From Flavobacteriaceae bacterium UJ101 (lineage in GTDB: Bacteria > Bacteroidota > Bacteroidia > Flavobacteriales > UJ101), in contig CP016269.1 in NCBI GenBank assembly GCA_001880285.1, forward strand, positions 2,180,501-2,244,500: a stretch of DNA of 64,000 nt. The letters run 5' to 3'. The stretch's first letter is position 1. The number at the start of each line of letters is the position of its first letter. The notes under the pieces are model-generated. The model saw only the letters and a program-made list of their open reading frames with translations. It was not told the DNA's origin and searched no databases. Below, piece by piece: positions 1-64,000 of the stretch. The position numbers were made by a program, and so were the translations under genes.

Positions 1-1
1 A

Positions 2-205
2 AAGGTGGATGAAGCTTATGTAAAAGAATTGGAAGCTAAAGAATTAGAAAAATATATTCAAAGTTTGACTGTAGGAAACCGTGTAAAAGTGAAAGATGGA
101 ACTTCTATTGGAACCATTGATAAAATAGAAAAGAAAGTAGCTTTTGTAAACTTTGGTATCGCCACGATGAAAGTGGCATTAAAAGATTTGAAAAAAGTGA
201 ATTAA
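2..205 (+). CDS. C-terminal end of a MutS2-like DNA mismatch-repair-family ATPase (partial)
   Basis: The frame is open from the window edge, so this is the 3' end of a gene that begins upstream; the GTG at position 5 is probably internal. The last 65 or so residues start charged and helical, then form a short beta-rich module with the pattern VGNRVKVKDGTSIGTIDKI followed by VNFG. This resembles the KOW-like segment that follows the ATPase core in MutS2-type proteins. In Bacteroidota such proteins often end here without a Smr nuclease domain, and this one also stops right after the module. Without the ATPase core the family assignment is an inference. Confidence 0.5.
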   Translation, partial: KVDEAYVKELEAKELEKYIQSLTVGNRVKVKDGTSIGTIDKIEKKVAFVNFGIATMKVALKDLKKVN

Positions 206-262
206 GAATAGATAAGTTGTAAGTATAAAATGTATTTAAAGTTTTCTTTTTAAATTTAATGC

Positions 263-775
263 ATGGATTTTACAAAAAAATACAGAGAAAATGGTGCTAT
301 TGGAGCATTGTTAGATGAATATGAAAAAGCAATTGTAGAGTTACAACAAATTCTGAACCCTATTACGAAACAAGAACTCATAACAATAGTTGATGCTAAT
401 ACGGAAGATGAAGATTGTCGCTCCATTCAAACGATCCTAACTCATATAGTAAGTTCAGGCTATCATTATATAATTAAAATTCGTGAGAATCTTGGCGAAA
501 AACCAGAGGTTAAAGAAAAGGCTACTTTTCAAAGAAATACTATTGAAGAGTACGCTGTTAGTTTAAATGAAATGTTTCAATTTTCTGAAAAGCTTTTTAA
601 AGACTACCCTAACTTAGAATTGGAAATTATAGAACGAAAAGATAAAATTCATACAACATACGGGCAAGTTTATGATTATGAACAGTTATTAGAACATGCC
701 ATTGTACATGTTTTAAGACACAGAAGACAAATAGAACGATTTTTAATAAAATTGAAGAAAGAATCGTATTTTTGA
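263..775 (+). CDS. DinB-like four-helix-bundle protein
   Basis: A 170-residue, mostly helical protein that fits the DinB/YfiT superfamily of small metal-binding bundles. Histidines sit where the family places its metal ligands: a His in the second helix (LTHIVSSGYHY) and the late HxxxH cluster (LEHAIVHVLRHRRQ). Family members include thiol-S-transferases and damage-inducible proteins of unclear role, so no substrate can be named. The gene lies 57 bases after the MutS2-like gene and 3 bases before the HipA-like kinase, which suggests cotranscription with the latter. Confidence 0.75.
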   Translation: MDFTKKYRENGAIGALLDEYEKAIVELQQILNPITKQELITIVDANTEDEDCRSIQTILTHIVSSGYHYIIKIRENLGEKPEVKEKATFQRNTIEEYAVSLNEMFQFSEKLFKDYPNLELEIIERKDKIHTTYGQVYDYEQLLEHAIVHVLRHRRQIERFLIKLKKESYF

Positions 776-778
776 AGA

Positions 779-1573
779 ATGAATAACGCATTAGACTTAA
801 GAACTGTAAAAGTTTCACGTTATATAATCCCTTTACGAGAAGGAGGTTCCCTTCCTGCTTTGGTTGAGGTTGATGATGATTTTAAATATGTACTCAAGTT
901 TAGAGGAGCGGGTCATGGTACAAAAGCCTTAATTTCAGAGTTAATAGGAGGTACAATTGCTAAAATACTTGGATTGCAAATTCCTGAACTGGTTTTTGCA
1001 GAATTAGATGAAGATTTTGGAAGAACGGAAGGAGATGAAGAAATTCAAGATTTATTAAAAGCAAGTGTAGGAACAAATTTAGCTTTACATTACCTTTCAG
1101 GATCTGTTAATTTTGATCCAGAAGTAACGTCAGTAGACTCCTTGTTGGCTTCAAAAATTGTTTGGCTCGATGCTTTTATTACCAATGTTGACCGAACTTT
1201 TCGAAATACGAATATGCTGATGTGGAAAAAAGAACTGTGGCTTATTGATCATGGGGCTTCTTTATACTTTCATCATTCATGGGATAATTGGGAAAAACAC
1301 GCAACCAGTCCATTTTCCTTAATAAAGGACCATGTGCTACTTCCCAAAGCCTCTAAATTAAAAGAAGTAGATCAAGATTTTAAACAAGTTTTAACATCAG
1401 AAAGAATAGATGAAATTGTTAATTTAATACCAGATGATTGGTTGTATTGGAAAGATACATTTGATACTCCAGATCAATTACGAAATGTGTACAAAGAATT
1501 TTTAACTCGAAGACTTTCCTCTAGCGAAGTTTTTGTAAAAGAAGCTCAAAATGCAAGAGAAAAATATATATGA
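779..1573 (+). CDS. HipA-like protein kinase domain protein (HipA_2 type)
   Basis: A 264-residue protein with a compact HipA-type kinase core and no N-terminal HipA/HipB-interaction domain. Visible kinase elements are a candidate ATP-binding Lys40 (YVLKF), a catalytic loop NVDRTFRNTN with Asp138 and Asn143, and a metal-binding LIDHG with Asp157. Classical HipA proteins are serine/threonine kinases that phosphorylate glutamyl-tRNA synthetase and cause persistence, and they sit with a HipB repressor gene. Here no HTH gene is adjacent. Instead the 3' end overlaps a DUF3037 gene by 23 bases, pointing to translational coupling. The substrate is unknown. Confidence 0.8.
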   Translation: MNNALDLRTVKVSRYIIPLREGGSLPALVEVDDDFKYVLKFRGAGHGTKALISELIGGTIAKILGLQIPELVFAELDEDFGRTEGDEEIQDLLKASVGTNLALHYLSGSVNFDPEVTSVDSLLASKIVWLDAFITNVDRTFRNTNMLMWKKELWLIDHGASLYFHHSWDNWEKHATSPFSLIKDHVLLPKASKLKEVDQDFKQVLTSERIDEIVNLIPDDWLYWKDTFDTPDQLRNVYKEFLTRRLSSSEVFVKEAQNAREKYI

Positions 1574-1934
1574 ATACGCGATCATTCGTTTAGTTCCTAA
1601 AGTAGAACGTGAAGAATTTTTTAATGTAGGATTGGTTCTTTTTTGTAAACATCAAAAATTTATTCGGATGCAATACCATCTTTGCCAAGATAAGTTTGCA
1701 TTAATTGCACCAGATCTAGAATATGAAACTGTTTTGGAAAACTTAGAAGCCTTTCAAAAAATTGCAGATGGAACTTCATTATCGAGTCCTATTGCTCAAT
1801 TAGATATAGCTGAACGCTTTCGTTGGCTAACGGCATTACGAAGTTCTGTTATACAAACTTCTCGTCCACACTCTGGAAAAACTCATGATTTAGAAAAAAC
1901 CTTTCAAAGACTTTTTGAAGAGATGGTTGAATAA
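1551..1934 (+). CDS. DUF3037 family protein, partner of the HipA-like kinase
   Basis: A 127-residue protein with the DUF3037 hallmarks: an N-terminal EYAIIRLVPKVEREEFFNVG segment, a conserved aromatic/charged core, and the late motif FRWLTALRSSVIQTSRPH. The start codon lies inside the 3' end of the HipA-like gene, so the two are almost certainly translated together. The function of DUF3037 is not established. Its location suggests that it modulates, or is a substrate of, the kinase; that is an inference. Confidence 0.75.
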   Translation: MQEKNIYEYAIIRLVPKVEREEFFNVGLVLFCKHQKFIRMQYHLCQDKFALIAPDLEYETVLENLEAFQKIADGTSLSSPIAQLDIAERFRWLTALRSSVIQTSRPHSGKTHDLEKTFQRLFEEMVE

Positions 1935-2030
1935 TTATTTAATGTTAGTTGTGTGATTTAAGAATTAATATTAATAAAGACTATTGATTAACAATTATGG
2001 ATTTTATATTTTCACTTAATACTTAAATCA

Positions 2031-2160
2031 ATTGTTCACTTTTCGTTCTTCACTGTTCATTTTTAACTATTCGCTTTTCACTTTAATTAGAAATATCCCT
2101 ATTTTTGTAGTTTATATTGAAAACATAACCCTTGCTTAAAGCCTAGTGCTTAAAGCTCAA
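2031..2160. repeat. Degenerate short direct repeats upstream of the helicase gene
   Basis: The 239-base gap before the helicase holds low-complexity repeats. From about 2031 to 2083 there are degenerate copies of a TTCACTTTTC-like unit. GCTTAAAGC then occurs twice, at 2133-2141 and 2147-2155. They look like decayed intergenic repeats rather than coding sequence. The helicase promoter box lies between the two blocks. Confidence 0.5.
2100..2107 (+). promoter_or_regulatory. Bacteroidota -7 box for the UvrD/PcrA helicase gene
   Basis: TATTTTTG matches TANNTTTG, the -7 element of the Bacteroidota primary sigma factor, 67 bases before the GTG start. No clear -33 TTTG is visible. Confidence 0.5.
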
Positions 2161-2173
2161 AGCATCATACAAC

Positions 2174-4471
2174 GTGAGTTCAAACTATTTAGATACTTTA
2201 AATGAATCCCAAAGAGAAGCAGTAGAAGCAACAGAAGGCCCTTTGATGGTTATTGCAGGTGCTGGGTCAGGAAAAACACGTGTTTTAACCTACCGAATAG
2301 CACATTTAATGAATAAAGGAGCGGACTCATTTAATATTTTAGCTTTAACTTTTACCAATAAAGCTGCACGTGAAATGAAAGAACGTATTGGAGCTATAGT
2401 GGGAAGTACAGAAGCTAAGAATCTTTGGATGGGAACATTTCACTCTGTTTTTGCACGGATTTTGCGTGCTGAGGCAGATAAATTAGGATATCCATCAAAC
2501 TTTACAATTTATGATACACAAGATTCTGTAAGTGTTCTGACAAAGATTATCAAAGAGATGCAGTTGGATAAAGATGTTTATAAAGCCAAACAAGTTTTAG
2601 GAAGAATATCACAATATAAAAACAATTTGATTACAGTTAGAGCCTATTTTAATAACGCAGAGTTGCAAGAGAATGATGCCGCCGCTATGCGTCCTAAAAT
2701 GGGAGATATTTACAAATTGTATGTAGAACGTTGCTTTAAAAGTGGTGCAATGGATTTTGATGATTTATTGTTAAGAACCAATGAATTACTAACAAGATTT
2801 CCTGAAGTTTTATCAAAGTATCAAGACCGTTTTCGTTATATTTTGGTAGATGAGTATCAAGATACCAACCATTCACAATATCTTATTGTAAAAGCATTAG
2901 CCTCTCGCTATGAAAATTTATGTGTAGTAGGAGATGATGCACAATCTATTTATGCCTTTCGAGGTGCTAATATTCAGAATATTTTGAACTTTCAAAGTGA
3001 TTATCCTGATGCTAGAATGGTACGTTTAGAGCAAAATTACCGTTCTACAAAGAATATTGTAAAAGCAGCTAATGATATCATTGCAAAGAATAAAAATCAA
3101 ATTCAGAAAGATGTTTGGACTTCCAATGATGAAGGTGATTTAATAAAAGTTTACCGAGCCCTTTCTGATGGAGAAGAAGGACGTTATGTAGCAGGGACTA
3201 TATTTGATAAAGCACTTTCGGAACAAAGACACTATAGTGATTTTTGTATTTTATATAGAACCAATGCACAATCACGAGCTATTGAAGAGTCTCTTCGAAA
3301 AAAGAATATCCCTTATAAAATATACGGAGGGTTATCATTTTACCAACGAGCTGAAATTAAAAATGTACTATCCTATTTAAGAGTGCTAGTCAATCCAAAT
3401 GACCAAGAAGCTTTAATGCGTATTATTAATTATCCTAAAAGAGGTATTGGGCAAACGACGATTAATAAACTAGTGGTAGGAGCTAATGAAAAAGGAATTT
3501 CGTTATATGAAACTATACAAAATGCCCATCGTTTAGATTTAGGAATTAATGCCGGAACATTAAAAAAGCTACGCGAGTTTTATACGTTAATGGAAAGCTA
3601 TGCTATAATGCAAAAAACACAAGACGCGTTTGAAATAGCAGCTTATATTGTAAAAACATCTGGAATTATTAAAGCATTAAAAGATGATGATACACCTGAA
3701 GGAATTTCACGTTATGAAAACGTACAGGAATTATTAAACAGTGTAAAAGGATATGTAGAAGAAGAAGAACAAGTAGAAGATGGGAATCCTTCTCTGACTG
3801 GTTTTCTAGAAAATGTAGCATTATCATCTGATTTAGATACAGATACGGAAGAAGATCAAAATAAAGTATCCTTAATGACCATTCACTTAGCCAAAGGGCT
3901 AGAGTTTCCAGTAGTGATGATTGTAGGGCTAGAAGAAAATTTATTCCCTTCAATGATGGCATTGAATTCACGTCAAGATTTAGAAGAAGAAAGGCGTTTG
4001 TTCTATGTGGCACTCACTCGAGGAGAACAACAAGTTTTGTTATCATATGCTGTAACACGTTACCGATGGGGAAAATTAATTGACTCAGAACCAAGTCGCT
4101 TTATTGAAGAAATTGATGATCAATATTTGGATACTACTTTAGCGTTCCCTAAGCGTAAAACAATAAATAATTCAGGGTTAGATGCCTCTCTTTTTGGAAC
4201 GAATTTATCGAATACTTCATCTAAACCTCAAAGGGCTATTCCTAGAAAGCTCAAAGCTATACAAGGAACATCGACGGCTGAGGAGGGAAATACTACTTCA
4301 GTTGATGATCTAAAAGTAGGACTTAACGTCGAGCATACTCGTTTTGGGAAAGGTAAAATAGAAAGTATTGAAGGTAATAAAGAGGATATTAAAATTATAA
4401 TAAATTTTCAGCACGTAGGGAAGAAAAAGTTATTATATAAATTTGCAAAGGGAAAAATAAAAGTGGTTTGA
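2174..4471 (+). CDS. UvrD/PcrA-type superfamily 1A DNA helicase
   Basis: A 765-residue 3'-5' helicase of the UvrD/PcrA family, which unwinds DNA during nucleotide excision repair, mismatch repair and removal of proteins from DNA. Motif I (Walker A) is AGAGSGKT at 28-35 and motif II is DEYQD at 226-230. The C-terminal motifs TIHLAKGLEF and LFYVALTRG are intact. A short C-terminal module (VGLNVEHTRFGKGKIESIEG) resembles the Tudor-like RNA-polymerase-binding domain of PcrA. The only reasonable start is GTG at 2174, because the first motif follows within 30 codons. It is transcribed alone. Confidence 0.93.
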   Translation: MSSNYLDTLNESQREAVEATEGPLMVIAGAGSGKTRVLTYRIAHLMNKGADSFNILALTFTNKAAREMKERIGAIVGSTEAKNLWMGTFHSVFARILRAEADKLGYPSNFTIYDTQDSVSVLTKIIKEMQLDKDVYKAKQVLGRISQYKNNLITVRAYFNNAELQENDAAAMRPKMGDIYKLYVERCFKSGAMDFDDLLLRTNELLTRFPEVLSKYQDRFRYILVDEYQDTNHSQYLIVKALASRYENLCVVGDDAQSIYAFRGANIQNILNFQSDYPDARMVRLEQNYRSTKNIVKAANDIIAKNKNQIQKDVWTSNDEGDLIKVYRALSDGEEGRYVAGTIFDKALSEQRHYSDFCILYRTNAQSRAIEESLRKKNIPYKIYGGLSFYQRAEIKNVLSYLRVLVNPNDQEALMRIINYPKRGIGQTTINKLVVGANEKGISLYETIQNAHRLDLGINAGTLKKLREFYTLMESYAIMQKTQDAFEIAAYIVKTSGIIKALKDDDTPEGISRYENVQELLNSVKGYVEEEEQVEDGNPSLTGFLENVALSSDLDTDTEEDQNKVSLMTIHLAKGLEFPVVMIVGLEENLFPSMMALNSRQDLEEERRLFYVALTRGEQQVLLSYAVTRYRWGKLIDSEPSRFIEEIDDQYLDTTLAFPKRKTINNSGLDASLFGTNLSNTSSKPQRAIPRKLKAIQGTSTAEEGNTTSVDDLKVGLNVEHTRFGKGKIESIEGNKEDIKIIINFQHVGKKKLLYKFAKGKIKVV

Positions 4472-4487
4472 GAATTGTTTAAAAAAT

Positions 4488-4706
4488 CTAATCTTCTATG
4501 CCTTCGAAAAATTCTTTTAAAGTCATATCATGAGCATCTAATATTCGTAAAAGATTCTTTATCGTAAAATTAGTACCTTTCTCCATTCTCCAGTACTGTA
4601 CGCGAGGAATTTTATTCTCCCAAGCAAAGTAATCATAGCTTACATAACCTTTCTCTTTTCTTAACTGACGTACTCTTTCAGCAATTTTTACTATTCTTTC
4701 ATCCAT
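4488..4706 (-). CDS. Small XRE-family helix-turn-helix regulator
   Basis: A 72-residue, single-domain DNA-binding protein. The helix-turn-helix of the XRE/Cro type spans roughly residues 10-65, with the typical ending LLRILDAHDMTLKEFFEG. There is no dimerisation or ligand-binding domain. It is convergent with the helicase gene, 17 bases from its stop, and faces away from the DUF4290-murA operon. No toxin-like gene is adjacent, so it is probably a stand-alone regulator rather than an antitoxin. Confidence 0.75.
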   Translation of the reverse strand: MDERIVKIAERVRQLRKEKGYVSYDYFAWENKIPRVQYWRMEKGTNFTIKNLLRILDAHDMTLKEFFEGIED

Positions 4707-4824
4707 GTGTGTGTGTTTTTAACTGTCTACAAAGTTGTTGATTTTCCTATTATAAAGTGTACCATTTATTAAAAGTTCTTTTGTTATAGAAAAACAACTT
4801 GTTTTTAGACTAATTTTCTCACGA

Positions 4825-4832
4825 CAAATTTA
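4825..4832 (-). promoter_or_regulatory. Possible -7 box for the XRE regulator
   Basis: Read on the minus strand this is TAAATTTG, a TANNTTTG match, giving a leader of about 110 bases before the regulator start. Only the box supports it. Confidence 0.35.
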
Positions 4833-4926
4833 GTATTTGGGTTAAAAGTTTTGTACTTCATTCGTTGAAGGGAAGCATATTAAAGATTAATTTAATAAAT
4901 ATTTTAGTTGAAGGTAGATTTCTTAT

Positions 4927-4934
4927 TATATTTG
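4927..4934 (+). promoter_or_regulatory. Promoter of the DUF4290-murA operon
   Basis: TATATTTG matches the -7 consensus, with a TTG at 4908-4910 sixteen bases upstream as a candidate -33 element. It lies just before ATG 4950, which shows that in-frame sequence upstream of that ATG is promoter and not coding. Confidence 0.6.
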
Positions 4935-4949
4935 TTCAAATTTATTTTT

Positions 4950-5546
4950 ATGGAATATAATGTTGATAGAGAAAGGTTAATCATACCAGAATATGGACGC
5001 CATGTACAAAAGATGATTAATCACTGTATTTCAATCGAAGACGAAGAAGAACGTAATAAGTGTGCAAATGCTATTATATCTGTTATGGGAAATCTAAATC
5101 CACACTTGAGAGACGTTCCTGATTTTCAACATAAATTATGGGATCAATTATTTATTATGTCTAATTTTAAATTAAAAGTTGATTCCCCTTACCCTGTTCC
5201 AACTCCAGAACAATTTCAAGAATTACCTAAAAAAATAGAATATCCAGTTGTAGCTAAGAAATATCGATATTATGGACATAATATTAAAGAAATGATTGCG
5301 ATTGCTATTTCATGGGAAGAAGGAGATAAAAAAGAAGCTTTAATTTATACGATAGCCAATCACATGAAAAAGTGTTTTTTAAAGTGGAATAAAGATACAG
5401 TAGAAGATGCTACAATTTGGAGGCATTTAGATGACTTATCTGATGGACAGCTTATGATAAAAGGAGAAGTAGATGATTTAGTAGATCTGGATAACCAAGA
5501 AAAAAATTATCAACGACGTAATTTTAAAAAAAGACGAAAAAACTAA
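4950..5546 (+). CDS. DUF4290 family protein
   Basis: A 198-residue soluble protein of the DUF4290 family, a Bacteroidota-restricted family of unknown function. The N-terminus (MEYNVDRERLIIPEYGRHVQKM) and the DVPDFQHKLWDQLF segment are typical. The middle is charged and helical, and the last 15 residues are very basic (NYQRRNFKKRRKN), which suggests nucleic-acid or membrane-surface contact. The start at 4950 is preferred over an upstream TTG because that region holds the promoter box. The stop codon is followed directly by the murA start, so the two are cotranscribed. Confidence 0.82.
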   Translation: MEYNVDRERLIIPEYGRHVQKMINHCISIEDEEERNKCANAIISVMGNLNPHLRDVPDFQHKLWDQLFIMSNFKLKVDSPYPVPTPEQFQELPKKIEYPVVAKKYRYYGHNIKEMIAIAISWEEGDKKEALIYTIANHMKKCFLKWNKDTVEDATIWRHLDDLSDGQLMIKGEVDDLVDLDNQEKNYQRRNFKKRRKN

Positions 5547-6851
5547 ATGGGAAGTTTTAGAATAAAAGGGGGAAAGAGTTTAAAAGGAGAAATTCAACCA
5601 CAAGGAGCTAAAAATGAAGTATTACAAATTTTGTGTGCCGTTTTATTAACTCCAGAACCAGTAAGAATAAAAAATATCCCTGATATAGTAGATGTCAATA
5701 AACTTATTGAAATATTGAGTAATCTTGGCGTGAAAATCATGAAGAATGGAAAGGGAGATTATACTTTTCAAGCAGATGAAGTTCATACTGAATATATGAC
5801 CTCAAAAGAATTCCGTAAAGATGGGGCCTCACTAAGAGGGTCGATTATGTTGATTGGACCTATGCTGGCACGATTTAAAAAAGGTTATATGCCAAAGCCA
5901 GGAGGAGATAAAATAGGCCGTCGACGTTTGGATACACATTTTGAAGGATTCATTAAATTAGGAGCCCAATTTCGTTATAATAAAGATGAATTATTTTACG
6001 GAGTAGAAGCTGATCATTTAAAAGGAGCTTATATGTTATTGGATGAGGCTTCAGTTACAGGAACAGCTAATATTGTGATGGCAGCCGTTTTAGCCGAAGG
6101 GAAAACCACTATTTATAATGCTGCATGCGAACCTTACTTACAACAATTGTGTAAAATGTTAGTTCGTATGGGAGCTAAGATTTCAGGTATCGGATCGAAC
6201 TTACTTACAATTGAAGGGGTAAAAGAATTGAATGGAACAGAGCATACGGTATTACCTGATATGATTGAAATTGGTTCTTGGATTGGTTTAGCAGCTATGA
6301 CGAAGTCAGAAATTACCGTAAAAAATGTAAGTTGGGATAATTTGGGTGTTATTCCGAGTGTATTTGCTAAATTGGGTATTACCATAAAACGTAAAGGAGA
6401 TGATATTATAGTACCACGTCATGAAAATTATGAAATACAAAAATTTATTGATGGATCTATTTTAACCATTGCAGATGCGCCTTGGCCAGGTTTTACACCC
6501 GATTTATTAAGTATTATTTTAGTAACGGCTTGTCAAGCAAAAGGAACAGTATTAATTCATCAAAAAATGTTTGAATCTCGTTTGTTCTTTACCGATAAAT
6601 TAATTGATATGGGGGCACAAATTATTCTGTGTGATCCACATCGTGCAACAGTAGTTGGTTTAAACCATGAAACGGCTTTAAAAGGTTCTACAATGACTTC
6701 CCCTGATATTCGAGCAGGAATATCACTTTTAATAGCTGCACTTTCAGCAGATGGGACTTCTGTTATACAAAATATTGAACAAATTGATCGTGGATATGAA
6801 GATATAGACGGTCGTTTGAAAGCCATAGGAGCAGATATTGTGAGAATGTAA
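5547..6851 (+). CDS. murA: UDP-N-acetylglucosamine 1-carboxyvinyltransferase
   Basis: MurA transfers enolpyruvate from PEP to UDP-GlcNAc, the first committed step of peptidoglycan synthesis in the cytoplasm. At 434 residues it is slightly longer than the E. coli enzyme. The catalytic Lys22-Asn23 pair (GAKNEV) is present, as are the terminal DRGYEDID and the PDMIEIGSW segment. The active-site loop reads PGGDKIGRRRLDTH: Asp121 occupies the place of E. coli Cys115, the residue alkylated by fosfomycin. Enzymes with Asp here are catalytically active and resistant to the drug. The start codon abuts the DUF4290 stop, with no gap. Confidence 0.95.
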   Translation: MGSFRIKGGKSLKGEIQPQGAKNEVLQILCAVLLTPEPVRIKNIPDIVDVNKLIEILSNLGVKIMKNGKGDYTFQADEVHTEYMTSKEFRKDGASLRGSIMLIGPMLARFKKGYMPKPGGDKIGRRRLDTHFEGFIKLGAQFRYNKDELFYGVEADHLKGAYMLLDEASVTGTANIVMAAVLAEGKTTIYNAACEPYLQQLCKMLVRMGAKISGIGSNLLTIEGVKELNGTEHTVLPDMIEIGSWIGLAAMTKSEITVKNVSWDNLGVIPSVFAKLGITIKRKGDDIIVPRHENYEIQKFIDGSILTIADAPWPGFTPDLLSIILVTACQAKGTVLIHQKMFESRLFFTDKLIDMGAQIILCDPHRATVVGLNHETALKGSTMTSPDIRAGISLLIAALSADGTSVIQNIEQIDRGYEDIDGRLKAIGADIVRM

Positions 6852-6860
6852 TGATGATTT

Positions 6861-6899
6861 GAAAATAAATAAAACCATTCCGAAACAAGTTCGGAATGG
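6861..6899 (-). terminator. Terminator for RNase P RNA, formed by a palindromic repeat
   Basis: A perfect 10-bp stem (arms 6875-6884 and 6890-6899, loop ACAAG) is followed on the minus strand by TTTTATTTATTTT. The T-tract side shows it ends rnpB; it may also stop read-through from convergent murA. The stem core matches a repeat found twice inside rnpB. Confidence 0.7.
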
Positions 6900-6908
6900 A
6901 AAAAAATA

Positions 6909-7222
6909 TAAATCTATAAGCCGGATTCTGTAAAGAGGAAAAAATAAACCCCTTTTCTTGTCATTTATCTAGCTCCGACATTACTATCGAAATCAAAACT
7001 GCCTACCCTCCAACTTTGGGCGAGTAACCCTCGAACGTTGGTATACATGGCATTGCACCGCATAGAGTTTACCTGATTTCACTACAGCCTAACTGTACAT
7101 CCTTTCTGTTGCACTAGTCCTATCCCGAAACAAGTTCGAAATGACGGGTGTTACCCGCTATGTTACTCTGTGGTGTCCGGACTTTCCTCTCCGAAATAAA
7201 TTCGAAGCGACAAGACGATTTA
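6909..7222 (-). ncRNA. rnpB: RNase P RNA, bacterial type A
   Basis: The catalytic RNA that removes 5' leaders from pre-tRNAs. Diagnostic conserved segments are seen on the minus strand: GAGGAAAGTCCGGAC near the 5' end (first half of P4) and ACAGAATCCGGCTTAT at the 3' end (second half of P4 and 3' terminus). The ends are set by the P1 helix, TAAATC at 7222-7217 pairing with GATTTA at 6914-6909, and they fit a promoter box at 7229-7236. The RNA is about 314 nt. Two hairpins, at about 7121-7147 and 7188-7208, resemble the repeat in the terminator and sit in the P12 and P3 positions. Confidence 0.9.
7121..7147 (-). repeat. Palindromic repeat copy within rnpB (P12 region)
   Basis: The plus strand reads TCCCGAAACAAGTTCGAAA followed by TGACGGG. 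It shares CGAAACAAGTTCG with the terminator copy at 6875-6899. The trailing ATGACG is the usual tail of a family of small palindromes scattered through flavobacterial genomes. Confidence 0.6.
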
Positions 7223-7228
7223 CAATTA

Positions 7229-7236
7229 CAAAGATA
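7229..7236 (-). promoter_or_regulatory. -7 box of rnpB
   Basis: Minus-strand TATCTTTG ends 7 bases before the predicted 5' end of RNase P RNA. That is the spacing expected between the -7 box and the start of transcription. Confidence 0.7.
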
Positions 7237-7381
7237 TTCTTTTTTTAATGAATATATCGTAAGTGGATACCTATTTAATCCAAGTTTATGAGTTGTGCAA
7301 CTTCCATATAGTGTATTTCATCGATAACTTTTATTTACTATAATATATAATTATATATATGTGTAAAATAAATATATTATT

Positions 7382-8143
7382 ATGAAAAATTTTATTAAAG
7401 AATTTACTAGGCTATTTTTAATAATAACCATTTTACTAGGGATAACATTATTTCATTCTTGTAGTAGTGATGATACTACGGGAGAAGAAAGAACAAATTT
7501 GAGTATTCAAGAAGCATCGAAGACATTAGAACCTGTTTCTGATAATACTATTTATTTTTCAGAAGTTGAGGAAGAAGTTGGAGAAAAGAAAAGTAGTAGA
7601 ACGAATGAATATTATGATTATTTTATTATTAACCAATCAGAAACTAATTGGTTTTATGCCAATAGTGATCAATTAGATGATTTTTGGGGACGTTATGTAG
7701 ATGTTAAAATTAAACATGGAGGATATGACTTTAATGCTTATTCGTACCCCAGTAACGCTTACATTTGGTTTGGAGAAGCATTTTATAGGCACTTTCGGTA
7801 TAACGTAGGGGGAAATGGTGTCGCCGTAACGGGAATGTTAGCTCATGAATATGCACATCAGGTACAATGGAGATTAGGGATTGGGAATTATAATTATACC
7901 CTTTATCATGAATTACAAGCAGATGCTCTAGCAGGCTATTTTATGGGGCATAGGAGTGGTGAAAACTTAAATTGGGATGAAGTTAAATTTGTTGCTCATG
8001 GACAAGGAAGTGTAGCAGGAGGAGATCATGGAACGTACAACCAACGATATAATGCAGTTCAAATAGGGTATAATATAGCCAAAAATAATCCAAATATTTC
8101 GGCACAAGAATTTAAAAGACAATTTGATAATTGGTTTTATTAA
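7382..8143 (+). CDS. YpfJ-like zinc metallopeptidase lipoprotein
   Basis: A 253-residue protein with a lipoprotein signal peptide (lipobox LFHSC, Cys27). The catalytic region has HEYAH at 155-159 (HExxH zinc motif with Glu156). Seventeen residues after it comes HELQADALAGYF at 176-187, where Glu177 would be the third ligand. It ends with DHGTYNQRYNAVQIGY. This order (HExxH, ELQAD, THGS-QR) matches the YpfJ neutral zinc metallopeptidase family (PF04228). The anchor differs from the usual YpfJ transmembrane helix. The lipobox is followed by SSDD, and acidic residues just after the Cys often favour surface export in Bacteroidota, so the protein may face outside. Substrate unknown; it is a single-gene unit. 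Confidence 0.75.
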   Translation: MKNFIKEFTRLFLIITILLGITLFHSCSSDDTTGEERTNLSIQEASKTLEPVSDNTIYFSEVEEEVGEKKSSRTNEYYDYFIINQSETNWFYANSDQLDDFWGRYVDVKIKHGGYDFNAYSYPSNAYIWFGEAFYRHFRYNVGGNGVAVTGMLAHEYAHQVQWRLGIGNYNYTLYHELQADALAGYFMGHRSGENLNWDEVKFVAHGQGSVAGGDHGTYNQRYNAVQIGYNIAKNNPNISAQEFKRQFDNWFY

Positions 8144-8169
8144 GTTGTGTAGGGTAGTGTTTATATGGG

Positions 8170-8201
8170 GGCCTATTTCAAATTTTTGGAATAGGCTTTT
8201 G
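8170..8201 (+). terminator. Terminator after the metallopeptidase gene
   Basis: The inverted repeat GCCTATTTC / GGAATAGGC, with a short A/T loop, is followed by TTTT. Confidence 0.6.
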
Positions 8202-8252
8202 AGTTTAAATTAAAATTCATACGTTATAATTTATCTTTCCTAATTAAATATG

Positions 8253-8260
8253 TATTTTTG
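8253..8260 (+). promoter_or_regulatory. -7 box of the ABC-F gene
   Basis: TATTTTTG lies 24 bases before the ATG at 8285. Confidence 0.6.
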
Positions 8261-8284
8261 CGTTAAATTTAAAAAAAGCAATCA

Positions 8285-9907
8285 ATGTTAAATGTTTCAA
8301 ATCTTTCATTACAATTTGGTAAACGTGTATTATTTGATGAAGTAAACCTTAAGTTTACACGAGGGAATTGTTATGGAATTATTGGGGCCAATGGTGCAGG
8401 AAAATCAACCTTCTTAAAAATATTATCAGGAGAAATAGATCCTACAACAGGACATGTAAGCCTTGAAAAAGGAAAACGTATGTCTATTTTAAAACAGGAT
8501 CATCATGAATACGATGAAGTGTCTGTTTTAGAAACCGTTATGATGGGTAATAAGCAAATGTATGATGTGAAACATGAAATGGACTCATTATACGCAAAAC
8601 CTGATTTTTCAGAAGAAGATGGTATCAAAGCAGGAGAATTAGGTGTGATTTTTGAAGAAATGGGTGGTTGGAATGCTGAATCTGATGCAGGAACCTTACT
8701 ATCTAATTTAGGAATTAAACCAGATGATCATTATAAATTAATGAATGAAATGGATAACAAAGCCAAAGTACGTGTGTTATTAGCACAAGCTTTGTTTGGG
8801 ACTCCTGATGTATTGATTTTAGATGAGCCTACCAATGATTTAGATGTTGAAACTATTTCTTGGTTAGAAGATTTCTTGGCTAATTATGAAGAAACGATTA
8901 TTGTAGTTTCACACGATCGTCACTTTTTAGATTCTGTATGTACTGATATTTGTGATATTGATTTCTCAAAAATTAATATTTTTTCAGGTAATTATACGTA
9001 TTGGTATGAAGCAAGTCAATTAGCGCAACGTCAACGTGCACAACAAAACAAAAAAGCAGAAGATAAAAAGAAAGAATTACAAGAATTTATCTCACGATTT
9101 AGTTCCAATGTAGCAAAAGCAAAACAAGCTACGGCACGTAAGAAGATGTTAGATAAATTAGATATTGAGCATATGCCTCATTCTTCAAGACGTTATCCAG
9201 CTATTATTTTTGAACGTGAACGTGAAGCAGGAGATCAAATCTTAGAAGTTACGGGGTTAAAAGCATCGAATGAAGACGGTATTTTATTTAAGGATATACA
9301 CTTAAACTTAAAAAAAGGAGATAAAGTAGCCGTGATCTCTAAAAATTCTAAAGCTACTACTGCATTTTTTGAGATGCTAGAAGGTCGTAAAGAAATTGAA
9401 GAAGGAGAGATTAAATGGGGAGTGACAACTTCACAAGCCTATATTCCTGTAGAAAACTCAGAATATTTTAAAAATGATTTAAATTTAGTGGATTGGCTTC
9501 GTCAATACGTAGAAACAGATGAAGAACGCCATGAACAACATATACGAGGATTTTTAGGAAAAATGTTGTTTTCAGGTGATGAAGCATTAAAACAATCTTC
9601 TGTATTATCAGGAGGAGAGAAAATGCGTTGTATGTTTTCTAGAATGATGCTTGTAAAAGCTAATGTATTATGTTTTGATGAACCAACCAATCACTTGGAT
9701 TTGGAAAGTATAACGGCTCTGAACAATGCGATGAAATCATTTAAAGGAACTGTTTTGGTAACATCTCATGATCATGAAATGTTACAAACAACATGTGATC
9801 GGATTATTGAATTAACTCCAAAAGGAATTATCGATCGTTATATGACGTATGATGAATATTTAAATGATCCAAAAGTAAAAGAATTAAGAACATCCTATTA
9901 TAACTAA
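8285..9907 (+). CDS. ABC-F family ATPase, YbiT/YkpA type
   Basis: A 540-residue soluble protein with two ABC ATPase domains and no membrane segments, as in the ABC-F translation factors that act at the ribosomal E site. Domain 1 has an intact Walker A (GANGAGKS, 34-41) and Walker B (LILDEPTNDLD, around 180), but its signature is replaced by NKAKVRVLLAQ. Domain 2 has a normal LSGGEK signature (441-446) and a Walker B ending in DEPTNHLDLES, but a degenerate Walker A, SKNSKATT, at 352-359. This reciprocal asymmetry is a feature of the YbiT/YkpA subgroup. A charged linker lies between the domains. It is a single gene with its own promoter and terminator. Confidence 0.9.
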   Translation: MLNVSNLSLQFGKRVLFDEVNLKFTRGNCYGIIGANGAGKSTFLKILSGEIDPTTGHVSLEKGKRMSILKQDHHEYDEVSVLETVMMGNKQMYDVKHEMDSLYAKPDFSEEDGIKAGELGVIFEEMGGWNAESDAGTLLSNLGIKPDDHYKLMNEMDNKAKVRVLLAQALFGTPDVLILDEPTNDLDVETISWLEDFLANYEETIIVVSHDRHFLDSVCTDICDIDFSKINIFSGNYTYWYEASQLAQRQRAQQNKKAEDKKKELQEFISRFSSNVAKAKQATARKKMLDKLDIEHMPHSSRRYPAIIFEREREAGDQILEVTGLKASNEDGILFKDIHLNLKKGDKVAVISKNSKATTAFFEMLEGRKEIEEGEIKWGVTTSQAYIPVENSEYFKNDLNLVDWLRQYVETDEERHEQHIRGFLGKMLFSGDEALKQSSVLSGGEKMRCMFSRMMLVKANVLCFDEPTNHLDLESITALNNAMKSFKGTVLVTSHDHEMLQTTCDRIIELTPKGIIDRYMTYDEYLNDPKVKELRTSYYN

Positions 9908-9917
9908 CAATATATAC

Positions 9918-9947
9918 GCCTCAATTTTTGTAAATTGAGGCTTTTTT
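9918..9947 (+). terminator. Strong intrinsic terminator of the ABC-F gene
   Basis: The perfect inverted repeat GCCTCAATTT / AAATTGAGGC with a 4-base loop is followed by six T. The T-tract runs straight into the ATG of the next gene. Confidence 0.85.
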
Positions 9948-10814
9948 ATGAAAAAACCTATTATATATAACCTTATAGAGCTTAATATAGCGATGTTATT
10001 AATCAGTACATCCGGTCCATTGGGTCGATTTATTGATTTAGCACCACCAGTTACCATTTGGTTTCGTGCATTATTTGCATGTTTTATTATAGGAGGATAT
10101 TGTGTATATAAAAAAATCTCTTTTAAAATTAATTTTAAGCAAGATGGGTTTTTATTATTGTTAGGAGGTGTTTTAATGGGAGGTCATTGGATTTCATATT
10201 TTTACGCTTTACATTATTCAAATGTGGCAATAGGAATGCTTTCTTTATTTACATTTCCAGTGATTACCATTTTTTTAGAACCCTTTTTTTTCAAAACGAG
10301 TATTAATATTCGGCAAATAGGACTTGGTTTCATGGTCCTTATAGGAGTGTATTTATTAGCTCCAACTTTTTCTTTAGAAAGTTCTTATACTATAGGAATC
10401 CTTTTCGGTTTATTCTCAGCAGTTCTTTATTCTGTCCGTAACTTATTGATTAAGAATCAAATAAAAAAATATAATAGTTCTTTATTGATGTGGATTCAAA
10501 TGTTAGTCATTACATTGTTTTTTACACCTGTATTAGCATTTTTTGAATATGATTTTGAAGAGATTCAATGGTTGCCTATTGTTTCTTTAGCATTGTTTAC
10601 TACAGCGATAGGGCATAGTTTGTTTGTAAAAAGTTTAAATCATTTTACAGTAGGTACAGCTAGTATTATAGGAAGTATTCAGCCTATTTATGGTATTATA
10701 TTGGCTATGATTTTTTTACAAGAATATCCTACTTATCGAACTTTGCTTGGTGGAAGTTTGATATTAGGAACTGTTATTATAGAGAGTTATCGATCGATAA
10801 GAGTGAAAAAATAA
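9948..10814 (+). CDS. EamA/DMT-family inner-membrane transporter
   Basis: A 288-residue, very hydrophobic protein with about ten transmembrane helices arranged as two EamA repeats. The second repeat begins near residue 150 (TIGILFGLFSAVLYSVRNLLIK). Members export amino acids, nucleobases or other metabolites; the substrate cannot be inferred here. The ATG at 9948 directly follows the terminator of the preceding gene. Its message must therefore come from read-through or from a start further in, for example the Met in LNIAMLLIST near residue 16. Confidence 0.85.
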   Translation: MKKPIIYNLIELNIAMLLISTSGPLGRFIDLAPPVTIWFRALFACFIIGGYCVYKKISFKINFKQDGFLLLLGGVLMGGHWISYFYALHYSNVAIGMLSLFTFPVITIFLEPFFFKTSINIRQIGLGFMVLIGVYLLAPTFSLESSYTIGILFGLFSAVLYSVRNLLIKNQIKKYNSSLLMWIQMLVITLFFTPVLAFFEYDFEEIQWLPIVSLALFTTAIGHSLFVKSLNHFTVGTASIIGSIQPIYGIILAMIFLQEYPTYRTLLGGSLILGTVIIESYRSIRVKK

Positions 10815-10936
10815 TTTTTCATAAATTTATCAACTGTTTGGGAGCCTATTTGATAGATGTTTATTTAATGGTAATCGAATAATAACTAATTAATTTTATA
10901 AGGAATGTACCTTTATAAAAATTAAATAGGAATATA

Positions 10937-12802
10937 GTGAAAAAAAGTGGGTATTACATATTATGTAGTTTTATAACAATTTCTTTGTTTTCTCAAATTA
11001 ATTTATTGGATCTTCCTTTAGTAAAAGAATATGATGATAATGAAACTTTTAGAAAAGAAGTAGAAGAAGCTATAAAATCAGGTTCCCCTGAAGATAAAAT
11101 TACAGCTCTTCTTTTAAAAGCAAATTATACCTTAGTTTCTGATCTTGATAAAAATTATGATGAAAAAGTAAAAGCTTTATTAGATGAAGCTAAAAAACGT
11201 CTTGATAAAAATCCTGACCCACGAAACTTATACCTCTATTATGATATAAGTGGAGCTCGATATACCTATTTAAATAAAAGTTTTGAACGATTGAATGCTT
11301 ATATCGAAGCATTAAAAATTAAAAAGGAAGCTGATTTAATTGATCCTTATTTTTTGGTTGAATTAGGTCTTATGGATCATTATTTAGATGTAGAAGATTA
11401 TGCTAAAGTTTTTGATCTTAGAGATTTGATTTTTGATCAAATAGATAAATATAAAATGGAATCCAATATGAAGAGCCAAATTTATAGAATGAGCTCTTTA
11501 GCTGCAAAAGAGTTGAAGGAATATCAAAAATCACAAAAAGATATTGATTCAGCAATGTTATATGCCAAGCGGTTTGAAGATTCTGTCAGTATAGCAAGAG
11601 TTTATAAATACCAAGCAGAGTTGGATCTGGATCAAAAAAAATATGACTTAGCTTATAAAAATGCTTTAGAAGCACAAAGATTATATCTCTTGTATGATAA
11701 AAAAAATATTAGTCAAGTTCATTTTATTTTAGGGTCTTTGGCTTTTCAAAAAAAGGATTATGATGAAGCCAAAAAATTTTTAGAAAAAGCTATTGAATCT
11801 AAAGATTTACCAATAAAATCTTTTATTAAAGGATCAAGCTATTATCGATCGATTTTAGAAAAAGAAAATAAATTAGATGAAGCATATAAAGTTCTTAAGA
11901 AAGAAGATTCTATAAAAAAGGATGTAATTGATGAGAATTATTATAAAGAAATTCTAGATTTTGAATTGGATTATCAGCAATTTCAAAATAATACCATTTT
12001 AAAAGAAAAACAACAACAAACACGTTGGATTGTATTTGTATTAGTTCTATCACTAATAGGAATTGGGTTATTAAGTTTATTATATTACCAAAGATCAAAA
12101 CATGTTAAGAAACTGAAAATGATTAACTTCCGATTGAATAAATTTAGTAAAATCATTTCACATGATCTAAAATCACCAATACGTTCTATAGGATCTTTAG
12201 CTACCTTTATAAAAGAAGATGAACCACAACTTAGTGAATCTTCACAACATTATATCAACCTTATTCATGAATCTGTTATGACAACAGAGAACTTGATTCT
12301 CAATATGCTAACCCTGTCTCGTTCTGAAAATAATACGCTTGAAATAGAAAAGGTTTCTTATGAAGAAATTATGAATCAAGTTAAGTCTAATTTATTATAC
12401 GATATTAATAAAAGTGATACAAAAATTGTTTTTAAAGCAAAGCCTACTATGCTTTATGGTAATAAAACATTGTTGATACAATTATTCCAAAACTTTATTC
12501 AAAATTCTATTAAATATAGAAGTGAAATTCGTCCTTTAGTAATTGAAATAGATTATGATTCTATAAAGAATAAAATTCTGATAAAGGACAATGGAATAGG
12601 AATTGATTCGGATAATTTAGTTGTTCTTTTTGAGGCTTATTATCAACAAAAGTTTGAATCTATAAATAGCGGTATAGGAATAGGTTTGTATATAGCAAAA
12701 ATGATTGCAGATCTTCATAAAATAGAAATAAAGATAAATTCAGAAGTTGATGAAGGAACTGTTATAGAACTTTATTTTGAAGAAGGAAGTATTATAGAAT
12801 AA
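10937..12802 (+). CDS. TPR-containing sensor histidine kinase
   Basis: A 621-residue membrane kinase starting at GTG. The order is: signal peptide (ending near residue 21), a periplasmic helical region of about 330 residues made of TPR-like repeats (DYDEAKKFLEKAIES is one unit), one transmembrane helix at about 361-383, then a kinase core. The H-box ISHDLKSPIRS has phospho-acceptor His409. The ATP-binding domain shows an N-box (NFIQNSIKYR), a G1 box (DNGIGID) and a G2 box (GIGIGLYIAK). There is no receiver domain and no adjacent response regulator, so it is an orphan kinase whose partner lies elsewhere. The repeats probably sense a protein or peptide ligand in the periplasm. Confidence 0.88.
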   Translation: MKKSGYYILCSFITISLFSQINLLDLPLVKEYDDNETFRKEVEEAIKSGSPEDKITALLLKANYTLVSDLDKNYDEKVKALLDEAKKRLDKNPDPRNLYLYYDISGARYTYLNKSFERLNAYIEALKIKKEADLIDPYFLVELGLMDHYLDVEDYAKVFDLRDLIFDQIDKYKMESNMKSQIYRMSSLAAKELKEYQKSQKDIDSAMLYAKRFEDSVSIARVYKYQAELDLDQKKYDLAYKNALEAQRLYLLYDKKNISQVHFILGSLAFQKKDYDEAKKFLEKAIESKDLPIKSFIKGSSYYRSILEKENKLDEAYKVLKKEDSIKKDVIDENYYKEILDFELDYQQFQNNTILKEKQQQTRWIVFVLVLSLIGIGLLSLLYYQRSKHVKKLKMINFRLNKFSKIISHDLKSPIRSIGSLATFIKEDEPQLSESSQHYINLIHESVMTTENLILNMLTLSRSENNTLEIEKVSYEEIMNQVKSNLLYDINKSDTKIVFKAKPTMLYGNKTLLIQLFQNFIQNSIKYRSEIRPLVIEIDYDSIKNKILIKDNGIGIDSDNLVVLFEAYYQQKFESINSGIGIGLYIAKMIADLHKIEIKINSEVDEGTVIELYFEEGSIIE

Positions 12803-12807
12803 TAAAG

Positions 12808-13110
12808 TTAAGATTTCCAAAATTTAAAACGGGATAACATCTTTTTTTGATGTTTTAAAAAGAATCTTTTTTGACCAAAAATAGTTCCAAAAATAATGAT
12901 AAGAACCATGTAAATAGGTGTCATAACAAAAATCCAAAGGAAAGCTAAATACCAAAAAGAAGATTCTTCAGTAACACCTAAATAAGGAAAAATATATTTA
13001 CTTAAGCGGGCTACTGTAGATCCTGTAACTGCAAAAGTGACTAAAATCCAAAAGATTTGCCAATTATTTTCAACTTCCCAACGTTGTTTTAACTTTTCCC
13101 AAAAATTCAT
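12808..13110 (-). CDS. Small membrane protein, DUF6787-like
   Basis: A 100-residue protein with two transmembrane helices (about residues 18-40 and 52-78) and a basic C-terminal tail (KRFFLKHQKKMLSRFKFWKS). It resembles the DUF6787 family common in Flavobacteriia, of unknown function. It is convergent with the TPR kinase (5 bases between stops) and divergent from the potassium channel gene. Confidence 0.65.
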   Translation of the reverse strand: MNFWEKLKQRWEVENNWQIFWILVTFAVTGSTVARLSKYIFPYLGVTEESSFWYLAFLWIFVMTPIYMVLIIIFGTIFGQKRFFLKHQKKMLSRFKFWKS

Positions 13111-13136
13111 AGTATAAATTTACGAAAAGAATCTCA

Positions 13137-13144
13137 TATCTTTG
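13137..13144 (+). promoter_or_regulatory. -7 box of the channel-lipB operon
   Basis: TATCTTTG lies 19 bases before the ATG at 13163. Confidence 0.6.
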
Positions 13145-13162
13145 TCATAAGATTGTGATAAA

Positions 13163-13855
13163 ATGTTAAAGAAAAAAAAGAAAAAAATTCGAGGTTGGCT
13201 ATTTGAAAACCGCTACCAACTGTTACTAATTAGTATTCTTTTGGTTATGTTTGATAGCCTTTTATTTAACGATGTTACATTTTACCAAATGTATATATGG
13301 CCATTAAATATGTTGTTTTTTGGTATTAATGCCTCCAATGTGATAACTTCTAAAAGAAGGAAATATTTTTATGTATTATTGGTATTGAGTTTCTTAGCAC
13401 CGTTTTTATGGTTTTTATTTGCAGAACATTTACTTTTCGTACGATGCATGTTGTTAATTTATACTTTACTTTATTGGATAACATTAGTGAATATTGTTAC
13501 CGGTATTTTTAAAAGTAAAAAAGTGACTTTCAATATGATATTAGGAGCCTTTTGTGGGTATCTTTTATTAGGGCTAATTGCTACATTTTCTAATATGGCA
13601 TTATTGACTTATATGCCTGATGCGATAGATGGGCTAGCCTATTTTAATGATTATGTTGTAAATCAAAGACAAGATGATATTTTTGTTGATATTATGTACT
13701 ACAGTTTTATTACCATGACTTCTATAGGATATGGAGATTTCTTGCCTATAGTTCCTGATTCTAAAATGTTGGCTGTTTTTATAGGAATTTCAGGACAGTT
13801 TTATATGACAGTTATTGTAGCCCTCATTATCGGTAAATATTTAAATAGAAAGTAA
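13163..13855 (+). CDS. Potassium channel-like membrane protein
   Basis: A 230-residue protein with a basic N-terminus (KKKKKKIRGW) and about six hydrophobic segments. The last two flank a pore loop with the selectivity filter TSIGYGD at 186-192, the K+ channel signature. The final helix is followed by only a few residues, so there is no cytoplasmic RCK/TrkA gating domain. It belongs to the Ion_trans_2 type. The lipB gene starts 3 bases after its stop, so the two share a transcript, with no obvious functional link. Confidence 0.85.
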   Translation: MLKKKKKKIRGWLFENRYQLLLISILLVMFDSLLFNDVTFYQMYIWPLNMLFFGINASNVITSKRRKYFYVLLVLSFLAPFLWFLFAEHLLFVRCMLLIYTLLYWITLVNIVTGIFKSKKVTFNMILGAFCGYLLLGLIATFSNMALLTYMPDAIDGLAYFNDYVVNQRQDDIFVDIMYYSFITMTSIGYGDFLPIVPDSKMLAVFIGISGQFYMTVIVALIIGKYLNRK

Positions 13856-13858
13856 AAA

Positions 13859-14575
13859 ATGAAACAAAATAAAAGTATACAATTTCGAGATTTAGGATTA
13901 AAGGATTATAAAGAATCATGGGATTATCAAGAACAAATTTTTAAATCTGTTATTGATGAAAAAATTGAAAATAGGAGAAAGGAAAAAGAGGGGCAAGAGC
14001 CTCTAAAAACGAATAATTATTTATTATTTGTAGAACATCCTCATGTTTATACTTTAGGAAAAAGTGGTGATGTTGAGAATTTACTAGCTTCTAAAGATTT
14101 TTTAGAAGAAATTAAAGCAACATTTTATCAAATTAATAGAGGAGGTGATATCACCTATCATGGGCCAGGGCAAATAGTAGGATATCCTATTTTAGATTTA
14201 GATAATTTTTTTACTGATATTCATAAATATTTACGTTTTTTAGAAGAAGTGATTATAACAGTTTTGGCTGATTATGGTTTAAAAGGAGAACGATCTGATG
14301 GAGAAACTGGTGTTTGGTTAGATGTTGGGAAACCTTATGCGCGAAAAATATGTGCAATGGGTGTTCGTGCAAGTCGTTGGGTTACGATGCATGGGTTTGC
14401 ATTAAATGTGAATACAGATATGCGTTATTTTGAATATATTATTCCTTGTGGAATAAAAGACAAACAAGTAACTTCCTTACAAAGGGAATTGCAAAGAGAG
14501 ATTCCTGAACAAGAAGTAAAAACTAAAATAATGAACGCATTTGCTAAACAATTTGAAGCAGAATTTGAATTTTAA
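13859..14575 (+). CDS. lipB: Octanoyl-[ACP]:protein N-octanoyltransferase (lipoate synthesis)
   Basis: LipB moves the octanoyl group from acyl carrier protein to apo-lipoyl domains, the first step of lipoate biosynthesis. Family motifs are intact: [17 protein letters not shown], then [20 protein letters not shown] with catalytic Lys163, and IIPCGI with catalytic Cys197. At 238 residues the length is usual. It is the second gene after the channel gene. Its last four bases overlap the end of a convergent membrane-protein gene. Confidence 0.94.
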
Positions 14576-14964
14576 AAAAGCTTTAAAATACCTAATACAA
14601 TTAAAGCTAAACCTGCAGGGATCTGATACTGAGTTAACTTAGTACGTAATTCAGCACCTTTTTCCTTAGCTTCATCGCTTTTTTCTAATAGATGTTTAGA
14701 TAGAAGACCATAGCTTAATAAAAAACCTACAATAAATTCAATTGATGTTATTCCTAATTCAATGATCCAGCTTATATTAAAGTGACTAATGGTCTTTAAT
14801 AAATCAAAAGCACCTAAAATAGACCAGATTAATAGAATTATACCAATCCATCCTTGATAGGATGTTAGTTTATCGATTAATTCTTTTGAATTCGGGCTTT
14901 TAGATATAATAAAAGGTGCAGCTGCAATAACTCCTCCTAAAATAGCAATAACAGATTGTAGCAT
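14572..14964 (-). CDS. Hypothetical membrane protein
   Basis: A 130-residue protein I cannot assign to a named family. Hydrophobic segments lie at about residues 4-20, 37-58, 70-90 and 114-130. A charged stretch ([19 protein letters not shown]) sits before the last segment. It is convergent with lipB and overlaps its stop codon. Confidence 0.65.
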
Positions 14965-15013
14965 AAAATTTGTTTTTTATAAATGTAATGATAATTTATT
15001 GAATGAAGGTTTT

Positions 15014-15610
15014 CTAAAATAGAAGCTTTATGTTTTGATATGTATTTTTTAAAGCTTTTTCTATTTCAATAGCATTTTTCCAAACAACTTCTTCAATACC
15101 TTCCTCAATTTGAGGACTTAAATGATAGATTTCATTTTTGCACACCATTTCATACCAGTATACGATTTTTAAAATAGCTTTTCCTTTTTTTGTATAATAA
15201 ATATGATAAGTAGTATTTAATGGCTTTATAATTTTTAAACCAAAAATATTACATTCTTCTTCCACTTCACGTAGGGCCGTTTCTTTTTTATTTTCTCCTT
15301 TTTCTATTTTGCCTTTAGGTAAATCCCATAAACCAAAGCGTTTGATAAAGAGAACTTCATTTAAATGATTTTTTACTAAGCCCCCGGCTGCTTCAATTAC
15401 CTTATAATGATTTTGAAAATAATTCCAAAGGAAATCTAAGTCAGTGTGGTATATACAAATACTTGATTCAATATTTTGATTTAATAAATGAAGGGTTTGT
15501 TCAAAGAAAGAATCTATCTTTTCAAATTTGATAATTTTAGTATCTTTATCCAGTCGAAGAGGCTGATTTGTTAAAACTAAGGGCCTTTCGTTTACAAAAA
15601 TTGTGTACAT
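15014..15610 (-). CDS. Nudix hydrolase
   Basis: A 198-residue protein. The N-terminal 70 residues are a small domain unlike Nudix, and the Nudix fold follows. The Nudix box runs from Gly100 to Ile122 (GKIEKGEN then REVEEECNI). The metal-binding REVEEE glutamates are kept; the usual Gly near the end of the box is Asn121. The preceding FGLWDLPKG is typical of NDP-X or diadenosine-polyphosphate hydrolases, but the substrate cannot be read from sequence. It is divergent from the SRPBCC gene. Confidence 0.88.
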   Translation of the reverse strand: MYTIFVNERPLVLTNQPLRLDKDTKIIKFEKIDSFFEQTLHLLNQNIESSICIYHTDLDFLWNYFQNHYKVIEAAGGLVKNHLNEVLFIKRFGLWDLPKGKIEKGENKKETALREVEEECNIFGLKIIKPLNTTYHIYYTKKGKAILKIVYWYEMVCKNEIYHLSPQIEEGIEEVVWKNAIEIEKALKNTYQNIKLLF

Positions 15611-15632
15611 AGATGCAAAACTATTAAAAATA

Positions 15633-15640
15633 CAAAACTA
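15633..15640 (-). promoter_or_regulatory. -7 box of the Nudix gene
   Basis: Minus-strand TAGTTTTG, 22 bases upstream of the start. An identical TAGTTTTG at 15616-15623 is closer and would give an almost leaderless message, so the upstream copy is preferred. Confidence 0.5.
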
Positions 15641-15654
15641 TTTAAAATAAAAAG

Positions 15655-16044
15655 ATGAGATTAGACGGATACAAAAGTGTAGTAAACAAAACGCAAAGAG
15701 AAACATTTGAGTTTTTACAGGACACCCATAATTTTGAAAAATTAATGCCTGAGGATTTATCTTTTTTTGAAGCAAGAGATACTGGATTCGCTTTTCAATT
15801 AACAGGTATGCCAGTTAAAATTGTTTTAAAGAAAAAAGAAGCAATAGAATTTTCAAGTGTAACTTATGAATCAGCAGGAAGTATTAATTTTGAATTGAAT
15901 GCAAAGTTAACTGAAGTTGAAGAAGAAAAAACAAATGTTGAATTTGTTTTTGAGGGTCAGTTAAATCCAATGATTCGAATGATGGCAGAAAAACCATTAA
16001 AAAAATTATTAGAAGTATTTTCAACCAACATTGAAAAAATATAA
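15655..16044 (+). CDS. SRPBCC/START-like fold protein
   Basis: A 129-residue protein with the helix-grip pattern of the SRPBCC superfamily: an N-terminal strand, a helix TFEFLQDTHNFEKLMP, alternating strands, and a long C-terminal helix (MIRMMAEKPLKKLLEVFSTN). These bind hydrophobic ligands, but no ligand is known for this flavobacterial group. It is convergent with birA. Confidence 0.75.
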   Translation: MRLDGYKSVVNKTQRETFEFLQDTHNFEKLMPEDLSFFEARDTGFAFQLTGMPVKIVLKKKEAIEFSSVTYESAGSINFELNAKLTEVEEEKTNVEFVFEGQLNPMIRMMAEKPLKKLLEVFSTNIEKI

Positions 16045-16049
16045 AAAAT

Positions 16050-16081
16050 AAGTAGAGAGTAGTTTTTTCTACTTTCTACTT
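16050..16081. terminator. Bidirectional terminator between the SRPBCC gene and birA
   Basis: A 13-bp stem with one G-T wobble (arms 16050-16062 and 16069-16081) encloses a six-T loop between convergent stop codons. Its AAGTAGAGAGTAG arm resembles the TAAGTAG heptamer found at 39.7 kb. Confidence 0.5.
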
Positions 16082-16809
16082 TAATACATTAACTGAATTT
16101 CTTTGAGTTGAAAAGTCTGTAACCCTTCTCCCTCAATATCAACAATAAGTTTCCCATCAGATGTGGTATTTTTTATAATACCATTTTTTAATTGATTTTG
16201 AATTTTAAAGACACTGATTTCTTCTTTTTTATACAAATGTTCGTGAAAATACGATTCAATTGATTCAAATTCTTTATCAAGGAATAATTGATAACCTTTT
16301 TGAATAGCTAGGATGATAGAATAACGTAACTCATCTAAATTAAAATGGATTCCTGTTTCATTTTTTAAAGAAGTTGCCTTTGGAAGGTTATCAAAATGCA
16401 TTTGATTTACATTCAATCCAATTCCTATCACAGTAGAATTGACTCGTTGTCCAAGAATGTTTTCAATTAAAATACCACATGCTTTTTTATGGTGAATAAT
16501 TAAATCATTAGGCCATTTTATTTTTGAATGTACAATAGAGTGAATACTTTGATGAACAGCATTAGCTACTATTTTATTTATGTAAAAAATATGCTGAATA
16601 GCACAATTAGGTTTAATGAGAATACTAAAAGTTAGATTTATATCAGTTTCTGATTTCCAAGGGTTGCCTGTGTAACCTCTTCCAGCACTTTGCTCTTTTG
16701 CAGAAACAATTGTCCACTCATTAAAAGACGTGTTTTTATCTAATAAAAAAGAATTAGTAGAATCAATTTTATCGAGATAAATTTCAGTAATAGGAAATAA
16801 TAAACTCAT
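16081..16809 (-). CDS. birA: Biotin--[acetyl-CoA carboxylase] ligase, short form
   Basis: The enzyme activates biotin with ATP and attaches it to the biotin carboxyl carrier protein. At 242 residues it has the catalytic domain (GRGYTGNPW at 43-51, the biotinyl-AMP loop; KWPNDLI; KACGILIE) and a small C-terminal domain. It has no N-terminal DNA-binding HTH, so it should not repress biotin genes. The start is at 16809: the frame extends further upstream but would overlap the divergent rsfS gene and cover both promoters. The N-terminus LFPITEIYLDKIDSTNS is the normal beginning for the family. Confidence 0.9.
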   Translation of the reverse strand: MSLLFPITEIYLDKIDSTNSFLLDKNTSFNEWTIVSAKEQSAGRGYTGNPWKSETDINLTFSILIKPNCAIQHIFYINKIVANAVHQSIHSIVHSKIKWPNDLIIHHKKACGILIENILGQRVNSTVIGIGLNVNQMHFDNLPKATSLKNETGIHFNLDELRYSIILAIQKGYQLFLDKEFESIESYFHEHLYKKEEISVFKIQNQLKNGIIKNTTSDGKLIVDIEGEGLQTFQLKEIQLMY

Positions 16810-16856
16810 TTCGGTTAAAAATTTATTAAAAAGTAAGAAAAACCTGATATTTTCCG

Positions 16857-16864
16857 TATTTTTG
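16857..16864 (+). promoter_or_regulatory. -7 box of the rsfS-ftsH operon
   Basis: TATTTTTG lies 24 bases before the rsfS ATG. It is only five bases from the oppositely oriented birA box. Confidence 0.6.
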
Positions 16865-16869
16865 TGAGT

Positions 16870-16877
16870 CAAAGTTA
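16870..16877 (-). promoter_or_regulatory. -7 box of birA
   Basis: Minus-strand TAACTTTG lies 60 bases before the birA start. Its upstream promoter region would extend into the rsfS coding sequence. Confidence 0.5.
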
Positions 16878-16888
16878 AGAAAGATTTA

Positions 16889-17254
16889 ATGAGTAAAAAT
16901 ACAAATGACCAATTATTAAGTAAAATAATTGAAGCCATTGAAGAAGTTAAAGGAGAGAATATAACCCTGTTAGATTTAAGAGAAATTGACACAGCTGTCT
17001 GTGATTATTTTATAATAGCAGAAGGTAATACGAATACACAAGTCTCTGCCATAGCTCGATCAATTGAAAAAATGGTAGGAAAAGATTTAAAAGAAAAACC
17101 ATGGCATATTGAAGGAAAAGAACAAGCAGAATGGGTACTAGTAGATTATGTATCTATTGTAGTTCATGTATTTCAAAAACATATTCGAGAGCATTATGAT
17201 ATCGAAGGTTTATGGGGAGATGCTAAGGTAATCAAAATGTCATTAGACAACTAA
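16889..17254 (+). CDS. rsfS: Ribosome silencing factor RsfS
   Basis: A 121-residue protein that binds ribosomal protein uL14 and blocks subunit joining in stationary phase or starvation. Family features are present: ENITLLDLREIDTAVCDYFIIAEG near the start, then HIEGKEQAEWVLVDYVSIVVHVF and the ending REHYDIEGLWGDA. It starts its operon, and ftsH begins 25 bases after its stop; rsfS-ftsH is a recurrent pair in Bacteroidota. Confidence 0.93.
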   Translation: MSKNTNDQLLSKIIEAIEEVKGENITLLDLREIDTAVCDYFIIAEGNTNTQVSAIARSIEKMVGKDLKEKPWHIEGKEQAEWVLVDYVSIVVHVFQKHIREHYDIEGLWGDAKVIKMSLDN

Positions 17255-17279
17255 TCAAACACATAAGGAAAAATTTAAA

Positions 17280-19232
17280 ATGAATAATAAAGGTAAGTCA
17301 AATAATGCCCCGAATTTAATGTGGGTTTATGCTATTGTTTTAGCAGGTATTTTAGGTGTAGCAATGTTTGGTTCATCTGCTGCCGGATCAAAAGAAATTT
17401 CGATTTCAAGACTTATCACCCTAATTGAAAGTGGTGATGTAAAGAATATTCGAGTAAATAAACCTGCAGGACCAGCAGAGATTTTTTTAACAGATGAAGC
17501 TAAAAAGAAAGAAGAACATAAAAAGAAAGGAGATAATTCTTTAGTATTGTTAAACCAAGGAAGTACTTATACATATGAATTTGGAACAATAGAAAATTTT
17601 GAAAAAGAAATGCTTCCTTATGCTAAAGAGAATAAAGTAGAAGTAAAATATGAATCAGAAGGGGTGTTAACCTCGTTGTTAGTTAATATATTACCTTTTA
17701 TTTTAATATTTGGATTGATGTGGTTTTTTATTTTCCGTAGAATGGGAGCCGGTGGAGCTGGTGGAGGAAGCCAAATTTTTAACATAGGAAAATCGAAAGC
17801 ACAACTTTTTGACGGGAAAAATAATACAAAAGTAACTTTTAAAGATGTTGCTGGATTAGAAGGTGCAAAAGAAGAAGTACAAGAAATCGTAGATTTCTTA
17901 AAATCACCTCAAAAATATACAAAATTAGGAGGGAAAATACCCAAAGGGGCTTTGTTAGTAGGCCCTCCAGGGACAGGAAAGACTTTATTAGCTAAAGCAG
18001 TTGCAGGAGAAGCTAATGTTCCTTTCTTCAGTTTATCAGGATCTGATTTTGTTGAAATGTTTGTAGGAGTAGGAGCATCCCGTGTGCGTGATTTGTTTAA
18101 AGATGCTAAAGCAAAATCACCTTCCATTATTTTTATTGATGAAATTGATGCGATTGGTCGAGCTCGTGGTAAATCGAATATGACAGGTGGTAATGATGAA
18201 CGTGAGAATACATTAAACCAATTATTAACTGAAATGGATGGTTTTGGAACTGAATCAAATGTTATTGTGATGGCAGCGACAAACCGTGCAGATGTTTTAG
18301 ATAAAGCTTTAATGCGTGCTGGACGTTTTGACCGTCGTATTTATGTGGATTTACCTGATTTAAATGAGCGTAAAGAAATTTTTGAAGTACATTTAAAAGC
18401 TTTAAAATTAGGAGATGATATTGAAGTTGATTTTTTAGCAAAACAAACACCAGGTTTTAGTGGTGCTGATATTGCAAATGTTTGTAACGAAGCTGCTTTG
18501 GTTGCGGCTAGAAAATCAAAAGAAGCTGTTGAAAAACAAGATTTCTTAGATGCTGTTGATCGTATTATTGGTGGGTTAGAGAAGAAAAATAAAATTATTA
18601 AGCCAAACGAGAAAAAGCGTATTGCTTATCATGAAGCAGGACATGCAACAACAAGTTGGTTGTTGGAACATGCTGCACCATTAGTTAAAGTAACGATTGT
18701 ACCTCGTGGACAAAGTTTAGGAGCTGCTTGGTATTTGCCTGAAGAACGTCAAATTACAACAACAGAACAAATTCTAGATGAAATGTGTACTGCTTTGGGA
18801 GGACGTGCTGCTGAACAAGTTATTTTCGGAAATATCTCTACAGGAGCTTTGAGTGATTTAGAAAAAGTAACAAAGCAGGCCCAAGCTATGGTAGCTATTT
18901 ATGGATTGGATGAGAAAATAGGAAATAGATCATATTACGATTCATCAGGTCAGCAAAGTGGTTTTACAAAACCTTATAGTGAAGATACAGCTCAGGTTAT
19001 AGATGAACAAGTGTCCAAAATAATAGAAGAGCAATATCTTAGAGCAATAGAAATTTTAAAAAATAATCAAGATAAATTAACAGAACTTGCTGATGTCCTG
19101 TTAGAACGAGAAGTTATTTTTAGAGATGATTTATTGAAAATATTTGGAGATAGACCTTTTGATGAAGAATTAGAGACAGAAAAAAAAGAAGACCAAAATA
19201 CAGATCCTAATATAGAAACGACTGTGGTATAG
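17280..19232 (+). CDS. ftsH: ATP-dependent zinc metalloprotease FtsH
   Basis: A 650-residue membrane-bound AAA+ protease that degrades membrane and regulatory proteins. Order: one transmembrane helix near residues 13-30, a periplasmic domain of about 100 residues, a second helix at about 134-152, a Gly-rich linker ([10 protein letters not shown]), and the AAA domain with Walker A GPPGTGKT at 228-235, Walker [12 protein letters not shown] and the SRH region [19 protein letters not shown]. The peptidase domain carries HEAGH at 451-455. It ends in an acidic tail. All catalytic residues are intact. Confidence 0.96.
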
Positions 19233-19259
19233 GTATTTGTTTTTTTGGATACCTGTTTT
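19231..19259 (+). terminator. Weak hairpin after ftsH
   Basis: AGGTAT / ATACCT inverted repeat followed by GTTTTT. Only six base pairs, so it may act as a partial terminator before the LUD-cdsA-psd genes. Confidence 0.35.
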
Positions 19260-19292
19260 TAATTTGTATCTTTACGTTCAATTGAATAAAAG

Positions 19293-19907
19293 TTGAAAGA
19301 TTTTTTAAATAAAATATTTGGAAAAACACGTCCAAAAGAGATAGTTGAAGAGGAAAATGATTCAATTGATTTTTCTTCCCATTCAATTACGGATGAAACT
19401 GTAGAATATAATGAAGATGGTGAAACACGTTTTGTGCGTTTATATAATGAAACAGGAGGGAAGTTTTTATATTCTGGGAATGAATCGGAACTATTAAGTT
19501 ATTTAAAGGAAATTGCGCATGAAAATAATTTTACTTCATTTTGGTGTGCGGATCCTAAATTACAGAAGTATTTAAATAGTTTAGGGATCGAATATACTAC
19601 AGTACCTAATGCACGAAATCAAATTAATTTGATTGATTGTGAATATTTAATTGCTTTTAATGGTAGTGTTATGATTTCCTCTCATCAAACAGATAATCGT
19701 AAATTACATGAGATGTCTAATACTTTTATTGTGATTGCCTATCCCAATCAGATAGTTGATAATATCAGTGATGGACTACGTAAAATAAAAGATCTGAAAC
19801 GAAATAATATTCCAACCAATATTACTACGATAAAAGGTTTGAAGCATGATAGTATGCAACAAACGAACTCAAAGAATATTTATCTACTTTTAACTGAACG
19901 AACATAA
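19293..19907 (+). CDS. LUD (LutC/YkgG-type) domain protein
   Basis: A 204-residue protein of the LUD fold. Other members are subunits of lactate utilisation (LutB/LutC), but here the gene stands alone without LutA or iron-sulphur partners. Recognisable parts are the ITDETVEYNEDGETRFV segment, FWCADPKLQKYL, and the central LIDCEYLIAFNGSVMISS, which matches the conserved T-G-S/V-substrate segment of the family. The only possible start is TTG at 19293, because an in-frame stop lies nine bases upstream. The stop codon overlaps the cdsA start by one base. Confidence 0.72.
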   Translation: MKDFLNKIFGKTRPKEIVEEENDSIDFSSHSITDETVEYNEDGETRFVRLYNETGGKFLYSGNESELLSYLKEIAHENNFTSFWCADPKLQKYLNSLGIEYTTVPNARNQINLIDCEYLIAFNGSVMISSHQTDNRKLHEMSNTFIVIAYPNQIVDNISDGLRKIKDLKRNNIPTNITTIKGLKHDSMQQTNSKNIYLLLTERT

Positions 19908-20680
19908 TGTTAATAAGATTTTCATCGGGAGCTGTTTATGTGGCTATAGTTGTATTTTGTGTATTATTTAGCCCTCAAAGTTTTAATTATTTATTATTAA
20001 TTTTTTGTGGATTATGTCTTTATGAATATGCTAAATTGGTAAAATTAGACTTTAATTTAACAGCTGGACTTATTGTTTTATCATTAGCTATCTTATTAAC
20101 TAATTCTAAATTAAATTTTGTTTCTTTTGACACAACAATCCAATTTATAAAAATTCCTTACCTCATTATATTGGCTACCATTATTTTAATTACATTGAAC
20201 CAAGAAAAATTGGTAAAAAAAATAGGTGCTATACTTTTTGGAGTATTGTATATAACAGTTCCATTTTACCTTTCTTTAAATTTCTTAGATAGAGGGAATA
20301 TCTTTATTTGGTTTTTTGTTTTTTTTATTGTGAATGATACTTTTGCTTATGTAACAGGGGTTAAATTAGGGAAAAATAAATTAGCACCTAAAATATCTCC
20401 TAAAAAAACCATTGAAGGGTTTATCGGAGGATTTATTGCTTCCATTTTACTGGGAGCGTTATTGTATTATTATTACCCACAAAATGATTTTAACTGGATT
20501 GTGATTGGTTTCATATCAAGTGTTTTTGGGACTATGGGAGACCTTGTAGAGTCCAAATTAAAAAGAGAAGCCAATGTAAAAGACAGTGCAAATATTATAC
20601 CTGGCCATGGAGGTTTTTTAGATCGATTAGATAGTTATATATTTGCTTTACCATTTATTTACCTGTATATTCACAGCTAA
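19907..20680 (+). CDS. cdsA: Phosphatidate cytidylyltransferase
   Basis: CdsA makes CDP-diacylglycerol from phosphatidate and CTP in the inner membrane, the branch point for bacterial phospholipids. At 257 residues it has about seven hydrophobic segments. Diagnostic motifs are LGKNKLAPKISPKKTIEG and the C-terminal signature GDLVESKLKREANVKDS with PGHGGFLDRLDS. It overlaps the upstream LUD gene by one base and is followed 24 bases later by psd, so consecutive steps of phosphatidylethanolamine synthesis are linked; the intervening PssA gene is not in this window. Confidence 0.94.
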   Translation: MLIRFSSGAVYVAIVVFCVLFSPQSFNYLLLIFCGLCLYEYAKLVKLDFNLTAGLIVLSLAILLTNSKLNFVSFDTTIQFIKIPYLIILATIILITLNQEKLVKKIGAILFGVLYITVPFYLSLNFLDRGNIFIWFFVFFIVNDTFAYVTGVKLGKNKLAPKISPKKTIEGFIGGFIASILLGALLYYYYPQNDFNWIVIGFISSVFGTMGDLVESKLKREANVKDSANIIPGHGGFLDRLDSYIFALPFIYLYIHS

Positions 20681-20704
20681 ATTAAAAGTTTAAGAAAAAT
20701 TTAT

Positions 20705-21352
20705 ATGTTTCATAAGGAAGGAAGGCAGATTATTTTAGTTGCAACATTAGGACTTTTTGGTTTAATATTTTTGATTTATCAATATACAAGTCCAGTATTT
20801 TTTATAATGATTGGAACTTTATTAGTACTATTTTATGCTTTCATTCTTTATTTTTTTAGAAATCCAAAGCGAGTAACAGTTTCTAATGAAGGTGATATTA
20901 TAGCAGCTGTAGATGGAAAAGTAGTTGTAATTGAAGAAACCGTTGAATCAGAATATTTTAAGGATAAACGAATACAAGTGTCAATTTTTATGTCACCTTT
21001 AAATGTTCATGTTACTCGATATCCATTAAGTGGATTGATTAAATATACAAAATATCATCCAGGTAAATTCTTGGTTGCGTGGCATCCTAAGTCTTCAACA
21101 GAAAATGAAAGAACAACTGTAGTTGTAGATAAAGGAGGTAAAGAAGTGTTGTTTAGGCAAATAGCAGGTGCTCTGGCAAGAAGAATTGTGTTGTATTCAA
21201 AACAGGATGAGCAAGTTAAAGTAGGAGATGATTTTGGCTTTATAAAATTTGGTTCACGTGTGGATATTTTTTTACCTTTAGATACTGAAATTGAAGTAAA
21301 ACTTCATCAAAAAACAAAAGGAGGAATTACTCGAATAGCAAAATTAAAGTAA
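20705..21352 (+). CDS. psd: Phosphatidylserine decarboxylase, PSD-A type
   Basis: A 215-residue proenzyme that makes phosphatidylethanolamine from phosphatidylserine. Two transmembrane helices (about 9-26 and 31-51) are followed by the catalytic domain with NVHVTRYPLSG and NERTTVVV. The C-terminal self-cleavage site is FGSRVDIFLP: chain cleavage between Gly183 and Ser184 would produce the pyruvoyl group. The short length and GS site (rather than LGST) mark the PSD-A subgroup. It shares the cdsA transcript. Confidence 0.92.
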   Translation: MFHKEGRQIILVATLGLFGLIFLIYQYTSPVFFIMIGTLLVLFYAFILYFFRNPKRVTVSNEGDIIAAVDGKVVVIEETVESEYFKDKRIQVSIFMSPLNVHVTRYPLSGLIKYTKYHPGKFLVAWHPKSSTENERTTVVVDKGGKEVLFRQIAGALARRIVLYSKQDEQVKVGDDFGFIKFGSRVDIFLPLDTEIEVKLHQKTKGGITRIAKLK

Positions 21353-21372
21353 GACATATAAAGAAAGTTCAA

Positions 21373-22047
21373 ATGAAAAAAATTATTTTTTTATTAAGTT
21401 TAGCAACCATAGTATCATGTTCATCTGATAGAGCATCAAATGGTAATTCAGGACCTGTTCCAGGAAATAGTGATAGAAAAATTCATGGAGTACATGCTGA
21501 AGCTGCTCATCATGGAGAATCTGAAAAATCTCATGAAGCAGAGGGGACGTTTCATTTTGATGCTGCAAAAGCGCAATTAACTTTTACAGCATATAAGTTC
21601 CCTGGAGAAAAAAAGAAAGGAGTTAATGGAACTTTTAAAACGATTAATGTAAAGGGAGCTAAGGATAGCAAAAAAGCTGAAGAGGTACTTTCAGATGTTA
21701 GTTTTTCTATTCCTGTGGCTTCATTGTCAACAAATGATGTTAGTCGTGATGATAAACTTAAAGAGTTTTTCTTTGGAAAACTAATAAATACTGCTGATAT
21801 AACAGGTTCTTTTGGAAAGTTTGAAGGAGGGACTGTACCAGTAACATTAAAATTAAATGATAAAACGGTAACAAAAGATTTTCAATATCAAATCTCAGGT
21901 CGTAAGCTAACTTTGATTGGAAAAATTGATTTAGTTAAAGATTATATGGCTTCGGATGCTTTAAATTCTATTAATGAAGCTTGTAAAGATTTACATGAAG
22001 GAAAGACATGGCCTGATGTTGATTTAAAAGCAGAGATCGAATTATAA
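21373..22047 (+). CDS. YceI-like domain lipoprotein
   Basis: A 224-residue protein with a lipoprotein signal (ATIVSC, Cys16) and a His-rich linker (VHAEAAHHGESEKSHE) that could bind metal. A YceI lipocalin-like beta-barrel of about 170 residues follows (FHFDAAKAQLTFTAYKF). YceI proteins bind isoprenoid-like lipids in the periplasm; the ligand here is unknown. It follows psd by 20 bases and precedes a terminator, so it is the last gene of this unit. Confidence 0.82.
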   Translation: MKKIIFLLSLATIVSCSSDRASNGNSGPVPGNSDRKIHGVHAEAAHHGESEKSHEAEGTFHFDAAKAQLTFTAYKFPGEKKKGVNGTFKTINVKGAKDSKKAEEVLSDVSFSIPVASLSTNDVSRDDKLKEFFFGKLINTADITGSFGKFEGGTVPVTLKLNDKTVTKDFQYQISGRKLTLIGKIDLVKDYMASDALNSINEACKDLHEGKTWPDVDLKAEIEL

Positions 22048-22068
22048 TATTCAATATAAATTTATGTG

Positions 22069-22100
22069 AAGTCTAAAGTTAATAGCTTTAGGCTTTTTTT
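22069..22100 (+). terminator. Terminator of the cdsA-psd-YceI unit
   Basis: GTCTAAAG (22071-22078) pairs with CTTTAGGC (22086-22093) and is followed by seven T. Confidence 0.75.
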
Positions 22101-22166
22101 ATGTAACTAATTAAGTTTAATAATATAAAAAAAGATATTTTTATGAAATAAAAAGGTAGGTTTTAG

Positions 22167-22174
22167 TATTTTTG
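22167..22174 (+). promoter_or_regulatory. -7 box of the fibre-like secreted protein gene
   Basis: TATTTTTG lies 21 bases before ATG 22196. It overlaps an in-frame TTG at 22172, which is thereby excluded as the start. Confidence 0.6.
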
Positions 22175-22195
22175 TATCGAATATTAAAATCAGTA

Positions 22196-23020
22196 ATGAA
22201 AAAGACAATAAAGATTTTTGCATTGGTTTCGGGAAGCTTAATGCAAGGACAGGTAGGGGTTGGGACAAGTGAACCAAAAGCAACACTTCATATAAAAGAA
22301 CCAACAAATCTAACAGGAACGCAAACAGGTTTTATTCCTCCAAGAATGTCAACGACCGATCGAGATAAGATGACATTGACATCGGAACAGAATGGTTTAA
22401 TGATTTATAATCTAGATCGGAATTGTTTTCAAGGGTATGAAGATGGAAGATGGGAGGGTGTAAATTGTTTTGTAGGAGATGTAATAGAAGTAGATAATTT
22501 TGATGTTTTAGATACATCATCAAGTAATTTTTTCGGACAAGGAGATTTAAATTTGACTTCTCAATTAAAATTAAATTCTAATTTTAATGATTTTGATAAT
22601 TTAATTGATGACACATCATTTAGATTTAAGTCACCAGTTAAATCTTGGTATTCTTTAGTTGTTCAACCTACTTACTTTGATATAAATAATGGAGTAGGAA
22701 TTACTGTAACAAAAGGACAATTAAATGTGTTAAGAAAAAATACTTTTTTTGCTTTATTAGATCATACAAAACCTAGTGGTTCTTCAAGTTGGATTGGGGG
22801 AAGTAGATTAGAATTAAAATGGGAATATAATATTAATGATACTACTGATGAGGTTACTGTTTTTGGATTTTATTTGGGAGGAACTAGTGTATTTAAGAAT
22901 ATTGAAATAAATAAAGAATGGAGCTTTGCTTTACATGGAGTACAAGATTATTTAGAAGGAGTGAGTAATGTCCGATTAAGTAATTCTGCACAAATAGTTA
23001 TTCAACAAATTAAAAAGTAA
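22196..23020 (+). CDS. Secreted protein with a fibre-like N-terminal module
   Basis: A 274-residue protein with a signal-peptide-like start (MKKTIKIFALVSGSLMQGQ). It is followed by the motif VGVGTSEPKATLHIKEP...GFIPPRMSTTDRDKM, a sequence type that begins many Bacteroidota secreted proteins and resembles phage tail-fibre or adhesin head modules. The rest is beta-rich with no recognised domain, and no type IX sorting domain is visible at the C-terminus (ending QIVIQQIKK). The function is probably at the cell surface; this is inference. Confidence 0.65.
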   Translation: MKKTIKIFALVSGSLMQGQVGVGTSEPKATLHIKEPTNLTGTQTGFIPPRMSTTDRDKMTLTSEQNGLMIYNLDRNCFQGYEDGRWEGVNCFVGDVIEVDNFDVLDTSSSNFFGQGDLNLTSQLKLNSNFNDFDNLIDDTSFRFKSPVKSWYSLVVQPTYFDINNGVGITVTKGQLNVLRKNTFFALLDHTKPSGSSSWIGGSRLELKWEYNINDTTDEVTVFGFYLGGTSVFKNIEINKEWSFALHGVQDYLEGVSNVRLSNSAQIVIQQIKK

Positions 23021-23060
23021 TCAAATTATAAAGAAGATTTTTCAAAATTAGTTAGATATC

Positions 23061-23099
23061 ATTTTAAAAAATAACCCTTGCCATTTATTTAGCAAGGGT
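23061..23099 (-). terminator. Terminator of the sdhCAB operon
   Basis: An 8-bp perfect stem ACCCTTGC / GCAAGGGT (23074-23081, 23092-23099) is followed on the minus strand by TATTTTTTAAAA. It may also stop the converging fibre-like gene. Confidence 0.75.
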
Positions 23100-23125
23100 C
23101 TATTATATAGTATAGGAATACTTTT

Positions 23126-23878
23126 TTATTCTTCAGAAGCAATATTAGCAAATAAGAATTCACGATTCATACGAGCAATGTTCTCTAATGAAATTCCTTT
23201 TGGACATTCAACTTCACATGCTCCAGTATTTGTACAGTTACCAAAACCTTCTTTATCCATTTGTTCTACCATATTTAAAGCACGTCGCTTTGCTTCAGGA
23301 CGTCCTTGAGGTAATAAAGCATATTGAGAAACTTTTGCTCCTACAAATAACATAGCGGAACCATTTTTACAAGTTGCCACACAAGCACCACATCCAATAC
23401 AAGTTGCAGCATCCATAGCTTCATCTGCTGCGATTTTAGAAATAGGTAAGGCGTTAGCATCTTGAGTATTACCAGAAGTATTTACTGAGATATAACCTCC
23501 TGCATGTTGAATACGATCAAAAGCAGTACGATCTACCATCAAATCTTTAATAACAGGAAAAGCTGCAGATCTCCATGGTTCTATATAAATTGTTTCACCA
23601 TCTTTAAACATACGCATATGCAATTGACAAGTTGTAATGCCACGATCAGGTCCATGAGCTTCCCCATTGATATATAGTGAACACATTCCACAAATTCCTT
23701 CACGACAGTCATGGTCAAAAGCAACAGGTTCTTCACCTTTATCAACCAATTGTTCATTCAAAACATCAAGCATTTCAAGAAATGACATATGTTCTGATAT
23801 ATCAGTTACTTTATAATCCACCATTTTTCCTTTGTCTTGTGGACCGTTTTGTCTCCAAATTTTAAGTGTTAAATTCAT
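23126..23878 (-). CDS. sdhB: Succinate dehydrogenase/fumarate reductase iron-sulphur subunit
   Basis: A 250-residue subunit that passes electrons from the flavoprotein to the membrane quinone. The [2Fe-2S] domain has [15 protein letters not shown] and a later Cys (GITTC). The C-terminal ferredoxin domain has [12 protein letters not shown] and [14 protein letters not shown] for the remaining clusters. It is the last gene of the C-A-B operon, 11 bases after sdhA, and is followed by a terminator. Confidence 0.95.
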
Positions 23879-23889
23879 AATGGTGTTTT

Positions 23890-25896
23890 TTATTTGTATG
23901 AACGAGTTTTAAGTTCAATATCATTAAATTCTAATTGTTCTTTGTGTAAAATAGCCTCAGAAGGTTTCCCTGTATATTCCCAAGCTGCAACATAAGCAAA
24001 GTTTTCATCATCACGCTTAGCTTCTCCATCTTCTGTTACATGTTCTTCTCGGAAATGTCCTCCACAAGATTCTTCTCTTTCTAAAGCATCTTTAGCAAAT
24101 AATTCACCTAGTTCTAAGAAATCAGCTACACGACCTGCCTTTTCCAATTCTGGGTTAACTTGATTGGCTTTACCAGGAACTTTTACATTTTTCCAGAAAT
24201 CTTCTCTTAATTCAGCAATTTCTTCTATAGCTTCTTCTAATCCTTTTTTATTACGAGCCATTCCACATTTATCCCACATAATTTTACCTAATTTCTTATG
24301 GTAATAATCTACAGAATGCTCTCCTTTATTATTAATGAAGAAATCAATTTTATCTCTAACTTCTTTCTCTGCTGCATCAAATTCTGATGTTTGTGTTGAA
24401 ATTTCACCAGTTCGAATATCATTTGCTAAATAATCCCCAATTGTATATGGTAAAACGAAATACCCATCTGCTAGACCTTGCATTAAAGCAGAAGCTCCCA
24501 ATCGGTTAGCTCCATGGTCAGAGAAGTTAGCTTCTCCAATCACATAACATCCTTCAATGGTACTCATTAAATTATAGTCAACCCAAACACCTCCCATTGT
24601 ATAGTGAGTGGCAGGGTAAATCATCATAGGTGTTTTATATGGGTTGTCATCCACGATCTTTTCATACATTTGGAATAAGTTTCCATATTTTGCACGAACA
24701 ATTTCTTCTCCTAATTCTATTACTTTAGATTCAGAAGGATTTTCAATACCGTGAATTAGAGCTTGCTCTTTCCCATAACGTTGAATAGCTGATTTAAAAT
24801 CTAAATAAACGGCTTCACCTGTAGCATTTACTCCATAACCAGCATCACAACGTTCTTTAGCAGCACGAGAAGCTACATCACGAGGAACTAAGTTACCAAA
24901 TGCAGGATAACGTCTTTCTAAGTAATAATCGCGATCTTCTTCGGCAATTTCGGTAGGTTTTAATTTTCCTTCGCGAATAGCATGAACATCTTCTATTTTT
25001 TTAGGAACCCATATACGTCCATCATTACGTAAAGATTCAGACATCAAAGTTAATTTTGATTGATAATCTCCTGAACGAGGAATACAAGTCGGGTGAATTT
25101 GTGTATAGCAAGGATTTGCAAAATAAGCACCTTTCTTATGAATCTTCCATGCAGCTGTTGCATTAGATCCCATAGCATTGGTTGATAAGAAATAAACATT
25201 TCCATATCCTCCTGAGGCAATAACTACAGCATGAGCTGAATGTCTTTCGATTTCTCCTGTAATTAAATTACGAGCAATAATTCCTCTTGCCTTTCCATCT
25301 ACTTTAACGATGTCAAGCATTTCATGGCGGTTGTACATTTTAATTTTACCACGAGCAATTTGACGGTTCATAGCCGAATAAGCTCCTAGTAATAATTGTT
25401 GTCCTGTTTGACCTTTTGCATAAAAAGTACGAGATACTAATACTCCTCCAAATGAACGGTTATCTAATAATCCACCATAATCACGTGCAAAAGGAACACC
25501 TTGAGCTACACATTGATCAATAATATTTCCTGATACTTCAGCTAATCGATGTACGTTAGCCTCACGTGAACGGTAATCACCACCTTTTACAGTATCGTAA
25601 AATAAACGATAGTTAGAGTCTCCGTCTCCTTGGTAATTCTTAGCAGCATTGATTCCTCCTTGTGCAGCAATTGAATGCGCACGTCGTGGAGAGTCTTGAT
25701 AACAAAATGCTTTTACATTGTATCCTAATTCTGCTAAAGTTGCAGCGGCAGAACCACCTGCTAGACCGGTTCCTACAACAATAACGTCAATTAAACGCTT
25801 ATTGGCAGGGTTTACTAAATTAATATGTTCTTTATATTTTGACCATTTTTCGGCTAAAGGGCCGTTATTGGGTACTTTTGAATCTAATTTACTCAT
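23890..25896 (-). CDS. sdhA: Succinate dehydrogenase/fumarate reductase flavoprotein subunit
   Basis: A 668-residue catalytic subunit with covalently bound FAD. The N-terminal dinucleotide fold is [35 protein letters not shown] contains the FAD-linking His. Substrate-binding motifs HPTC and [11 protein letters not shown] and the catalytic region around SRAAKERCD are present. The length is typical of the Bacteroidota/epsilonproteobacterial group. It sits between sdhC and sdhB. Confidence 0.95.
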
Positions 25897-25918
25897 GTCT
25901 TTTGTTTTCTAGATTGAT

Positions 25919-26608
25919 TTATTTAGTTACAAAAAAGTAAATTGCAATAATTGAAAAACCAAGAGATATAAACCAAAAATAGGCTGCTCCTGAATATTTA
26001 ATAATTGAATTGTATTTTTTATGATTCATTCCAGTTGATTGAAATGCTGATGTAAAACCGTGACTTAAATGAATTCCTAATAATATAAAGGAAATCACAT
26101 AAATGATTACATATGTTAGGTTTTCAAATTTAGCTTTCACTAAACCGTAATCACCTAATTGAGGAAATAATTCTTCTACTTGACCGGATTTAATAGGTAC
26201 CATAAAATCAGCAATGTGAATACCTAAAAACAATAATACAAGAACACCTGTATAGATCATTGTTCTTGAAGCTATAGGAGTATGTGCTCCCCAATTGTTT
26301 GTAGCATATGCTTTAGAACCTCGTGCTTTTTTGTTTTTTAGAGTTAATGTAATCCCTAAAAAAATGTGGTAAATAAAACCAGCTGCTAAAACAAATTGCA
26401 TAACCTGAATAACTGGATTAGTTGCCATAAAGTGAGAAGCTTGATTAAACAAGATTTCATCTTTCGGTAATAAATTACCAGCAGCATCTTCAGCTCCAGC
26501 TAGTAATGCAAAGTTAACCGTTAAATGCACAAACAAGAATACCATTAGAAAGAATCCAGTAAGTGCCATCATAAACTTTCGTCCTATCGACGATGTTAAG
26601 AATCCCAT
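25919..26608 (-). CDS. sdhC: Succinate dehydrogenase/fumarate reductase cytochrome b subunit
   Basis: A single-polypeptide, five-helix di-haem membrane anchor (230 residues), the B-type arrangement in which one subunit replaces SdhC and SdhD. Conserved haem-ligand histidines are seen in helices (FLFVHLTVNF, FIYHIFLGI, GIHIADF, GIHLSHGF). The start is taken as ATG 26608 (MGFLTSSIGRKFMM); an in-frame start 24 bases upstream lies within the promoter box. First gene of sdhCAB. Confidence 0.93.
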   Translation of the reverse strand: MGFLTSSIGRKFMMALTGFFLMVFLFVHLTVNFALLAGAEDAAGNLLPKDEILFNQASHFMATNPVIQVMQFVLAAGFIYHIFLGITLTLKNKKARGSKAYATNNWGAHTPIASRTMIYTGVLVLLFLGIHIADFMVPIKSGQVEELFPQLGDYGLVKAKFENLTYVIIYVISFILLGIHLSHGFTSAFQSTGMNHKKYNSIIKYSGAAYFWFISLGFSIIAIYFFVTK

Positions 26609-26629
26609 AATAATTTTAATTTTGTAGTA

Positions 26630-26637
26630 CAAATCTA
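26630..26637 (-). promoter_or_regulatory. -7 box of the sdhCAB operon
   Basis: Minus-strand TAGATTTG, 21 bases before the sdhC ATG. Confidence 0.6.
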
Positions 26638-26737
26638 AGCATTGCAGTATTTAGAATAAAACTATATAAGAAGTATTTTTAAATATAAATAAGATTTGTT
26701 ACTTCATATGTGATTTTAATCATTTCATCGAATTTTA

Positions 26738-26745
26738 TATATTTG
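26738..26745 (+). promoter_or_regulatory. -7 box of the phosphorelay kinase gene
   Basis: TATATTTG lies 44 bases before ATG 26790. Confidence 0.55.
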
Positions 26746-26789
26746 AGGAAACACTAAATATTAAATTTGAATTAAAGTTAATTTAGTAG

Positions 26790-29132
26790 ATGAATTCGGA
26801 TTTGTCAAAATATTATATTTCAAAAGATCCATGGATTGATAATATTAGAGACAGTATTATACTGTTTGATCATGAAGGAAGGATAATGGACTATAATGAG
26901 TGTGCTCAAAAATTATTAGAAAAAAAAGATTTGAAAGGGGAATGTTTAGTGGATTATATGCAAATTCCGGTTGAAGAATTAAAAAAACGACAACAAAAAT
27001 TGTTTCAAGGAGAAAATATTGAAAATTTTGAATGTACTCTTCTAATAAAAGGGAAAGAAAAACAAGTTTTGATTGATTCTACAGCCATTTTTGATAATGA
27101 TGAATTTATTGGATCTAAAGATATTATTAGAAATCTTACTCATGATAAAGTAACCCAAAATTTACTAAAAGAATTTCAAGAAAAATTTAAATCTTTTCTT
27201 TCTTATCTACCAGGAGCTATTTATCATAGTGGTTGTACAGTAGATAGAAAGATATTATACATTAGTAATTATATAGAAACTATAATTGGCTATACTTCAG
27301 AAGATTTTATTCATGGCTTAATTAAATTGGGAGATATCATACATGAAGAAGATAAACTTCGAGTTTTTAAAGATATGGAAGAAGCGATTGAGAAAAAAGA
27401 AATTTTCAATCTGCAATATCGTTTAATAAAAAAAGATAAATCTATTGTTTGGATAAGAGAGAGAGGACAAGGAGTATATTCAAATGATGGTAATTTAAAG
27501 TATATAACAGGAGCTATTTTTGATGCAACGGAATATGTGAAAACTCAAGACGAGCTGATAAGGGGTAAGCAACTCTTTAAGTTGATATTTAACAATGCTA
27601 ATATAGGAATTGTATTAGTGGACAAAAATAGAGATATTCAAAAGGTTAATAAATCGTTCATAGAACTTATAGGATATTCAGAAGAAGAATTATTGAAAAA
27701 AAATGTAGATGATCTTACCTATACCTATGGTGAAAATGAACGTGTTTTTAAAGATGGAAAAACGACCACAGAAAAGCAATATCGTAAGAAAGATGGAACA
27801 ATCTTTTGGGGGAGAGTGAATATTGTAAAAGTTTCTGATAATGAAACAGATATATGCTATATGGCGTTTGTTGAAGACATTGATGAAAAAAAACGAAGTG
27901 AAGTTGAGCTTAATCAAAAATTAAAATTAGAAGAATTAGCTACTGAATTATCCTATGATCTTAATAATGAGTTGATAACAGATGTGGAGATTGTCATTAA
28001 ACAGTCAATGCAGAAAATTGGAAATTTATTAAGTTTGGATCGTATAAGTTTATTTTTTACTTTAGATAAAGATCCAATACGAAATCGATTGTCGTGGGCT
28101 CGAGATAAATCCTATTTGGTAAAAGATGATGAAGCAATCGAACGAATATCAAGAATGGAGAGCTTAAAAAATATACTCTATGATAAAAAGAGTATTATTA
28201 TTAATGATGTTGAAGAGTATGAAGATCTAAAAGGAAGAAGTGAATTAATCGGAATGAAAGCTAAATCGTATGCATTAGTTCCATTTTTTAAAAATAATGA
28301 ATTTTTAGGGGTTATGGTTTTCTCTACAATTAAAGAGAAATATGAATGGACTCAAAATTGTGTTAACTTTTTAAAGATAGTTTCAGATAAAATTATGTTA
28401 ACCTTAAGTAGAAATCATTTTGAGAGACAAAGAAATGAACTACTTTATAAATTAGAAAATAAAAATCAGGAATTAAAAGACTTTGCTAAAGTTGTTTCAC
28501 ACGATTTAAAGGCTCCTTTAAGAGGAATTAGTTCGTTAGTAAGTTGGATTAAAGAAGATAATTATGAAAATTTAGGTGAAGAAGGAAAAAATAATATAAA
28601 TTTGGTGCTAGAACGAGTTGAAAAAATGGAGGGGTTAATTCAAGGGATTTTAGATTTTTCAAGCTTAGGTATAGAAAAGGAAAATTCTCAAGAAGCTAAT
28701 ATTGATAAAATAATTGATGATATTATTCATTTTATAGACATTCCAACCAACGTAAAAATAGTTAAAGACACTCCTTTACCTGTAATTAATGCTGATGAAT
28801 ATAGGATGAAACAAGTTTTTATGAATTTAATATCAAATGCAATTAAATATTTAGATAAAGAAAAAGGATTTATTCAAATAGGTGCATCAGAAAAAGAAGA
28901 ATATTGGGAATTTTATGTAAAAGATAATGGAAAGGGGATTAAAGAAAAATATTTTAATAAAGTATTTAAAATATTTGAAACGTTGAATGATCAAAATTCA
29001 GCTAATGGGGTCGGATTATCTATTGTCAAAAAAATAGTAGAAATGTATAATGGTAAAGTTTCAATAGAGTCAAAAATAGGAGAAGGAACAATCTTTAATT
29101 TTTCTATAATGAAAGTAAACCACCAATCATAA
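26790..29132 (+). CDS. Cytoplasmic PAS/GAF sensor histidine kinase
   Basis: A 780-residue kinase without transmembrane segments. Order: PAS (about 10-120), a second PAS with PAC (about 130-255, ending YITGAIFDATEYVKTQ), a third PAS/PAC (about 265-370), a GAF domain (about 385-545), a coiled linker, then the kinase core. The H-box VVSHDLKAPLRG has phospho-acceptor His571. The ATPase domain has MNLISNAIKYL, DNGKGIKEKY and NGVGLSIVKKIVEMY. The input is likely an internal cue such as redox or a small ligand. It is followed 10 bases later by a receiver gene. Confidence 0.92.
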   Translation: MNSDLSKYYISKDPWIDNIRDSIILFDHEGRIMDYNECAQKLLEKKDLKGECLVDYMQIPVEELKKRQQKLFQGENIENFECTLLIKGKEKQVLIDSTAIFDNDEFIGSKDIIRNLTHDKVTQNLLKEFQEKFKSFLSYLPGAIYHSGCTVDRKILYISNYIETIIGYTSEDFIHGLIKLGDIIHEEDKLRVFKDMEEAIEKKEIFNLQYRLIKKDKSIVWIRERGQGVYSNDGNLKYITGAIFDATEYVKTQDELIRGKQLFKLIFNNANIGIVLVDKNRDIQKVNKSFIELIGYSEEELLKKNVDDLTYTYGENERVFKDGKTTTEKQYRKKDGTIFWGRVNIVKVSDNETDICYMAFVEDIDEKKRSEVELNQKLKLEELATELSYDLNNELITDVEIVIKQSMQKIGNLLSLDRISLFFTLDKDPIRNRLSWARDKSYLVKDDEAIERISRMESLKNILYDKKSIIINDVEEYEDLKGRSELIGMKAKSYALVPFFKNNEFLGVMVFSTIKEKYEWTQNCVNFLKIVSDKIMLTLSRNHFERQRNELLYKLENKNQELKDFAKVVSHDLKAPLRGISSLVSWIKEDNYENLGEEGKNNINLVLERVEKMEGLIQGILDFSSLGIEKENSQEANIDKIIDDIIHFIDIPTNVKIVKDTPLPVINADEYRMKQVFMNLISNAIKYLDKEKGFIQIGASEKEEYWEFYVKDNGKGIKEKYFNKVFKIFETLNDQNSANGVGLSIVKKIVEMYNGKVSIESKIGEGTIFNFSIMKVNHQS

Positions 29133-29142
29133 GTTTAATTTT

Positions 29143-29541
29143 ATGGATGAGATAGAGAAAGTATTATTAGTTGAGGATGATAAAGTAGAAGTTTTAAAAT
29201 TTAAAAGAGTTTTAAAACAACTTGAAATCAAAAGTGAATTTTCGATCAGTAAAAATGGCGAAGAAGCATTAAATTATCTGAAAAATGAAGAAACAGAATT
29301 GCCTGATCTTATTCTTTTAGACTTAAATATGCCTAGGATGAATGGCTTTGAGTTCCTAGAAGCAATAAAAAATACCGAGTATGAAAAAATACCCGTTATT
29401 ATTTTAACTACTTCAAACTCAGATCAAGATATAGAAAAAAGTAAAGAATATACTATTAAAGGATATGTTGTGAAACCAATCCGTTATGAAGATTATAAAC
29501 TAGAAATGAAACATATATTTAATAAAGCTTTATCTATATAA
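29143..29541 (+). CDS. Single-domain response regulator (Rcp1-like)
   Basis: A 132-residue receiver-only protein with the acidic pocket VEDD (11-13), phospho-acceptor Asp60 (LILLDLNMPRMNG), the conserved Thr of LTTSNSDQD and the Lys of VVKPI. The longer loop and C-terminal helix match the Rcp1 group usually paired with bacteriophytochrome-like or PAS/GAF kinases. With no output domain it should shuttle phosphate to an HPt partner, and one is encoded next door. Confidence 0.92.
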   Translation: MDEIEKVLLVEDDKVEVLKFKRVLKQLEIKSEFSISKNGEEALNYLKNEETELPDLILLDLNMPRMNGFEFLEAIKNTEYEKIPVIILTTSNSDQDIEKSKEYTIKGYVVKPIRYEDYKLEMKHIFNKALSI

Positions 29542-29556
29542 TTATAATTATTTCAT

Positions 29557-29564
29557 TATATTTG
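29557..29564 (+). promoter_or_regulatory. -7 box close to the receiver-HPt start codon
   Basis: TATATTTG ends only four bases before the ATG at 29569. Transcription would begin at or next to the start codon, giving a leaderless message. Confidence 0.5.
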
Positions 29565-29568
29565 TGAT

Positions 29569-30195
29569 ATGAAAGTGCTTTATTTTGAAGATGATTTGAT
29601 TGACCAAAAATCATTGAAAAGACTGTTTGATAGAAATTATCCCGATGCTGAATTGCATATTGCATCCAACGAGGAAGAGTTTAATTTGATCTTAGAAAAA
29701 ATGAATTTTGACTTGATATTGGCAGATCAGTTTATCGATTCTATTCATGTTTTTAACTATTTAAAGAAGTTAAATAACCAAAAAATAGTGTTAGTTAGCG
29801 GGATAGATAATATATTTGAACAAGGAAACGATATTAAAGTCGATTTAGTCGGCTTTTTAAGTAAACCAATAAACGCTAAAGATTTAGAAAAATACATGGT
29901 GAGACGATCTACTATAGAAAGTTTAGCAGATGGAGACGAAGATTTTATTATCGAGTTGAAAGAAAGTATAAAATCGGAAATACAAAGTGAAATAACCCTA
30001 TATAATGAAGAAGATTCGAATGAAGCAAAGGCAAATTGGATACACAAAACAAAAAGTAAAATTGCCCTATTAGAAGTGCATGAACTTCATAATAAAGCAA
30101 CCGAATTAGAACAAAACCTTCGTAATGATGTAAATTGCGATGATGAGCTAAAAAATTATCTAAATGCTTATCAAGAGGTATTAAAACAATTGTAA
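29569..30195 (+). CDS. Receiver-HPt hybrid protein
   Basis: A 208-residue protein. Residues 1-110 form a receiver domain (FEDD, putative acceptor Asp53 in LILADQF, LVSG, and the conserved Lys of FLSKPI). Residues 115-205 form a four-helix HPt-like bundle. The candidate phospho-accepting His159 lies in WIHKTKSKIALLEV, where canonical HPt proteins have HxLKGSS. It therefore probably links a kinase and the downstream regulator in a phosphorelay. The HPt assignment rests on pattern and is less secure than the receiver. Confidence 0.75.
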   Translation: MKVLYFEDDLIDQKSLKRLFDRNYPDAELHIASNEEEFNLILEKMNFDLILADQFIDSIHVFNYLKKLNNQKIVLVSGIDNIFEQGNDIKVDLVGFLSKPINAKDLEKYMVRRSTIESLADGDEDFIIELKESIKSEIQSEITLYNEEDSNEAKANWIHKTKSKIALLEVHELHNKATELEQNLRNDVNCDDELKNYLNAYQEVLKQL

Positions 30196-30213
30196 ATTTT
30201 TAATCTTTTCATT

Positions 30214-30900
30214 ATGAAAGTAATAATAATAGACGACGACGTTACTTCAAGACTAGTTTTAAGAAAACTATGCTCTAAAATTGATGATATAGAAATTATT
30301 GGAGAATATGAAAATCCTTTAGAGGCAATGCCTATTTTAGATGAAAATAGAGCAGACTTAATTTTCCTTGATATTCATATGCCTGAATTATCCGGAATTG
30401 ATTTCTTAAAAATAAGTAAGAGCCTTCCTTATACAATATTAATAACGTCAGATCCTAATTTTGCATTAGAAGCTTACGAATATAATGTAACAGATTATTT
30501 ATTAAAACCTATCGATACGTTACGTTTTTTGAAAGCAATAGAAAAAGTAAAATCGTTAACAGCTTCTCTAGATAGTGAGAAATCGGGTTCAGAAGAAATT
30601 TATATTAATGTTGATCGAAGATTAGTACGACTTATGATAGACGAAATTAACATTGTTGAGGCAAAAGGTGACTATGTTATGATTCGTACATCTGAAAAAA
30701 ATTATATTGTTCATTCTACAATGAAGAATATTGAGAAAAAATTACCAAGTCATACGTTCATAAAGGTGCATAGATCATATATTATCAATAAAGACCGAAT
30801 CGTTGATATAAAAGATAACTCTGTTTTAATTAATAAAGATGTTGTCCCAATTAGTCGATCTAATAAAGAAACATTGATGAAATCATTAAATATGATTTAA
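30214..30900 (+). CDS. LytTR-family DNA-binding response regulator
   Basis: A 228-residue regulator. The receiver domain has IIDDD (5-9), phospho-acceptor Asp53 (LIFLDIHMPELSG) and the Lys of LLKPI. A LytTR domain from about 125 carries IVEAKGDYVMIRT and FIKVHRSYIINKDRI, the beta-sheet that contacts DNA. It starts 18 bases after the receiver-HPt gene and is the only DNA-binding output in the cluster. The targets are not evident. Confidence 0.93.
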   Translation: MKVIIIDDDVTSRLVLRKLCSKIDDIEIIGEYENPLEAMPILDENRADLIFLDIHMPELSGIDFLKISKSLPYTILITSDPNFALEAYEYNVTDYLLKPIDTLRFLKAIEKVKSLTASLDSEKSGSEEIYINVDRRLVRLMIDEINIVEAKGDYVMIRTSEKNYIVHSTMKNIEKKLPSHTFIKVHRSYIINKDRIVDIKDNSVLINKDVVPISRSNKETLMKSLNMI

Positions 30901-30918
30901 AAAATTAAAGATATTCAA

Positions 30919-30950
30919 AAAATCGCCTTTTATAAAGGCGATTTTTTTAT
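30919..30950 (+). terminator. Terminator of the phosphorelay cluster
   Basis: AATCGCCTTT / AAGGCGATT stem with a four-base loop and seven T. Confidence 0.85.
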
Positions 30951-31021
30951 TTCTGCTAATAAATAAGAGAAAGTAAAAATGGTTTGTTTAATATTTTTTT
31001 TATAATTCAAGAAAAAAATAC

Positions 31022-31029
31022 TATTTTTG
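31022..31029 (+). promoter_or_regulatory. -7 box of the peptidase-transporter unit
   Basis: TATTTTTG lies 19 bases before ATG 31049. Confidence 0.6.
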
Positions 31030-31048
31030 AGAGTTATCAAAACATTGT

Positions 31049-33187
31049 ATGAGGAAGCAAATAACAATTCTATGTAGTATCTTTTTTATACTAAACTTAG
31101 TTGCGCAAAAAAAGAAAATTACACATTTAGATGTCTGGGGATCTGGACAATTTTACCCAAAAACGGTTAACGGGATCAATTCAATGAATAATGGAATTCA
31201 TTATACAACGCTTAGTGAAAAAGGCATTATTGAATATGATTATGAAAATGGAAAAGAAATACAAACCGTTTTATCAGGTAGTTTTAGTGATTATTCATTT
31301 AGTAAAAATGAAAATCTAATTTTATTAGAACAAGACGCAGAGAAAATTTACCGTCATTCAAAAAAGGCATCCTATCAAGTTTATAATAGAAAGGATCATT
31401 CTTTTAACTCTATATTTGGAGGAAAGAAAATTCAAGAACCCACTTTTTCACCAGATGGTCATAAAGTGGCTTTTGTTTTTAATAACAATATTTATTATCA
31501 AAACTTAAAAAATAATCAAGTAACACAGGTTACAAAAGATGGTGTTAAAAATAAAATTATAAACGGTATTACAGATTGGGTTTACGAAGAAGAATTTGCT
31601 TTTGTTAGAGCTTTTGATTGGAGCCTTGATGGAAACACGATTGCTTTTATCCGTTTTGATGAATCAAATGTGAAAGAAGTCAATCTTCCAATTTATGGGG
31701 ATGGGAATTATCCAGAATTGATGACATTTAAGTATCCCAAGGCTGGAGAAGATAATGCAAAAGTATCTGTTCACTATTATAATTTGAATTCGAAAAAAAC
31801 TTTAACGTTAGATTTAGCTCATTACCAAGATTTTTATATCCCTAAAATTAAGTTTAACGATCGAGATGGAAATGATTTATTTGTCTTTGTTTCAAATCGT
31901 CATCAAAATAAAGTGGATGTATTAAAAGTAGATGTCAAAAAGAATACAAAGAAAGTACTTTTCACAGAAACAGATGAAGCGTGGATTGCTACAGATCATT
32001 TAACTTTTGAATTAGAACCAGAAGGTATTATTTGGGCATCAGAAAGAGATGGTTTTAATCATTTATATTTGATAGATTATAAAACAGGGAAGATTAAAAA
32101 TCAAATCACAAAAGGTGATTGGGAAGTTGTTGATTTTTATGGTGTAAATAAAGGAAAAGTATATTATCAATCTACAGAAGAAGGTTCAACGAATCGGGCA
32201 GTTTATTCAAAATCAATAACAAGTGATACAAAACAAAAATTAACTTCTAAAAAAGGTTGGAATGATGCTAATTTTTCAAATAATTTTGAATATTTCATTA
32301 ATACCTATACTGATGCCAATACACCTCATTATATTACATTAAACAGTGGTCGAAACGGACAGGTTATCAAAGTTTTAGAAAATAATAATACTGTGCAACA
32401 AGTTTTAAATCAGTATGATATATCACCTAAGGAATTTATGACGATTACGACTTCTAATGGTGATGAACTTAATGCTTGGATGATAAAACCATCTGATTTT
32501 AATAAAACAGAAAAGTATCCTGTTTTAATGTATGTATATGGAGGACCAGGCTCTCAAACTGTTGAAAATTCATGGGGATGGAATAATTATTTTTGGTTTG
32601 AACAATTAGCACAAGAAGGCTATATAGTTGTTTCTGTTGATAATCGTGGTACTGGAGGGAAAGGTCGCGATTTTAAAAAAGTAACATATAAAGAATTAGG
32701 GAAATACGAAATAGAAGATCAAATTTTGGCTGCAAAATATTTACAAACATTACCTTATGTTGACGCAGAAAGGATTGGAATGTTTGGATGGAGTTTTGGA
32801 GGATATATGACATCATTAGCTATGACAAAAGGAGCTGATGTTTTTAAGATGGGAATTGCCGTAGCACCTGTTACGAATTGGCGATTTTATGATTCAGTTT
32901 ATACTGAACGTTTTATGCAAACACCAGAAGAAAATCCCAATGGATATGATTTAAATTCACCTATTAACCATGTAGAGAAATTAAAAGGGAAGTATTTATT
33001 GATACATGGTTCAGCAGATGATAATGTACATTATCAGAACGCTATGTTAATGGCAGAAGCTTTAGTTCAGGCTAATAAAGATTTTGATATGCATAGTTAT
33101 ACAGATAAAGATCATGGGATATATGGAGGATATACAAGACTTCATTTATACCGTAAAATGACTCATTATATTAAAGAAAATTTATAA
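31049..33187 (+). CDS. Dipeptidyl peptidase IV-like S9 serine peptidase
   Basis: A 712-residue exported enzyme (signal peptide ending about LVAQ). An N-terminal beta-propeller (about 40-460) holds the DWVYEEEFAF motif, whose acidic pair anchors the substrate N-terminus in DPP IV. The C-terminal alpha/beta-hydrolase domain has the catalytic Ser582 (GWSFGGYM), Asp657 (SADDNVH) and His689 (KDHGIYGG). It removes N-terminal X-Pro or X-Ala dipeptides from peptides in the periplasm. Two POT transporter genes follow, the first 30 bases after its stop. Confidence 0.93.
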   Translation: MRKQITILCSIFFILNLVAQKKKITHLDVWGSGQFYPKTVNGINSMNNGIHYTTLSEKGIIEYDYENGKEIQTVLSGSFSDYSFSKNENLILLEQDAEKIYRHSKKASYQVYNRKDHSFNSIFGGKKIQEPTFSPDGHKVAFVFNNNIYYQNLKNNQVTQVTKDGVKNKIINGITDWVYEEEFAFVRAFDWSLDGNTIAFIRFDESNVKEVNLPIYGDGNYPELMTFKYPKAGEDNAKVSVHYYNLNSKKTLTLDLAHYQDFYIPKIKFNDRDGNDLFVFVSNRHQNKVDVLKVDVKKNTKKVLFTETDEAWIATDHLTFELEPEGIIWASERDGFNHLYLIDYKTGKIKNQITKGDWEVVDFYGVNKGKVYYQSTEEGSTNRAVYSKSITSDTKQKLTSKKGWNDANFSNNFEYFINTYTDANTPHYITLNSGRNGQVIKVLENNNTVQQVLNQYDISPKEFMTITTSNGDELNAWMIKPSDFNKTEKYPVLMYVYGGPGSQTVENSWGWNNYFWFEQLAQEGYIVVSVDNRGTGGKGRDFKKVTYKELGKYEIEDQILAAKYLQTLPYVDAERIGMFGWSFGGYMTSLAMTKGADVFKMGIAVAPVTNWRFYDSVYTERFMQTPEENPNGYDLNSPINHVEKLKGKYLLIHGSADDNVHYQNAMLMAEALVQANKDFDMHSYTDKDHGIYGGYTRLHLYRKMTHYIKENL

Positions 33188-33217
33188 TTTGAAACTCAAA
33201 ACTTAAAAATATAAAAT

Positions 33218-34723
33218 ATGAGTAATACAACAATACAAGAAGAAACATTTTTAGGACACCCGAAGGGACTATTTGTCCTGTTCTTTTCTGAGATGTGGGA
33301 GCGTTTTTGCTACTACGGAATGAGAGGACTTTTATCCTTATATATAATAAAAGCTTTAATGCAAGGAGATAGTAAAGCTTTTGCTATTTATGGAGCTTAT
33401 ACAGGATTAGTATACATGGCTCCCGTTTTAGGAGGTTGGGTTGCTGATAAAATATTAGGATATAAGTGGGCCGTTATTTTTGGAGGAATTTTAATGGCTA
33501 TAGGAGAATTTTTAATTCTTGGTGGATCTTTAAACTGGCTTTATGTGGGAATGGCAGCTATTATTGTAGGAAATGGTTATTTTAAGGCTAATATTTCTTC
33601 TATAGTTGGAAAGTTATATGATGATCATGATGTACGAAAAGATTCTGGATTTACCATATTTTATATAGGAATTAACTTAGGAGCCTTCTTAGCTTCTATT
33701 GTGGCTGTAGGTGTAGGAGAAGCTTATGGATTTAGATATGGATTTGGATTAGCCGGTATCGGTATGATCTTAGGAGTATTAATTTTTGTTGCGGGACATA
33801 AGTTTTATGGACATGTAGCAACACCACCAGATCCTGAAGGATTACATAAGAAGGTATTAGGACCTATAACAAAATTACAAGTTACTATTGTAGGTTCTCT
33901 TTTATTAATTCCAGCATTGTATTATTTATTACAATATAATCAGTGGGTTGGATACCTTATGGGAGCTGTTGCAATATATGTGATTGTAAAGTTGATTAGT
34001 GCAGGTGTCAAAGGAGGTAGAGTGTTATTAGATCGAATGATCATTTTTATTATTTTATGTTTGCTTAACATAATCTTTTGGTCATTATTTGAACAAGCAG
34101 GAACTTCTCTTACATTATTTGCCGATCGAAATGTAGATCGTGAAGCCTTTTTAGGTTTTTGGAATATCTCAGCTGGTCAAACACAATCATTTAATGCCTT
34201 CTTTATTTTAGTTTTGGGAACCGTTTTTTCTATGCTTTGGCTTAAATTAGATCAGTGGAAAATGAATCCCAATATTCCAGCTAAATTTGGTATAGGAATT
34301 ATGTTTGTGGGAATAGGATTTTTATTTACCATTTTAGGAAAAGGAGCTGCTGTCAATTATTTAGTGCCGATGTGGACTTTGGTAGGATTATACTTATTCC
34401 ATACAATTGGAGAATTGTTCTTATCTCCGATTGGTCTTTCAATGGTAACCAAATTAGCACCAAAAAATATGACAGGAGAGTTAATGGGAGCATGGTTTTT
34501 ATCATTTGCAGGTTCAAACTATGTTGCAGGTAGTGTTTTAGCACCATTAACAGGTACCGGTGGACATGGAGAAGGTGGTGAAGAAGTGGTTTTGTCAGTA
34601 GCAGAAAGTTTAGATAAATATATCGATGTATTTACTCAATTTGGGTGGATTGCCCTTATTTGTGGAGGTGTTGTATTATTAGCTTCTCCACTTCTTAATA
34701 AATTAATGCACGGAATTAAATAA
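33218..34723 (+). CDS. POT-family proton-coupled peptide transporter (first copy)
   Basis: A 501-residue MFS transporter of the PTR2/POT family, with about 12-14 transmembrane helices. The proton-coupling motif ExxER appears as EMWERF near residue 28, and the N-terminus LGHPKGLFVLFFSEMWERF is diagnostic. GGWVADKILGYKWA is the MFS loop 2-3 motif. It takes up di- and tripeptides. Located between DPP IV and a second POT gene. Confidence 0.94.
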   Translation: MSNTTIQEETFLGHPKGLFVLFFSEMWERFCYYGMRGLLSLYIIKALMQGDSKAFAIYGAYTGLVYMAPVLGGWVADKILGYKWAVIFGGILMAIGEFLILGGSLNWLYVGMAAIIVGNGYFKANISSIVGKLYDDHDVRKDSGFTIFYIGINLGAFLASIVAVGVGEAYGFRYGFGLAGIGMILGVLIFVAGHKFYGHVATPPDPEGLHKKVLGPITKLQVTIVGSLLLIPALYYLLQYNQWVGYLMGAVAIYVIVKLISAGVKGGRVLLDRMIIFIILCLLNIIFWSLFEQAGTSLTLFADRNVDREAFLGFWNISAGQTQSFNAFFILVLGTVFSMLWLKLDQWKMNPNIPAKFGIGIMFVGIGFLFTILGKGAAVNYLVPMWTLVGLYLFHTIGELFLSPIGLSMVTKLAPKNMTGELMGAWFLSFAGSNYVAGSVLAPLTGTGGHGEGGEEVVLSVAESLDKYIDVFTQFGWIALICGGVVLLASPLLNKLMHGIK

Positions 34724-34743
34724 ATATAAAAATAAAGGAAGAT

Positions 34744-34775
34744 AAAGCCATCATTGCTTGATGGCTTTATTATTT
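34744..34775 (+). terminator. Terminator between the two POT genes
   Basis: AAAGCCATCA / TGATGGCTTT inverted repeat followed by ATTATTT. It is imperfect as a terminator but strong as a stem. Confidence 0.6.
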
Positions 34776-34788
34776 AAATAGAATTCAA

Positions 34789-36567
34789 ATGAATACAACA
34801 ACCAATAATGACTTTTTTAAAAGTAATGTATTAGGACATCCAGCAGGATTGTTCGTACTATTTTTTACAGAAATGTGGGAACGTTTTTCCTTCTATGGAA
34901 TGCGTGTATTGTTAGTAATGTTTTTAACAGCCCCTTTGCTAATTGATAATCCGGGTTGGGAATGGCCTAGAGAAAATGCAATGGCATTATTTGGTACTTA
35001 TGCAGGGTTATTATATTTAACTCCTATTGTAGGTGGAATGATTGCTGACAAGTTGATAGGATATCGATGGGCTGTTGTAATAGGTGCTTTTATTATGACG
35101 TTAGGACATGCTGCTATGGCTGTTGAAACACCTTTCTTTTTATATTTAGGATTAGCTTTATTGGTTATAGGAACAGGTTTTTTTAAACCGAATATGACTT
35201 CTATTATTTCGGAAATGTATAAAGATGTACCTGAAAAAAAAGATGGAGCATATACTATTTTTTATATGGGTGTGAATGCTGGAGCTTTCTTTGGGATGAT
35301 GATGTGTGGTTATTTAGCTGAAAAAGTAGGATGGAGTTATGGATTTGGATTGGCAGGTATTTTCATGTTATTAGGTACACTTCAATTTTGGTTGGCAAAA
35401 CCTTTGTTTGGCTCAATTGGTGATGTCCCTTCAAAACAAAAGTTATCAGAAAATGATTCAATTGATCAAATAGGAATTTTAGATGAAGATAAAAAGGAAG
35501 GAACACATGAAGAATTGAACCCTTTTACATCGTTGGATAAAATTTGTATTGCACTTATTGGTGTTTTAGGGTTTACGTGGATTATGAACGATCCTCTGTC
35601 AAAAATAGGTGATATACATTTAATACCAGGAGGGGATTTGGGAGCTAATATAGCTATTTTAACAGCATTAGGATTATTACTTTTTGTATTAATTTCAAGA
35701 ATTATACGATATCCAAAAGTTGTTCGAGACCGAATGATTGCGGTAACCGTTTTTGCATTTTTCACCGTATTCTTTTGGGCTTCTTTTGAACAAGGAGCAG
35801 GATCTTTAGTGATTTTTGCTAGAGATTATACAGATCGTGTTTTAATTGGAGATTCAGCTACGATATTTAAAATAGTAAATACATTGTTAACTATAGTGCC
35901 ACTATCCATTATAACTTGGGTATTATTTTTGTTAGCAAAACAAACTTTTAAAAAGATTGCATTGTCAAACATAGTATTATTAGGATGTTTTGTAATCGTG
36001 TGGGGAATTGTAATTTGGATGCTTAATAGAGAATTTTCTTCTGATACCGCAGAAGTAGCTGCTTCATGGTTTAGTATTTTGAATTCCTTCTTTATTATAG
36101 CCTTGGCACCATTATTTTCAAAATGGTGGGAAAGTAAATACAATCCATCTGCAGCAACAAAGTATGGTTTAGGTTTAATTATAATGGCAATAGGGTTTGG
36201 TTTATTAGCATATGGAGCTAGTAATATCCCTCAAGGAGCTACAACAGCATCTGTAAGTATGATATGGTTGATTGTAGCCTATTTATTTCATACAATGGGA
36301 GAATTATGTCTTTCTCCTGTAGGATTATCTTATGTATCTAAATTAGTTCCAGCAAGAATGATCGCTTTCATGTTTGGTATCTGGTATTTAGCAATTGCTA
36401 TTGGAAATAAATTAGCAGGATCATTAGGAGGAATGATCGACGAAATTACTTCTACCTATGATTTATCAACCTTCTTTTTAATCTTTACTATTGTACCTAT
36501 TGTAGCAGGTTTATTGGTTATTTCATTAAATCCTGTACTAAAAAAGTTAATGCATGGAGTAAAATAA
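34789..36567 (+). CDS. POT-family proton-coupled peptide transporter (second copy)
   Basis: A 592-residue homologue of the preceding transporter with the same N-terminus (LGHPAGLFVLFFTEMWERF) and ExxER motif. It is about 90 residues longer, with a charged cytoplasmic loop at about 208-240 (SKQKLSENDSIDQ) and extra central helices. Duplicate POT carriers next to a dipeptidyl peptidase suggest different peptide ranges. It is separated from copy one by a hairpin. Confidence 0.94.
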   Translation: MNTTTNNDFFKSNVLGHPAGLFVLFFTEMWERFSFYGMRVLLVMFLTAPLLIDNPGWEWPRENAMALFGTYAGLLYLTPIVGGMIADKLIGYRWAVVIGAFIMTLGHAAMAVETPFFLYLGLALLVIGTGFFKPNMTSIISEMYKDVPEKKDGAYTIFYMGVNAGAFFGMMMCGYLAEKVGWSYGFGLAGIFMLLGTLQFWLAKPLFGSIGDVPSKQKLSENDSIDQIGILDEDKKEGTHEELNPFTSLDKICIALIGVLGFTWIMNDPLSKIGDIHLIPGGDLGANIAILTALGLLLFVLISRIIRYPKVVRDRMIAVTVFAFFTVFFWASFEQGAGSLVIFARDYTDRVLIGDSATIFKIVNTLLTIVPLSIITWVLFLLAKQTFKKIALSNIVLLGCFVIVWGIVIWMLNREFSSDTAEVAASWFSILNSFFIIALAPLFSKWWESKYNPSAATKYGLGLIIMAIGFGLLAYGASNIPQGATTASVSMIWLIVAYLFHTMGELCLSPVGLSYVSKLVPARMIAFMFGIWYLAIAIGNKLAGSLGGMIDEITSTYDLSTFFLIFTIVPIVAGLLVISLNPVLKKLMHGVK

Positions 36568-36597
36568 TGAAGAAGTTAAATAACTAGATATATAGTG

Positions 36598-36629
36598 ATC
36601 ATCCTAATTTTTAGGATGATTATTTTTTT
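36598..36629 (+). terminator. Terminator after the second POT gene
   Basis: ATCATCCTAA / TTAGGATGAT perfect stem with a short loop, then TATTTTTTT. Confidence 0.8.
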
Positions 36630-36659
36630 GGCACATATATTGAAATAAAGAAAATATAT

Positions 36660-36667
36660 TAACTTTG
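36660..36667 (+). promoter_or_regulatory. Promoter of the thioredoxin-like pair
   Basis: TAACTTTG -7 box with a TTG at 36640-36642 seventeen bases upstream. Confidence 0.6.
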
Positions 36668-36705
36668 TAAGCGTTATAAGTTATATACGACTAACCATAA
36701 ACATT

Positions 36706-37197
36706 ATGAAGATGAAAAATATAGTTTCAATATTAGCAATTGGATTTTCACTTATGATCTTTGCGCAAGATTCTTATAGTGTAAAGTCATCAGATATTCA
36801 TTGGGTATCTATAGAAGAAGCAGATAGTATTCAAAAAGTATACCCTGAGAAACAAATTTTAGTAAAGTTTTATGCAGATTGGTGTCATCCATGTAAAATA
36901 ATGGATCAAACTACACTTCAAAATGATGAAGTAGTGAAAGTGATTAATGAAAATTATATCCCCGTTTCTTTTGATGGAGAAAGTCCTAAAACTTTTATGT
37001 TTAAAGACTATAAATATTTTGGAGTAAAAGCCTCAAATGGACGTTATGCTAATACATTTACAGGAACTTATCTAGATAGTTGGTCTAGTTATCCGTCTTT
37101 TATTACCATTAATAGTTCAGGAGAACGAACATCATTAAATAGAAGTGGATATGTAAAGAAAGATAAATTTTTACCGTATTTAAATCGAAACAAATAA
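36706..37197 (+). CDS. Exported thioredoxin-fold protein (first of two)
   Basis: A 163-residue protein with a signal peptide (cleavage about FAQ-DS). The thioredoxin fold has active site DWCHPCK, Cys60 and Cys63. The arrangement KFYADWCHPCKIMDQTT resembles periplasmic thiol-disulphide exchange proteins. A conserved Pro near SSYPSF is the cis-Pro loop. It is followed after 4 bases by a paralogue and probably acts on disulphides in secreted or envelope proteins. Confidence 0.85.
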   Translation: MKMKNIVSILAIGFSLMIFAQDSYSVKSSDIHWVSIEEADSIQKVYPEKQILVKFYADWCHPCKIMDQTTLQNDEVVKVINENYIPVSFDGESPKTFMFKDYKYFGVKASNGRYANTFTGTYLDSWSSYPSFITINSSGERTSLNRSGYVKKDKFLPYLNRNK

Positions 37198-37201
37198 AAA
37201 G

Positions 37202-37660
37202 ATGAGAAATATTTTAACAATTGCGTTTATTACATTTTTTAGTTTAACAATTTCAGCACAAGTAAAGTGGTTTACGATTGAAGAAGCTGCTGTTGAACAA
37301 AAGAAAAATCCTGAGAAGAAATTATTAGTAGATTTTTATACCGATTGGTGTGGATACTGTAAGGTAATGGATAAGAAAACATTAAATGAAGAAGGTGTTT
37401 CAAAATTTGTTAACGCGAATTTTATACCAGTTAAGTTTAATGCAGAAAAACAGGCTACATTTACGTATCGTGATGAGGAATTTGAATTGTTAAAAGCAAG
37501 TAATGGTAAAAAACTCAATATGTTTGCGTATAAAGCCTTAATGGGTAATTTAGGCTATCCATCATTTGTAGTGGTAGATGGTAAAGGAAAATTTGTTGAT
37601 GCAGCACAAGGTTATTTTACACCAGAACAGTTTATGCCATTCTTAAAAAGAAATTTGTAA
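37202..37660 (+). CDS. Exported thioredoxin-fold protein (second of two)
   Basis: A 152-residue paralogue of the preceding protein: signal peptide (about SAQ-VK), active site DWCGYCK with Cys50 and Cys53, and cis-Pro loop GYPSF. The different dipeptide between the cysteines (GY rather than HP) implies a different redox potential. The last 18 bases overlap the end of the convergent comEC gene. Confidence 0.85.
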   Translation: MRNILTIAFITFFSLTISAQVKWFTIEEAAVEQKKNPEKKLLVDFYTDWCGYCKVMDKKTLNEEGVSKFVNANFIPVKFNAEKQATFTYRDEEFELLKASNGKKLNMFAYKALMGNLGYPSFVVVDGKGKFVDAAQGYFTPEQFMPFLKRNL

Positions 37661-39508
37661 TCGAAAAGCACCTTTTTTAGGTGTTTGATAAATAGAATCT
37701 GAAATGTGATAACGATGTGTTATCACATTTTTTTTGTCTATGTTTTTCAATAAATTTAGATCAGTAATGAAAATATAATCCTTTTTGTTAGCTATTTGTT
37801 TAGGTGGATTTATCCAAATAATTTGATTTTTAAATTGAAAGATATTTTTAGTTTTTAAATAAGGTATTTGAATTGTATCATTTAAATGATGATATTGTAT
37901 ATGTGAGATAAACTGATAGGTTATATAAGGATGTAAAATGTAATAATATTCTTTTGTAGAAATATCATGTTCGCTAAAAATAGTAAGTTTATTTCCCTTT
38001 TTTATTCCTATTATAGGATTTTTATAAGAATCAAAAATGATAAACTCAGAAATAGTGTATCGTGTTATTTTTTGGTAGATATAAATAGATTGAATACCCA
38101 ATAATAATATACAAATACCATATAGATATAAATATTTTTTTCTTTTTAAAAAGAAGTAAAAGCTAAAAATGACTAGGTAAGATAGAGCAACTTGCGTTTT
38201 TGAAAAGTAAATTGTTTCAATTTGTAGATTGAGGTCATAGCCCCAAGAAATAAAAGAATTCATTAGTGATAGAACTTTAAAAAATAATATTTCTATAAAA
38301 GAGAATGGAATATCTAAAAGTAGAAAAAGAATAACGATTAGCCCAAGTCCAATAATGATACTAAACAGAGGTGTAATGACTAAATTTGAAACTAAAAATA
38401 AAGTAGGAAAAGAATTAAAATAATAAAGGGAGAGAGGTAAAGTTCCTATGGTTGCTATAATACTGATTAAAGTAGCGTGATAATAAAATCGTAAAATAGG
38501 GTGTTGAAAAGTGATTGAGTTTTGAAAATAAGGGAAAAATAGTAAAATGGATAATACAGCCGAATAACTTAATTGAAAACCAACATCGAATAGAAAATTA
38601 GGATTTATGATGAGTAAAATACAGGCTGATAAACAAATGGTGTGTATAGAGTTAGTGTCTCGATTTAATAATGTACTTAATTGATATATCGTAATCATAA
38701 GACTTGCACGACAGACTGAAGCAGAGAACCCTGTGAGTGAAGCATATAACCAAAGAAGTAAAAGAGAAATTGTAATTCGGAGAATAGTTCCTTTCGGTAG
38801 AAAAGTTAAAAAATAAAGAAGTAAGTAAAGACAGCCATATATAATGCCTGTATGTAATCCTGAAATTGCTAATAAATGCATGGTTCCTGTTTTAGAGTAA
38901 TGTTGCTTTAAATTAAATGACAGATGGTCCTTTTCACCTAAAAGCATAGCTTTCATAATGGAAACTTCATTATGATGACCATATTTTTTCTCTATTTTTT
39001 GAATGATTTTGTATCGGGTATAGTGACAATAAGCAAAGAAATTCAAATTAGAAGAAGGAATTTGTTTAATGTTTTGTGTAAAAATATGATGGTATATTTT
39101 TTTCTTTTTTAAGAAGTTTGCATAATCAAAAGCATAAGGATTTTTTGAAGTTGGAATAGAATCAAAATCATTTTTAAAAATAAGTGTAGTATTAGGAAGT
39201 AAACCAACAGAATCTTTTATATAAAGAATTGCTTTACCAGAAGTATTTATAGCTATGGAATCATTAAAAACAGATTGTATTTCTGCTTGAAATGAAGAAA
39301 AACCACTTTCAGATAAGCTCCCTTTTTCTATAATTAAAGCTTTGCAATAGCTGTTTTTTAAAGAGGTGTTTTGAAAATGATTTTTTGGAATTTGGTTGTA
39401 TTGTTGAAAATAAATCCAACCAATAAAAATAAAATTGATAAAAAGAATGAGATATTGTTTTAAAAGAAAGGATATAAGCGTAATAGAAATTAAAAGAAAA
39501 AATAACAA
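37643..39508 (-). CDS. comEC: ComEC/Rec2-family DNA-uptake membrane protein
   Basis: A protein of about 621 residues with an N-terminal hydrophobic and OB-like DUF4131 segment, then the Competence domain with LLAISGLHTGI and about ten transmembrane helices. ComEC carries transforming DNA across the inner membrane. There is no C-terminal metallo-beta-lactamase domain; the last 130 residues are a short unrecognised tail, as in other Bacteroidota ComEC proteins. The start shown is TTG at 39508. The frame stays open to a stop at 39611-39613, and that stretch reads as a ComEC-like N-terminus without an ATG, GTG or TTG, so the true start may be non-canonical or lost. Confidence 0.82.
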   Translation of the reverse strand: MLFFLLISITLISFLLKQYLILFINFIFIGWIYFQQYNQIPKNHFQNTSLKNSYCKALIIEKGSLSESGFSSFQAEIQSVFNDSIAINTSGKAILYIKDSVGLLPNTTLIFKNDFDSIPTSKNPYAFDYANFLKKKKIYHHIFTQNIKQIPSSNLNFFAYCHYTRYKIIQKIEKKYGHHNEVSIMKAMLLGEKDHLSFNLKQHYSKTGTMHLLAISGLHTGIIYGCLYLLLYFLTFLPKGTILRITISLLLLWLYASLTGFSASVCRASLMITIYQLSTLLNRDTNSIHTICLSACILLIINPNFLFDVGFQLSYSAVLSILLFFPYFQNSITFQHPILRFYYHATLISIIATIGTLPLSLYYFNSFPTLFLVSNLVITPLFSIIIGLGLIVILFLLLDIPFSFIEILFFKVLSLMNSFISWGYDLNLQIETIYFSKTQVALSYLVIFSFYFFLKRKKYLYLYGICILLLGIQSIYIYQKITRYTISEFIIFDSYKNPIIGIKKGNKLTIFSEHDISTKEYYYILHPYITYQFISHIQYHHLNDTIQIPYLKTKNIFQFKNQIIWINPPKQIANKKDYIFITDLNLLKNIDKKNVITHRYHISDSIYQTPKKGAFRLQISF

Positions 39509-39602
39509 TAGAATAGGTAGAATGAAAAAGTTCCCAAGAACGATCCCAATAGTTAAATTAGTTAGTATATATACAAAAGGTTTGATACATTCTAAGATAG
39601 AA

Positions 39603-39641
39603 AAAAAACGTTAAAAATACGATCTTTTTAACGTTTTTATA
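39603..39641 (-). terminator. Terminator of the ctlX gene
   Basis: A long A/T-rich stem on the minus strand (AAAAACGTTAAAAA, seven-base loop, TTTTTAACGTTTTT) is followed by more T. It lies between the heptamer repeat and comEC. Confidence 0.7.
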
Positions 39642-39647
39642 TTTTTG

Positions 39648-39714
39648 CTTACTACTTACTACTTACTACTTACTACTTACTACTTACTACTTACTACTTA
39701 CTACTTACTACTTA
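39648..39714. repeat. Heptanucleotide tandem repeat (CTTACTA)9.6
   Basis: Nine exact copies of CTTACTA plus CTTA, 67 bases, without mismatch (TAAGTAG on the minus strand). The last 14 bases overlap the 3' end of ctlX, and the repeat supplies its stop codon and last residues. Because 7 is not a multiple of 3, stops occur in every frame. Confidence 0.95.
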
Positions 39715-40651
39715 TGGGTAAGAAAACTTCGGCCATCATGCAACGTGCACTTCCTCCACCGCAAGTTTCAATTACAGATAAATCAGAATGAATGATAGGA
39801 TTGTATTTTTCAATTGTTTCAACTTGTTCTTTTGTTAAAGAATTATAAGCGGCACTTGACATAATTAAATAATTGGAATCAGATCCTTGAACTTGAAGCA
39901 TGTTTCCAGCAAATTGGTTTACTTGAGATTCTGTAATTGAAATAATTTCTTTCCCATTTTCTGTTAAAGAGTTGGTAACATGTTGTTTTTCTTTTGAGTC
40001 ATCAATAGAATCTAAACAAATTACAGCATATTGATCAGCAATACACATCATTACATTTGTGTGGTAAATTAGTTCTCGTCGATTCTCTACGGTTTGATAC
40101 GATTTAAAAAGAACAGGAGTAAATTCAAAATCTTCACAAAACTCAATAAATAAATCCTCATCTGATCGAGGAGAAACAGCGAGGTATGCTTTACGATTTT
40201 CTCGGTCTAAAATCATACTTCCAGTACCTTCTAAGAAAATATTCTCTTGTTCAGCTTCTGTATAATCAGTCGTATTATTGATAATAAACCCTTTTTCTTC
40301 AAGGTGATCTAAAATGTCCTCACGACGTTCCAAACGGCGGTTTTTTGCATACATAGGGTATAATCCAACAGAACCGTTCTCGTGAAAAGAAATCCAATTG
40401 TTAGGAAAAATTGAATCAGGTGTGTCAGGAATTTTAGTATCTTCAATCGTAATAACATTAATTCCCTTAGCTCTTAATTTTGTTACAAAAGCATTAAATT
40501 CTTTCAAAGCTTTTTCTTGTGCATTATCAGCTGTTAAATTTTCTAACGCTTTTTGATAATAATTATTAACCGCTGTTTGTTCATTGTAACGAAACGAAAC
40601 TGGTTGTATCATTAAGATTGTATTCGTATTTTGAGCATATTTCTTCTCCAT
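39701..40651 (-). CDS. ctlX: CtlX-type citrulline/arginine-utilisation hydrolase
   Basis: A 316-residue member of the guanidino-modifying superfamily, called CtlX (citrulline utilisation hydrolase). Recognisable parts: N-terminal ILMIQPVSFRYNEQT, the GTGSMILDRENRKAYLAVS segment, the His region YHTNVMMC, and the C-terminal catalytic Cys in ETCGGGSARCMM. Amidinotransferase-fold members use a Cys-His-Asp/Glu triad to cleave guanidino or ureido groups. The substrate assignment rests on the family. The last residues (SSK) and stop lie in the tandem repeat. Confidence 0.85.
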   Translation of the reverse strand: MEKKYAQNTNTILMIQPVSFRYNEQTAVNNYYQKALENLTADNAQEKALKEFNAFVTKLRAKGINVITIEDTKIPDTPDSIFPNNWISFHENGSVGLYPMYAKNRRLERREDILDHLEEKGFIINNTTDYTEAEQENIFLEGTGSMILDRENRKAYLAVSPRSDEDLFIEFCEDFEFTPVLFKSYQTVENRRELIYHTNVMMCIADQYAVICLDSIDDSKEKQHVTNSLTENGKEIISITESQVNQFAGNMLQVQGSDSNYLIMSSAAYNSLTKEQVETIEKYNPIIHSDLSVIETCGGGSARCMMAEVFLPISSK

Positions 40652-40879
40652 ATTCTTTTTTTAAAAACGTAAAGTTAACAAATGATCGTTACTTTCACAA
40701 TAGGCAAAAAAGGGTAATAATTAAACTGTAACAATAAAGGTTAATTGTTAATTTATTTGGAGTTTAGAAAAAATTAACATAAATTCAGCTTTGAAGTACA
40801 TAAGTACGCTCTTTTCGTATTGTTATGCAAGCATTATAAAAAAAGTGTCGCTTTATTAACCAGAACCAGTGTTTCAATT

Positions 40880-40887
40880 TATATTTG
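40880..40887 (+). promoter_or_regulatory. -7 box of the FadL-SGNH operon
   Basis: TATATTTG lies 31 bases before ATG 40919. No other signal was recognised in the 267-base gap that contains it. Confidence 0.6.
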
Positions 40888-40918
40888 AGACACGATTTAA
40901 ATTAAAAGTCATAAAAAA

Positions 40919-42118
40919 ATGAGAAAAACATTACTAACTTTAATGTGTGTCGGTAGTATGATCACGACATATGCAGGAGGGTTTAGAGTTTCTTTACAAG
41001 GAATTAAACAAGCTGCGATGGGGCATACAGGAGTTGCTGTGGTTCACGATGCAAGTTCAGCATTCTTTAACCCAGCAGGATTAGCCTTAATAGATTCTAA
41101 ATGGAGTGTTTCGGCAGGTGTCTTTGGAATTTCTGCAGAGGCCAATTATCAAAACCGTTTAGATGGATCATCTTACAATACAGATAATTCATTAGGAACG
41201 CCTTTTTCCTTATATGTATCACATAAATTAAGTGATAAACTTGCAGTAGGTTTAGGAGTTTACACACCTTACGGAAATACAGTAGATTGGGGAAATGATT
41301 GGCCAGGTCAAGCTCTAATTCGAGATATTTCATTACAGGCCTTTTTTATTCAACCGACTATTTCTTATAAATTAAATGATTGGGCATCTGTTGGTGCAGG
41401 GTTAATTTATGCTACAGGAGGTGTAGAATTAAATAGAGCGTTTGTTGCAGCAGGAAATGTGAATCTTAAATCAGATAGTGCTGACGGTATAGGGTATAAT
41501 TTAGGTTTAATGTTAAAGCCTCATGAGAAAGTTCAAATAGGGGTAAACTACCGATCTGAAGTGAAAATGGAAGCTGAAGGAGATGCTAAAGTTACATCAA
41601 ATCAAGGAACTGAACTTCCTGGACTTGCTGATACATGGAAGGCAGATCTACCTTTATCAGCTGAATTAACTTTTGGTATTGCTTATATGCCAACTGATAA
41701 ATGGACGTTAGAGTTTGATTTAAATTATGCATTCTGGGATTCATATAAATCATTAGACTTTGATTTTATTCAAGGAAATTTACCTGATTCTTCTTCAGTG
41801 AGAGATTATGAAAACACCTTCATCTATAGAATTGGAGCATCTTATGACTTTAACGATCGTTGGACAGGTCGTTTAGGAGCTTATTATGATGAAACACCTT
41901 CTCCAGATGCTTACTTCTCACCAGAAACACCAACAGTAGATAACAGAGCATTAACATCAGGAGTTACATATAATTTCAAAAATGGTTTCTCTATTGATGG
42001 TACTTATATGTTCTTATCTGGAAAAGAAAGAAGCTTTACAAATGTAGAAACAGGTTGGGCTGGAGATTTAAAAGCAACTACTCATATTTTTGGTTTAGGA
42101 GCTTCGTATAATTTTTAA
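40919..42118 (+). CDS. OmpP1/FadL/TodX-family outer-membrane channel
   Basis: A 399-residue beta-barrel with a signal peptide (ending about TYA-GG). The plug-domain motif FFNPAGLALI near residue 45 is diagnostic for the FadL family, which carries hydrophobic compounds such as long-chain fatty acids across the outer membrane. Amphipathic strands continue to a terminal aromatic residue (FGLGASYNF), as expected for a BAM substrate. The next gene is an SGNH-hydrolase lipoprotein 22 bases downstream, suggesting joint handling of lipids. Confidence 0.92.
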   Translation: MRKTLLTLMCVGSMITTYAGGFRVSLQGIKQAAMGHTGVAVVHDASSAFFNPAGLALIDSKWSVSAGVFGISAEANYQNRLDGSSYNTDNSLGTPFSLYVSHKLSDKLAVGLGVYTPYGNTVDWGNDWPGQALIRDISLQAFFIQPTISYKLNDWASVGAGLIYATGGVELNRAFVAAGNVNLKSDSADGIGYNLGLMLKPHEKVQIGVNYRSEVKMEAEGDAKVTSNQGTELPGLADTWKADLPLSAELTFGIAYMPTDKWTLEFDLNYAFWDSYKSLDFDFIQGNLPDSSSVRDYENTFIYRIGASYDFNDRWTGRLGAYYDETPSPDAYFSPETPTVDNRALTSGVTYNFKNGFSIDGTYMFLSGKERSFTNVETGWAGDLKATTHIFGLGASYNF

Positions 42119-42140
42119 TTAATCAAAGAATCATAAAAAA

Positions 42141-43637
42141 ATGAAGATATTTAAAAAATCATATAAGTATTTAATGCTTGCTACTCTTGCAGGAGTAGTG
42201 ATAAGTTGTGAAGAGGATTTCGATAATGAAGTCTCAAAAGATATAGCTTCACAATCAGCTGGTGATGCTGATTTTACACGTTATGTGTCATTAGGAAACT
42301 CATTAACATCAGGTTATTCAAACGGAACCGTTTATCTTTCAGGTCAAGAAAATTCTTATCCGGTTATGTTAGCTGAACGTTTTAAGCAAGCTACTTCAAC
42401 AATGGAAGATTTTACAGTTCCTTATGTAAAAGATGAAATAGGAGGATTATTAATGGGAGGAACTCAGATAGCAGATACGAAACTTGTTTTAAGTTCTACA
42501 TTAAGTCCTGAAAATATTGCAGGAACGCCAACTACGGATATAACAAGTGGAATAGGAGCGCAAGGACCTTATGGAAATATGGGAGTTCCTGGAGCAAAAT
42601 CATACCACTTATTAGCTGATGGATATGGAAGTGTTGCAGGAGTAGCACAAGGATTGGCCAATCCTTATTATGCTTATTTTGCAACAAGTGAAACGACTAA
42701 TGTGTTTGCAGACGCTTTATCACAAAATCCAACGTTTTTTACTTTGTGGATAGGAAATAATGATGTATTAGGGTATTCCACTAGTGGTGGAGATGATGCA
42801 GGAGTTGATCAAACAGGTAATTTAGATGCTACAACATATGGAGCAAATGATATTTCAGATCCTAATGTTGTGATAGGATCTATTCAAGCAATGGTAGCTG
42901 GATTAGTTAATGCTGGAGCACAGGGTATTGTAGCTAATATTCCAAATGTAACTTCAATTCCTTATTTTACAGCAGTAGCCTATAATGCACTTCCTTTAGA
43001 TCAAGCAACCGCAGATACAGTTAATGCTGCTTTTGCACAATACAATGGAGGATTACAATTGGCTATGTCAAATGGATTAATAACACAAGCAGAAGTTACT
43101 GCAAGAACAATAAATTATGTTGCAGGTCAAAATTCGATGTTGATAGAAGATACGTCTTTAACTGATTTGTCAGCTTTAGGTTTACCAAATTATAGATTAA
43201 CAACATCATCTGATTTAGTTTTATTACCCGCATCATCTATTATAGGAACATTAGCTGATGCTAGTGATCCTACTTCTGCATATGGAGTTGCAGTTCCATT
43301 ACCTGGAACATTAGTTTTAACAGAAAGTGAAGTGTTAAAGGTACAAACAGCAACGGATGCTTATAATGCAGGAATTGCTCAAGTTGTAGCAAGTTATCCT
43401 GGAGTATATATGGTGGATATGAAAGCTGGAATGGAAGAGTTGGCTTCAACAGGTTTTGTGTATGATGGAATTCATTATACAGATGCGTATATCACAGGAG
43501 CTGCATTTTCTCTAGATGGAGTACATCCTACTCCTAAAGGGTATGCGATTGTAGGAAATTATTTTATTAGAGCTATAAACCAAAATTTTGGTTCTACTTT
43601 ATTGGAATTAAATCCAAATGTTTATCCAGGATTATAA
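42141..43637 (+). CDS. SGNH/GDSL-type hydrolase lipoprotein
   Basis: A 498-residue protein with a lipobox (VVISC, Cys23) followed by an acidic stretch (EEDFDNE). The SGNH core begins with SLGNSLTSGY, with predicted nucleophile Ser54; Asn replaces the usual Asp of GDSL. Later blocks are WIGNNDVLGY (block III Asn) and DGVHPTPKGY, with Asp459 and His462 completing the catalytic set. It should cleave ester bonds of lipids near the outer membrane. Cotranscribed with the FadL-type channel; a terminator follows. Confidence 0.9.
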   Translation: MKIFKKSYKYLMLATLAGVVISCEEDFDNEVSKDIASQSAGDADFTRYVSLGNSLTSGYSNGTVYLSGQENSYPVMLAERFKQATSTMEDFTVPYVKDEIGGLLMGGTQIADTKLVLSSTLSPENIAGTPTTDITSGIGAQGPYGNMGVPGAKSYHLLADGYGSVAGVAQGLANPYYAYFATSETTNVFADALSQNPTFFTLWIGNNDVLGYSTSGGDDAGVDQTGNLDATTYGANDISDPNVVIGSIQAMVAGLVNAGAQGIVANIPNVTSIPYFTAVAYNALPLDQATADTVNAAFAQYNGGLQLAMSNGLITQAEVTARTINYVAGQNSMLIEDTSLTDLSALGLPNYRLTTSSDLVLLPASSIIGTLADASDPTSAYGVAVPLPGTLVLTESEVLKVQTATDAYNAGIAQVVASYPGVYMVDMKAGMEELASTGFVYDGIHYTDAYITGAAFSLDGVHPTPKGYAIVGNYFIRAINQNFGSTLLELNPNVYPGL

Positions 43638-43656
43638 TGGAAATGATAATATAATA

Positions 43657-43685
43657 AAAAGGCTGTCAAATTTGACAGCCTTTTT
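43657..43685 (+). terminator. Strong terminator after the SGNH gene
   Basis: AAAAGGCTGTCAA / TTGACAGCCTTTTT with almost no loop, followed by T. It works in both directions and faces the convergent YegP gene. Confidence 0.85.
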
Positions 43686-43713
43686 AGTTTTATAAATAAG
43701 TTTACGCTATTGC

Positions 43714-44043
43714 TTATGCTGTTAAATCTTTTACTTCAGCGTCTTTAGCATTTGTCATAACAGATTGGATACCATTATCACGTCCAGCCTCTGATTCGTA
43801 GTTTTGACTTGTTCCAATAACTTGTCCATTTGTAGATTTTAAGTTAAATCTAAATTTACCACTTCCAGTTTCTTTCTTTTCAAATCGAGCCTCTTCTTGG
43901 CTATTCTTTTTTACTGATTCAATACCGTTTTGGCAAGCTGCCTTAGTAGTATATCCTTCACTTGATAAGATGATTTGACCATTTTTTGCTTTTAATCTAA
44001 AGTAGAACTCTCCACTTTTTTCACTTTGAAATAATTCAAACAT
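43714..44043 (-). CDS. YegP/DUF1508 double-repeat protein
   Basis: A 109-residue protein made of two tandem YegP modules of about 50 residues. The first is FYFRLKAKNGQIILSSEGY...ACQNGIESVKKN and the second is FRFNLKSTNGQVIGTSQNY...GRDNGIQSVMTN. YegP is a small dimeric beta-alpha fold of unclear function, often stress-induced. Single gene, convergent with the SGNH gene. Confidence 0.9.
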   Translation of the reverse strand: MFELFQSEKSGEFYFRLKAKNGQIILSSEGYTTKAACQNGIESVKKNSQEEARFEKKETGSGKFRFNLKSTNGQVIGTSQNYESEAGRDNGIQSVMTNAKDAEVKDLTA

Positions 44044-44120
44044 TGGTTTTTAATTTTAAATAATTCTTGAATGTAAAGATAGGAGTAAATATTCTAAAAT
44101 CAAAAAAGGAAATGTAATTT

Positions 44121-44146
44121 CTTGATTTAAAGAATTTTAAATCAAG
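44121..44146. repeat. Inverted repeat between YegP and glyS
   Basis: CTTGATTTAA / TTAAATCAAG with a six-base spacer, close to the glyS terminator. Possible hairpin in either direction. Confidence 0.45.
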
Positions 44147-44180
44147 AACAAAAAACCTTGCTAAAATTTATTTAACAAGG
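44146..44180 (-). terminator. Terminator of glyS
   Basis: On the minus strand CCTTGTTAAA pairs with TTTAGCAAGG (one mismatch) and is followed by TTTTTTG. Confidence 0.65.
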
Positions 44181-44204
44181 CTTTTCATTGTAATTTTATG
44201 TTTT

Positions 44205-45740
44205 TTATTCTAAAAGATATTTCATATTGACTTCTTGATCAATCATTTTTGATAATTCTGAAATTGCTACTCGTTTTTGTTCCATTGTATCTCTAAAACG
44301 AACGGTAACTGTATTATTGTCTAAAGAATCATGATCTACTGTAATACAAAAAGGAGTTCCAATAGCGTCATGGCGGCGGTAACGTTTACCAACAGAATCT
44401 TTTTCTTCGTATGCAATATTGTAATCAAATTTTAAATCATTAAATATTTTTTGTGCTAACTCTGGTAATCCGTCTTTTTTAACTAGAGGAAAAACAGCTG
44501 CTTTAAACGGAGCAAGAGCAGGAGGAAGACTTAATACGGTTCTTGATTTTCCATCTTCTAATGATTCCTCTTTTAAAGAAGTACTGAATACAGCTAGGAA
44601 CATACGATCCAATCCTACAGAAGTTTCTACTACATAAGGAACATAGCTTTCATTTATTTCTGGATCAAAATATTGTAATTTTTTACCGGAATAGTCTTGA
44701 TGACTTGATAAATCAAAATCAGTTCTAGAGTGAATACCTTCTAATTCTTTAAATCCGAATGGAAATTGAAATTCAATATCAGCCGCAGCATTAGCATAAT
44801 GAGCTAATTTTTCATGATCATGAAATCGGTATTTATCATCCCCTAGTCCTAATTTTTTATGCCATTTTAAACGTGTTTGTTTCCAATATTCATAAAATTC
44901 TAATTCTTTTCCAGGACGTACGAAGTATTGCATTTCCATTTGTTCAAATTCACGCATGCGAAAAATAAATTGGCGAGCTACAATTTCGTTACGAAAAGCT
45001 TTTCCAATTTGAGCAATTCCAAAAGGTATCTTTTGGCGTCCTGTTTTTTGAACATTTAAAAAGTTTACAAAAATTCCTTGTGCTGTTTCAGGTCGCAAAT
45101 ATAAATCCATTGCAGACTCAGCTGAAGCCCCTAATTTGGTGCCAAACATTAAATTAAATTGTTTTACATCAGTCCAGTTTTTAGAACCTGTTTCTGGATC
45201 AGCTATACCTAATTCTTCAATTAAATTTTTTACAGCAGTTAAGTCTTCACTTTCTAAATATTTACCTAAACGATCTAAAACATCTTGTTTTTGTTCTCTA
45301 TATTTTAAAACTTTAGGATTTGTTGATTCAAATTGAGCTAAATCAAAAGATTCTCCAAAACGTTTTTGTGCTTTGGTAATTTCTTTTTGTGCTTTATTTT
45401 CAAATTTTTCAGCAAAATCTTCTACTAAAACATCTGCACGATATCTTTTCTTAGAATCTTTATTATCAATTAAAGGATCATTGAAAGCATCAACATGTCC
45501 TGAAGCTTTCCACGTAGTAGGGTGCATGAAAATGGCTGAATCCAATCCTACAATATTGTCGTGCATTTGAACCATGGCTTTCCACCAATATTGTTTGATA
45601 TTATTACGAAGTTCTACACCATTTTGACCATAATCATAAATAGCACTTAGTCCATCATAGATTTCACTAGATTGAAATACAAAACCGTATTCTTTTGCAT
45701 GAGAAATTACATTTTTGAAGATATCTTCTTGTTTTGCCAT
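44205..45740 (-). CDS. glyS: Glycyl-tRNA synthetase, single-chain class II type
   Basis: A 511-residue homodimeric-type enzyme that charges tRNA-Gly. The N-terminal catalytic domain has GYVFQSSEIYDGL-like sequence at the start. The class II motif 2 region is GIAQIGKAFRNEI and FRMREFEQMEMQYFV, motif 3 is VGLDRMFLAVF, and the C-terminal anticodon-binding domain ends TVRFRDTMEQKRVAISEL. It is the alpha-dimer form rather than GlyQ/GlyS. Monocistronic. Confidence 0.95.
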   Translation of the reverse strand: MAKQEDIFKNVISHAKEYGFVFQSSEIYDGLSAIYDYGQNGVELRNNIKQYWWKAMVQMHDNIVGLDSAIFMHPTTWKASGHVDAFNDPLIDNKDSKKRYRADVLVEDFAEKFENKAQKEITKAQKRFGESFDLAQFESTNPKVLKYREQKQDVLDRLGKYLESEDLTAVKNLIEELGIADPETGSKNWTDVKQFNLMFGTKLGASAESAMDLYLRPETAQGIFVNFLNVQKTGRQKIPFGIAQIGKAFRNEIVARQFIFRMREFEQMEMQYFVRPGKELEFYEYWKQTRLKWHKKLGLGDDKYRFHDHEKLAHYANAAADIEFQFPFGFKELEGIHSRTDFDLSSHQDYSGKKLQYFDPEINESYVPYVVETSVGLDRMFLAVFSTSLKEESLEDGKSRTVLSLPPALAPFKAAVFPLVKKDGLPELAQKIFNDLKFDYNIAYEEKDSVGKRYRRHDAIGTPFCITVDHDSLDNNTVTVRFRDTMEQKRVAISELSKMIDQEVNMKYLLE

Positions 45741-45756
45741 GTTTTTGGAATTTTTT

Positions 45757-45764
45757 CAAAGATA
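45757..45764 (-). promoter_or_regulatory. -7 box of glyS
   Basis: Minus-strand TATCTTTG, 16 bases before the start codon. Confidence 0.6.
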
Positions 45765-45821
45765 GTTTTCTTAATTAAAAATTGGAAAAGAAATGATAAA
45801 AAATTAACTTAAATGAAAATA

Positions 45822-46898
45822 CTAAGATTCTTTAGTATCCAATTCATCACGTAGAATATTTCCTAAGAGCATAAAGGAAAGAACCAGTAGCATAATGCAA
45901 AGTCCAGGAGCGATAGCTAAATGAGCGTTCCCAAGAATAATTTGCGAATAATGTTCCTTAATTATACTACCCCAAGATGGTACAGGAGGTTGTGCTCCAA
46001 TTCCTAAAAAGCTTAGCCCACTTTCAATTAAAATTGCAGCGGCAAAGTTAGCGGCTGATATTACAATGATGGGACCCCAAGCATTTGGTAAAATATGATG
46101 AAAGATAAGACGCAAATCTGAAAAACCAAGTGCTCTTCCGGCTTCTACAAATTCTTTTTCTTTGATAGATATAAATTGACCTCTTGTAATACGGGCTACT
46201 TCAACCCACATAGTCAACCCAACAGCTATGAAAACTTGAAAAAATCCTTTTCCTAGCGCAAGCGTAATAGCTATAACTAATAAAAGTGTAGGAATGGACC
46301 ATATAATATTGATAATCCACATAATAAAAGCATCTATTTTACCACCAAAATATCCTGCTAATGCACCTAAAGTAACACCTACAATGAGGGAAATGAGAAC
46401 AGCTATAAATCCTACAAAGAAAGAAATACGAGTTCCAATAAGTAATCGAGAAAGAAAATCACGACCGTATTTATCTGTTCCTAAATAAAAAGTTTTAGTT
46501 TTTAAAAATGTTTTGTCTAGAGGTGAAGTTAGATTTTTTTTCTCTCCTGAAGCGGTTGTATAACGTATGATTTTATTATCTTTAATTTCGGTGTTGAGCA
46601 CAGGAACTTCTTCAAAATGTACTTTTTTACCTAAAAATAATTGCTCTAATATATTTTTTTGTGTTACACCTTGAATAGGAATTTGTAAAATCTGTGTGGT
46701 GAATCCAATAGGTTTGTTTGCCAAAGTAATATGCATTTGGTTGGCGTTTTCGGTAGAGTCAGGAGCAATAGCATAACCAAAAACTGCAATGAATCCTGAG
46801 ATAAGGATAATTAAAATGGAAAAACTCCCAATGATATTTTTTTTGAATATCATTAGGAGTATATGATGTAATGATTTATTTTCTAAATTATTATTCAT
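45822..46898 (-). CDS. ABC transporter permease, DppC/OppC type
   Basis: A 358-residue inner-membrane permease. The DppC-like N-terminal helix is followed by a periplasmic insertion of about 100 residues, then a transmembrane core with the EAA loop (VEAGRALGFSDLRLIFHHILPNAWGPI) that contacts the ATPase. Typical features are KYGRDFLSRLLIGTR and LGIGAQPPVPSWGSII. Dpp/Opp systems import peptides or nickel. No ATPase, second permease or binding protein is nearby; it overlaps the Ctp protease gene by 8 bases instead. Confidence 0.9.
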   Translation of the reverse strand: MNNNLENKSLHHILLMIFKKNIIGSFSILIILISGFIAVFGYAIAPDSTENANQMHITLANKPIGFTTQILQIPIQGVTQKNILEQLFLGKKVHFEEVPVLNTEIKDNKIIRYTTASGEKKNLTSPLDKTFLKTKTFYLGTDKYGRDFLSRLLIGTRISFFVGFIAVLISLIVGVTLGALAGYFGGKIDAFIMWIINIIWSIPTLLLVIAITLALGKGFFQVFIAVGLTMWVEVARITRGQFISIKEKEFVEAGRALGFSDLRLIFHHILPNAWGPIIVISAANFAAAILIESGLSFLGIGAQPPVPSWGSIIKEHYSQIILGNAHLAIAPGLCIMLLVLSFMLLGNILRDELDTKES

Positions 46899-48999
46899 TT
46901 AAATCTTGTAGTACATGTACAGCTTCTTCTAATTGAATATCTTGAACAATATTTTCATGCCATACTTTACGTTTTTCAGCTAAAACTGAATCGTTTTTAA
47001 CTAAAACTTTTTCATAATCAGGTGATTCAATTTCAAGTCCGTTTTTATAATTTTTAAAGATCGAATCAAAATGTTCAGCTTTTGCTTCTTGTTCTTTTTT
47101 ACTTTTTTGATATTCTTCAAAATTTAAACTAATCGATTTTCGGTCTTTCAATTCATCAAACCATTTGGCGTTATCATCTAATAATTTGAAGTTAGGACTT
47201 TCTTTAATTCGTTCAGCACTTTTTTCTTTAATCTTTTTCATTTTGATTTTCTGATCCCACTTTTCATAACGGGCAGGATCTATTTTATCAAATCCTAAAG
47301 CATTGTCATAATCACGCTCACCTACATCTGTATATAAAAACTTATTAGGTAATACGATATCAGAAGAAACACCTTCTAACTGAGTTGAACCACCATTTAT
47401 ACGGTAAAATTTTTGAATGGTTAATTTGATAGCACCTAAATCATCAGTGTTTCCAAAAACATTAACTGGATAAAAACTTTGAACTGTTCCTTTTCCAAAA
47501 GTTTGTTTACTTCCAATAATAACAGCACGATCATAATCTTGTAAAGCTGCAGCTAAAATTTCAGAAGCTGAAGCTGAAAATTCATTGACTAAAACAACAA
47601 CAGGACCATCCCAATCAATACTAGAATCAACATCTCTTAAAACACGTTCGTTACCTGCTTGTGTTTTTACTTGTACAACAGGCCCTTTTTCGATAAACAT
47701 ACCTACAATATCAACTACTGTCGCTAAAGATCCTCCTCCATTATTTCGTAAATCAATAATAATTCCTTTAATATTTTCAGATTTTAAGGCTAATAATTCT
47801 TTTTCAAAATCGGTAGCAGCATTTCGGTCACTTGGATCATTTGGGTTGAAATAAAACTCAGGTAGGTTAATTAATCCATATTTTGTATTATGATCATCTA
47901 CGATTATAGCTGATTTAGCATAAGAAGCATCGTATTCAATAATATCACGTACGATTGGAATTTCTTTGTTACTTCCATCTTCTTTCTCAACAGTTAACAA
48001 TACAGTAGTCCCTTTTTTACCTCGAATTAAACGAATGGCATCATCTAGTTTCATTCCAACAACACTTACTGGTTCTTTTCCTTTTTGTGCAACTTTTAAA
48101 ATTTTATCACCTGCTTCTAGATCACCTTGTTTCCAACTAGGACTTCCGATTACAATTTCTTTAATAGTAGGATAACCTTTAACATCTTGAATCATAGCAC
48201 CAATTCCTTCCAATTTTCCAGAGATTCCAAAGTCAAAATCTTCTTTACTTTTAGGTGAAAAATAGGTGGTATGTGGATCAAATAATTCAGTATATGAATT
48301 TACATAACTACTGAACCAGTCCTTTTTATCACGTTGTAGAAAGCGTCTAAAAAAGTCTTGATAATCTTCTTTTACTTTTTCACGAGCTTCTTTTTCAATT
48401 TCAGTAAATGATTTTTGAGTATAAGTAGAGTCGTTCTTTTCTTTTTTCTTTTCCTGCTCTTCCATGATGGAAGAAATTTCACCTAAAGTAGAATATTTTA
48501 AAATTTCCTTCCATTTTGCTAAAAGCTCTTGTGTGTTTTTTGGATAAGAATATTGTTCTTCGTCTAAGATAAAATGATCTTGTTTGTTAAAATCAAAAGG
48601 GGTATCTAATAAAGAAGAGAAATGATCTTGAATATATTTAATACGTGTTTGTAATGTATCAATTGAAGCATTATAAAACGTTGTATTTAAATTTTCAATA
48701 TCATCATCCATTTTAGTACGATTTTTAATCATTTGATCGTAATCACTTTGAGTTAAGTATCGTTTGTATGGATCTATACGTTCTAGGTAATTATCAAAAA
48801 CTTTTTCAGAATATTGATCATTAAACTCTTTAGGTTGGAAATGACGTAAGGATAAAATTCTACGTATATTTTTAAGAATAGCTTTTTGATTTTTGTCTAT
48901 ATCGCCTTCACCATTGTTATGCGGTTTGCAAAAGCTGAAAACCAAAAGTGATGCTACGATTACCCCTATAAATGCGAAGCTTATTTTTTTAAAACTCAT
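46891..48999 (-). CDS. C-terminal processing (tail-specific) protease, Prc type
   Basis: A 702-residue exported protease (N-terminal signal or anchor FIGVIVASLLVFSFC). An N-terminal helical domain is followed by a PDZ domain (KLEGIGAMIQDVKGYPTIK...GDKILKVAQKG). The S41 peptidase core has the Ser in NEFSASASEIL and the Lys in SKQTFGKGTVQ, forming the Ser-Lys dyad. A long charged C-terminal domain follows. Prc proteases trim envelope proteins and control cell-wall hydrolases. Overlaps the downstream permease start. Confidence 0.93.
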   Translation of the reverse strand: MSFKKISFAFIGVIVASLLVFSFCKPHNNGEGDIDKNQKAILKNIRRILSLRHFQPKEFNDQYSEKVFDNYLERIDPYKRYLTQSDYDQMIKNRTKMDDDIENLNTTFYNASIDTLQTRIKYIQDHFSSLLDTPFDFNKQDHFILDEEQYSYPKNTQELLAKWKEILKYSTLGEISSIMEEQEKKKEKNDSTYTQKSFTEIEKEAREKVKEDYQDFFRRFLQRDKKDWFSSYVNSYTELFDPHTTYFSPKSKEDFDFGISGKLEGIGAMIQDVKGYPTIKEIVIGSPSWKQGDLEAGDKILKVAQKGKEPVSVVGMKLDDAIRLIRGKKGTTVLLTVEKEDGSNKEIPIVRDIIEYDASYAKSAIIVDDHNTKYGLINLPEFYFNPNDPSDRNAATDFEKELLALKSENIKGIIIDLRNNGGGSLATVVDIVGMFIEKGPVVQVKTQAGNERVLRDVDSSIDWDGPVVVLVNEFSASASEILAAALQDYDRAVIIGSKQTFGKGTVQSFYPVNVFGNTDDLGAIKLTIQKFYRINGGSTQLEGVSSDIVLPNKFLYTDVGERDYDNALGFDKIDPARYEKWDQKIKMKKIKEKSAERIKESPNFKLLDDNAKWFDELKDRKSISLNFEEYQKSKKEQEAKAEHFDSIFKNYKNGLEIESPDYEKVLVKNDSVLAEKRKVWHENIVQDIQLEEAVHVLQDLNE

Positions 49000-49021
49000 A
49001 CTTTCTTGTATCTTTGAATGA

Positions 49022-49029
49022 CAAATTTA
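49022..49029 (-). promoter_or_regulatory. -7 box of the Ctp protease-permease operon
   Basis: Minus-strand TAAATTTG, 22 bases before the protease start. Confidence 0.55.
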
Positions 49030-49105
49030 ACGAAATTATTGTGGTATAGTTAGTTCTTCTCAAAAACTTTACCAAAAATAGTCATAAAAACACAAAATAA
49101 ATAAA

Positions 49106-49564
49106 ATGATCGACAATCTTCAGCAAGGTTTCTTTGGAATTGGAATTCAGAATGGGAAAACACCTGAAAACTTAGGTGTTTTATGGCGATCAGCTCAAAA
49201 TTTAGGAGCCAGTTTTATTTTTACGATTGGAAACCGATATGCTAAGCAAGCCTGTGATACACATAAAGCAGTGGGAGCCATGCCTTATTTTCATTACGAT
49301 ACGTTTGATGATTTTTATAATAATTTACCGAAAGGTGCAATGTTGGTTGGAGTAGAGTTAACGGATGAAGCTGTTCCTTTAGAAACATTTCATCATCCGT
49401 GGCGTTGTGTTTATTTATTGGGAGCAGAGGATCATGGGTTATCCAAAAGAGCTATAGAAAAGTCTCACCATTTAGTAAAATTTAACTCTCAGTTAAGTTT
49501 GAATGTTTCTGTTGCAGGGAGTATTGTTATGTATGATCGAAATTTAAATAAACCAAGATCTTAA
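49106..49564 (+). CDS. SpoU-family RNA methyltransferase
   Basis: A 152-residue, single-domain SPOUT methyltransferase. Motif 1 (NLGVLWRSAQNLGA), motif 2 (YLLGAEDHGLSKRA) and motif 3 (SLNVSVAGSIVMYDR) are present, forming the knotted SAM site. It lacks the extra RNA-binding domain of TrmH/RlmB, so the target nucleotide (probably a 2'-O-ribose of tRNA or rRNA) cannot be named. It is followed 21 bases later by surE. Confidence 0.9.
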   Translation: MIDNLQQGFFGIGIQNGKTPENLGVLWRSAQNLGASFIFTIGNRYAKQACDTHKAVGAMPYFHYDTFDDFYNNLPKGAMLVGVELTDEAVPLETFHHPWRCVYLLGAEDHGLSKRAIEKSHHLVKFNSQLSLNVSVAGSIVMYDRNLNKPRS

Positions 49565-49585
49565 ATTGTATAAAAAAGAATAAAT

Positions 49586-50347
49586 ATGGAAAGACCTCTT
49601 ATATTAGTGACCAACGATGATGGAATTACAGCACCTGGAATTCGTGCTCTGATTTCTGTAATGAATGAAATAGGAGAAGTTTATGTAGTAGCACCTGATA
49701 AACCACAATCAGGTATGGGACATGCTATTACAATTGATTCAACATTGAGTTGTGATGAAATTAAAATTGATGATGGTCCTCAGAAAGAGCGAAGCTGTTC
49801 TGGAACACCAGTAGATTGTGTGAAATTGGCAATTGATAAAATAGTTCCTCGAAGACCGGATATTTGTGTTTCAGGGATTAATCATGGATCAAATTCATCG
49901 ATTAATGTAATTTACTCAGGAACAATGTCCGCAGCAGTAGAAGCTGGAGTAGAAGGAGTCCCTGCTGTAGGGTTTTCATTATTAGATTTTTCATGGGGAG
50001 CTAATTTTGAACCTGCTAAGAAGTATATCAAGCAAATTGTTTTAAATGTGTTAGAAAAAGGTTTGCCTAAAGGTGTTGTTTTAAATGTAAACATACCTGC
50101 TGTTGAAGCTATTAAAGGTATTAAAGTTACACGTCAAGCTAAGGCAAAATGGAGAGAAGATTATGAAAAAAGAGAAGATCCTCGTGGTCGAGAATATTAT
50201 TGGTTGGTAGGGAAATTTGTAAATGAAGATGAAGGAAATGATACTGATGTAGTAGCCTTAGAAGAAGACTATATATCAATTGTACCGGTTCAATTTGATT
50301 TAACAGCTTACCATTTTATGGAAGAATTAAAAACATGGAAAATATAA
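49586..50347 (+). CDS. surE: 5'/3'-nucleotidase SurE
   Basis: A 253-residue metal-dependent nucleoside monophosphatase. The metal site is made of VTNDDGITAPGI at 8-19 (the Asp pair), a Ser in the QSGMGHAITI segment, and Asn in SGINHGSNSS. SurE dephosphorylates nucleotides and contributes to stress survival. Cotranscribed with the methyltransferase; ends at a strong terminator. Confidence 0.94.
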   Translation: MERPLILVTNDDGITAPGIRALISVMNEIGEVYVVAPDKPQSGMGHAITIDSTLSCDEIKIDDGPQKERSCSGTPVDCVKLAIDKIVPRRPDICVSGINHGSNSSINVIYSGTMSAAVEAGVEGVPAVGFSLLDFSWGANFEPAKKYIKQIVLNVLEKGLPKGVVLNVNIPAVEAIKGIKVTRQAKAKWREDYEKREDPRGREYYWLVGKFVNEDEGNDTDVVALEEDYISIVPVQFDLTAYHFMEELKTWKI

Positions 50348-50360
50348 ATAAGAAATAAAA

Positions 50361-50389
50361 AAATCCCGATTTTAAAATCGGGATTTTTT
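50361..50389. terminator. Bidirectional terminator between surE and the CTD protein gene
   Basis: AAATCCCGATTTT / AAAATCGGGATTTTTT perfect inverted repeat with T-tracts on both strands. Confidence 0.85.
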
Positions 50390-50391
50390 AG

Positions 50392-50751
50392 TTATAATTT
50401 GATTAAATGTTTCATTTCTTGTGTGTTATCACTCAGAAGAACCTTGACGAAATACTTGCCCGAAGCTAATCGAGATACGTTGACTTGTTCTTTGTGATTG
50501 TAGGAATGTTTAGGAGAATAATCTAAAATTTTATTTCCAACAATATTAAACACAATAATTCGTTTTACTTGTACGTTATTATTTTTAGTAGAAACGTAGA
50601 AAAAGTCCTTTGCAGGATTTGGATAAACCTGAACTATATCATTTCCTTTTTTTACTGGAGGATCACTTTCATATACAGCAAAGTCACTCGCAGAAAGGCT
50701 TCCTGCAAATAGTAATGCTAACAATATGTTAAAAACAATCTTCATTTTCAC
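50392..50751 (-). CDS. Minimal type IX secretion C-terminal-domain protein
   Basis: A 119-residue protein made almost only of a signal peptide (cleavage about LSA-SD) and a type A T9SS sorting domain from about residue 40. It has the hallmark VYPNPAKDFFYV, a central VFNIVGNKIL, and the ending GKYFVKVLLSDNTQEMKHLIKL. T9SS domains normally follow a large cargo; here about 20 residues remain between signal and domain. It could be a decoy, an adaptor or a remnant. Own promoter. Confidence 0.85.
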   Translation of the reverse strand: MKMKIVFNILLALLFAGSLSASDFAVYESDPPVKKGNDIVQVYPNPAKDFFYVSTKNNNVQVKRIIVFNIVGNKILDYSPKHSYNHKEQVNVSRLASGKYFVKVLLSDNTQEMKHLIKL

Positions 50752-50761
50752 TAAAATTACA

Positions 50762-50769
50762 ACAAAAAT
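50762..50769 (-). promoter_or_regulatory. -7 box of the CTD protein gene
   Basis: Minus-strand TATTTTTG, 10 bases before the start codon; this implies a very short leader. Confidence 0.5.
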
Positions 50770-50827
50770 ATAAAATATTGGTTAATTTTACTGTAAATTT
50801 TAAATATAAATTACAAAAAGTAGGCCA

Positions 50828-51802
50828 ATGTTTCCATATAAGAGAAATCGTCGTTTAAGAACAAACGAATCCATCCGTAGTTTAGTCAGAGAAAATATAC
50901 TAACTCCTCACGACTTCTTAGTACCATTATTTGTGGTTGAAGGAGAAAATATAAAAGAAGAAATATCTTCCATGCAGGGATATTATCGAATGTCTTTAGA
51001 TTTAATTCGAAAAGAAGTAAAAGAATTATGGCAGATGGGAATCCGTTCGGTTTTAGTTTTTGTAAAAGTTCCAGATGATTTAAAAGATAACAAAGGAACA
51101 GAAGCGTTAAATTCAAATGGATTAATGCAACGTGCTGTACGTGAAATTAAAGAAGTATGTCCTGAAATGATTATAATGACAGATGTGGCATTAGATCCTT
51201 ATTCATCTTACGGTCATGATGGAATTGTAGAAAATGGAATTATTGTGAATGATGCTACTGTTGAAGTTTTGGCACAAATGACTTTGTCACATGCACAAGC
51301 TGGTGCTGATTTTGTAGCACCATCTGATATGATGGATGGACGAATTTTAGCAATGCGTGAAACCTTAGAAACAGAAGGGTTTATCAATACAGGAATTATG
51401 AGCTATAGTGCTAAATATGCTTCTTCTTTTTATGGACCCTTTCGTGATGCATTAGATTCAGCACCTGGTTTTGGTGACAAAAAAACGTATCAAATGGATT
51501 TTCATAATAGTGAAGAAGCCGTTCGTGAAACATTACTAGACATTGAAGAAGGAGCCGATATTGTGATGGTAAAACCTGGAATGCCTTATTTGGATGTGGT
51601 AAAAACAATTAAAGAAGTTTCAGAAGTACCGGTATCCGTTTATCAAGTAAGTGGAGAATATGCGATGATTAAAGCAGCAGCTGAAAAAGGCTGGTTGAAT
51701 CATGATGAAACTATGATGGAAAGTTTAATTGCTTTTAAAAGAGCTGGAGCAGATTTAATTGCTACATATTTCGCTAAAGAAGCTATTAAATTGATGAAAT
51801 AA
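50828..51802 (+). CDS. hemB: Delta-aminolevulinic acid dehydratase
   Basis: A 324-residue enzyme that condenses two aminolevulinate molecules to porphobilinogen in haem synthesis. The Schiff-base Lys is Lys249 (VMVKPGMPYLD), and FVAPSDMMDGR holds the second-site segment. The metal-binding stretch reads DVALDPYSSYGHDG: Ala121, Asp123 and Asp131 replace the three cysteines of Zn-dependent HemB, so this is the Mg/K-dependent type. No recognised promoter box. Confidence 0.95.
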   Translation: MFPYKRNRRLRTNESIRSLVRENILTPHDFLVPLFVVEGENIKEEISSMQGYYRMSLDLIRKEVKELWQMGIRSVLVFVKVPDDLKDNKGTEALNSNGLMQRAVREIKEVCPEMIIMTDVALDPYSSYGHDGIVENGIIVNDATVEVLAQMTLSHAQAGADFVAPSDMMDGRILAMRETLETEGFINTGIMSYSAKYASSFYGPFRDALDSAPGFGDKKTYQMDFHNSEEAVRETLLDIEEGADIVMVKPGMPYLDVVKTIKEVSEVPVSVYQVSGEYAMIKAAAEKGWLNHDETMMESLIAFKRAGADLIATYFAKEAIKLMK

Positions 51803-51844
51803 TTTACAGTTTAGTAAAAATATTGATAAACTTAAATTAAACAC

Positions 51845-52873
51845 ATGTATATAAAAAGAGATCTTAGTTTTAAATTGATCATGAGGCTTGCGTGGAAAAA
51901 TTTAATTTTTTTTACATTATGGGCCTTGATTGTTTTTTCACTTTATCATTTTTTTCATTGGGATTTTATTGATTTACCCTTTTTACCCATAAGTACTATA
52001 GGTACAGCTGTGGCGTTTTATTTAGGTTTTAAAAACAATGCCTCTTACGATCGTTTTTGGGAGGCACGTAAAATCTGGGGAGGAATTGTAAATTATAGTC
52101 GTACTTGGGGGAATCAAGTGATGGCATTGGTTCAAGATAGTGCTTCACAAAAAGAAATGATTTACCGTCATATAGCCTGGATTAATGCGTTACGAATTCA
52201 ATTAAGAAGACGAAGTAGTTTTTCAATAAATCATAATTCGAATCGTTTAATTAAAAATAAATTAAGAAGGCATCGTTCTCAATTAAGCCATGCATGGGAA
52301 GATGATGTACATCCTTTTCTAAATGATCAAGAATTTCATGAAGTTACGGGTTATCAGAATATTGCGACTCAATTGATTCGTAAACAAGGAGATCAATTGG
52401 AAACATTAACCTCAAAGCAAAAAATTAGAGATTCGTATACACAAATGGAAATGATGCGCTCTTTAGAAGAATTTTATAATCTTCAAGGAAAATGTGAGCG
52501 AATTAAAAATACACCTTTCCCTCGTCAATACGCCTATTTTAGTAAAGTTTTTGTTTGGATTTTTGTTTTACTGATTCCTTTTGGATTATTAGATGTCTTT
52601 GAAGAAAGTTTTATAAATGAACACGAAGGACATTTTACAGGTGTTTTTGAAGATGTTTACGTATTTTTGATGATTCCTTTTTCTGTTTTGATATCCTATA
52701 TTTTTACAACTATGGAAATAGTTGGAGATCAATCAGAAGATCCTTTTGAAAAATTTATTAATGATGTCCCGATGACAGCCATTTGCCGTACTATTGAGAT
52801 TGATTTACGTGAAATGCTTGGAGAAACAGATTTACCAGAAAAAACTCAACCTATTGATGATATTTTGTATTAA
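51845..52873 (+). CDS. Bestrophin-family anion channel
   Basis: A 342-residue membrane protein of the bestrophin/UPF0187 family, pentameric channels for chloride or other anions. Features: N-terminal helix, the segment FYLGFKNNASYDRFWEARKIWGG with the conserved RFWE, four transmembrane helices, and a C-terminal part (GDQSEDPFEKFINDVPM) typical of bacterial members. It lies 42 bases after hemB and may share its transcript. Confidence 0.88.
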   Translation: MYIKRDLSFKLIMRLAWKNLIFFTLWALIVFSLYHFFHWDFIDLPFLPISTIGTAVAFYLGFKNNASYDRFWEARKIWGGIVNYSRTWGNQVMALVQDSASQKEMIYRHIAWINALRIQLRRRSSFSINHNSNRLIKNKLRRHRSQLSHAWEDDVHPFLNDQEFHEVTGYQNIATQLIRKQGDQLETLTSKQKIRDSYTQMEMMRSLEEFYNLQGKCERIKNTPFPRQYAYFSKVFVWIFVLLIPFGLLDVFEESFINEHEGHFTGVFEDVYVFLMIPFSVLISYIFTTMEIVGDQSEDPFEKFINDVPMTAICRTIEIDLREMLGETDLPEKTQPIDDILY

Positions 52874-52891
52874 GAAAATGACTACTTAGAT

Positions 52892-54172
52892 TTAAACTTT
52901 AATTACAATCTTATTCTTATACAAAAGGTAAGCAAATATAAAATAGACAAATACGATACTTAACGCAAACAATAAAGAAGTAAATTTCTCAGGAAGTAGC
53001 ATACTTTGATAGAAAGTTTCGTAAATCCAATCGTAGATAGAAATGGTTTTTCCGCTATTTTCAAACTGAATTAGATAGAAATTTTTAGCAATAAATTCTG
53101 ATAAAAAATAAACTGTAATAGAGTTAGAGCCAAAAAAGATAAAAGGCTTACCCCATTTTGTGATGTTTTTAAGGTCTGTTATATAAAAAATACAACTTAA
53201 AAAGACGCAAGCCCAACCGGCGGTTACTAAAACATAACTACTGGTCCATAGTGTTTTATTTATAGGAAAATAGTAATCCCAAAGATGTCCTAGTATAACA
53301 GAAACAATCCCAATACTAAGAATCCATTGACACTTTTGAAATAAAGTCTTTGAAGAGGTGATAAGTTGCCCAATTAATAACCCAAAGATAGCAGTTGCAA
53401 TAGATGGTAAAGTCCCTACAATACCCTCTGGATCGAAATCAGGTTGCCACATATGAACTCCTAATAACATTTTATCGACATGCATAACCCAATTATGGGG
53501 AGCACGGTTAAAAGTAGGTGAAACATTTTCTGAAAAAGGTAGAAAACCCGTCCAAAACCAATAGCCCCCTAAAATGAAAAGTAAAATTCCCAATTGTGTT
53601 TTCCAAGAAGTTTTTAAAAAGATAAGAGAGGTGATAAAGAAAACAATTCCAATACGTTGTAAAACTCCAGGAATCCGTATAGGATCTAAGTCGTCTAATA
53701 CAAAATAGGGAGTTAAGGTATAACATAAGATAAAGATGAGCAAAGCATATTCCAAATAACGATTTTGAATATTATCTGATAAATAATAGAGAATTAATCC
53801 TGCTATCAAAAGCATTAAGATAATAAAAAGGAGTACTTCAGCTAAACTATAAGGAACAGCAGTAAAAGGCCAAAAAGGAATGTAAATTTTTAAAAATAAA
53901 CCAAGTAGAATTAGTTTTAATGCACGAACTCCCACTTTTTTATAAAGGTTAAGGTCTACCGTCTTTTTTTTGTTTTTTAAAGCAAAACTAATAGAGCAAC
54001 CTACAATGAAGAGAAAAAAAGGAAATATTAGATCTGTTGGGGTATAACCATGCCATGTTGCGTGTTGTAATGGAGCATAAATATGGGACCATGTTCCGGG
54101 TGTATTAACGAGAATCATAGCTGCAATGGTAATTCCTCTAAATATATCAATGGCTTGTATGCGTTGCTTCAT
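52892..54172 (-). CDS. DUF5009/HGSNAT-like membrane acyltransferase
   Basis: A 426-residue protein with about 11 transmembrane helices. The N-terminus RIQAIDIFRGITIAAMILVN and the following HATWHGYTPTDLIFPFFLFIVG are the signature of the family related to heparan-alpha-glucosaminide N-acetyltransferase, which transfers acetyl across the membrane to sugars. The conserved His in the WHGYTPTD loop is the likely acetyl acceptor. Substrate unknown, probably an envelope glycan. Convergent with the bestrophin gene. Confidence 0.85.
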   Translation of the reverse strand: MKQRIQAIDIFRGITIAAMILVNTPGTWSHIYAPLQHATWHGYTPTDLIFPFFLFIVGCSISFALKNKKKTVDLNLYKKVGVRALKLILLGLFLKIYIPFWPFTAVPYSLAEVLLFIILMLLIAGLILYYLSDNIQNRYLEYALLIFILCYTLTPYFVLDDLDPIRIPGVLQRIGIVFFITSLIFLKTSWKTQLGILLFILGGYWFWTGFLPFSENVSPTFNRAPHNWVMHVDKMLLGVHMWQPDFDPEGIVGTLPSIATAIFGLLIGQLITSSKTLFQKCQWILSIGIVSVILGHLWDYYFPINKTLWTSSYVLVTAGWACVFLSCIFYITDLKNITKWGKPFIFFGSNSITVYFLSEFIAKNFYLIQFENSGKTISIYDWIYETFYQSMLLPEKFTSLLFALSIVFVYFIFAYLLYKNKIVIKV

Positions 54173-54317
54173 TAGTATACAATTAATTTAGATGAAATAT
54201 AATGATATAAAAAGAAAAAAAAGACTCTTTTATATCAAAAGCGTATAATTTTATATTAACACCAAAAATGAAACTTTTTACTACGAATTTCTACGTACAA
54301 ATTTCTAATTAATTTTG

Positions 54318-54325
54318 TACCTTCG
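54318..54325 (+). promoter_or_regulatory. Possible -7 box of lysS
   Basis: TACCTTCG is a TANNTTYG variant, 20 bases before the ATG at 54346. It lies at the end of an imperfect GTACAAA / TTTTGTAC inverted repeat. Confidence 0.4.
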
Positions 54326-54345
54326 CAGTTCCTAAAAATAGAAGT

Positions 54346-56040
54346 ATGCAACTATCAGAACAAGAAATTGTACGAAGAGAAAAATTAAACAAAATCAAAG
54401 CGTTAGGAATTGATCCGTTTCCAGCAGCTTTATATCCTGTAAACCACTTAACTTCTGAGATTAAGGAAAAATTTGAAGAAGGTAAAAAAGTGATTGTTGC
54501 AGGACGTTTAATGAGTCGTCGTATCCAAGGATCGGCCTCCTTTGCTGAAATTCAAGATAGTGAAGGACGTATTCAAGTATATTTTAATCGTGATGAAATA
54601 TGCACAGGAGAAGACAAATCGAAGTATAATGACCTGTATAAAAAGTTGCTAGATATTGGTGATATAATTGGAATTGAAGGAGAATTATTTACCACAAAAG
54701 TGGGTGAAAAAACGATTTTAGTTAAAGAGTTTACTTTATTAACAAAATCGATTAAACCTTTACCATTACCTAAAGTTGATGCCGAAGGAAATATTCATGA
54801 TGGATTTACAGATCCGGAAATGCGTTACCGTCAGCGTTATGCTGATTTGGCTGTAAATCCACATATCAAAGATATTTTTGTAAAACGTACGAAAATGTTT
54901 AATGCCATGCGTCAGTTTTTTAATGATGCAGGCTATATGGAAGTTGAAACACCTGTGTTACAGTCAATTCCAGGTGGAGCGGCTGCACGTCCGTTTATTA
55001 CACATCATAATAGTTTGAATATACCATTGTACATGCGTATTGCAAACGAATTGTATTTGAAGCGATTAATTGTAGGTGGTTTTGATGGTGTATATGAGTT
55101 TTCTAAAAATTTCCGTAATGAAGGAATGGATCGTACGCATAATCCTGAGTTTACCGCTATGGAAATCTATGTAGCCTATAAAGACTACAACTGGATGATG
55201 GATTTTACAGAGAAACTATTAGAATATGTAGCTGTTGCTGTAAACGGAACTACAGAAGCGACTTTTGGAGAACATAAAATTGATTTTAAAGCACCATACA
55301 AGCGTATTACAATGCGAGATTCTATTTTAGAATTTACAGGCTTTGATATTTATGGAAAATCGGAAGAAGAATTGCGTGAAGGAGCTAAATCTCTAGGTAT
55401 TGAAGTAGATGAAACGATGGGGAAAGGAAAATTGATTGATGAAATATTTGGAGAAAAATGTGAAGGAAATTATATCCAACCTACTTTTATTACGGATTAT
55501 CCAAAAGAAATGTCACCATTAACTAAAATGCATCGTGATAACCCTGATTTGACAGAACGTTTTGAATTAATGGTTTGTGGAAAAGAAATAGCGAATGCTT
55601 ATTCTGAGTTAAATGACCCAATTGATCAACGAGAACGTTTTGAAGCACAGGTAAAATTAGGAGAAAAAGGAGATGATGAAGCGATGTTTATCGATCATGA
55701 TTTTTTACGTGCATTAGAATATGGAATGCCTCCTACATCTGGTTTGGGAATCGGTATGGATCGTTTAATTATGTTCTTAACGAATAACCCTTCTATTCAA
55801 GAAGTATTGTTCTTCCCACAGATGAAGCCTGAAAAGAAACCTTTAGCAATTAGTGATGAGTCAAAAGGAATTTTGGAGATCTTAAAAAAAGAAGAAAAGA
55901 TGGGGTTAGATGCGTTAAAAGCACAATCGGGTCTTTCCAATAAAAAATGGGATAAGTCGATCAAAGAATTAACCAAAAATACACTAGCTAAAGTAGAAAA
56001 GACAGAAGAAGGACTTTTTGTAGAGTTAATAAGTAGTTAA
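54346..56040 (+). CDS. lysS: Lysyl-tRNA synthetase, class II
   Basis: A 564-residue enzyme that charges tRNA-Lys. The N-terminal OB-fold anticodon-binding domain (about 50-145; KVIVAGRLMSRRIQGSASFAEI) precedes the class II core: FFNDAGYMEVETPVLQSIPGGA (motif 1), FSKNFRNEGMDRTHNPEFT (motif 2) and GLGIGMDRLIMFLTNN (motif 3). After PQMKPEKKP about 65 extra residues follow (ILEILKKEEKMGLDALKA...), absent from E. coli LysS but seen in Bacteroidota. Monocistronic. Confidence 0.96.
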   Translation: MQLSEQEIVRREKLNKIKALGIDPFPAALYPVNHLTSEIKEKFEEGKKVIVAGRLMSRRIQGSASFAEIQDSEGRIQVYFNRDEICTGEDKSKYNDLYKKLLDIGDIIGIEGELFTTKVGEKTILVKEFTLLTKSIKPLPLPKVDAEGNIHDGFTDPEMRYRQRYADLAVNPHIKDIFVKRTKMFNAMRQFFNDAGYMEVETPVLQSIPGGAAARPFITHHNSLNIPLYMRIANELYLKRLIVGGFDGVYEFSKNFRNEGMDRTHNPEFTAMEIYVAYKDYNWMMDFTEKLLEYVAVAVNGTTEATFGEHKIDFKAPYKRITMRDSILEFTGFDIYGKSEEELREGAKSLGIEVDETMGKGKLIDEIFGEKCEGNYIQPTFITDYPKEMSPLTKMHRDNPDLTERFELMVCGKEIANAYSELNDPIDQRERFEAQVKLGEKGDDEAMFIDHDFLRALEYGMPPTSGLGIGMDRLIMFLTNNPSIQEVLFFPQMKPEKKPLAISDESKGILEILKKEEKMGLDALKAQSGLSNKKWDKSIKELTKNTLAKVEKTEEGLFVELISS

Positions 56041-56114
56041 TAGTTGTGCAAACATGTCTTCCTGAATTTTTTAGGATCTAGGATAAATAAAAATAGTTTT
56101 TAATAAATTATATA

Positions 56115-56146
56115 AAAGGAATCACTCAAAGTGATTCCTTTCTATT
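56115..56146 (+). terminator. Terminator of lysS
   Basis: AAAGGAATCACT / AGTGATTCCTTT perfect 12-bp stem, followed by TCTATT (weak T-tract). Confidence 0.65.
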
Positions 56147-56468
56147 AAGAACAAATTTTTAGAAAAGGTTCTTAAAACCAAATGTTTATATTTTAGACAT
56201 CTTTTAATAAAAAAGGTTTAATTGATTCCCTTTTTTGAGAGCCTGTTTTGAACTTGTTTGGAAAAGATTAAAGGTAGTATTTTTAATATTTTATTATATC
56301 ATTTAAACGGATTAATTAATACTATGCTTGCATAGTAAAAGGAAAAAGAGTAACTTAAGGCTTTTAAATCAAACCGTATGAAATGAGCCATAGTCATGAA
56401 TTAGTAAGAATTGATATGATGATGAGCGAATTCCATCTAACCAAATTAATTAAATAACAAATAGATAG
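56147..56468. other. Gene-poor spacer before the nitronate monooxygenase gene
   Basis: About 320 bases of A/T-rich sequence. There is no clear -7 box and no conserved RNA motif. A 24-codon frame at 56383-56457 is the only coding possibility noticed and is listed separately. Confidence 0.5.
56383..56457 (+). CDS. Doubtful 24-residue reading frame
   Basis: ATG to TAA, with sequence beginning MSHSHELVRIDMM and ending LTKLIK. It stops 11 bases before the nitronate monooxygenase start, so it could be a leader peptide, but nothing beyond the open frame supports translation. No family recognised. Confidence 0.15.
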   Translation: MSHSHELVRIDMMMSEFHLTKLIK

Positions 56469-57446
56469 ATGAAAACAAGAATCACTGAATTGCTCAATAT
56501 AAAGCATCCTATTATTCAAGGAGGAATGATGTGGGTTGGAACTGCAGAAATGGCTTCTGCTGTATCAAATGCTGGAGGATTAGGAATGTTAACAGCCCTT
56601 ACTTTTCCTACACCAGAAGATCTTCGAAAAGAAATTGAACGATGTAGAACCCTAACCGATAAACCTTTTGGTGTCAATATTACGATCTTACCATCGATTA
56701 CACCACCTCCATATGAAGAATATTTAAAGGTGATTATTGAAAGTGGTGTAAAAGTAGTAGAAACCGCAGGAAGAAGTCCTGAGCCTTTTATGCCACATTT
56801 GAAAAAAGCAGGTATTATCGTGATTCATAAATGTACGTCAGTTCGTCATGCATTAAAAGCTGAGAAAGTGGGTTGTGACGTGGTGAGCGTAGACGGTTTT
56901 GAATGCGCTGGACACCCAGGAGAAGATGATGTAACCAATTTGGTTTTATTACCTGCTGCATACCGTGTTTTAAAAATTCCAATGATTGCATCTGGAGGAA
57001 TTGGAACTGGTTCTCAATTGGCTGCTTGTTTGGCCTTAGGAGCTGAAGGAATTAATATGGGCTCTCGTTTTGTTGCAACACAGGAAGCACCTGTTCATGA
57101 GAATATTAAAAAAGCCATGATGGAAGCCAAAGAAACAGATACTGAATTAATATTCAGGACTTTAAATAATACGGCAAGAGTATTCAATAACAGTATTGCG
57201 AAAAAAGTAGTAGAAATAGAAAGTCAACCCGGAACTACTGATTTTAAAGATTTACAACCTTTGGTTGCAGGAAAAAGAGGTAAAGAAGAATGTTTAATAA
57301 AAGGTGATGTAGAAGGTGGAATTTGGACTGTAGGAATGGTTACTGGTTTGATTGATGATATTCCGACTTGTAAAGAATTATTAGACAAAATGGTAAGTGA
57401 AGCCGAAGAAATTATAAAACAACGATTACAAAATATAGTACAATAG
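56469..57446 (+). CDS. Nitronate monooxygenase (2-nitropropane dioxygenase-like)
   Basis: A 325-residue FMN-binding TIM-barrel enzyme. The N-terminus IKHPIIQGGMMWVGTAEMASAVSNAGGLG is the FMN-binding signature. ECAGHPGEDD holds the catalytic His region, and IPMIASGGIGTGSQLAACLALGAEGINMGSRF is the phosphate-binding part. Members oxidise nitronates, but some are enoyl-ACP reductases of the FabK type. The coupled crotonase gene (1-base gap) fits a role in acyl-CoA metabolism or detoxification. Confidence 0.88.
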   Translation: MKTRITELLNIKHPIIQGGMMWVGTAEMASAVSNAGGLGMLTALTFPTPEDLRKEIERCRTLTDKPFGVNITILPSITPPPYEEYLKVIIESGVKVVETAGRSPEPFMPHLKKAGIIVIHKCTSVRHALKAEKVGCDVVSVDGFECAGHPGEDDVTNLVLLPAAYRVLKIPMIASGGIGTGSQLAACLALGAEGINMGSRFVATQEAPVHENIKKAMMEAKETDTELIFRTLNNTARVFNNSIAKKVVEIESQPGTTDFKDLQPLVAGKRGKEECLIKGDVEGGIWTVGMVTGLIDDIPTCKELLDKMVSEAEEIIKQRLQNIVQ

Positions 57447-57447
57447 C

Positions 57448-58125
57448 ATGGAGAAATTAGTGGTATACCAATCTGAAGAACATTACGCGATTATCACGTT
57501 GCAAAATGGAAAAGTTAACGCGATATCACATCAAGTGATTGATGAATTAAATGAAGCCTTAGATCAAGCTGAGAAAGATCAAAAAATTGTGATTTTAACA
57601 GGGCAGCCGGGTATCTTTTCAGGAGGATTTGATTTAAAAGAAATGCAAAAAGGATGGGAAGAGGCAAAAAAATTGGTGAGTAGAGGTTCTCAATTATCCC
57701 TACGTATGCTTTCCTTTCCGATGCCCATTATAGCGGCTTGTACAGGACATGCGGTTGCCAAAGGGAGTTTCTTGTTGCTATCATCTGATTATCGTTTAGG
57801 AACGGAAGGTGATTTCAAAATTGGATTAAATGAAGTAGCGATTGGAATGACGATGCATTATGCTGGAATTGAAATTGCACGAGGACGTTTAGCTCCTGTT
57901 TTCTTAGAACGTTGTGTAAATAATGCAGAGATGTTTAACCCTAAAGAGGCCATAACAGCGGGATTTTTAGATAAAATTGTTCCAGCAGAACATGTGATGC
58001 CAACGGCAATTAAAATTGCAGGAATGATGACAAATCTAAATTTAAAAGCACATAAAGAAACGAAACTAAAATTACGTAAAGAATTACTCGAAAACTTGGC
58101 TGAAGCGATTGAGAAAGATCGTTGA
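57448..58125 (+). CDS. Enoyl-CoA hydratase/isomerase (crotonase) family protein
   Basis: A 225-residue crotonase-fold protein. The oxyanion-hole segments are IFSGGFDLKEM and AVAKGSFLLLSSDYRLG. One usual catalytic Glu position reads NEVAIGMTM. It is shorter than typical FadB-like hydratases, so it may be an isomerase or thioesterase-type member. It is tightly coupled to the nitronate monooxygenase gene. Confidence 0.88.
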   Translation: MEKLVVYQSEEHYAIITLQNGKVNAISHQVIDELNEALDQAEKDQKIVILTGQPGIFSGGFDLKEMQKGWEEAKKLVSRGSQLSLRMLSFPMPIIAACTGHAVAKGSFLLLSSDYRLGTEGDFKIGLNEVAIGMTMHYAGIEIARGRLAPVFLERCVNNAEMFNPKEAITAGFLDKIVPAEHVMPTAIKIAGMMTNLNLKAHKETKLKLRKELLENLAEAIEKDR

Positions 58126-58142
58126 TAAATTAGTTAGTATTT

Positions 58143-58200
58143 CAAAAGTAGTAAGGTGTAAGTATAAAATATTATAAATACTTACACCTTACTACTTTTG
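58143..58200. terminator. Perfect 23-bp inverted repeat between convergent genes
   Basis: Arms at 58143-58165 and 58178-58200 are exact reverse complements and enclose 12 A/T bases. The end of the second arm (CTACTTTTG) gives a T-run in the plus direction and the first arm does so in reverse. It is probably a bidirectional terminator for the crotonase and GNAT genes. Confidence 0.8.
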
Positions 58201-58202
58201 AA

Positions 58203-58739
58203 TCACATCTTATTTACGATTCCATATTGAATTAAGTCATAATACTTTTCACCTTTTTTAGCATGTTCTTTTAAAATACCTTCCTGAATCATCCCTATTT
58301 TTTGTAAAATTTTTCCCGAAGGTGTATTATGTGCAAAGTGTGTAGCATAAATTCGATGTAACTGTAATTTCGTTAACCCAAATTCTAATATTTTTTTAGC
58401 CGCTTCCGTAGCATAGCCCTTTCCCCAAAAAGGTTCAGCCAGCCAATAGCCTAATTCAGCATGATTATTTTGAGTATCAATGGATAATCCCATGCCTCCT
58501 ATAAACTCTTGTGTAGTTTGCAAACGAATGGCAAAAGCATATAAAGCATCCTTTTCAAAACCCTTTTGAGTGTTTTTAATCCACATTTTACCATGTTGTA
58601 GGGTATAAGGATGTGGGATATTTGAAGTCATATCAGCAACTTTAGGATTATTAGCATAGAGAACCAAAGAGGAAATATCTTCTTTTTGAAATTGATTTAA
58701 GATTAAACGTTCTGTTGTTAGTGTAGGAAAAGGTCTCAT
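58203..58739 (-). CDS. GNAT-family N-acetyltransferase, RimJ/RimL-like
   Basis: A 178-residue acetyltransferase. The start TERLILNQFQKEDISSLV is typical of the RimJ/RimL branch. The acetyl-CoA site is WGKGYATEAAKKILEFG, and the conserved Asn is in HFAHNTPSGKILQKIGM. The acceptor may be a protein N-terminus or a small amine. It is 3 bases downstream of rnhB. Confidence 0.9.
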   Translation of the reverse strand: MRPFPTLTTERLILNQFQKEDISSLVLYANNPKVADMTSNIPHPYTLQHGKMWIKNTQKGFEKDALYAFAIRLQTTQEFIGGMGLSIDTQNNHAELGYWLAEPFWGKGYATEAAKKILEFGLTKLQLHRIYATHFAHNTPSGKILQKIGMIQEGILKEHAKKGEKYYDLIQYGIVNKM

Positions 58740-58742
58740 AGG

Positions 58743-59342
58743 TTATAATTCTAATGTTAATTGATCTTCTAATAATTTAAAACTGGTGCGGTGATAGGGA
58801 GTAGGTCCATGCTTTTTTATTCCTTCGCGATGTTTTTTTGTAGGATAGCCTTTATTACTATCCCAACCATAATGAGGATATTGTTGATGTAAGTCTAACA
58901 TAAAATCATCACGATAGGTCTTTGCCAAAATAGAAGCTGCTGCAATGTTGAGGTATTTACCATCTCCTTTTACAACCGTTTGATAGGGTATTTCTTGATA
59001 GGGTTTGAACTTATTTCCATCTACAATAATATGTTCTGGAACTATTTTTAATTGATCTAAGGCTTGATGCATGGCCAAAATAGAAGCATGAAGAATGTTT
59101 ATTTCATCAATCTTTTGGTGATCTACAAAGGCAACTGCATAAGCTAGTGCTTCTTGCTCAATTATTTCGCGCAACGTATACCGTTTTTTATCTGTAAGTT
59201 GTTTGGAATCGTTGAGTAATTCAGATGTAAAATTATGAGGTAAAATAACGGCAGCAGCTGTAACAGGACCAGCTAAGCAACCCCGTCCTGCCTCATCGCA
59301 TCCTGCTTCTAGAATTGTGTTTTTTAATTGTGTTTGAAGCAT
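58743..59342 (-). CDS. rnhB: Ribonuclease HII
   Basis: A 199-residue enzyme that cuts RNA at ribonucleotide-DNA junctions. Catalytic acidic residues are Asp16 and Glu17 (AGCDEAGRGCLAGPV), an Asp in HIIVDGN, and a later one in the YRDDFM region. Its ATG overlaps the stop codon of the preceding DUF2723 gene by one base, indicating translational coupling. Confidence 0.95.
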   Translation of the reverse strand: MLQTQLKNTILEAGCDEAGRGCLAGPVTAAAVILPHNFTSELLNDSKQLTDKKRYTLREIIEQEALAYAVAFVDHQKIDEINILHASILAMHQALDQLKIVPEHIIVDGNKFKPYQEIPYQTVVKGDGKYLNIAAASILAKTYRDDFMLDLHQQYPHYGWDSNKGYPTKKHREGIKKHGPTPYHRTSFKLLEDQLTLEL

Positions 59343-62300
59343 TATTCTTGCATCGCATTTTGTACGAGTAATAAGGTGCGCATTTGTTGGTAAATAGGGT
59401 CTTTTTCTAATCCCTCATCCGTTTTATGTTGAACCTTAAATTCCATAATCTCTTCATATGGGTAAGCTAACATCATAAATTGAGTTGCTTTTCCGTTGGA
59501 TGAAAGCTGTCGAATGACTTGTTGAGAAGCTTGCTGGAATTTTTCAGCACCTTCGTAATTTTGCTCCATTACAGTTGCTATGTCAGCAGGAATACTATCA
59601 TCACTAACTCCTTGTCTTTTTAAGTTTTCATAAACATCTTGCGCTTCAAAGAAAGCTTCATAAGCAGGCATCAATTGATCCATTGATTGTAAGCTGTTGC
59701 CAAATCCTTCTTTTAAGAAGTTATGGGCATAGCCATCTATTTTGATTACAATATCTTGCGTAATAGCAGTGATTTTCTTTTGATTATTTTCTATTTCTTG
59801 ATTGTTCAATTGAATGTTTTCTTTAGGACTTTCTGTAGTAAGGCTATCAGTACGTAGTTTACTTGCTTCTAGCTTTTTGTTTTCTTTTAATAAAGTGGCT
59901 AATAATGTAGAAGTTTCTGCACCATTTCTGCGTGCGTCATAAGAAACCGTTGCCAATTGATTGGGATCTAAGCTAAGATAATAATGATAATTACGTAGTA
60001 AATCGTTTTTGTATAATTCAATTAAATCAAATGCTTTTTGGTAAGCTCCTGCATTTAGGTATCCTTCAACAATGAAAGAGGTTAAGAAGTTTTCATAATA
60101 TCCATACGGAATATTTTTCATCAGTGTATCTAAAACTTCTACAGCTTCTTTATTACGTCCTTCTTTAACTAATTGATTGGCTAATCGTGTAGCCGTATTT
60201 CTAAAGGTAATCAAGTTTCGTGTACGAGAAGTATTATCAAAATAAGCATCAGGGTTACTTAGATTTCCCCATTTGAAGTTTTTGTAGATGGATAAGAGTT
60301 TATTAGTATCAATCATACCATAATCTCCTTGACGTCCTTTTTTCGTTTTAATGGGCACCAATTGGTATACAAAACCATCATATTCTAAGTAATCTTGTAA
60401 AAATAAAACACTTTGTGCTTCAGAAGCACCTCCACCTCCAAAATAGATGGAGCGATTCCAATCATTGGTCGCTAAAATATCCAACATCATGATGTCATTC
60501 TTCATCAAACTAGAAGCTCCGATAAATTCTTCACTAACTTCGTATGAAACAGGGAGGTTCAATGTAATAGAATCTACAATTTGATCCGCATATTTTGCAG
60601 AAACAATACCATTCTTTAAAACTTTTTGTTTATCAACCGGAATGATAATATGAGGAGTAGGTAAAATGGCAATTTTCTTTAAATCTAAATTTTTAAAATC
60701 ATCTCGAACACGAGAAAAGTATTTTACACGACTTTGTACATCACCTAATTGTTGCATAGCTTGTGAGGCACGTTCTCCTCCTTCTGCGATGGCAGCTTTC
60801 ATTCCTCCTTCTAATTGAATGTAGAAATCCACCACATCGTTCATTTTTTGTAACTCGGTTTGTTTTAAATTATTTAAATATTGATCGTATTTACCCGTTT
60901 TTTGATCACGAATGAACTCAATGGCTTTTTTAGCAGTTAAAGGTTCAATGGTAGGATCATTGAAGATAATGAACTCATCATTCATCTCACGTCCATAATC
61001 TTCTAACGGAAGCGTAGATGGAACGGCTTCAGCATCTAAGGTTTTACGTTTGGCTTGTTGTGCGTGCCAATCAGATGCCAATAATAAATGATTGATAATT
61101 TTTAAATCACGACGGTATCCTTGAACTTCTTGTAACGACCATAAAGGATAAGTGTCGTTATCTCCATAGACCACTAAAATACTATTCTCTTTACAGGCAT
61201 CAAAATAGTTATTGGCTTCTGCATAGGCCGTATAACGTTCCGATCGATCATGATCATCCCAGTTTTGAGCACCCATTAAAATAGGGGCAACGGCTACAAT
61301 CGCTGTGGCAGCAATGGCAACAGGGACACTTTGCTTCTTTTTGATGAACTCAAATAGAGCTAGTACAGATAATCCTATCCAAATTGTAAAAATGTAGAAA
61401 GAACCTACTAAGGCATAATCTCGTTCACGAGGTTCAAAAACTTTGTTATTGGTATATAATAGAATTCCTAAACCAGTTAATAAAAAGATAGAAAGAATGG
61501 CGTAAAAACGTTTTGGATCTGTTTTTATATGGAAAAATAAGCCGATTAATCCGAAAATTAAAGGTAAGAAATAGTATTGATTGTTAGCTTTATTATTTTT
61601 TAAATCTCGAGGTAATTTGTCTTGATCACCTAATAACATTGTATCAATAAAACCAATACCACTTTTCCAATTTCCTTTACTAATTTTTCCTTCACTTGGG
61701 ATGTCATTTTGGCGTCCGGCAAAATTCCACAGAAAATAACGCAAATACATATGCCCAAATTGGTAATTCATAAAGAAGGCAATTTCGTCGATCAAACTAG
61801 GCATTTCCCCTGGAGGTAGCTGTCCTCCAAGAAAATCTTCATAATGTTCTTTTGATGAAGGAGTATACATTCTAGGAAATAGTTTGTTATATTCAGACTT
61901 GAATTTATATTCTTTTTTACGTCCTATTTCTTTGTAAGTTCCTGTTTTTTCATCTTTTTCGTAAATAGGCCCTTGATCTACTTGTCCTTCTAAACCTTGT
62001 TGTATATAATCGTATGCTGCATAACTTGGTCCGTATAGTACAGGCCAGTCACCATATTGTTCACGGTTGAAATAATCTAGCATTCCAATGGCATCCGAAG
62101 GATCATTTAAGTTAATAGGAGGATTGGCATTGGCACGAATTGGAATAACCAACCAACAAGAGAATCCAATTAACATAAATGTGATCGATAGAATAGCAGT
62201 ATTGAGATAATATTTCCCTTTTTTATAGGAATAATAAAGTCCTCCTACAATAGAACCTACTAATAAAATCATCGCAATAAAAGTTCCTGAGTTGAAAGGG

Positions 62301-63079
62301 AGACCAAGTGTATTGACCGCAAATATTTCCATCATTCCGAAGAATTTCATGGTATAAGGGAAGATTATTTTAAAAATAATTCCAAAAATAAAAGCAATAA
62401 TAATATTGGCTATGATAAAATGAGGTAAAGTAATATTGTTTTTGAATTTTTTGAAGTAGTAGATTAATCCAATAGCTGGAATAACCAATAATACTAATAA
62501 GTGAACTCCAATTCCTAAACCAATTACAAAGGATATTAAAATTAACCAACGATCAGCACGTGGAGAGTCATCGTTTTCCCATTTTAATATGATCCAAAAT
62601 AAAAGAGCAGTAAATAAAGATCCCATGGCATATACTTCCCCTTCTACAGCTGAAAACCAAAAAGAATCAGAAAATGCATAGGCTAAAGCTCCTGTTATTC
62701 CGCTACCATAAATGGCTATATTTTGTGCTTGGGTTAAGGTTTCTTTATAAGTAGATTGTATGATTTTCTTTGCTAAATGTGTAATAGTCCAAAAAAGAAA
62801 TAGAACCGTCAGAGCACTAGATAGAGCAGACATTAAATTGATGATCATAGGGAGTTTGGTTTGATCCCCAAAAGAAAATACAGAAAGTGCAGCTCCAATA
62901 ATTTGAAATAAAGCAGCTCCTGGTGAGTGTGCAATTTCTAAATTTGATGAAACGGCAATATACTCTCCACAGTCCCAATAACTAGCATTTGGCTCAATGG
63001 TTAAAGCATAAACAATAAAGGTAATAACAAATAAAATCCAACCTATTATGTTGTTATAAAAGTTATATTTAGAAGTCAT
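59342..63079 (-). CDS. Large DUF2723-family membrane protein with periplasmic C-terminus
   Basis: A 1245-residue protein. The N-terminal half has about twelve transmembrane helices, starting IIGWILFVITFIVYALTIEP. The conserved SYWDCGEYIA segment is typical of the DUF2723/GT117-like family, which resembles C-type (GT-C) glycosyltransferases; the acidic WDCGE loop is the probable catalytic site. Residues from about 630 onward form a large periplasmic region with helical repeats (EVLDTLMKNIPYGYYENFL). Members are thought to mannosylate or glycosylate exported proteins, but this is unproven for this protein. It leads an operon with rnhB and the GNAT gene. Confidence 0.85.
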   Translation of the reverse strand: MTSKYNFYNNIIGWILFVITFIVYALTIEPNASYWDCGEYIAVSSNLEIAHSPGAALFQIIGAALSVFSFGDQTKLPMIINLMSALSSALTVLFLFWTITHLAKKIIQSTYKETLTQAQNIAIYGSGITGALAYAFSDSFWFSAVEGEVYAMGSLFTALLFWIILKWENDDSPRADRWLILISFVIGLGIGVHLLVLLVIPAIGLIYYFKKFKNNITLPHFIIANIIIAFIFGIIFKIIFPYTMKFFGMMEIFAVNTLGLPFNSGTFIAMILLVGSIVGGLYYSYKKGKYYLNTAILSITFMLIGFSCWLVIPIRANANPPINLNDPSDAIGMLDYFNREQYGDWPVLYGPSYAAYDYIQQGLEGQVDQGPIYEKDEKTGTYKEIGRKKEYKFKSEYNKLFPRMYTPSSKEHYEDFLGGQLPPGEMPSLIDEIAFFMNYQFGHMYLRYFLWNFAGRQNDIPSEGKISKGNWKSGIGFIDTMLLGDQDKLPRDLKNNKANNQYYFLPLIFGLIGLFFHIKTDPKRFYAILSIFLLTGLGILLYTNNKVFEPRERDYALVGSFYIFTIWIGLSVLALFEFIKKKQSVPVAIAATAIVAVAPILMGAQNWDDHDRSERYTAYAEANNYFDACKENSILVVYGDNDTYPLWSLQEVQGYRRDLKIINHLLLASDWHAQQAKRKTLDAEAVPSTLPLEDYGREMNDEFIIFNDPTIEPLTAKKAIEFIRDQKTGKYDQYLNNLKQTELQKMNDVVDFYIQLEGGMKAAIAEGGERASQAMQQLGDVQSRVKYFSRVRDDFKNLDLKKIAILPTPHIIIPVDKQKVLKNGIVSAKYADQIVDSITLNLPVSYEVSEEFIGASSLMKNDIMMLDILATNDWNRSIYFGGGGASEAQSVLFLQDYLEYDGFVYQLVPIKTKKGRQGDYGMIDTNKLLSIYKNFKWGNLSNPDAYFDNTSRTRNLITFRNTATRLANQLVKEGRNKEAVEVLDTLMKNIPYGYYENFLTSFIVEGYLNAGAYQKAFDLIELYKNDLLRNYHYYLSLDPNQLATVSYDARRNGAETSTLLATLLKENKKLEASKLRTDSLTTESPKENIQLNNQEIENNQKKITAITQDIVIKIDGYAHNFLKEGFGNSLQSMDQLMPAYEAFFEAQDVYENLKRQGVSDDSIPADIATVMEQNYEGAEKFQQASQQVIRQLSSNGKATQFMMLAYPYEEIMEFKVQHKTDEGLEKDPIYQQMRTLLLVQNAMQE

Positions 63080-63188
63080 GTATTTTCTTTTTCAATATTA
63101 ACGCGAATTTAAAATTTTTATTTGGCATTCTCTCTTAAAAAAAACGAAACTTTTTTTAATTTTTATTTGTAGAATAAGGCTTTTCGAT

Positions 63189-63196
63189 TATATTTG
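63189..63196 (+). promoter_or_regulatory. Promoter of the tRNA cluster
   Basis: TATATTTG -7 box with TTTG at 63166-63169 nineteen bases upstream, a good match to the full Bacteroidota promoter; it lies 30 bases before the first tRNA. Confidence 0.7.
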
Positions 63197-63226
63197 CATC
63201 CGCTAAGTAATACTTGGTAAAGTGCT

Positions 63227-63297
63227 AGACCCATGGTGTAATGGTAGCACACCGGTTTTTGGTGCCGCTTGTCGGGGTTCGAATCCCTGTGGGTCTA
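63227..63297 (+). tRNA. tRNA-Gln (anticodon TTG), copy 1
   Basis: A 71-nt cloverleaf: acceptor AGACCCA/TGGGTCT, D stem GTGT/GCAC, anticodon loop TTTTGGT, T arm GGTTCGAATCC. The anticodon stem has four pairs and a C-C mismatch at its outer end. No CCA is encoded. Confidence 0.85.
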
Positions 63298-63347
63298 CAA
63301 CTTCTTAAATAAGGTGTTTAAGAGGTTTTGTTTTTTGAAAATGAACT

Positions 63348-63418
63348 AGACCCATGGTGTAATGGTAGCACACCGGTTTTTGGTGCCGCTTGTCGGGGTT
63401 CGAATCCCTGTGGGTCTA
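63348..63418 (+). tRNA. tRNA-Gln (anticodon TTG), copy 2
   Basis: Identical to the copy 120 bases upstream over its full length and a few flanking bases. Confidence 0.85.
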
Positions 63419-63453
63419 CACAGAAAGTCCTATTTGTGACTAAAGATTATGAT

Positions 63454-63527
63454 GGCGAGGTAGCTCAGCTGGTTAGAGCACTGGATTCATAACCCAGAGG
63501 TCGGCAGTTCAAGTCTGCTCCTCGCTA
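63454..63527 (+). tRNA. tRNA-Met, elongator type (anticodon CAT)
   Basis: A 74-nt cloverleaf: acceptor GGCGAGG/CCTCGCT (G-T at the first pair), D stem GCTC/GAGC, anticodon stem CTGGA/CCCAG around TTCATAA, T arm with TTCAAGT. A lysidine-modified tRNA-Ile cannot be excluded from the anticodon alone. Confidence 0.85.
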
Positions 63528-63531
63528 CTAG

Positions 63532-63578
63532 ATTCCTTGGAACTGTTTATAAGTAATAGTTTCAAGGAATTTTTTTTA
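63532..63578 (+). terminator. Terminator of the tRNA cluster
   Basis: ATTCCTTGGAACT / AGTTTCAAGGAAT stem (63532-63544, 63558-63570) followed by T8. Confidence 0.8.
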
Positions 63579-63598
63579 TTCTTATGTCATATTTGTGT

Positions 63599-63632
63599 CA
63601 TCTTAATATGCTTTTAAAAAAGTATTAAGATG
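63599..63632. repeat. 10-bp inverted repeat after the tRNA cluster
   Basis: CATCTTAATA / TATTAAGATG with a 14-base spacer. Function unknown. Confidence 0.5.
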
Positions 63633-63680
63633 AATGTAATTAGTAATATAGATTCTATTCTGATCGAATTAAAAAAGTGA

Positions 63681-63721
63681 AAAAGCTGTTACAATAATTC
63701 GAGAAGTGTAACAGCTTTTTG
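63681..63721. terminator. Terminator near the partial gene
   Basis: AAAAGCTGTTACA / TGTAACAGCTTTTT; it has T-runs on both strands and is placed after the stop of the minus-strand partial gene. Confidence 0.7.
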
Positions 63722-63738
63722 TTGTAATATTAAAGTTA

Positions 63739-64000
63739 TCATGGGCTTTCTTTCCAAGCTTTTGTTTTCGAATTATAAATAAAATAAGAATCAAAACCTG
63801 TTACAAAATAAACCTTATAACTTAGAGAATCAACTTTTTCATAATAAGGACCTATACCCTCTTTTTCTTCTATATTTGCATCTAATAATAAACTAGGTAC
63901 AAAACCATTTCTTTTTTTATAATCTTCTACTTTTTCTATTACTATCTGACCTTCTACTTTATATTTTTGACCTTCTATATATTTATTTATATATAAAAAC
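63739..64000 (-). CDS. C-terminal part of an unrecognised protein (partial)
   Basis: An open frame enters from the right window edge on the minus strand and ends with TGA at 63739-63741, giving about 86 residues with no internal stop. The visible part is charged and beta-rich (YKVEGQIVIEKVEDYKKRNGF, VDSLSYKVYFVTGFDSYFI). No family was recognised. The terminator just downstream supports a real gene. It lies beyond the tRNA cluster. Confidence 0.55.
   Translation of the reverse strand, partial: FLYINKYIEGQKYKVEGQIVIEKVEDYKKRNGFVPSLLLDANIEEKEGIGPYYEKVDSLSYKVYFVTGFDSYFIYNSKTKAWKESP

Follow-up and report, generated by a model that had tools for sequence, protein, structure and literature searches.

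REP palindromes of the CGTC-tagged type probably lie in variable helices and the terminator of a flavobacterial RNase P RNA gene

Dispersed palindromes of the CGTC-tagged REP type have probably come to lie in variable helices of the RNase P RNA gene (rnpB) of this genome and in the terminator of that gene. The tagged palindromes of the genome would have supplied the copies: one would be the P12 helix, another would very probably form the P3 apex, and a third, having no tag, would be the hairpin of the terminator. Such repeats may be tolerated because P3, P12 and P19 are outside the catalytic core, and because a transcribed REP folds into a hairpin, which is needed at these positions anyway. 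Transposition, or gene conversion between hairpins, could bring such copies into rnpB. We infer that the event ran in the direction of the gene and that the enzyme functions normally. In the following, the window is the whole 64-kb stretch of DNA that was analysed.

The rnpB gene gave the sole match of its kind in the genome, which consists of a single 3.07-Mb contig. This match spanned the entire Rfam class A model (positions 1–367), its score standing against a cut-off of 100 bits (Table 1). The 13-mer CGAAACAAGTTCG was found exactly at 6881–6893, in the terminator, and at 7126–7138, in P12, both sites being inside or adjoining rnpB. A third site was not present in the window, also when one mismatch was allowed, and the shuffle expectation was 0.04. 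Both exact occurrences were as stated in an earlier note on this DNA, made from the sequence alone. Alignment to the class A model placed the second of them at the apex of the P12 position and the sequence CCGAAATAAATTCGAAG (7191–7207) at the P3 position, in agreement with the same note.

On the RNA strand, the P12 position reads CCCGTC-ATTTCGAACTTGTTTCGGGAT-AGGAC. Its CGTC tag (7146–7143) consists of native RNase P letters, and is followed by an 8-bp stem starting with AT and by the 5-nt loop CUUGU. The P3 letters are CTTCGAATTTATTTCGGAG. Both stems contain G-U pairs, two in P12 and one in P3, with the pairing kept in the RNA and lost in the DNA. By folding, neither hairpin was unusually stable (z −1.0 for P12 and −0.6 for P3). 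The flank ATGACG had been described as that of dispersed palindromes, and this was correct only in part. Its GACG is ordinary RNase P sequence, CCGTC preceding P12 in many relatives without the repeat, and therefore the repeat-specific part is AT plus the palindrome only.

Table 1 The rnpB gene of the window and its repeat-bearing parts (R1, covariance model of the palindrome family, see text).
Feature	Position	Strand	Evidence
rnpB, RNase P RNA class A	6901..7226	(-)	RF00010 175.4 bits, E 6e-55
P12, full CGTC-REP	7121..7146	(-)	R1 26.5 bits, E 1e-4 in 64 kb; 1 mismatch to tagged pattern; placed via Rfam alignment
P3; AATTTATT loop type of the same REP family, probably a diverged copy	7190..7212	(-)	Shared 15-mer; R1 11.5 bits
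Intrinsic terminator; hairpin 6899-6875 is a tagless REP palindrome	6865..6899	(-)	R1 28.8 bits at 6877-6897, E 2.3e-5; terminator scan; fold

The repeat belongs to a family dispersed over the genome, as a genome-wide count confirmed. A wider pattern (YGTCAT-N3-GAACTTGTTTC-N3-ATC, up to 3 mismatches) matched 37 places, versus one for the reversed pattern used as control. Both rnpB copies were among the 37, P12 with one mismatch and the terminator with three. The exact 13-mer CGAAACAAGTTCG occurred 6 times in the genome and the exact 11-mer GAAACAAGTTC 16 times, each with 0 occurrences when reversed; the sites of the 11-mer were hairpins with GAT and ATGACA flanks. From 27 copies of the family, the rnpB copies excluded, we built the covariance model R1. 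The tag was TGTC or TGTT in 25 of the model copies, CGTC in one and GGTC in another. Their loops have 5 nt, and there are two main types, CTTGT and TTTAT. The stem columns A5 T6 and A24 T25 were invariant, and are the same in P12; column 26 was a C in nearly all copies, and the letters after it were mixed. Twelve neighbouring inverted pairs (within 80 bases) were found, 40–60 bases apart, with the tags outside in eight and inside in four. No open reading frame of more than 56 codons covered the centre in 28 of the 30 listed places, one of the 30 being an rnpB copy.

Two further places in the genome were recorded. At 56055–56078 of the window, just past an open reading frame ending at 56040, a REP-like hairpin gave the third-best R1 match (21 bits, E 0.003). 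A stretch of 17.5 kb elsewhere (L387, G000:C1:773000-790500) carried nine REPs of at least 39 bits, with groups of three near 13.4 and 14.7 kb.

When R1 was run over the window with filters off, the terminator ranked first and P12 second. The P3 score had an E-value of 1.4 in the 64 kb and of 0.07 in a 3.3-kb locus. P3 also has an exact 15-mer, CGAATTTATTTCGGA, in common with the genome's own REPs of the TTTAT type, which was reached in 0 of 500 shuffles, and by the length of its exact match to these REPs it was 5th to 6th among 209 P3 stretches. We regard P3 as probably a diverged REP copy, judging from these sequence matches. The earlier claim of a diverged copy at this place was thus right as to position and kinship with the family's letters, and its 11.5 bits keep it at probable. 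For P12 and the terminator, an exact match of 11 bases to a REP arose in 2 and 6, respectively, of 500 mononucleotide shuffles. The case for these two copies therefore rests on R1, which sees the tag and the pairing.

The terminator hairpin was the sole terminator-like site in 6800–7400 (shuffles, mean 0.3). It has a 10-bp stem followed by TTTTATTTAT, reading CCATTCCGAACTTGTTTCGGAATGG and then the same run on the RNA strand, and folds with −14 kcal/mol (z −4.8). It has neither a CGTC nor a TGTC tag. Palindromes of the family that lack the tag and have T runs also directly follow a tRNA gene (L388) and a protein gene (L389), scoring 27.6 bits each. Together with rnpB, they predict a REP acting as terminator at three loci of this genome, in line with the reuse proposed before. 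A model scan of the genome's own tmRNA locus gave no REP copy.

P12 and the terminator share the exact 13-mer, identically oriented, and the window has no further copy of it. This would also fit a local event, in which template switching between two hairpins separated by 220 bases copied the terminator hairpin into P12, or P12 into the terminator, only one of them having come from the dispersed family. We consider such an event unlikely. The two stems differ beyond the 13-mer, and the tag present in P12 is missing in the terminator. In addition, there are relatives with a REP in P12 but with no match of at least 16 bits directly downstream of rnpB.

To return to the insertion of dispersed REPs, rnpB was found in the relatives in 59 of 60, 210 of 219 and 30 of 30 genomes of three sets, and in 29 of 31 and 14 of 18 genomes of two genus sets; this sample is not neutral, as the 30 genomes were selected because they had many repeats or scored low for RNase P, and the two genus sets because of a known case. 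The first three sets gave 211 loci, including that of the window, of which 209 were parsed and 2 were not; no P12 was obtained from 20 of the 209. Among the 209 parsed genes, only that of the window (L007) had the P12 core GAACTTGTTTC between AGGAAAGT and ACAGAAA, and only it had the window's P3 14-mer. Recurrence of the same P12 and P3 sequences in relatives, which the earlier note would take, in relatives lacking the repeat family, as a sign of conserved RNA structure, was thus looked for and not seen in the parsed genes, and their absence there means that neither is conserved RNase P sequence. The exact core occurred 9 times in the 209 genes (in 7 of them), versus 0 for its reverse, and 14 times versus 1 with one mismatch.

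R1 was then applied to 199 loci of relatives, 52 of the 252 rnpB loci being left out. Gene borders were set by our own anchors, with long P3s in view, and one of 32 rows of at least 16 bits was dropped as a duplicate (the same place of L127 on the other strand). Of the 31 matches of at least 16 bits, 25 were in rnpB, though rnpB made up 15.8% of the bases. They belonged to 19 genes and fell in P3 (13), P12 (4) and P19 (8), with none in the rest of the gene. P19 is our label for the variable helix before ACAGAA, which we take to be this helix from the Rfam layout. Among 100 loci not chosen for repeats (except L193, which had no match), 8 genes had an R1 match. P3, P12, P15–17 and P19 are called unalignable in PMC4264200. 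In three relatives (L128, L129 and L132) the P3 of ~85–95 letters was a whole REP pair with facing arms, one of each loop type, like the pairs between genes.

Several rnpB genes carried other palindromes. P19 was enlarged as well in L128, L129 and L132, with two palindromes in a row in L132, and in L129 and L132 a second palindrome, CGATAACTATCGGGA, was near the P15–P17 part according to the Rfam alignment. L130 and L131 had a long P3 with other palindromes beside GAGAT, probably of another REP group. In L072, the hairpin CTCCGATTT(T)ATCGGAG was common to P3 and P12 of one gene. Closely upstream of rnpB, L129 had a match to the Flavo-1 RNA (RF01705) at 1230–1373.

Two wider scans were also made. 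The best 80 matches listed in a MurA scan included Flavobacteriaceae of up to 80% identity; rnpB was near murA in three of these 80 loci, and the repeat in none. A scan of the GTDB 220 collection, possibly without the own or very near records, with a P12-palindrome pattern gave 0 matches. As this pattern required GGGTAAY and so missed, for example, L374 (GGCTAAC), we draw no claim of uniqueness from it.

The window's genome is the sole member of its genus and family among the genomes searched, and contrasts within a genus come from other genera. In genus g66, the exact core was found in P3 of 3 of 29 species, and most of the others had a plain hairpin of ~20 letters. In genus g105, P12 had the exact core in 1 of 14, the sister palindrome CAAACTCGTTTTG in 3 of 14, CCCGATAGTTATCGGG in 1 of 14 and other hairpins in the rest; in L373 it was a plain, GNRA-capped P12. 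These patterns indicate that the P3 and P12 sequences are replaced wholesale between congeneric species. That a mobile-looking repeat was accepted into variable helices, as first suggested from the sequence, is supported by the R1 ranks, by P3, P12 and P19 of the relatives and by these differences within genera; its mobility we infer.

Copy number in the genome was weakly linked to the occupancy of rnpB. Of 25 genomes chosen because their rnpB has a palindrome, 15 had at least four tagged REPs, versus 6 of 14 comparators; only 0–2 were found in 10 of the 25, versus 8 of the 14. In one of the 25 (G623), the P12 palindrome was of different sequence. Six genomes (G290, G513, G395, G345, G615 and G559) had an rnpB palindrome and, at the stringency used, no tagged REP at all. 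Occupancy does not simply track the present copy number; a given case may go back to an old insertion, to a family since lost or to convergence.

The six genomes would also be in keeping with convergence throughout, by which, in an AT-rich genome, the hairpins of P12, P3 and the terminator would come to resemble one another by drift, GAA-CTTGT-TTC being simply favoured. P3, P12 and P19 are hypervariable, with unrelated hairpins at these places in many relatives, and shuffles did yield the 11-base matches mentioned above. However, the P12 match covers tag, stem and loop at its E-value for 64 kb, the terminator reproduces the stem and loop of R1 exactly, and the reversed controls gave 0 against 16 and 1 against 37. 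All this makes convergence, in our view, quite improbable. The reverse direction, in which the REP family grew from a terminator or an RNase P hairpin of this lineage, is very unlikely. Tagless copies at the terminators of three loci would suit it, but five phyla, Bacteroidetes among them, are reported to have CGTC-tagged REPs (PMC3733652), and tagged copies with this pattern are common in further genera of the order.

The acquisition of REPs by rnpB has partial precedents. According to PMC3733652 (Di Nocera, De Gregorio and Rocco 2013), CGTC-tagged REPs have a YGTC tag at one end, a stem of 8–9 bp with A-T as its first two pairs, a loop of 4–5 nt and a short unpaired tail, mostly CCA. They occur in many copies, mostly between genes and mostly as head-to-head dimers with the tags outside, and no transposase is given as known for the group. 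The present family has the same YGTC tag, A-T pairs, high copy number and mostly intergenic position, with an 8-bp stem, a 5-nt loop and inverted pairs mostly with tags outside. A CCA tail is not evident in it. It differs in that the copies considered here are in rnpB, whereas those which that paper lists within genes are in protein genes. By word search, its main text mentions neither RNase P nor rnpB nor Flavobacter.

Dispersed palindromic repeats within RNase P RNA are known from Rickettsia, where palindromic elements are found in tmRNA and M1 RNA (Ogata 2002, as reported in Delihas 2007, PMC2229807). These are elements of 105–146 bp in a reduced alphaproteobacterial genome, and the likeness is one of description. 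In the present case, which concerns Bacteroidota, the units have ~26 bp, and they are found in the P3, P12 and P19 helices of many genera as well as in a terminator. Heterocyst-forming cyanobacteria reportedly have short tandem repeats of the heptamer type in rnpB. There too, a genomic repeat family makes a variable stretch of the RNase P RNA longer, but with tandem repeats and not with tagged palindromes. We found no report of REPs in flavobacterial RNase P RNA in the open-licence literature. The kind of event is thus known, and new are the REP family, the phylum, the recurrence within genera, the three helices and the whole REP pairs as P3.

One could go further and see in the RNase P RNA a standing landing site for REPs, its own letters imitating the tag, with insertion steered by the tetranucleotide beside the hairpin. 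Insertion steered in this way is part of the IS200/IS605 type of chemistry. In the window and in 4 of 4 P12 matches of the relatives, all oriented the same way, the CGTC tag comes from the conserved CCGTC that precedes P12. The conserved ACAGAA that follows P19 has TTCTGT as its complement, and 8 of 8 P19 matches are in the opposite orientation. We nevertheless hold this idea to be doubtful. For one orientation, the native letters already add to the score; P3 has matches in both, and the P19 copies may have one common ancestor. Nor is the mimicry at P19 clean, since read letter by letter the relatives have TGTT, TGTA or others before the palindrome. If the idea were true, an essential RNA would be a lasting record of active REP families.

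The structure of the variable helices in RNase P RNA is commonly taken to drift freely. The sequences of P3, P12 and P19 should be regarded with caution, as unfit for rnpB phylogeny in this order. If these helices are repeatedly refilled from dispersed palindromes, mobile-looking DNA would be the source of part of the structural diversity of an essential ribozyme, and rnpB would be a small, universal place in which to read the history of REPs and their insertion preference.
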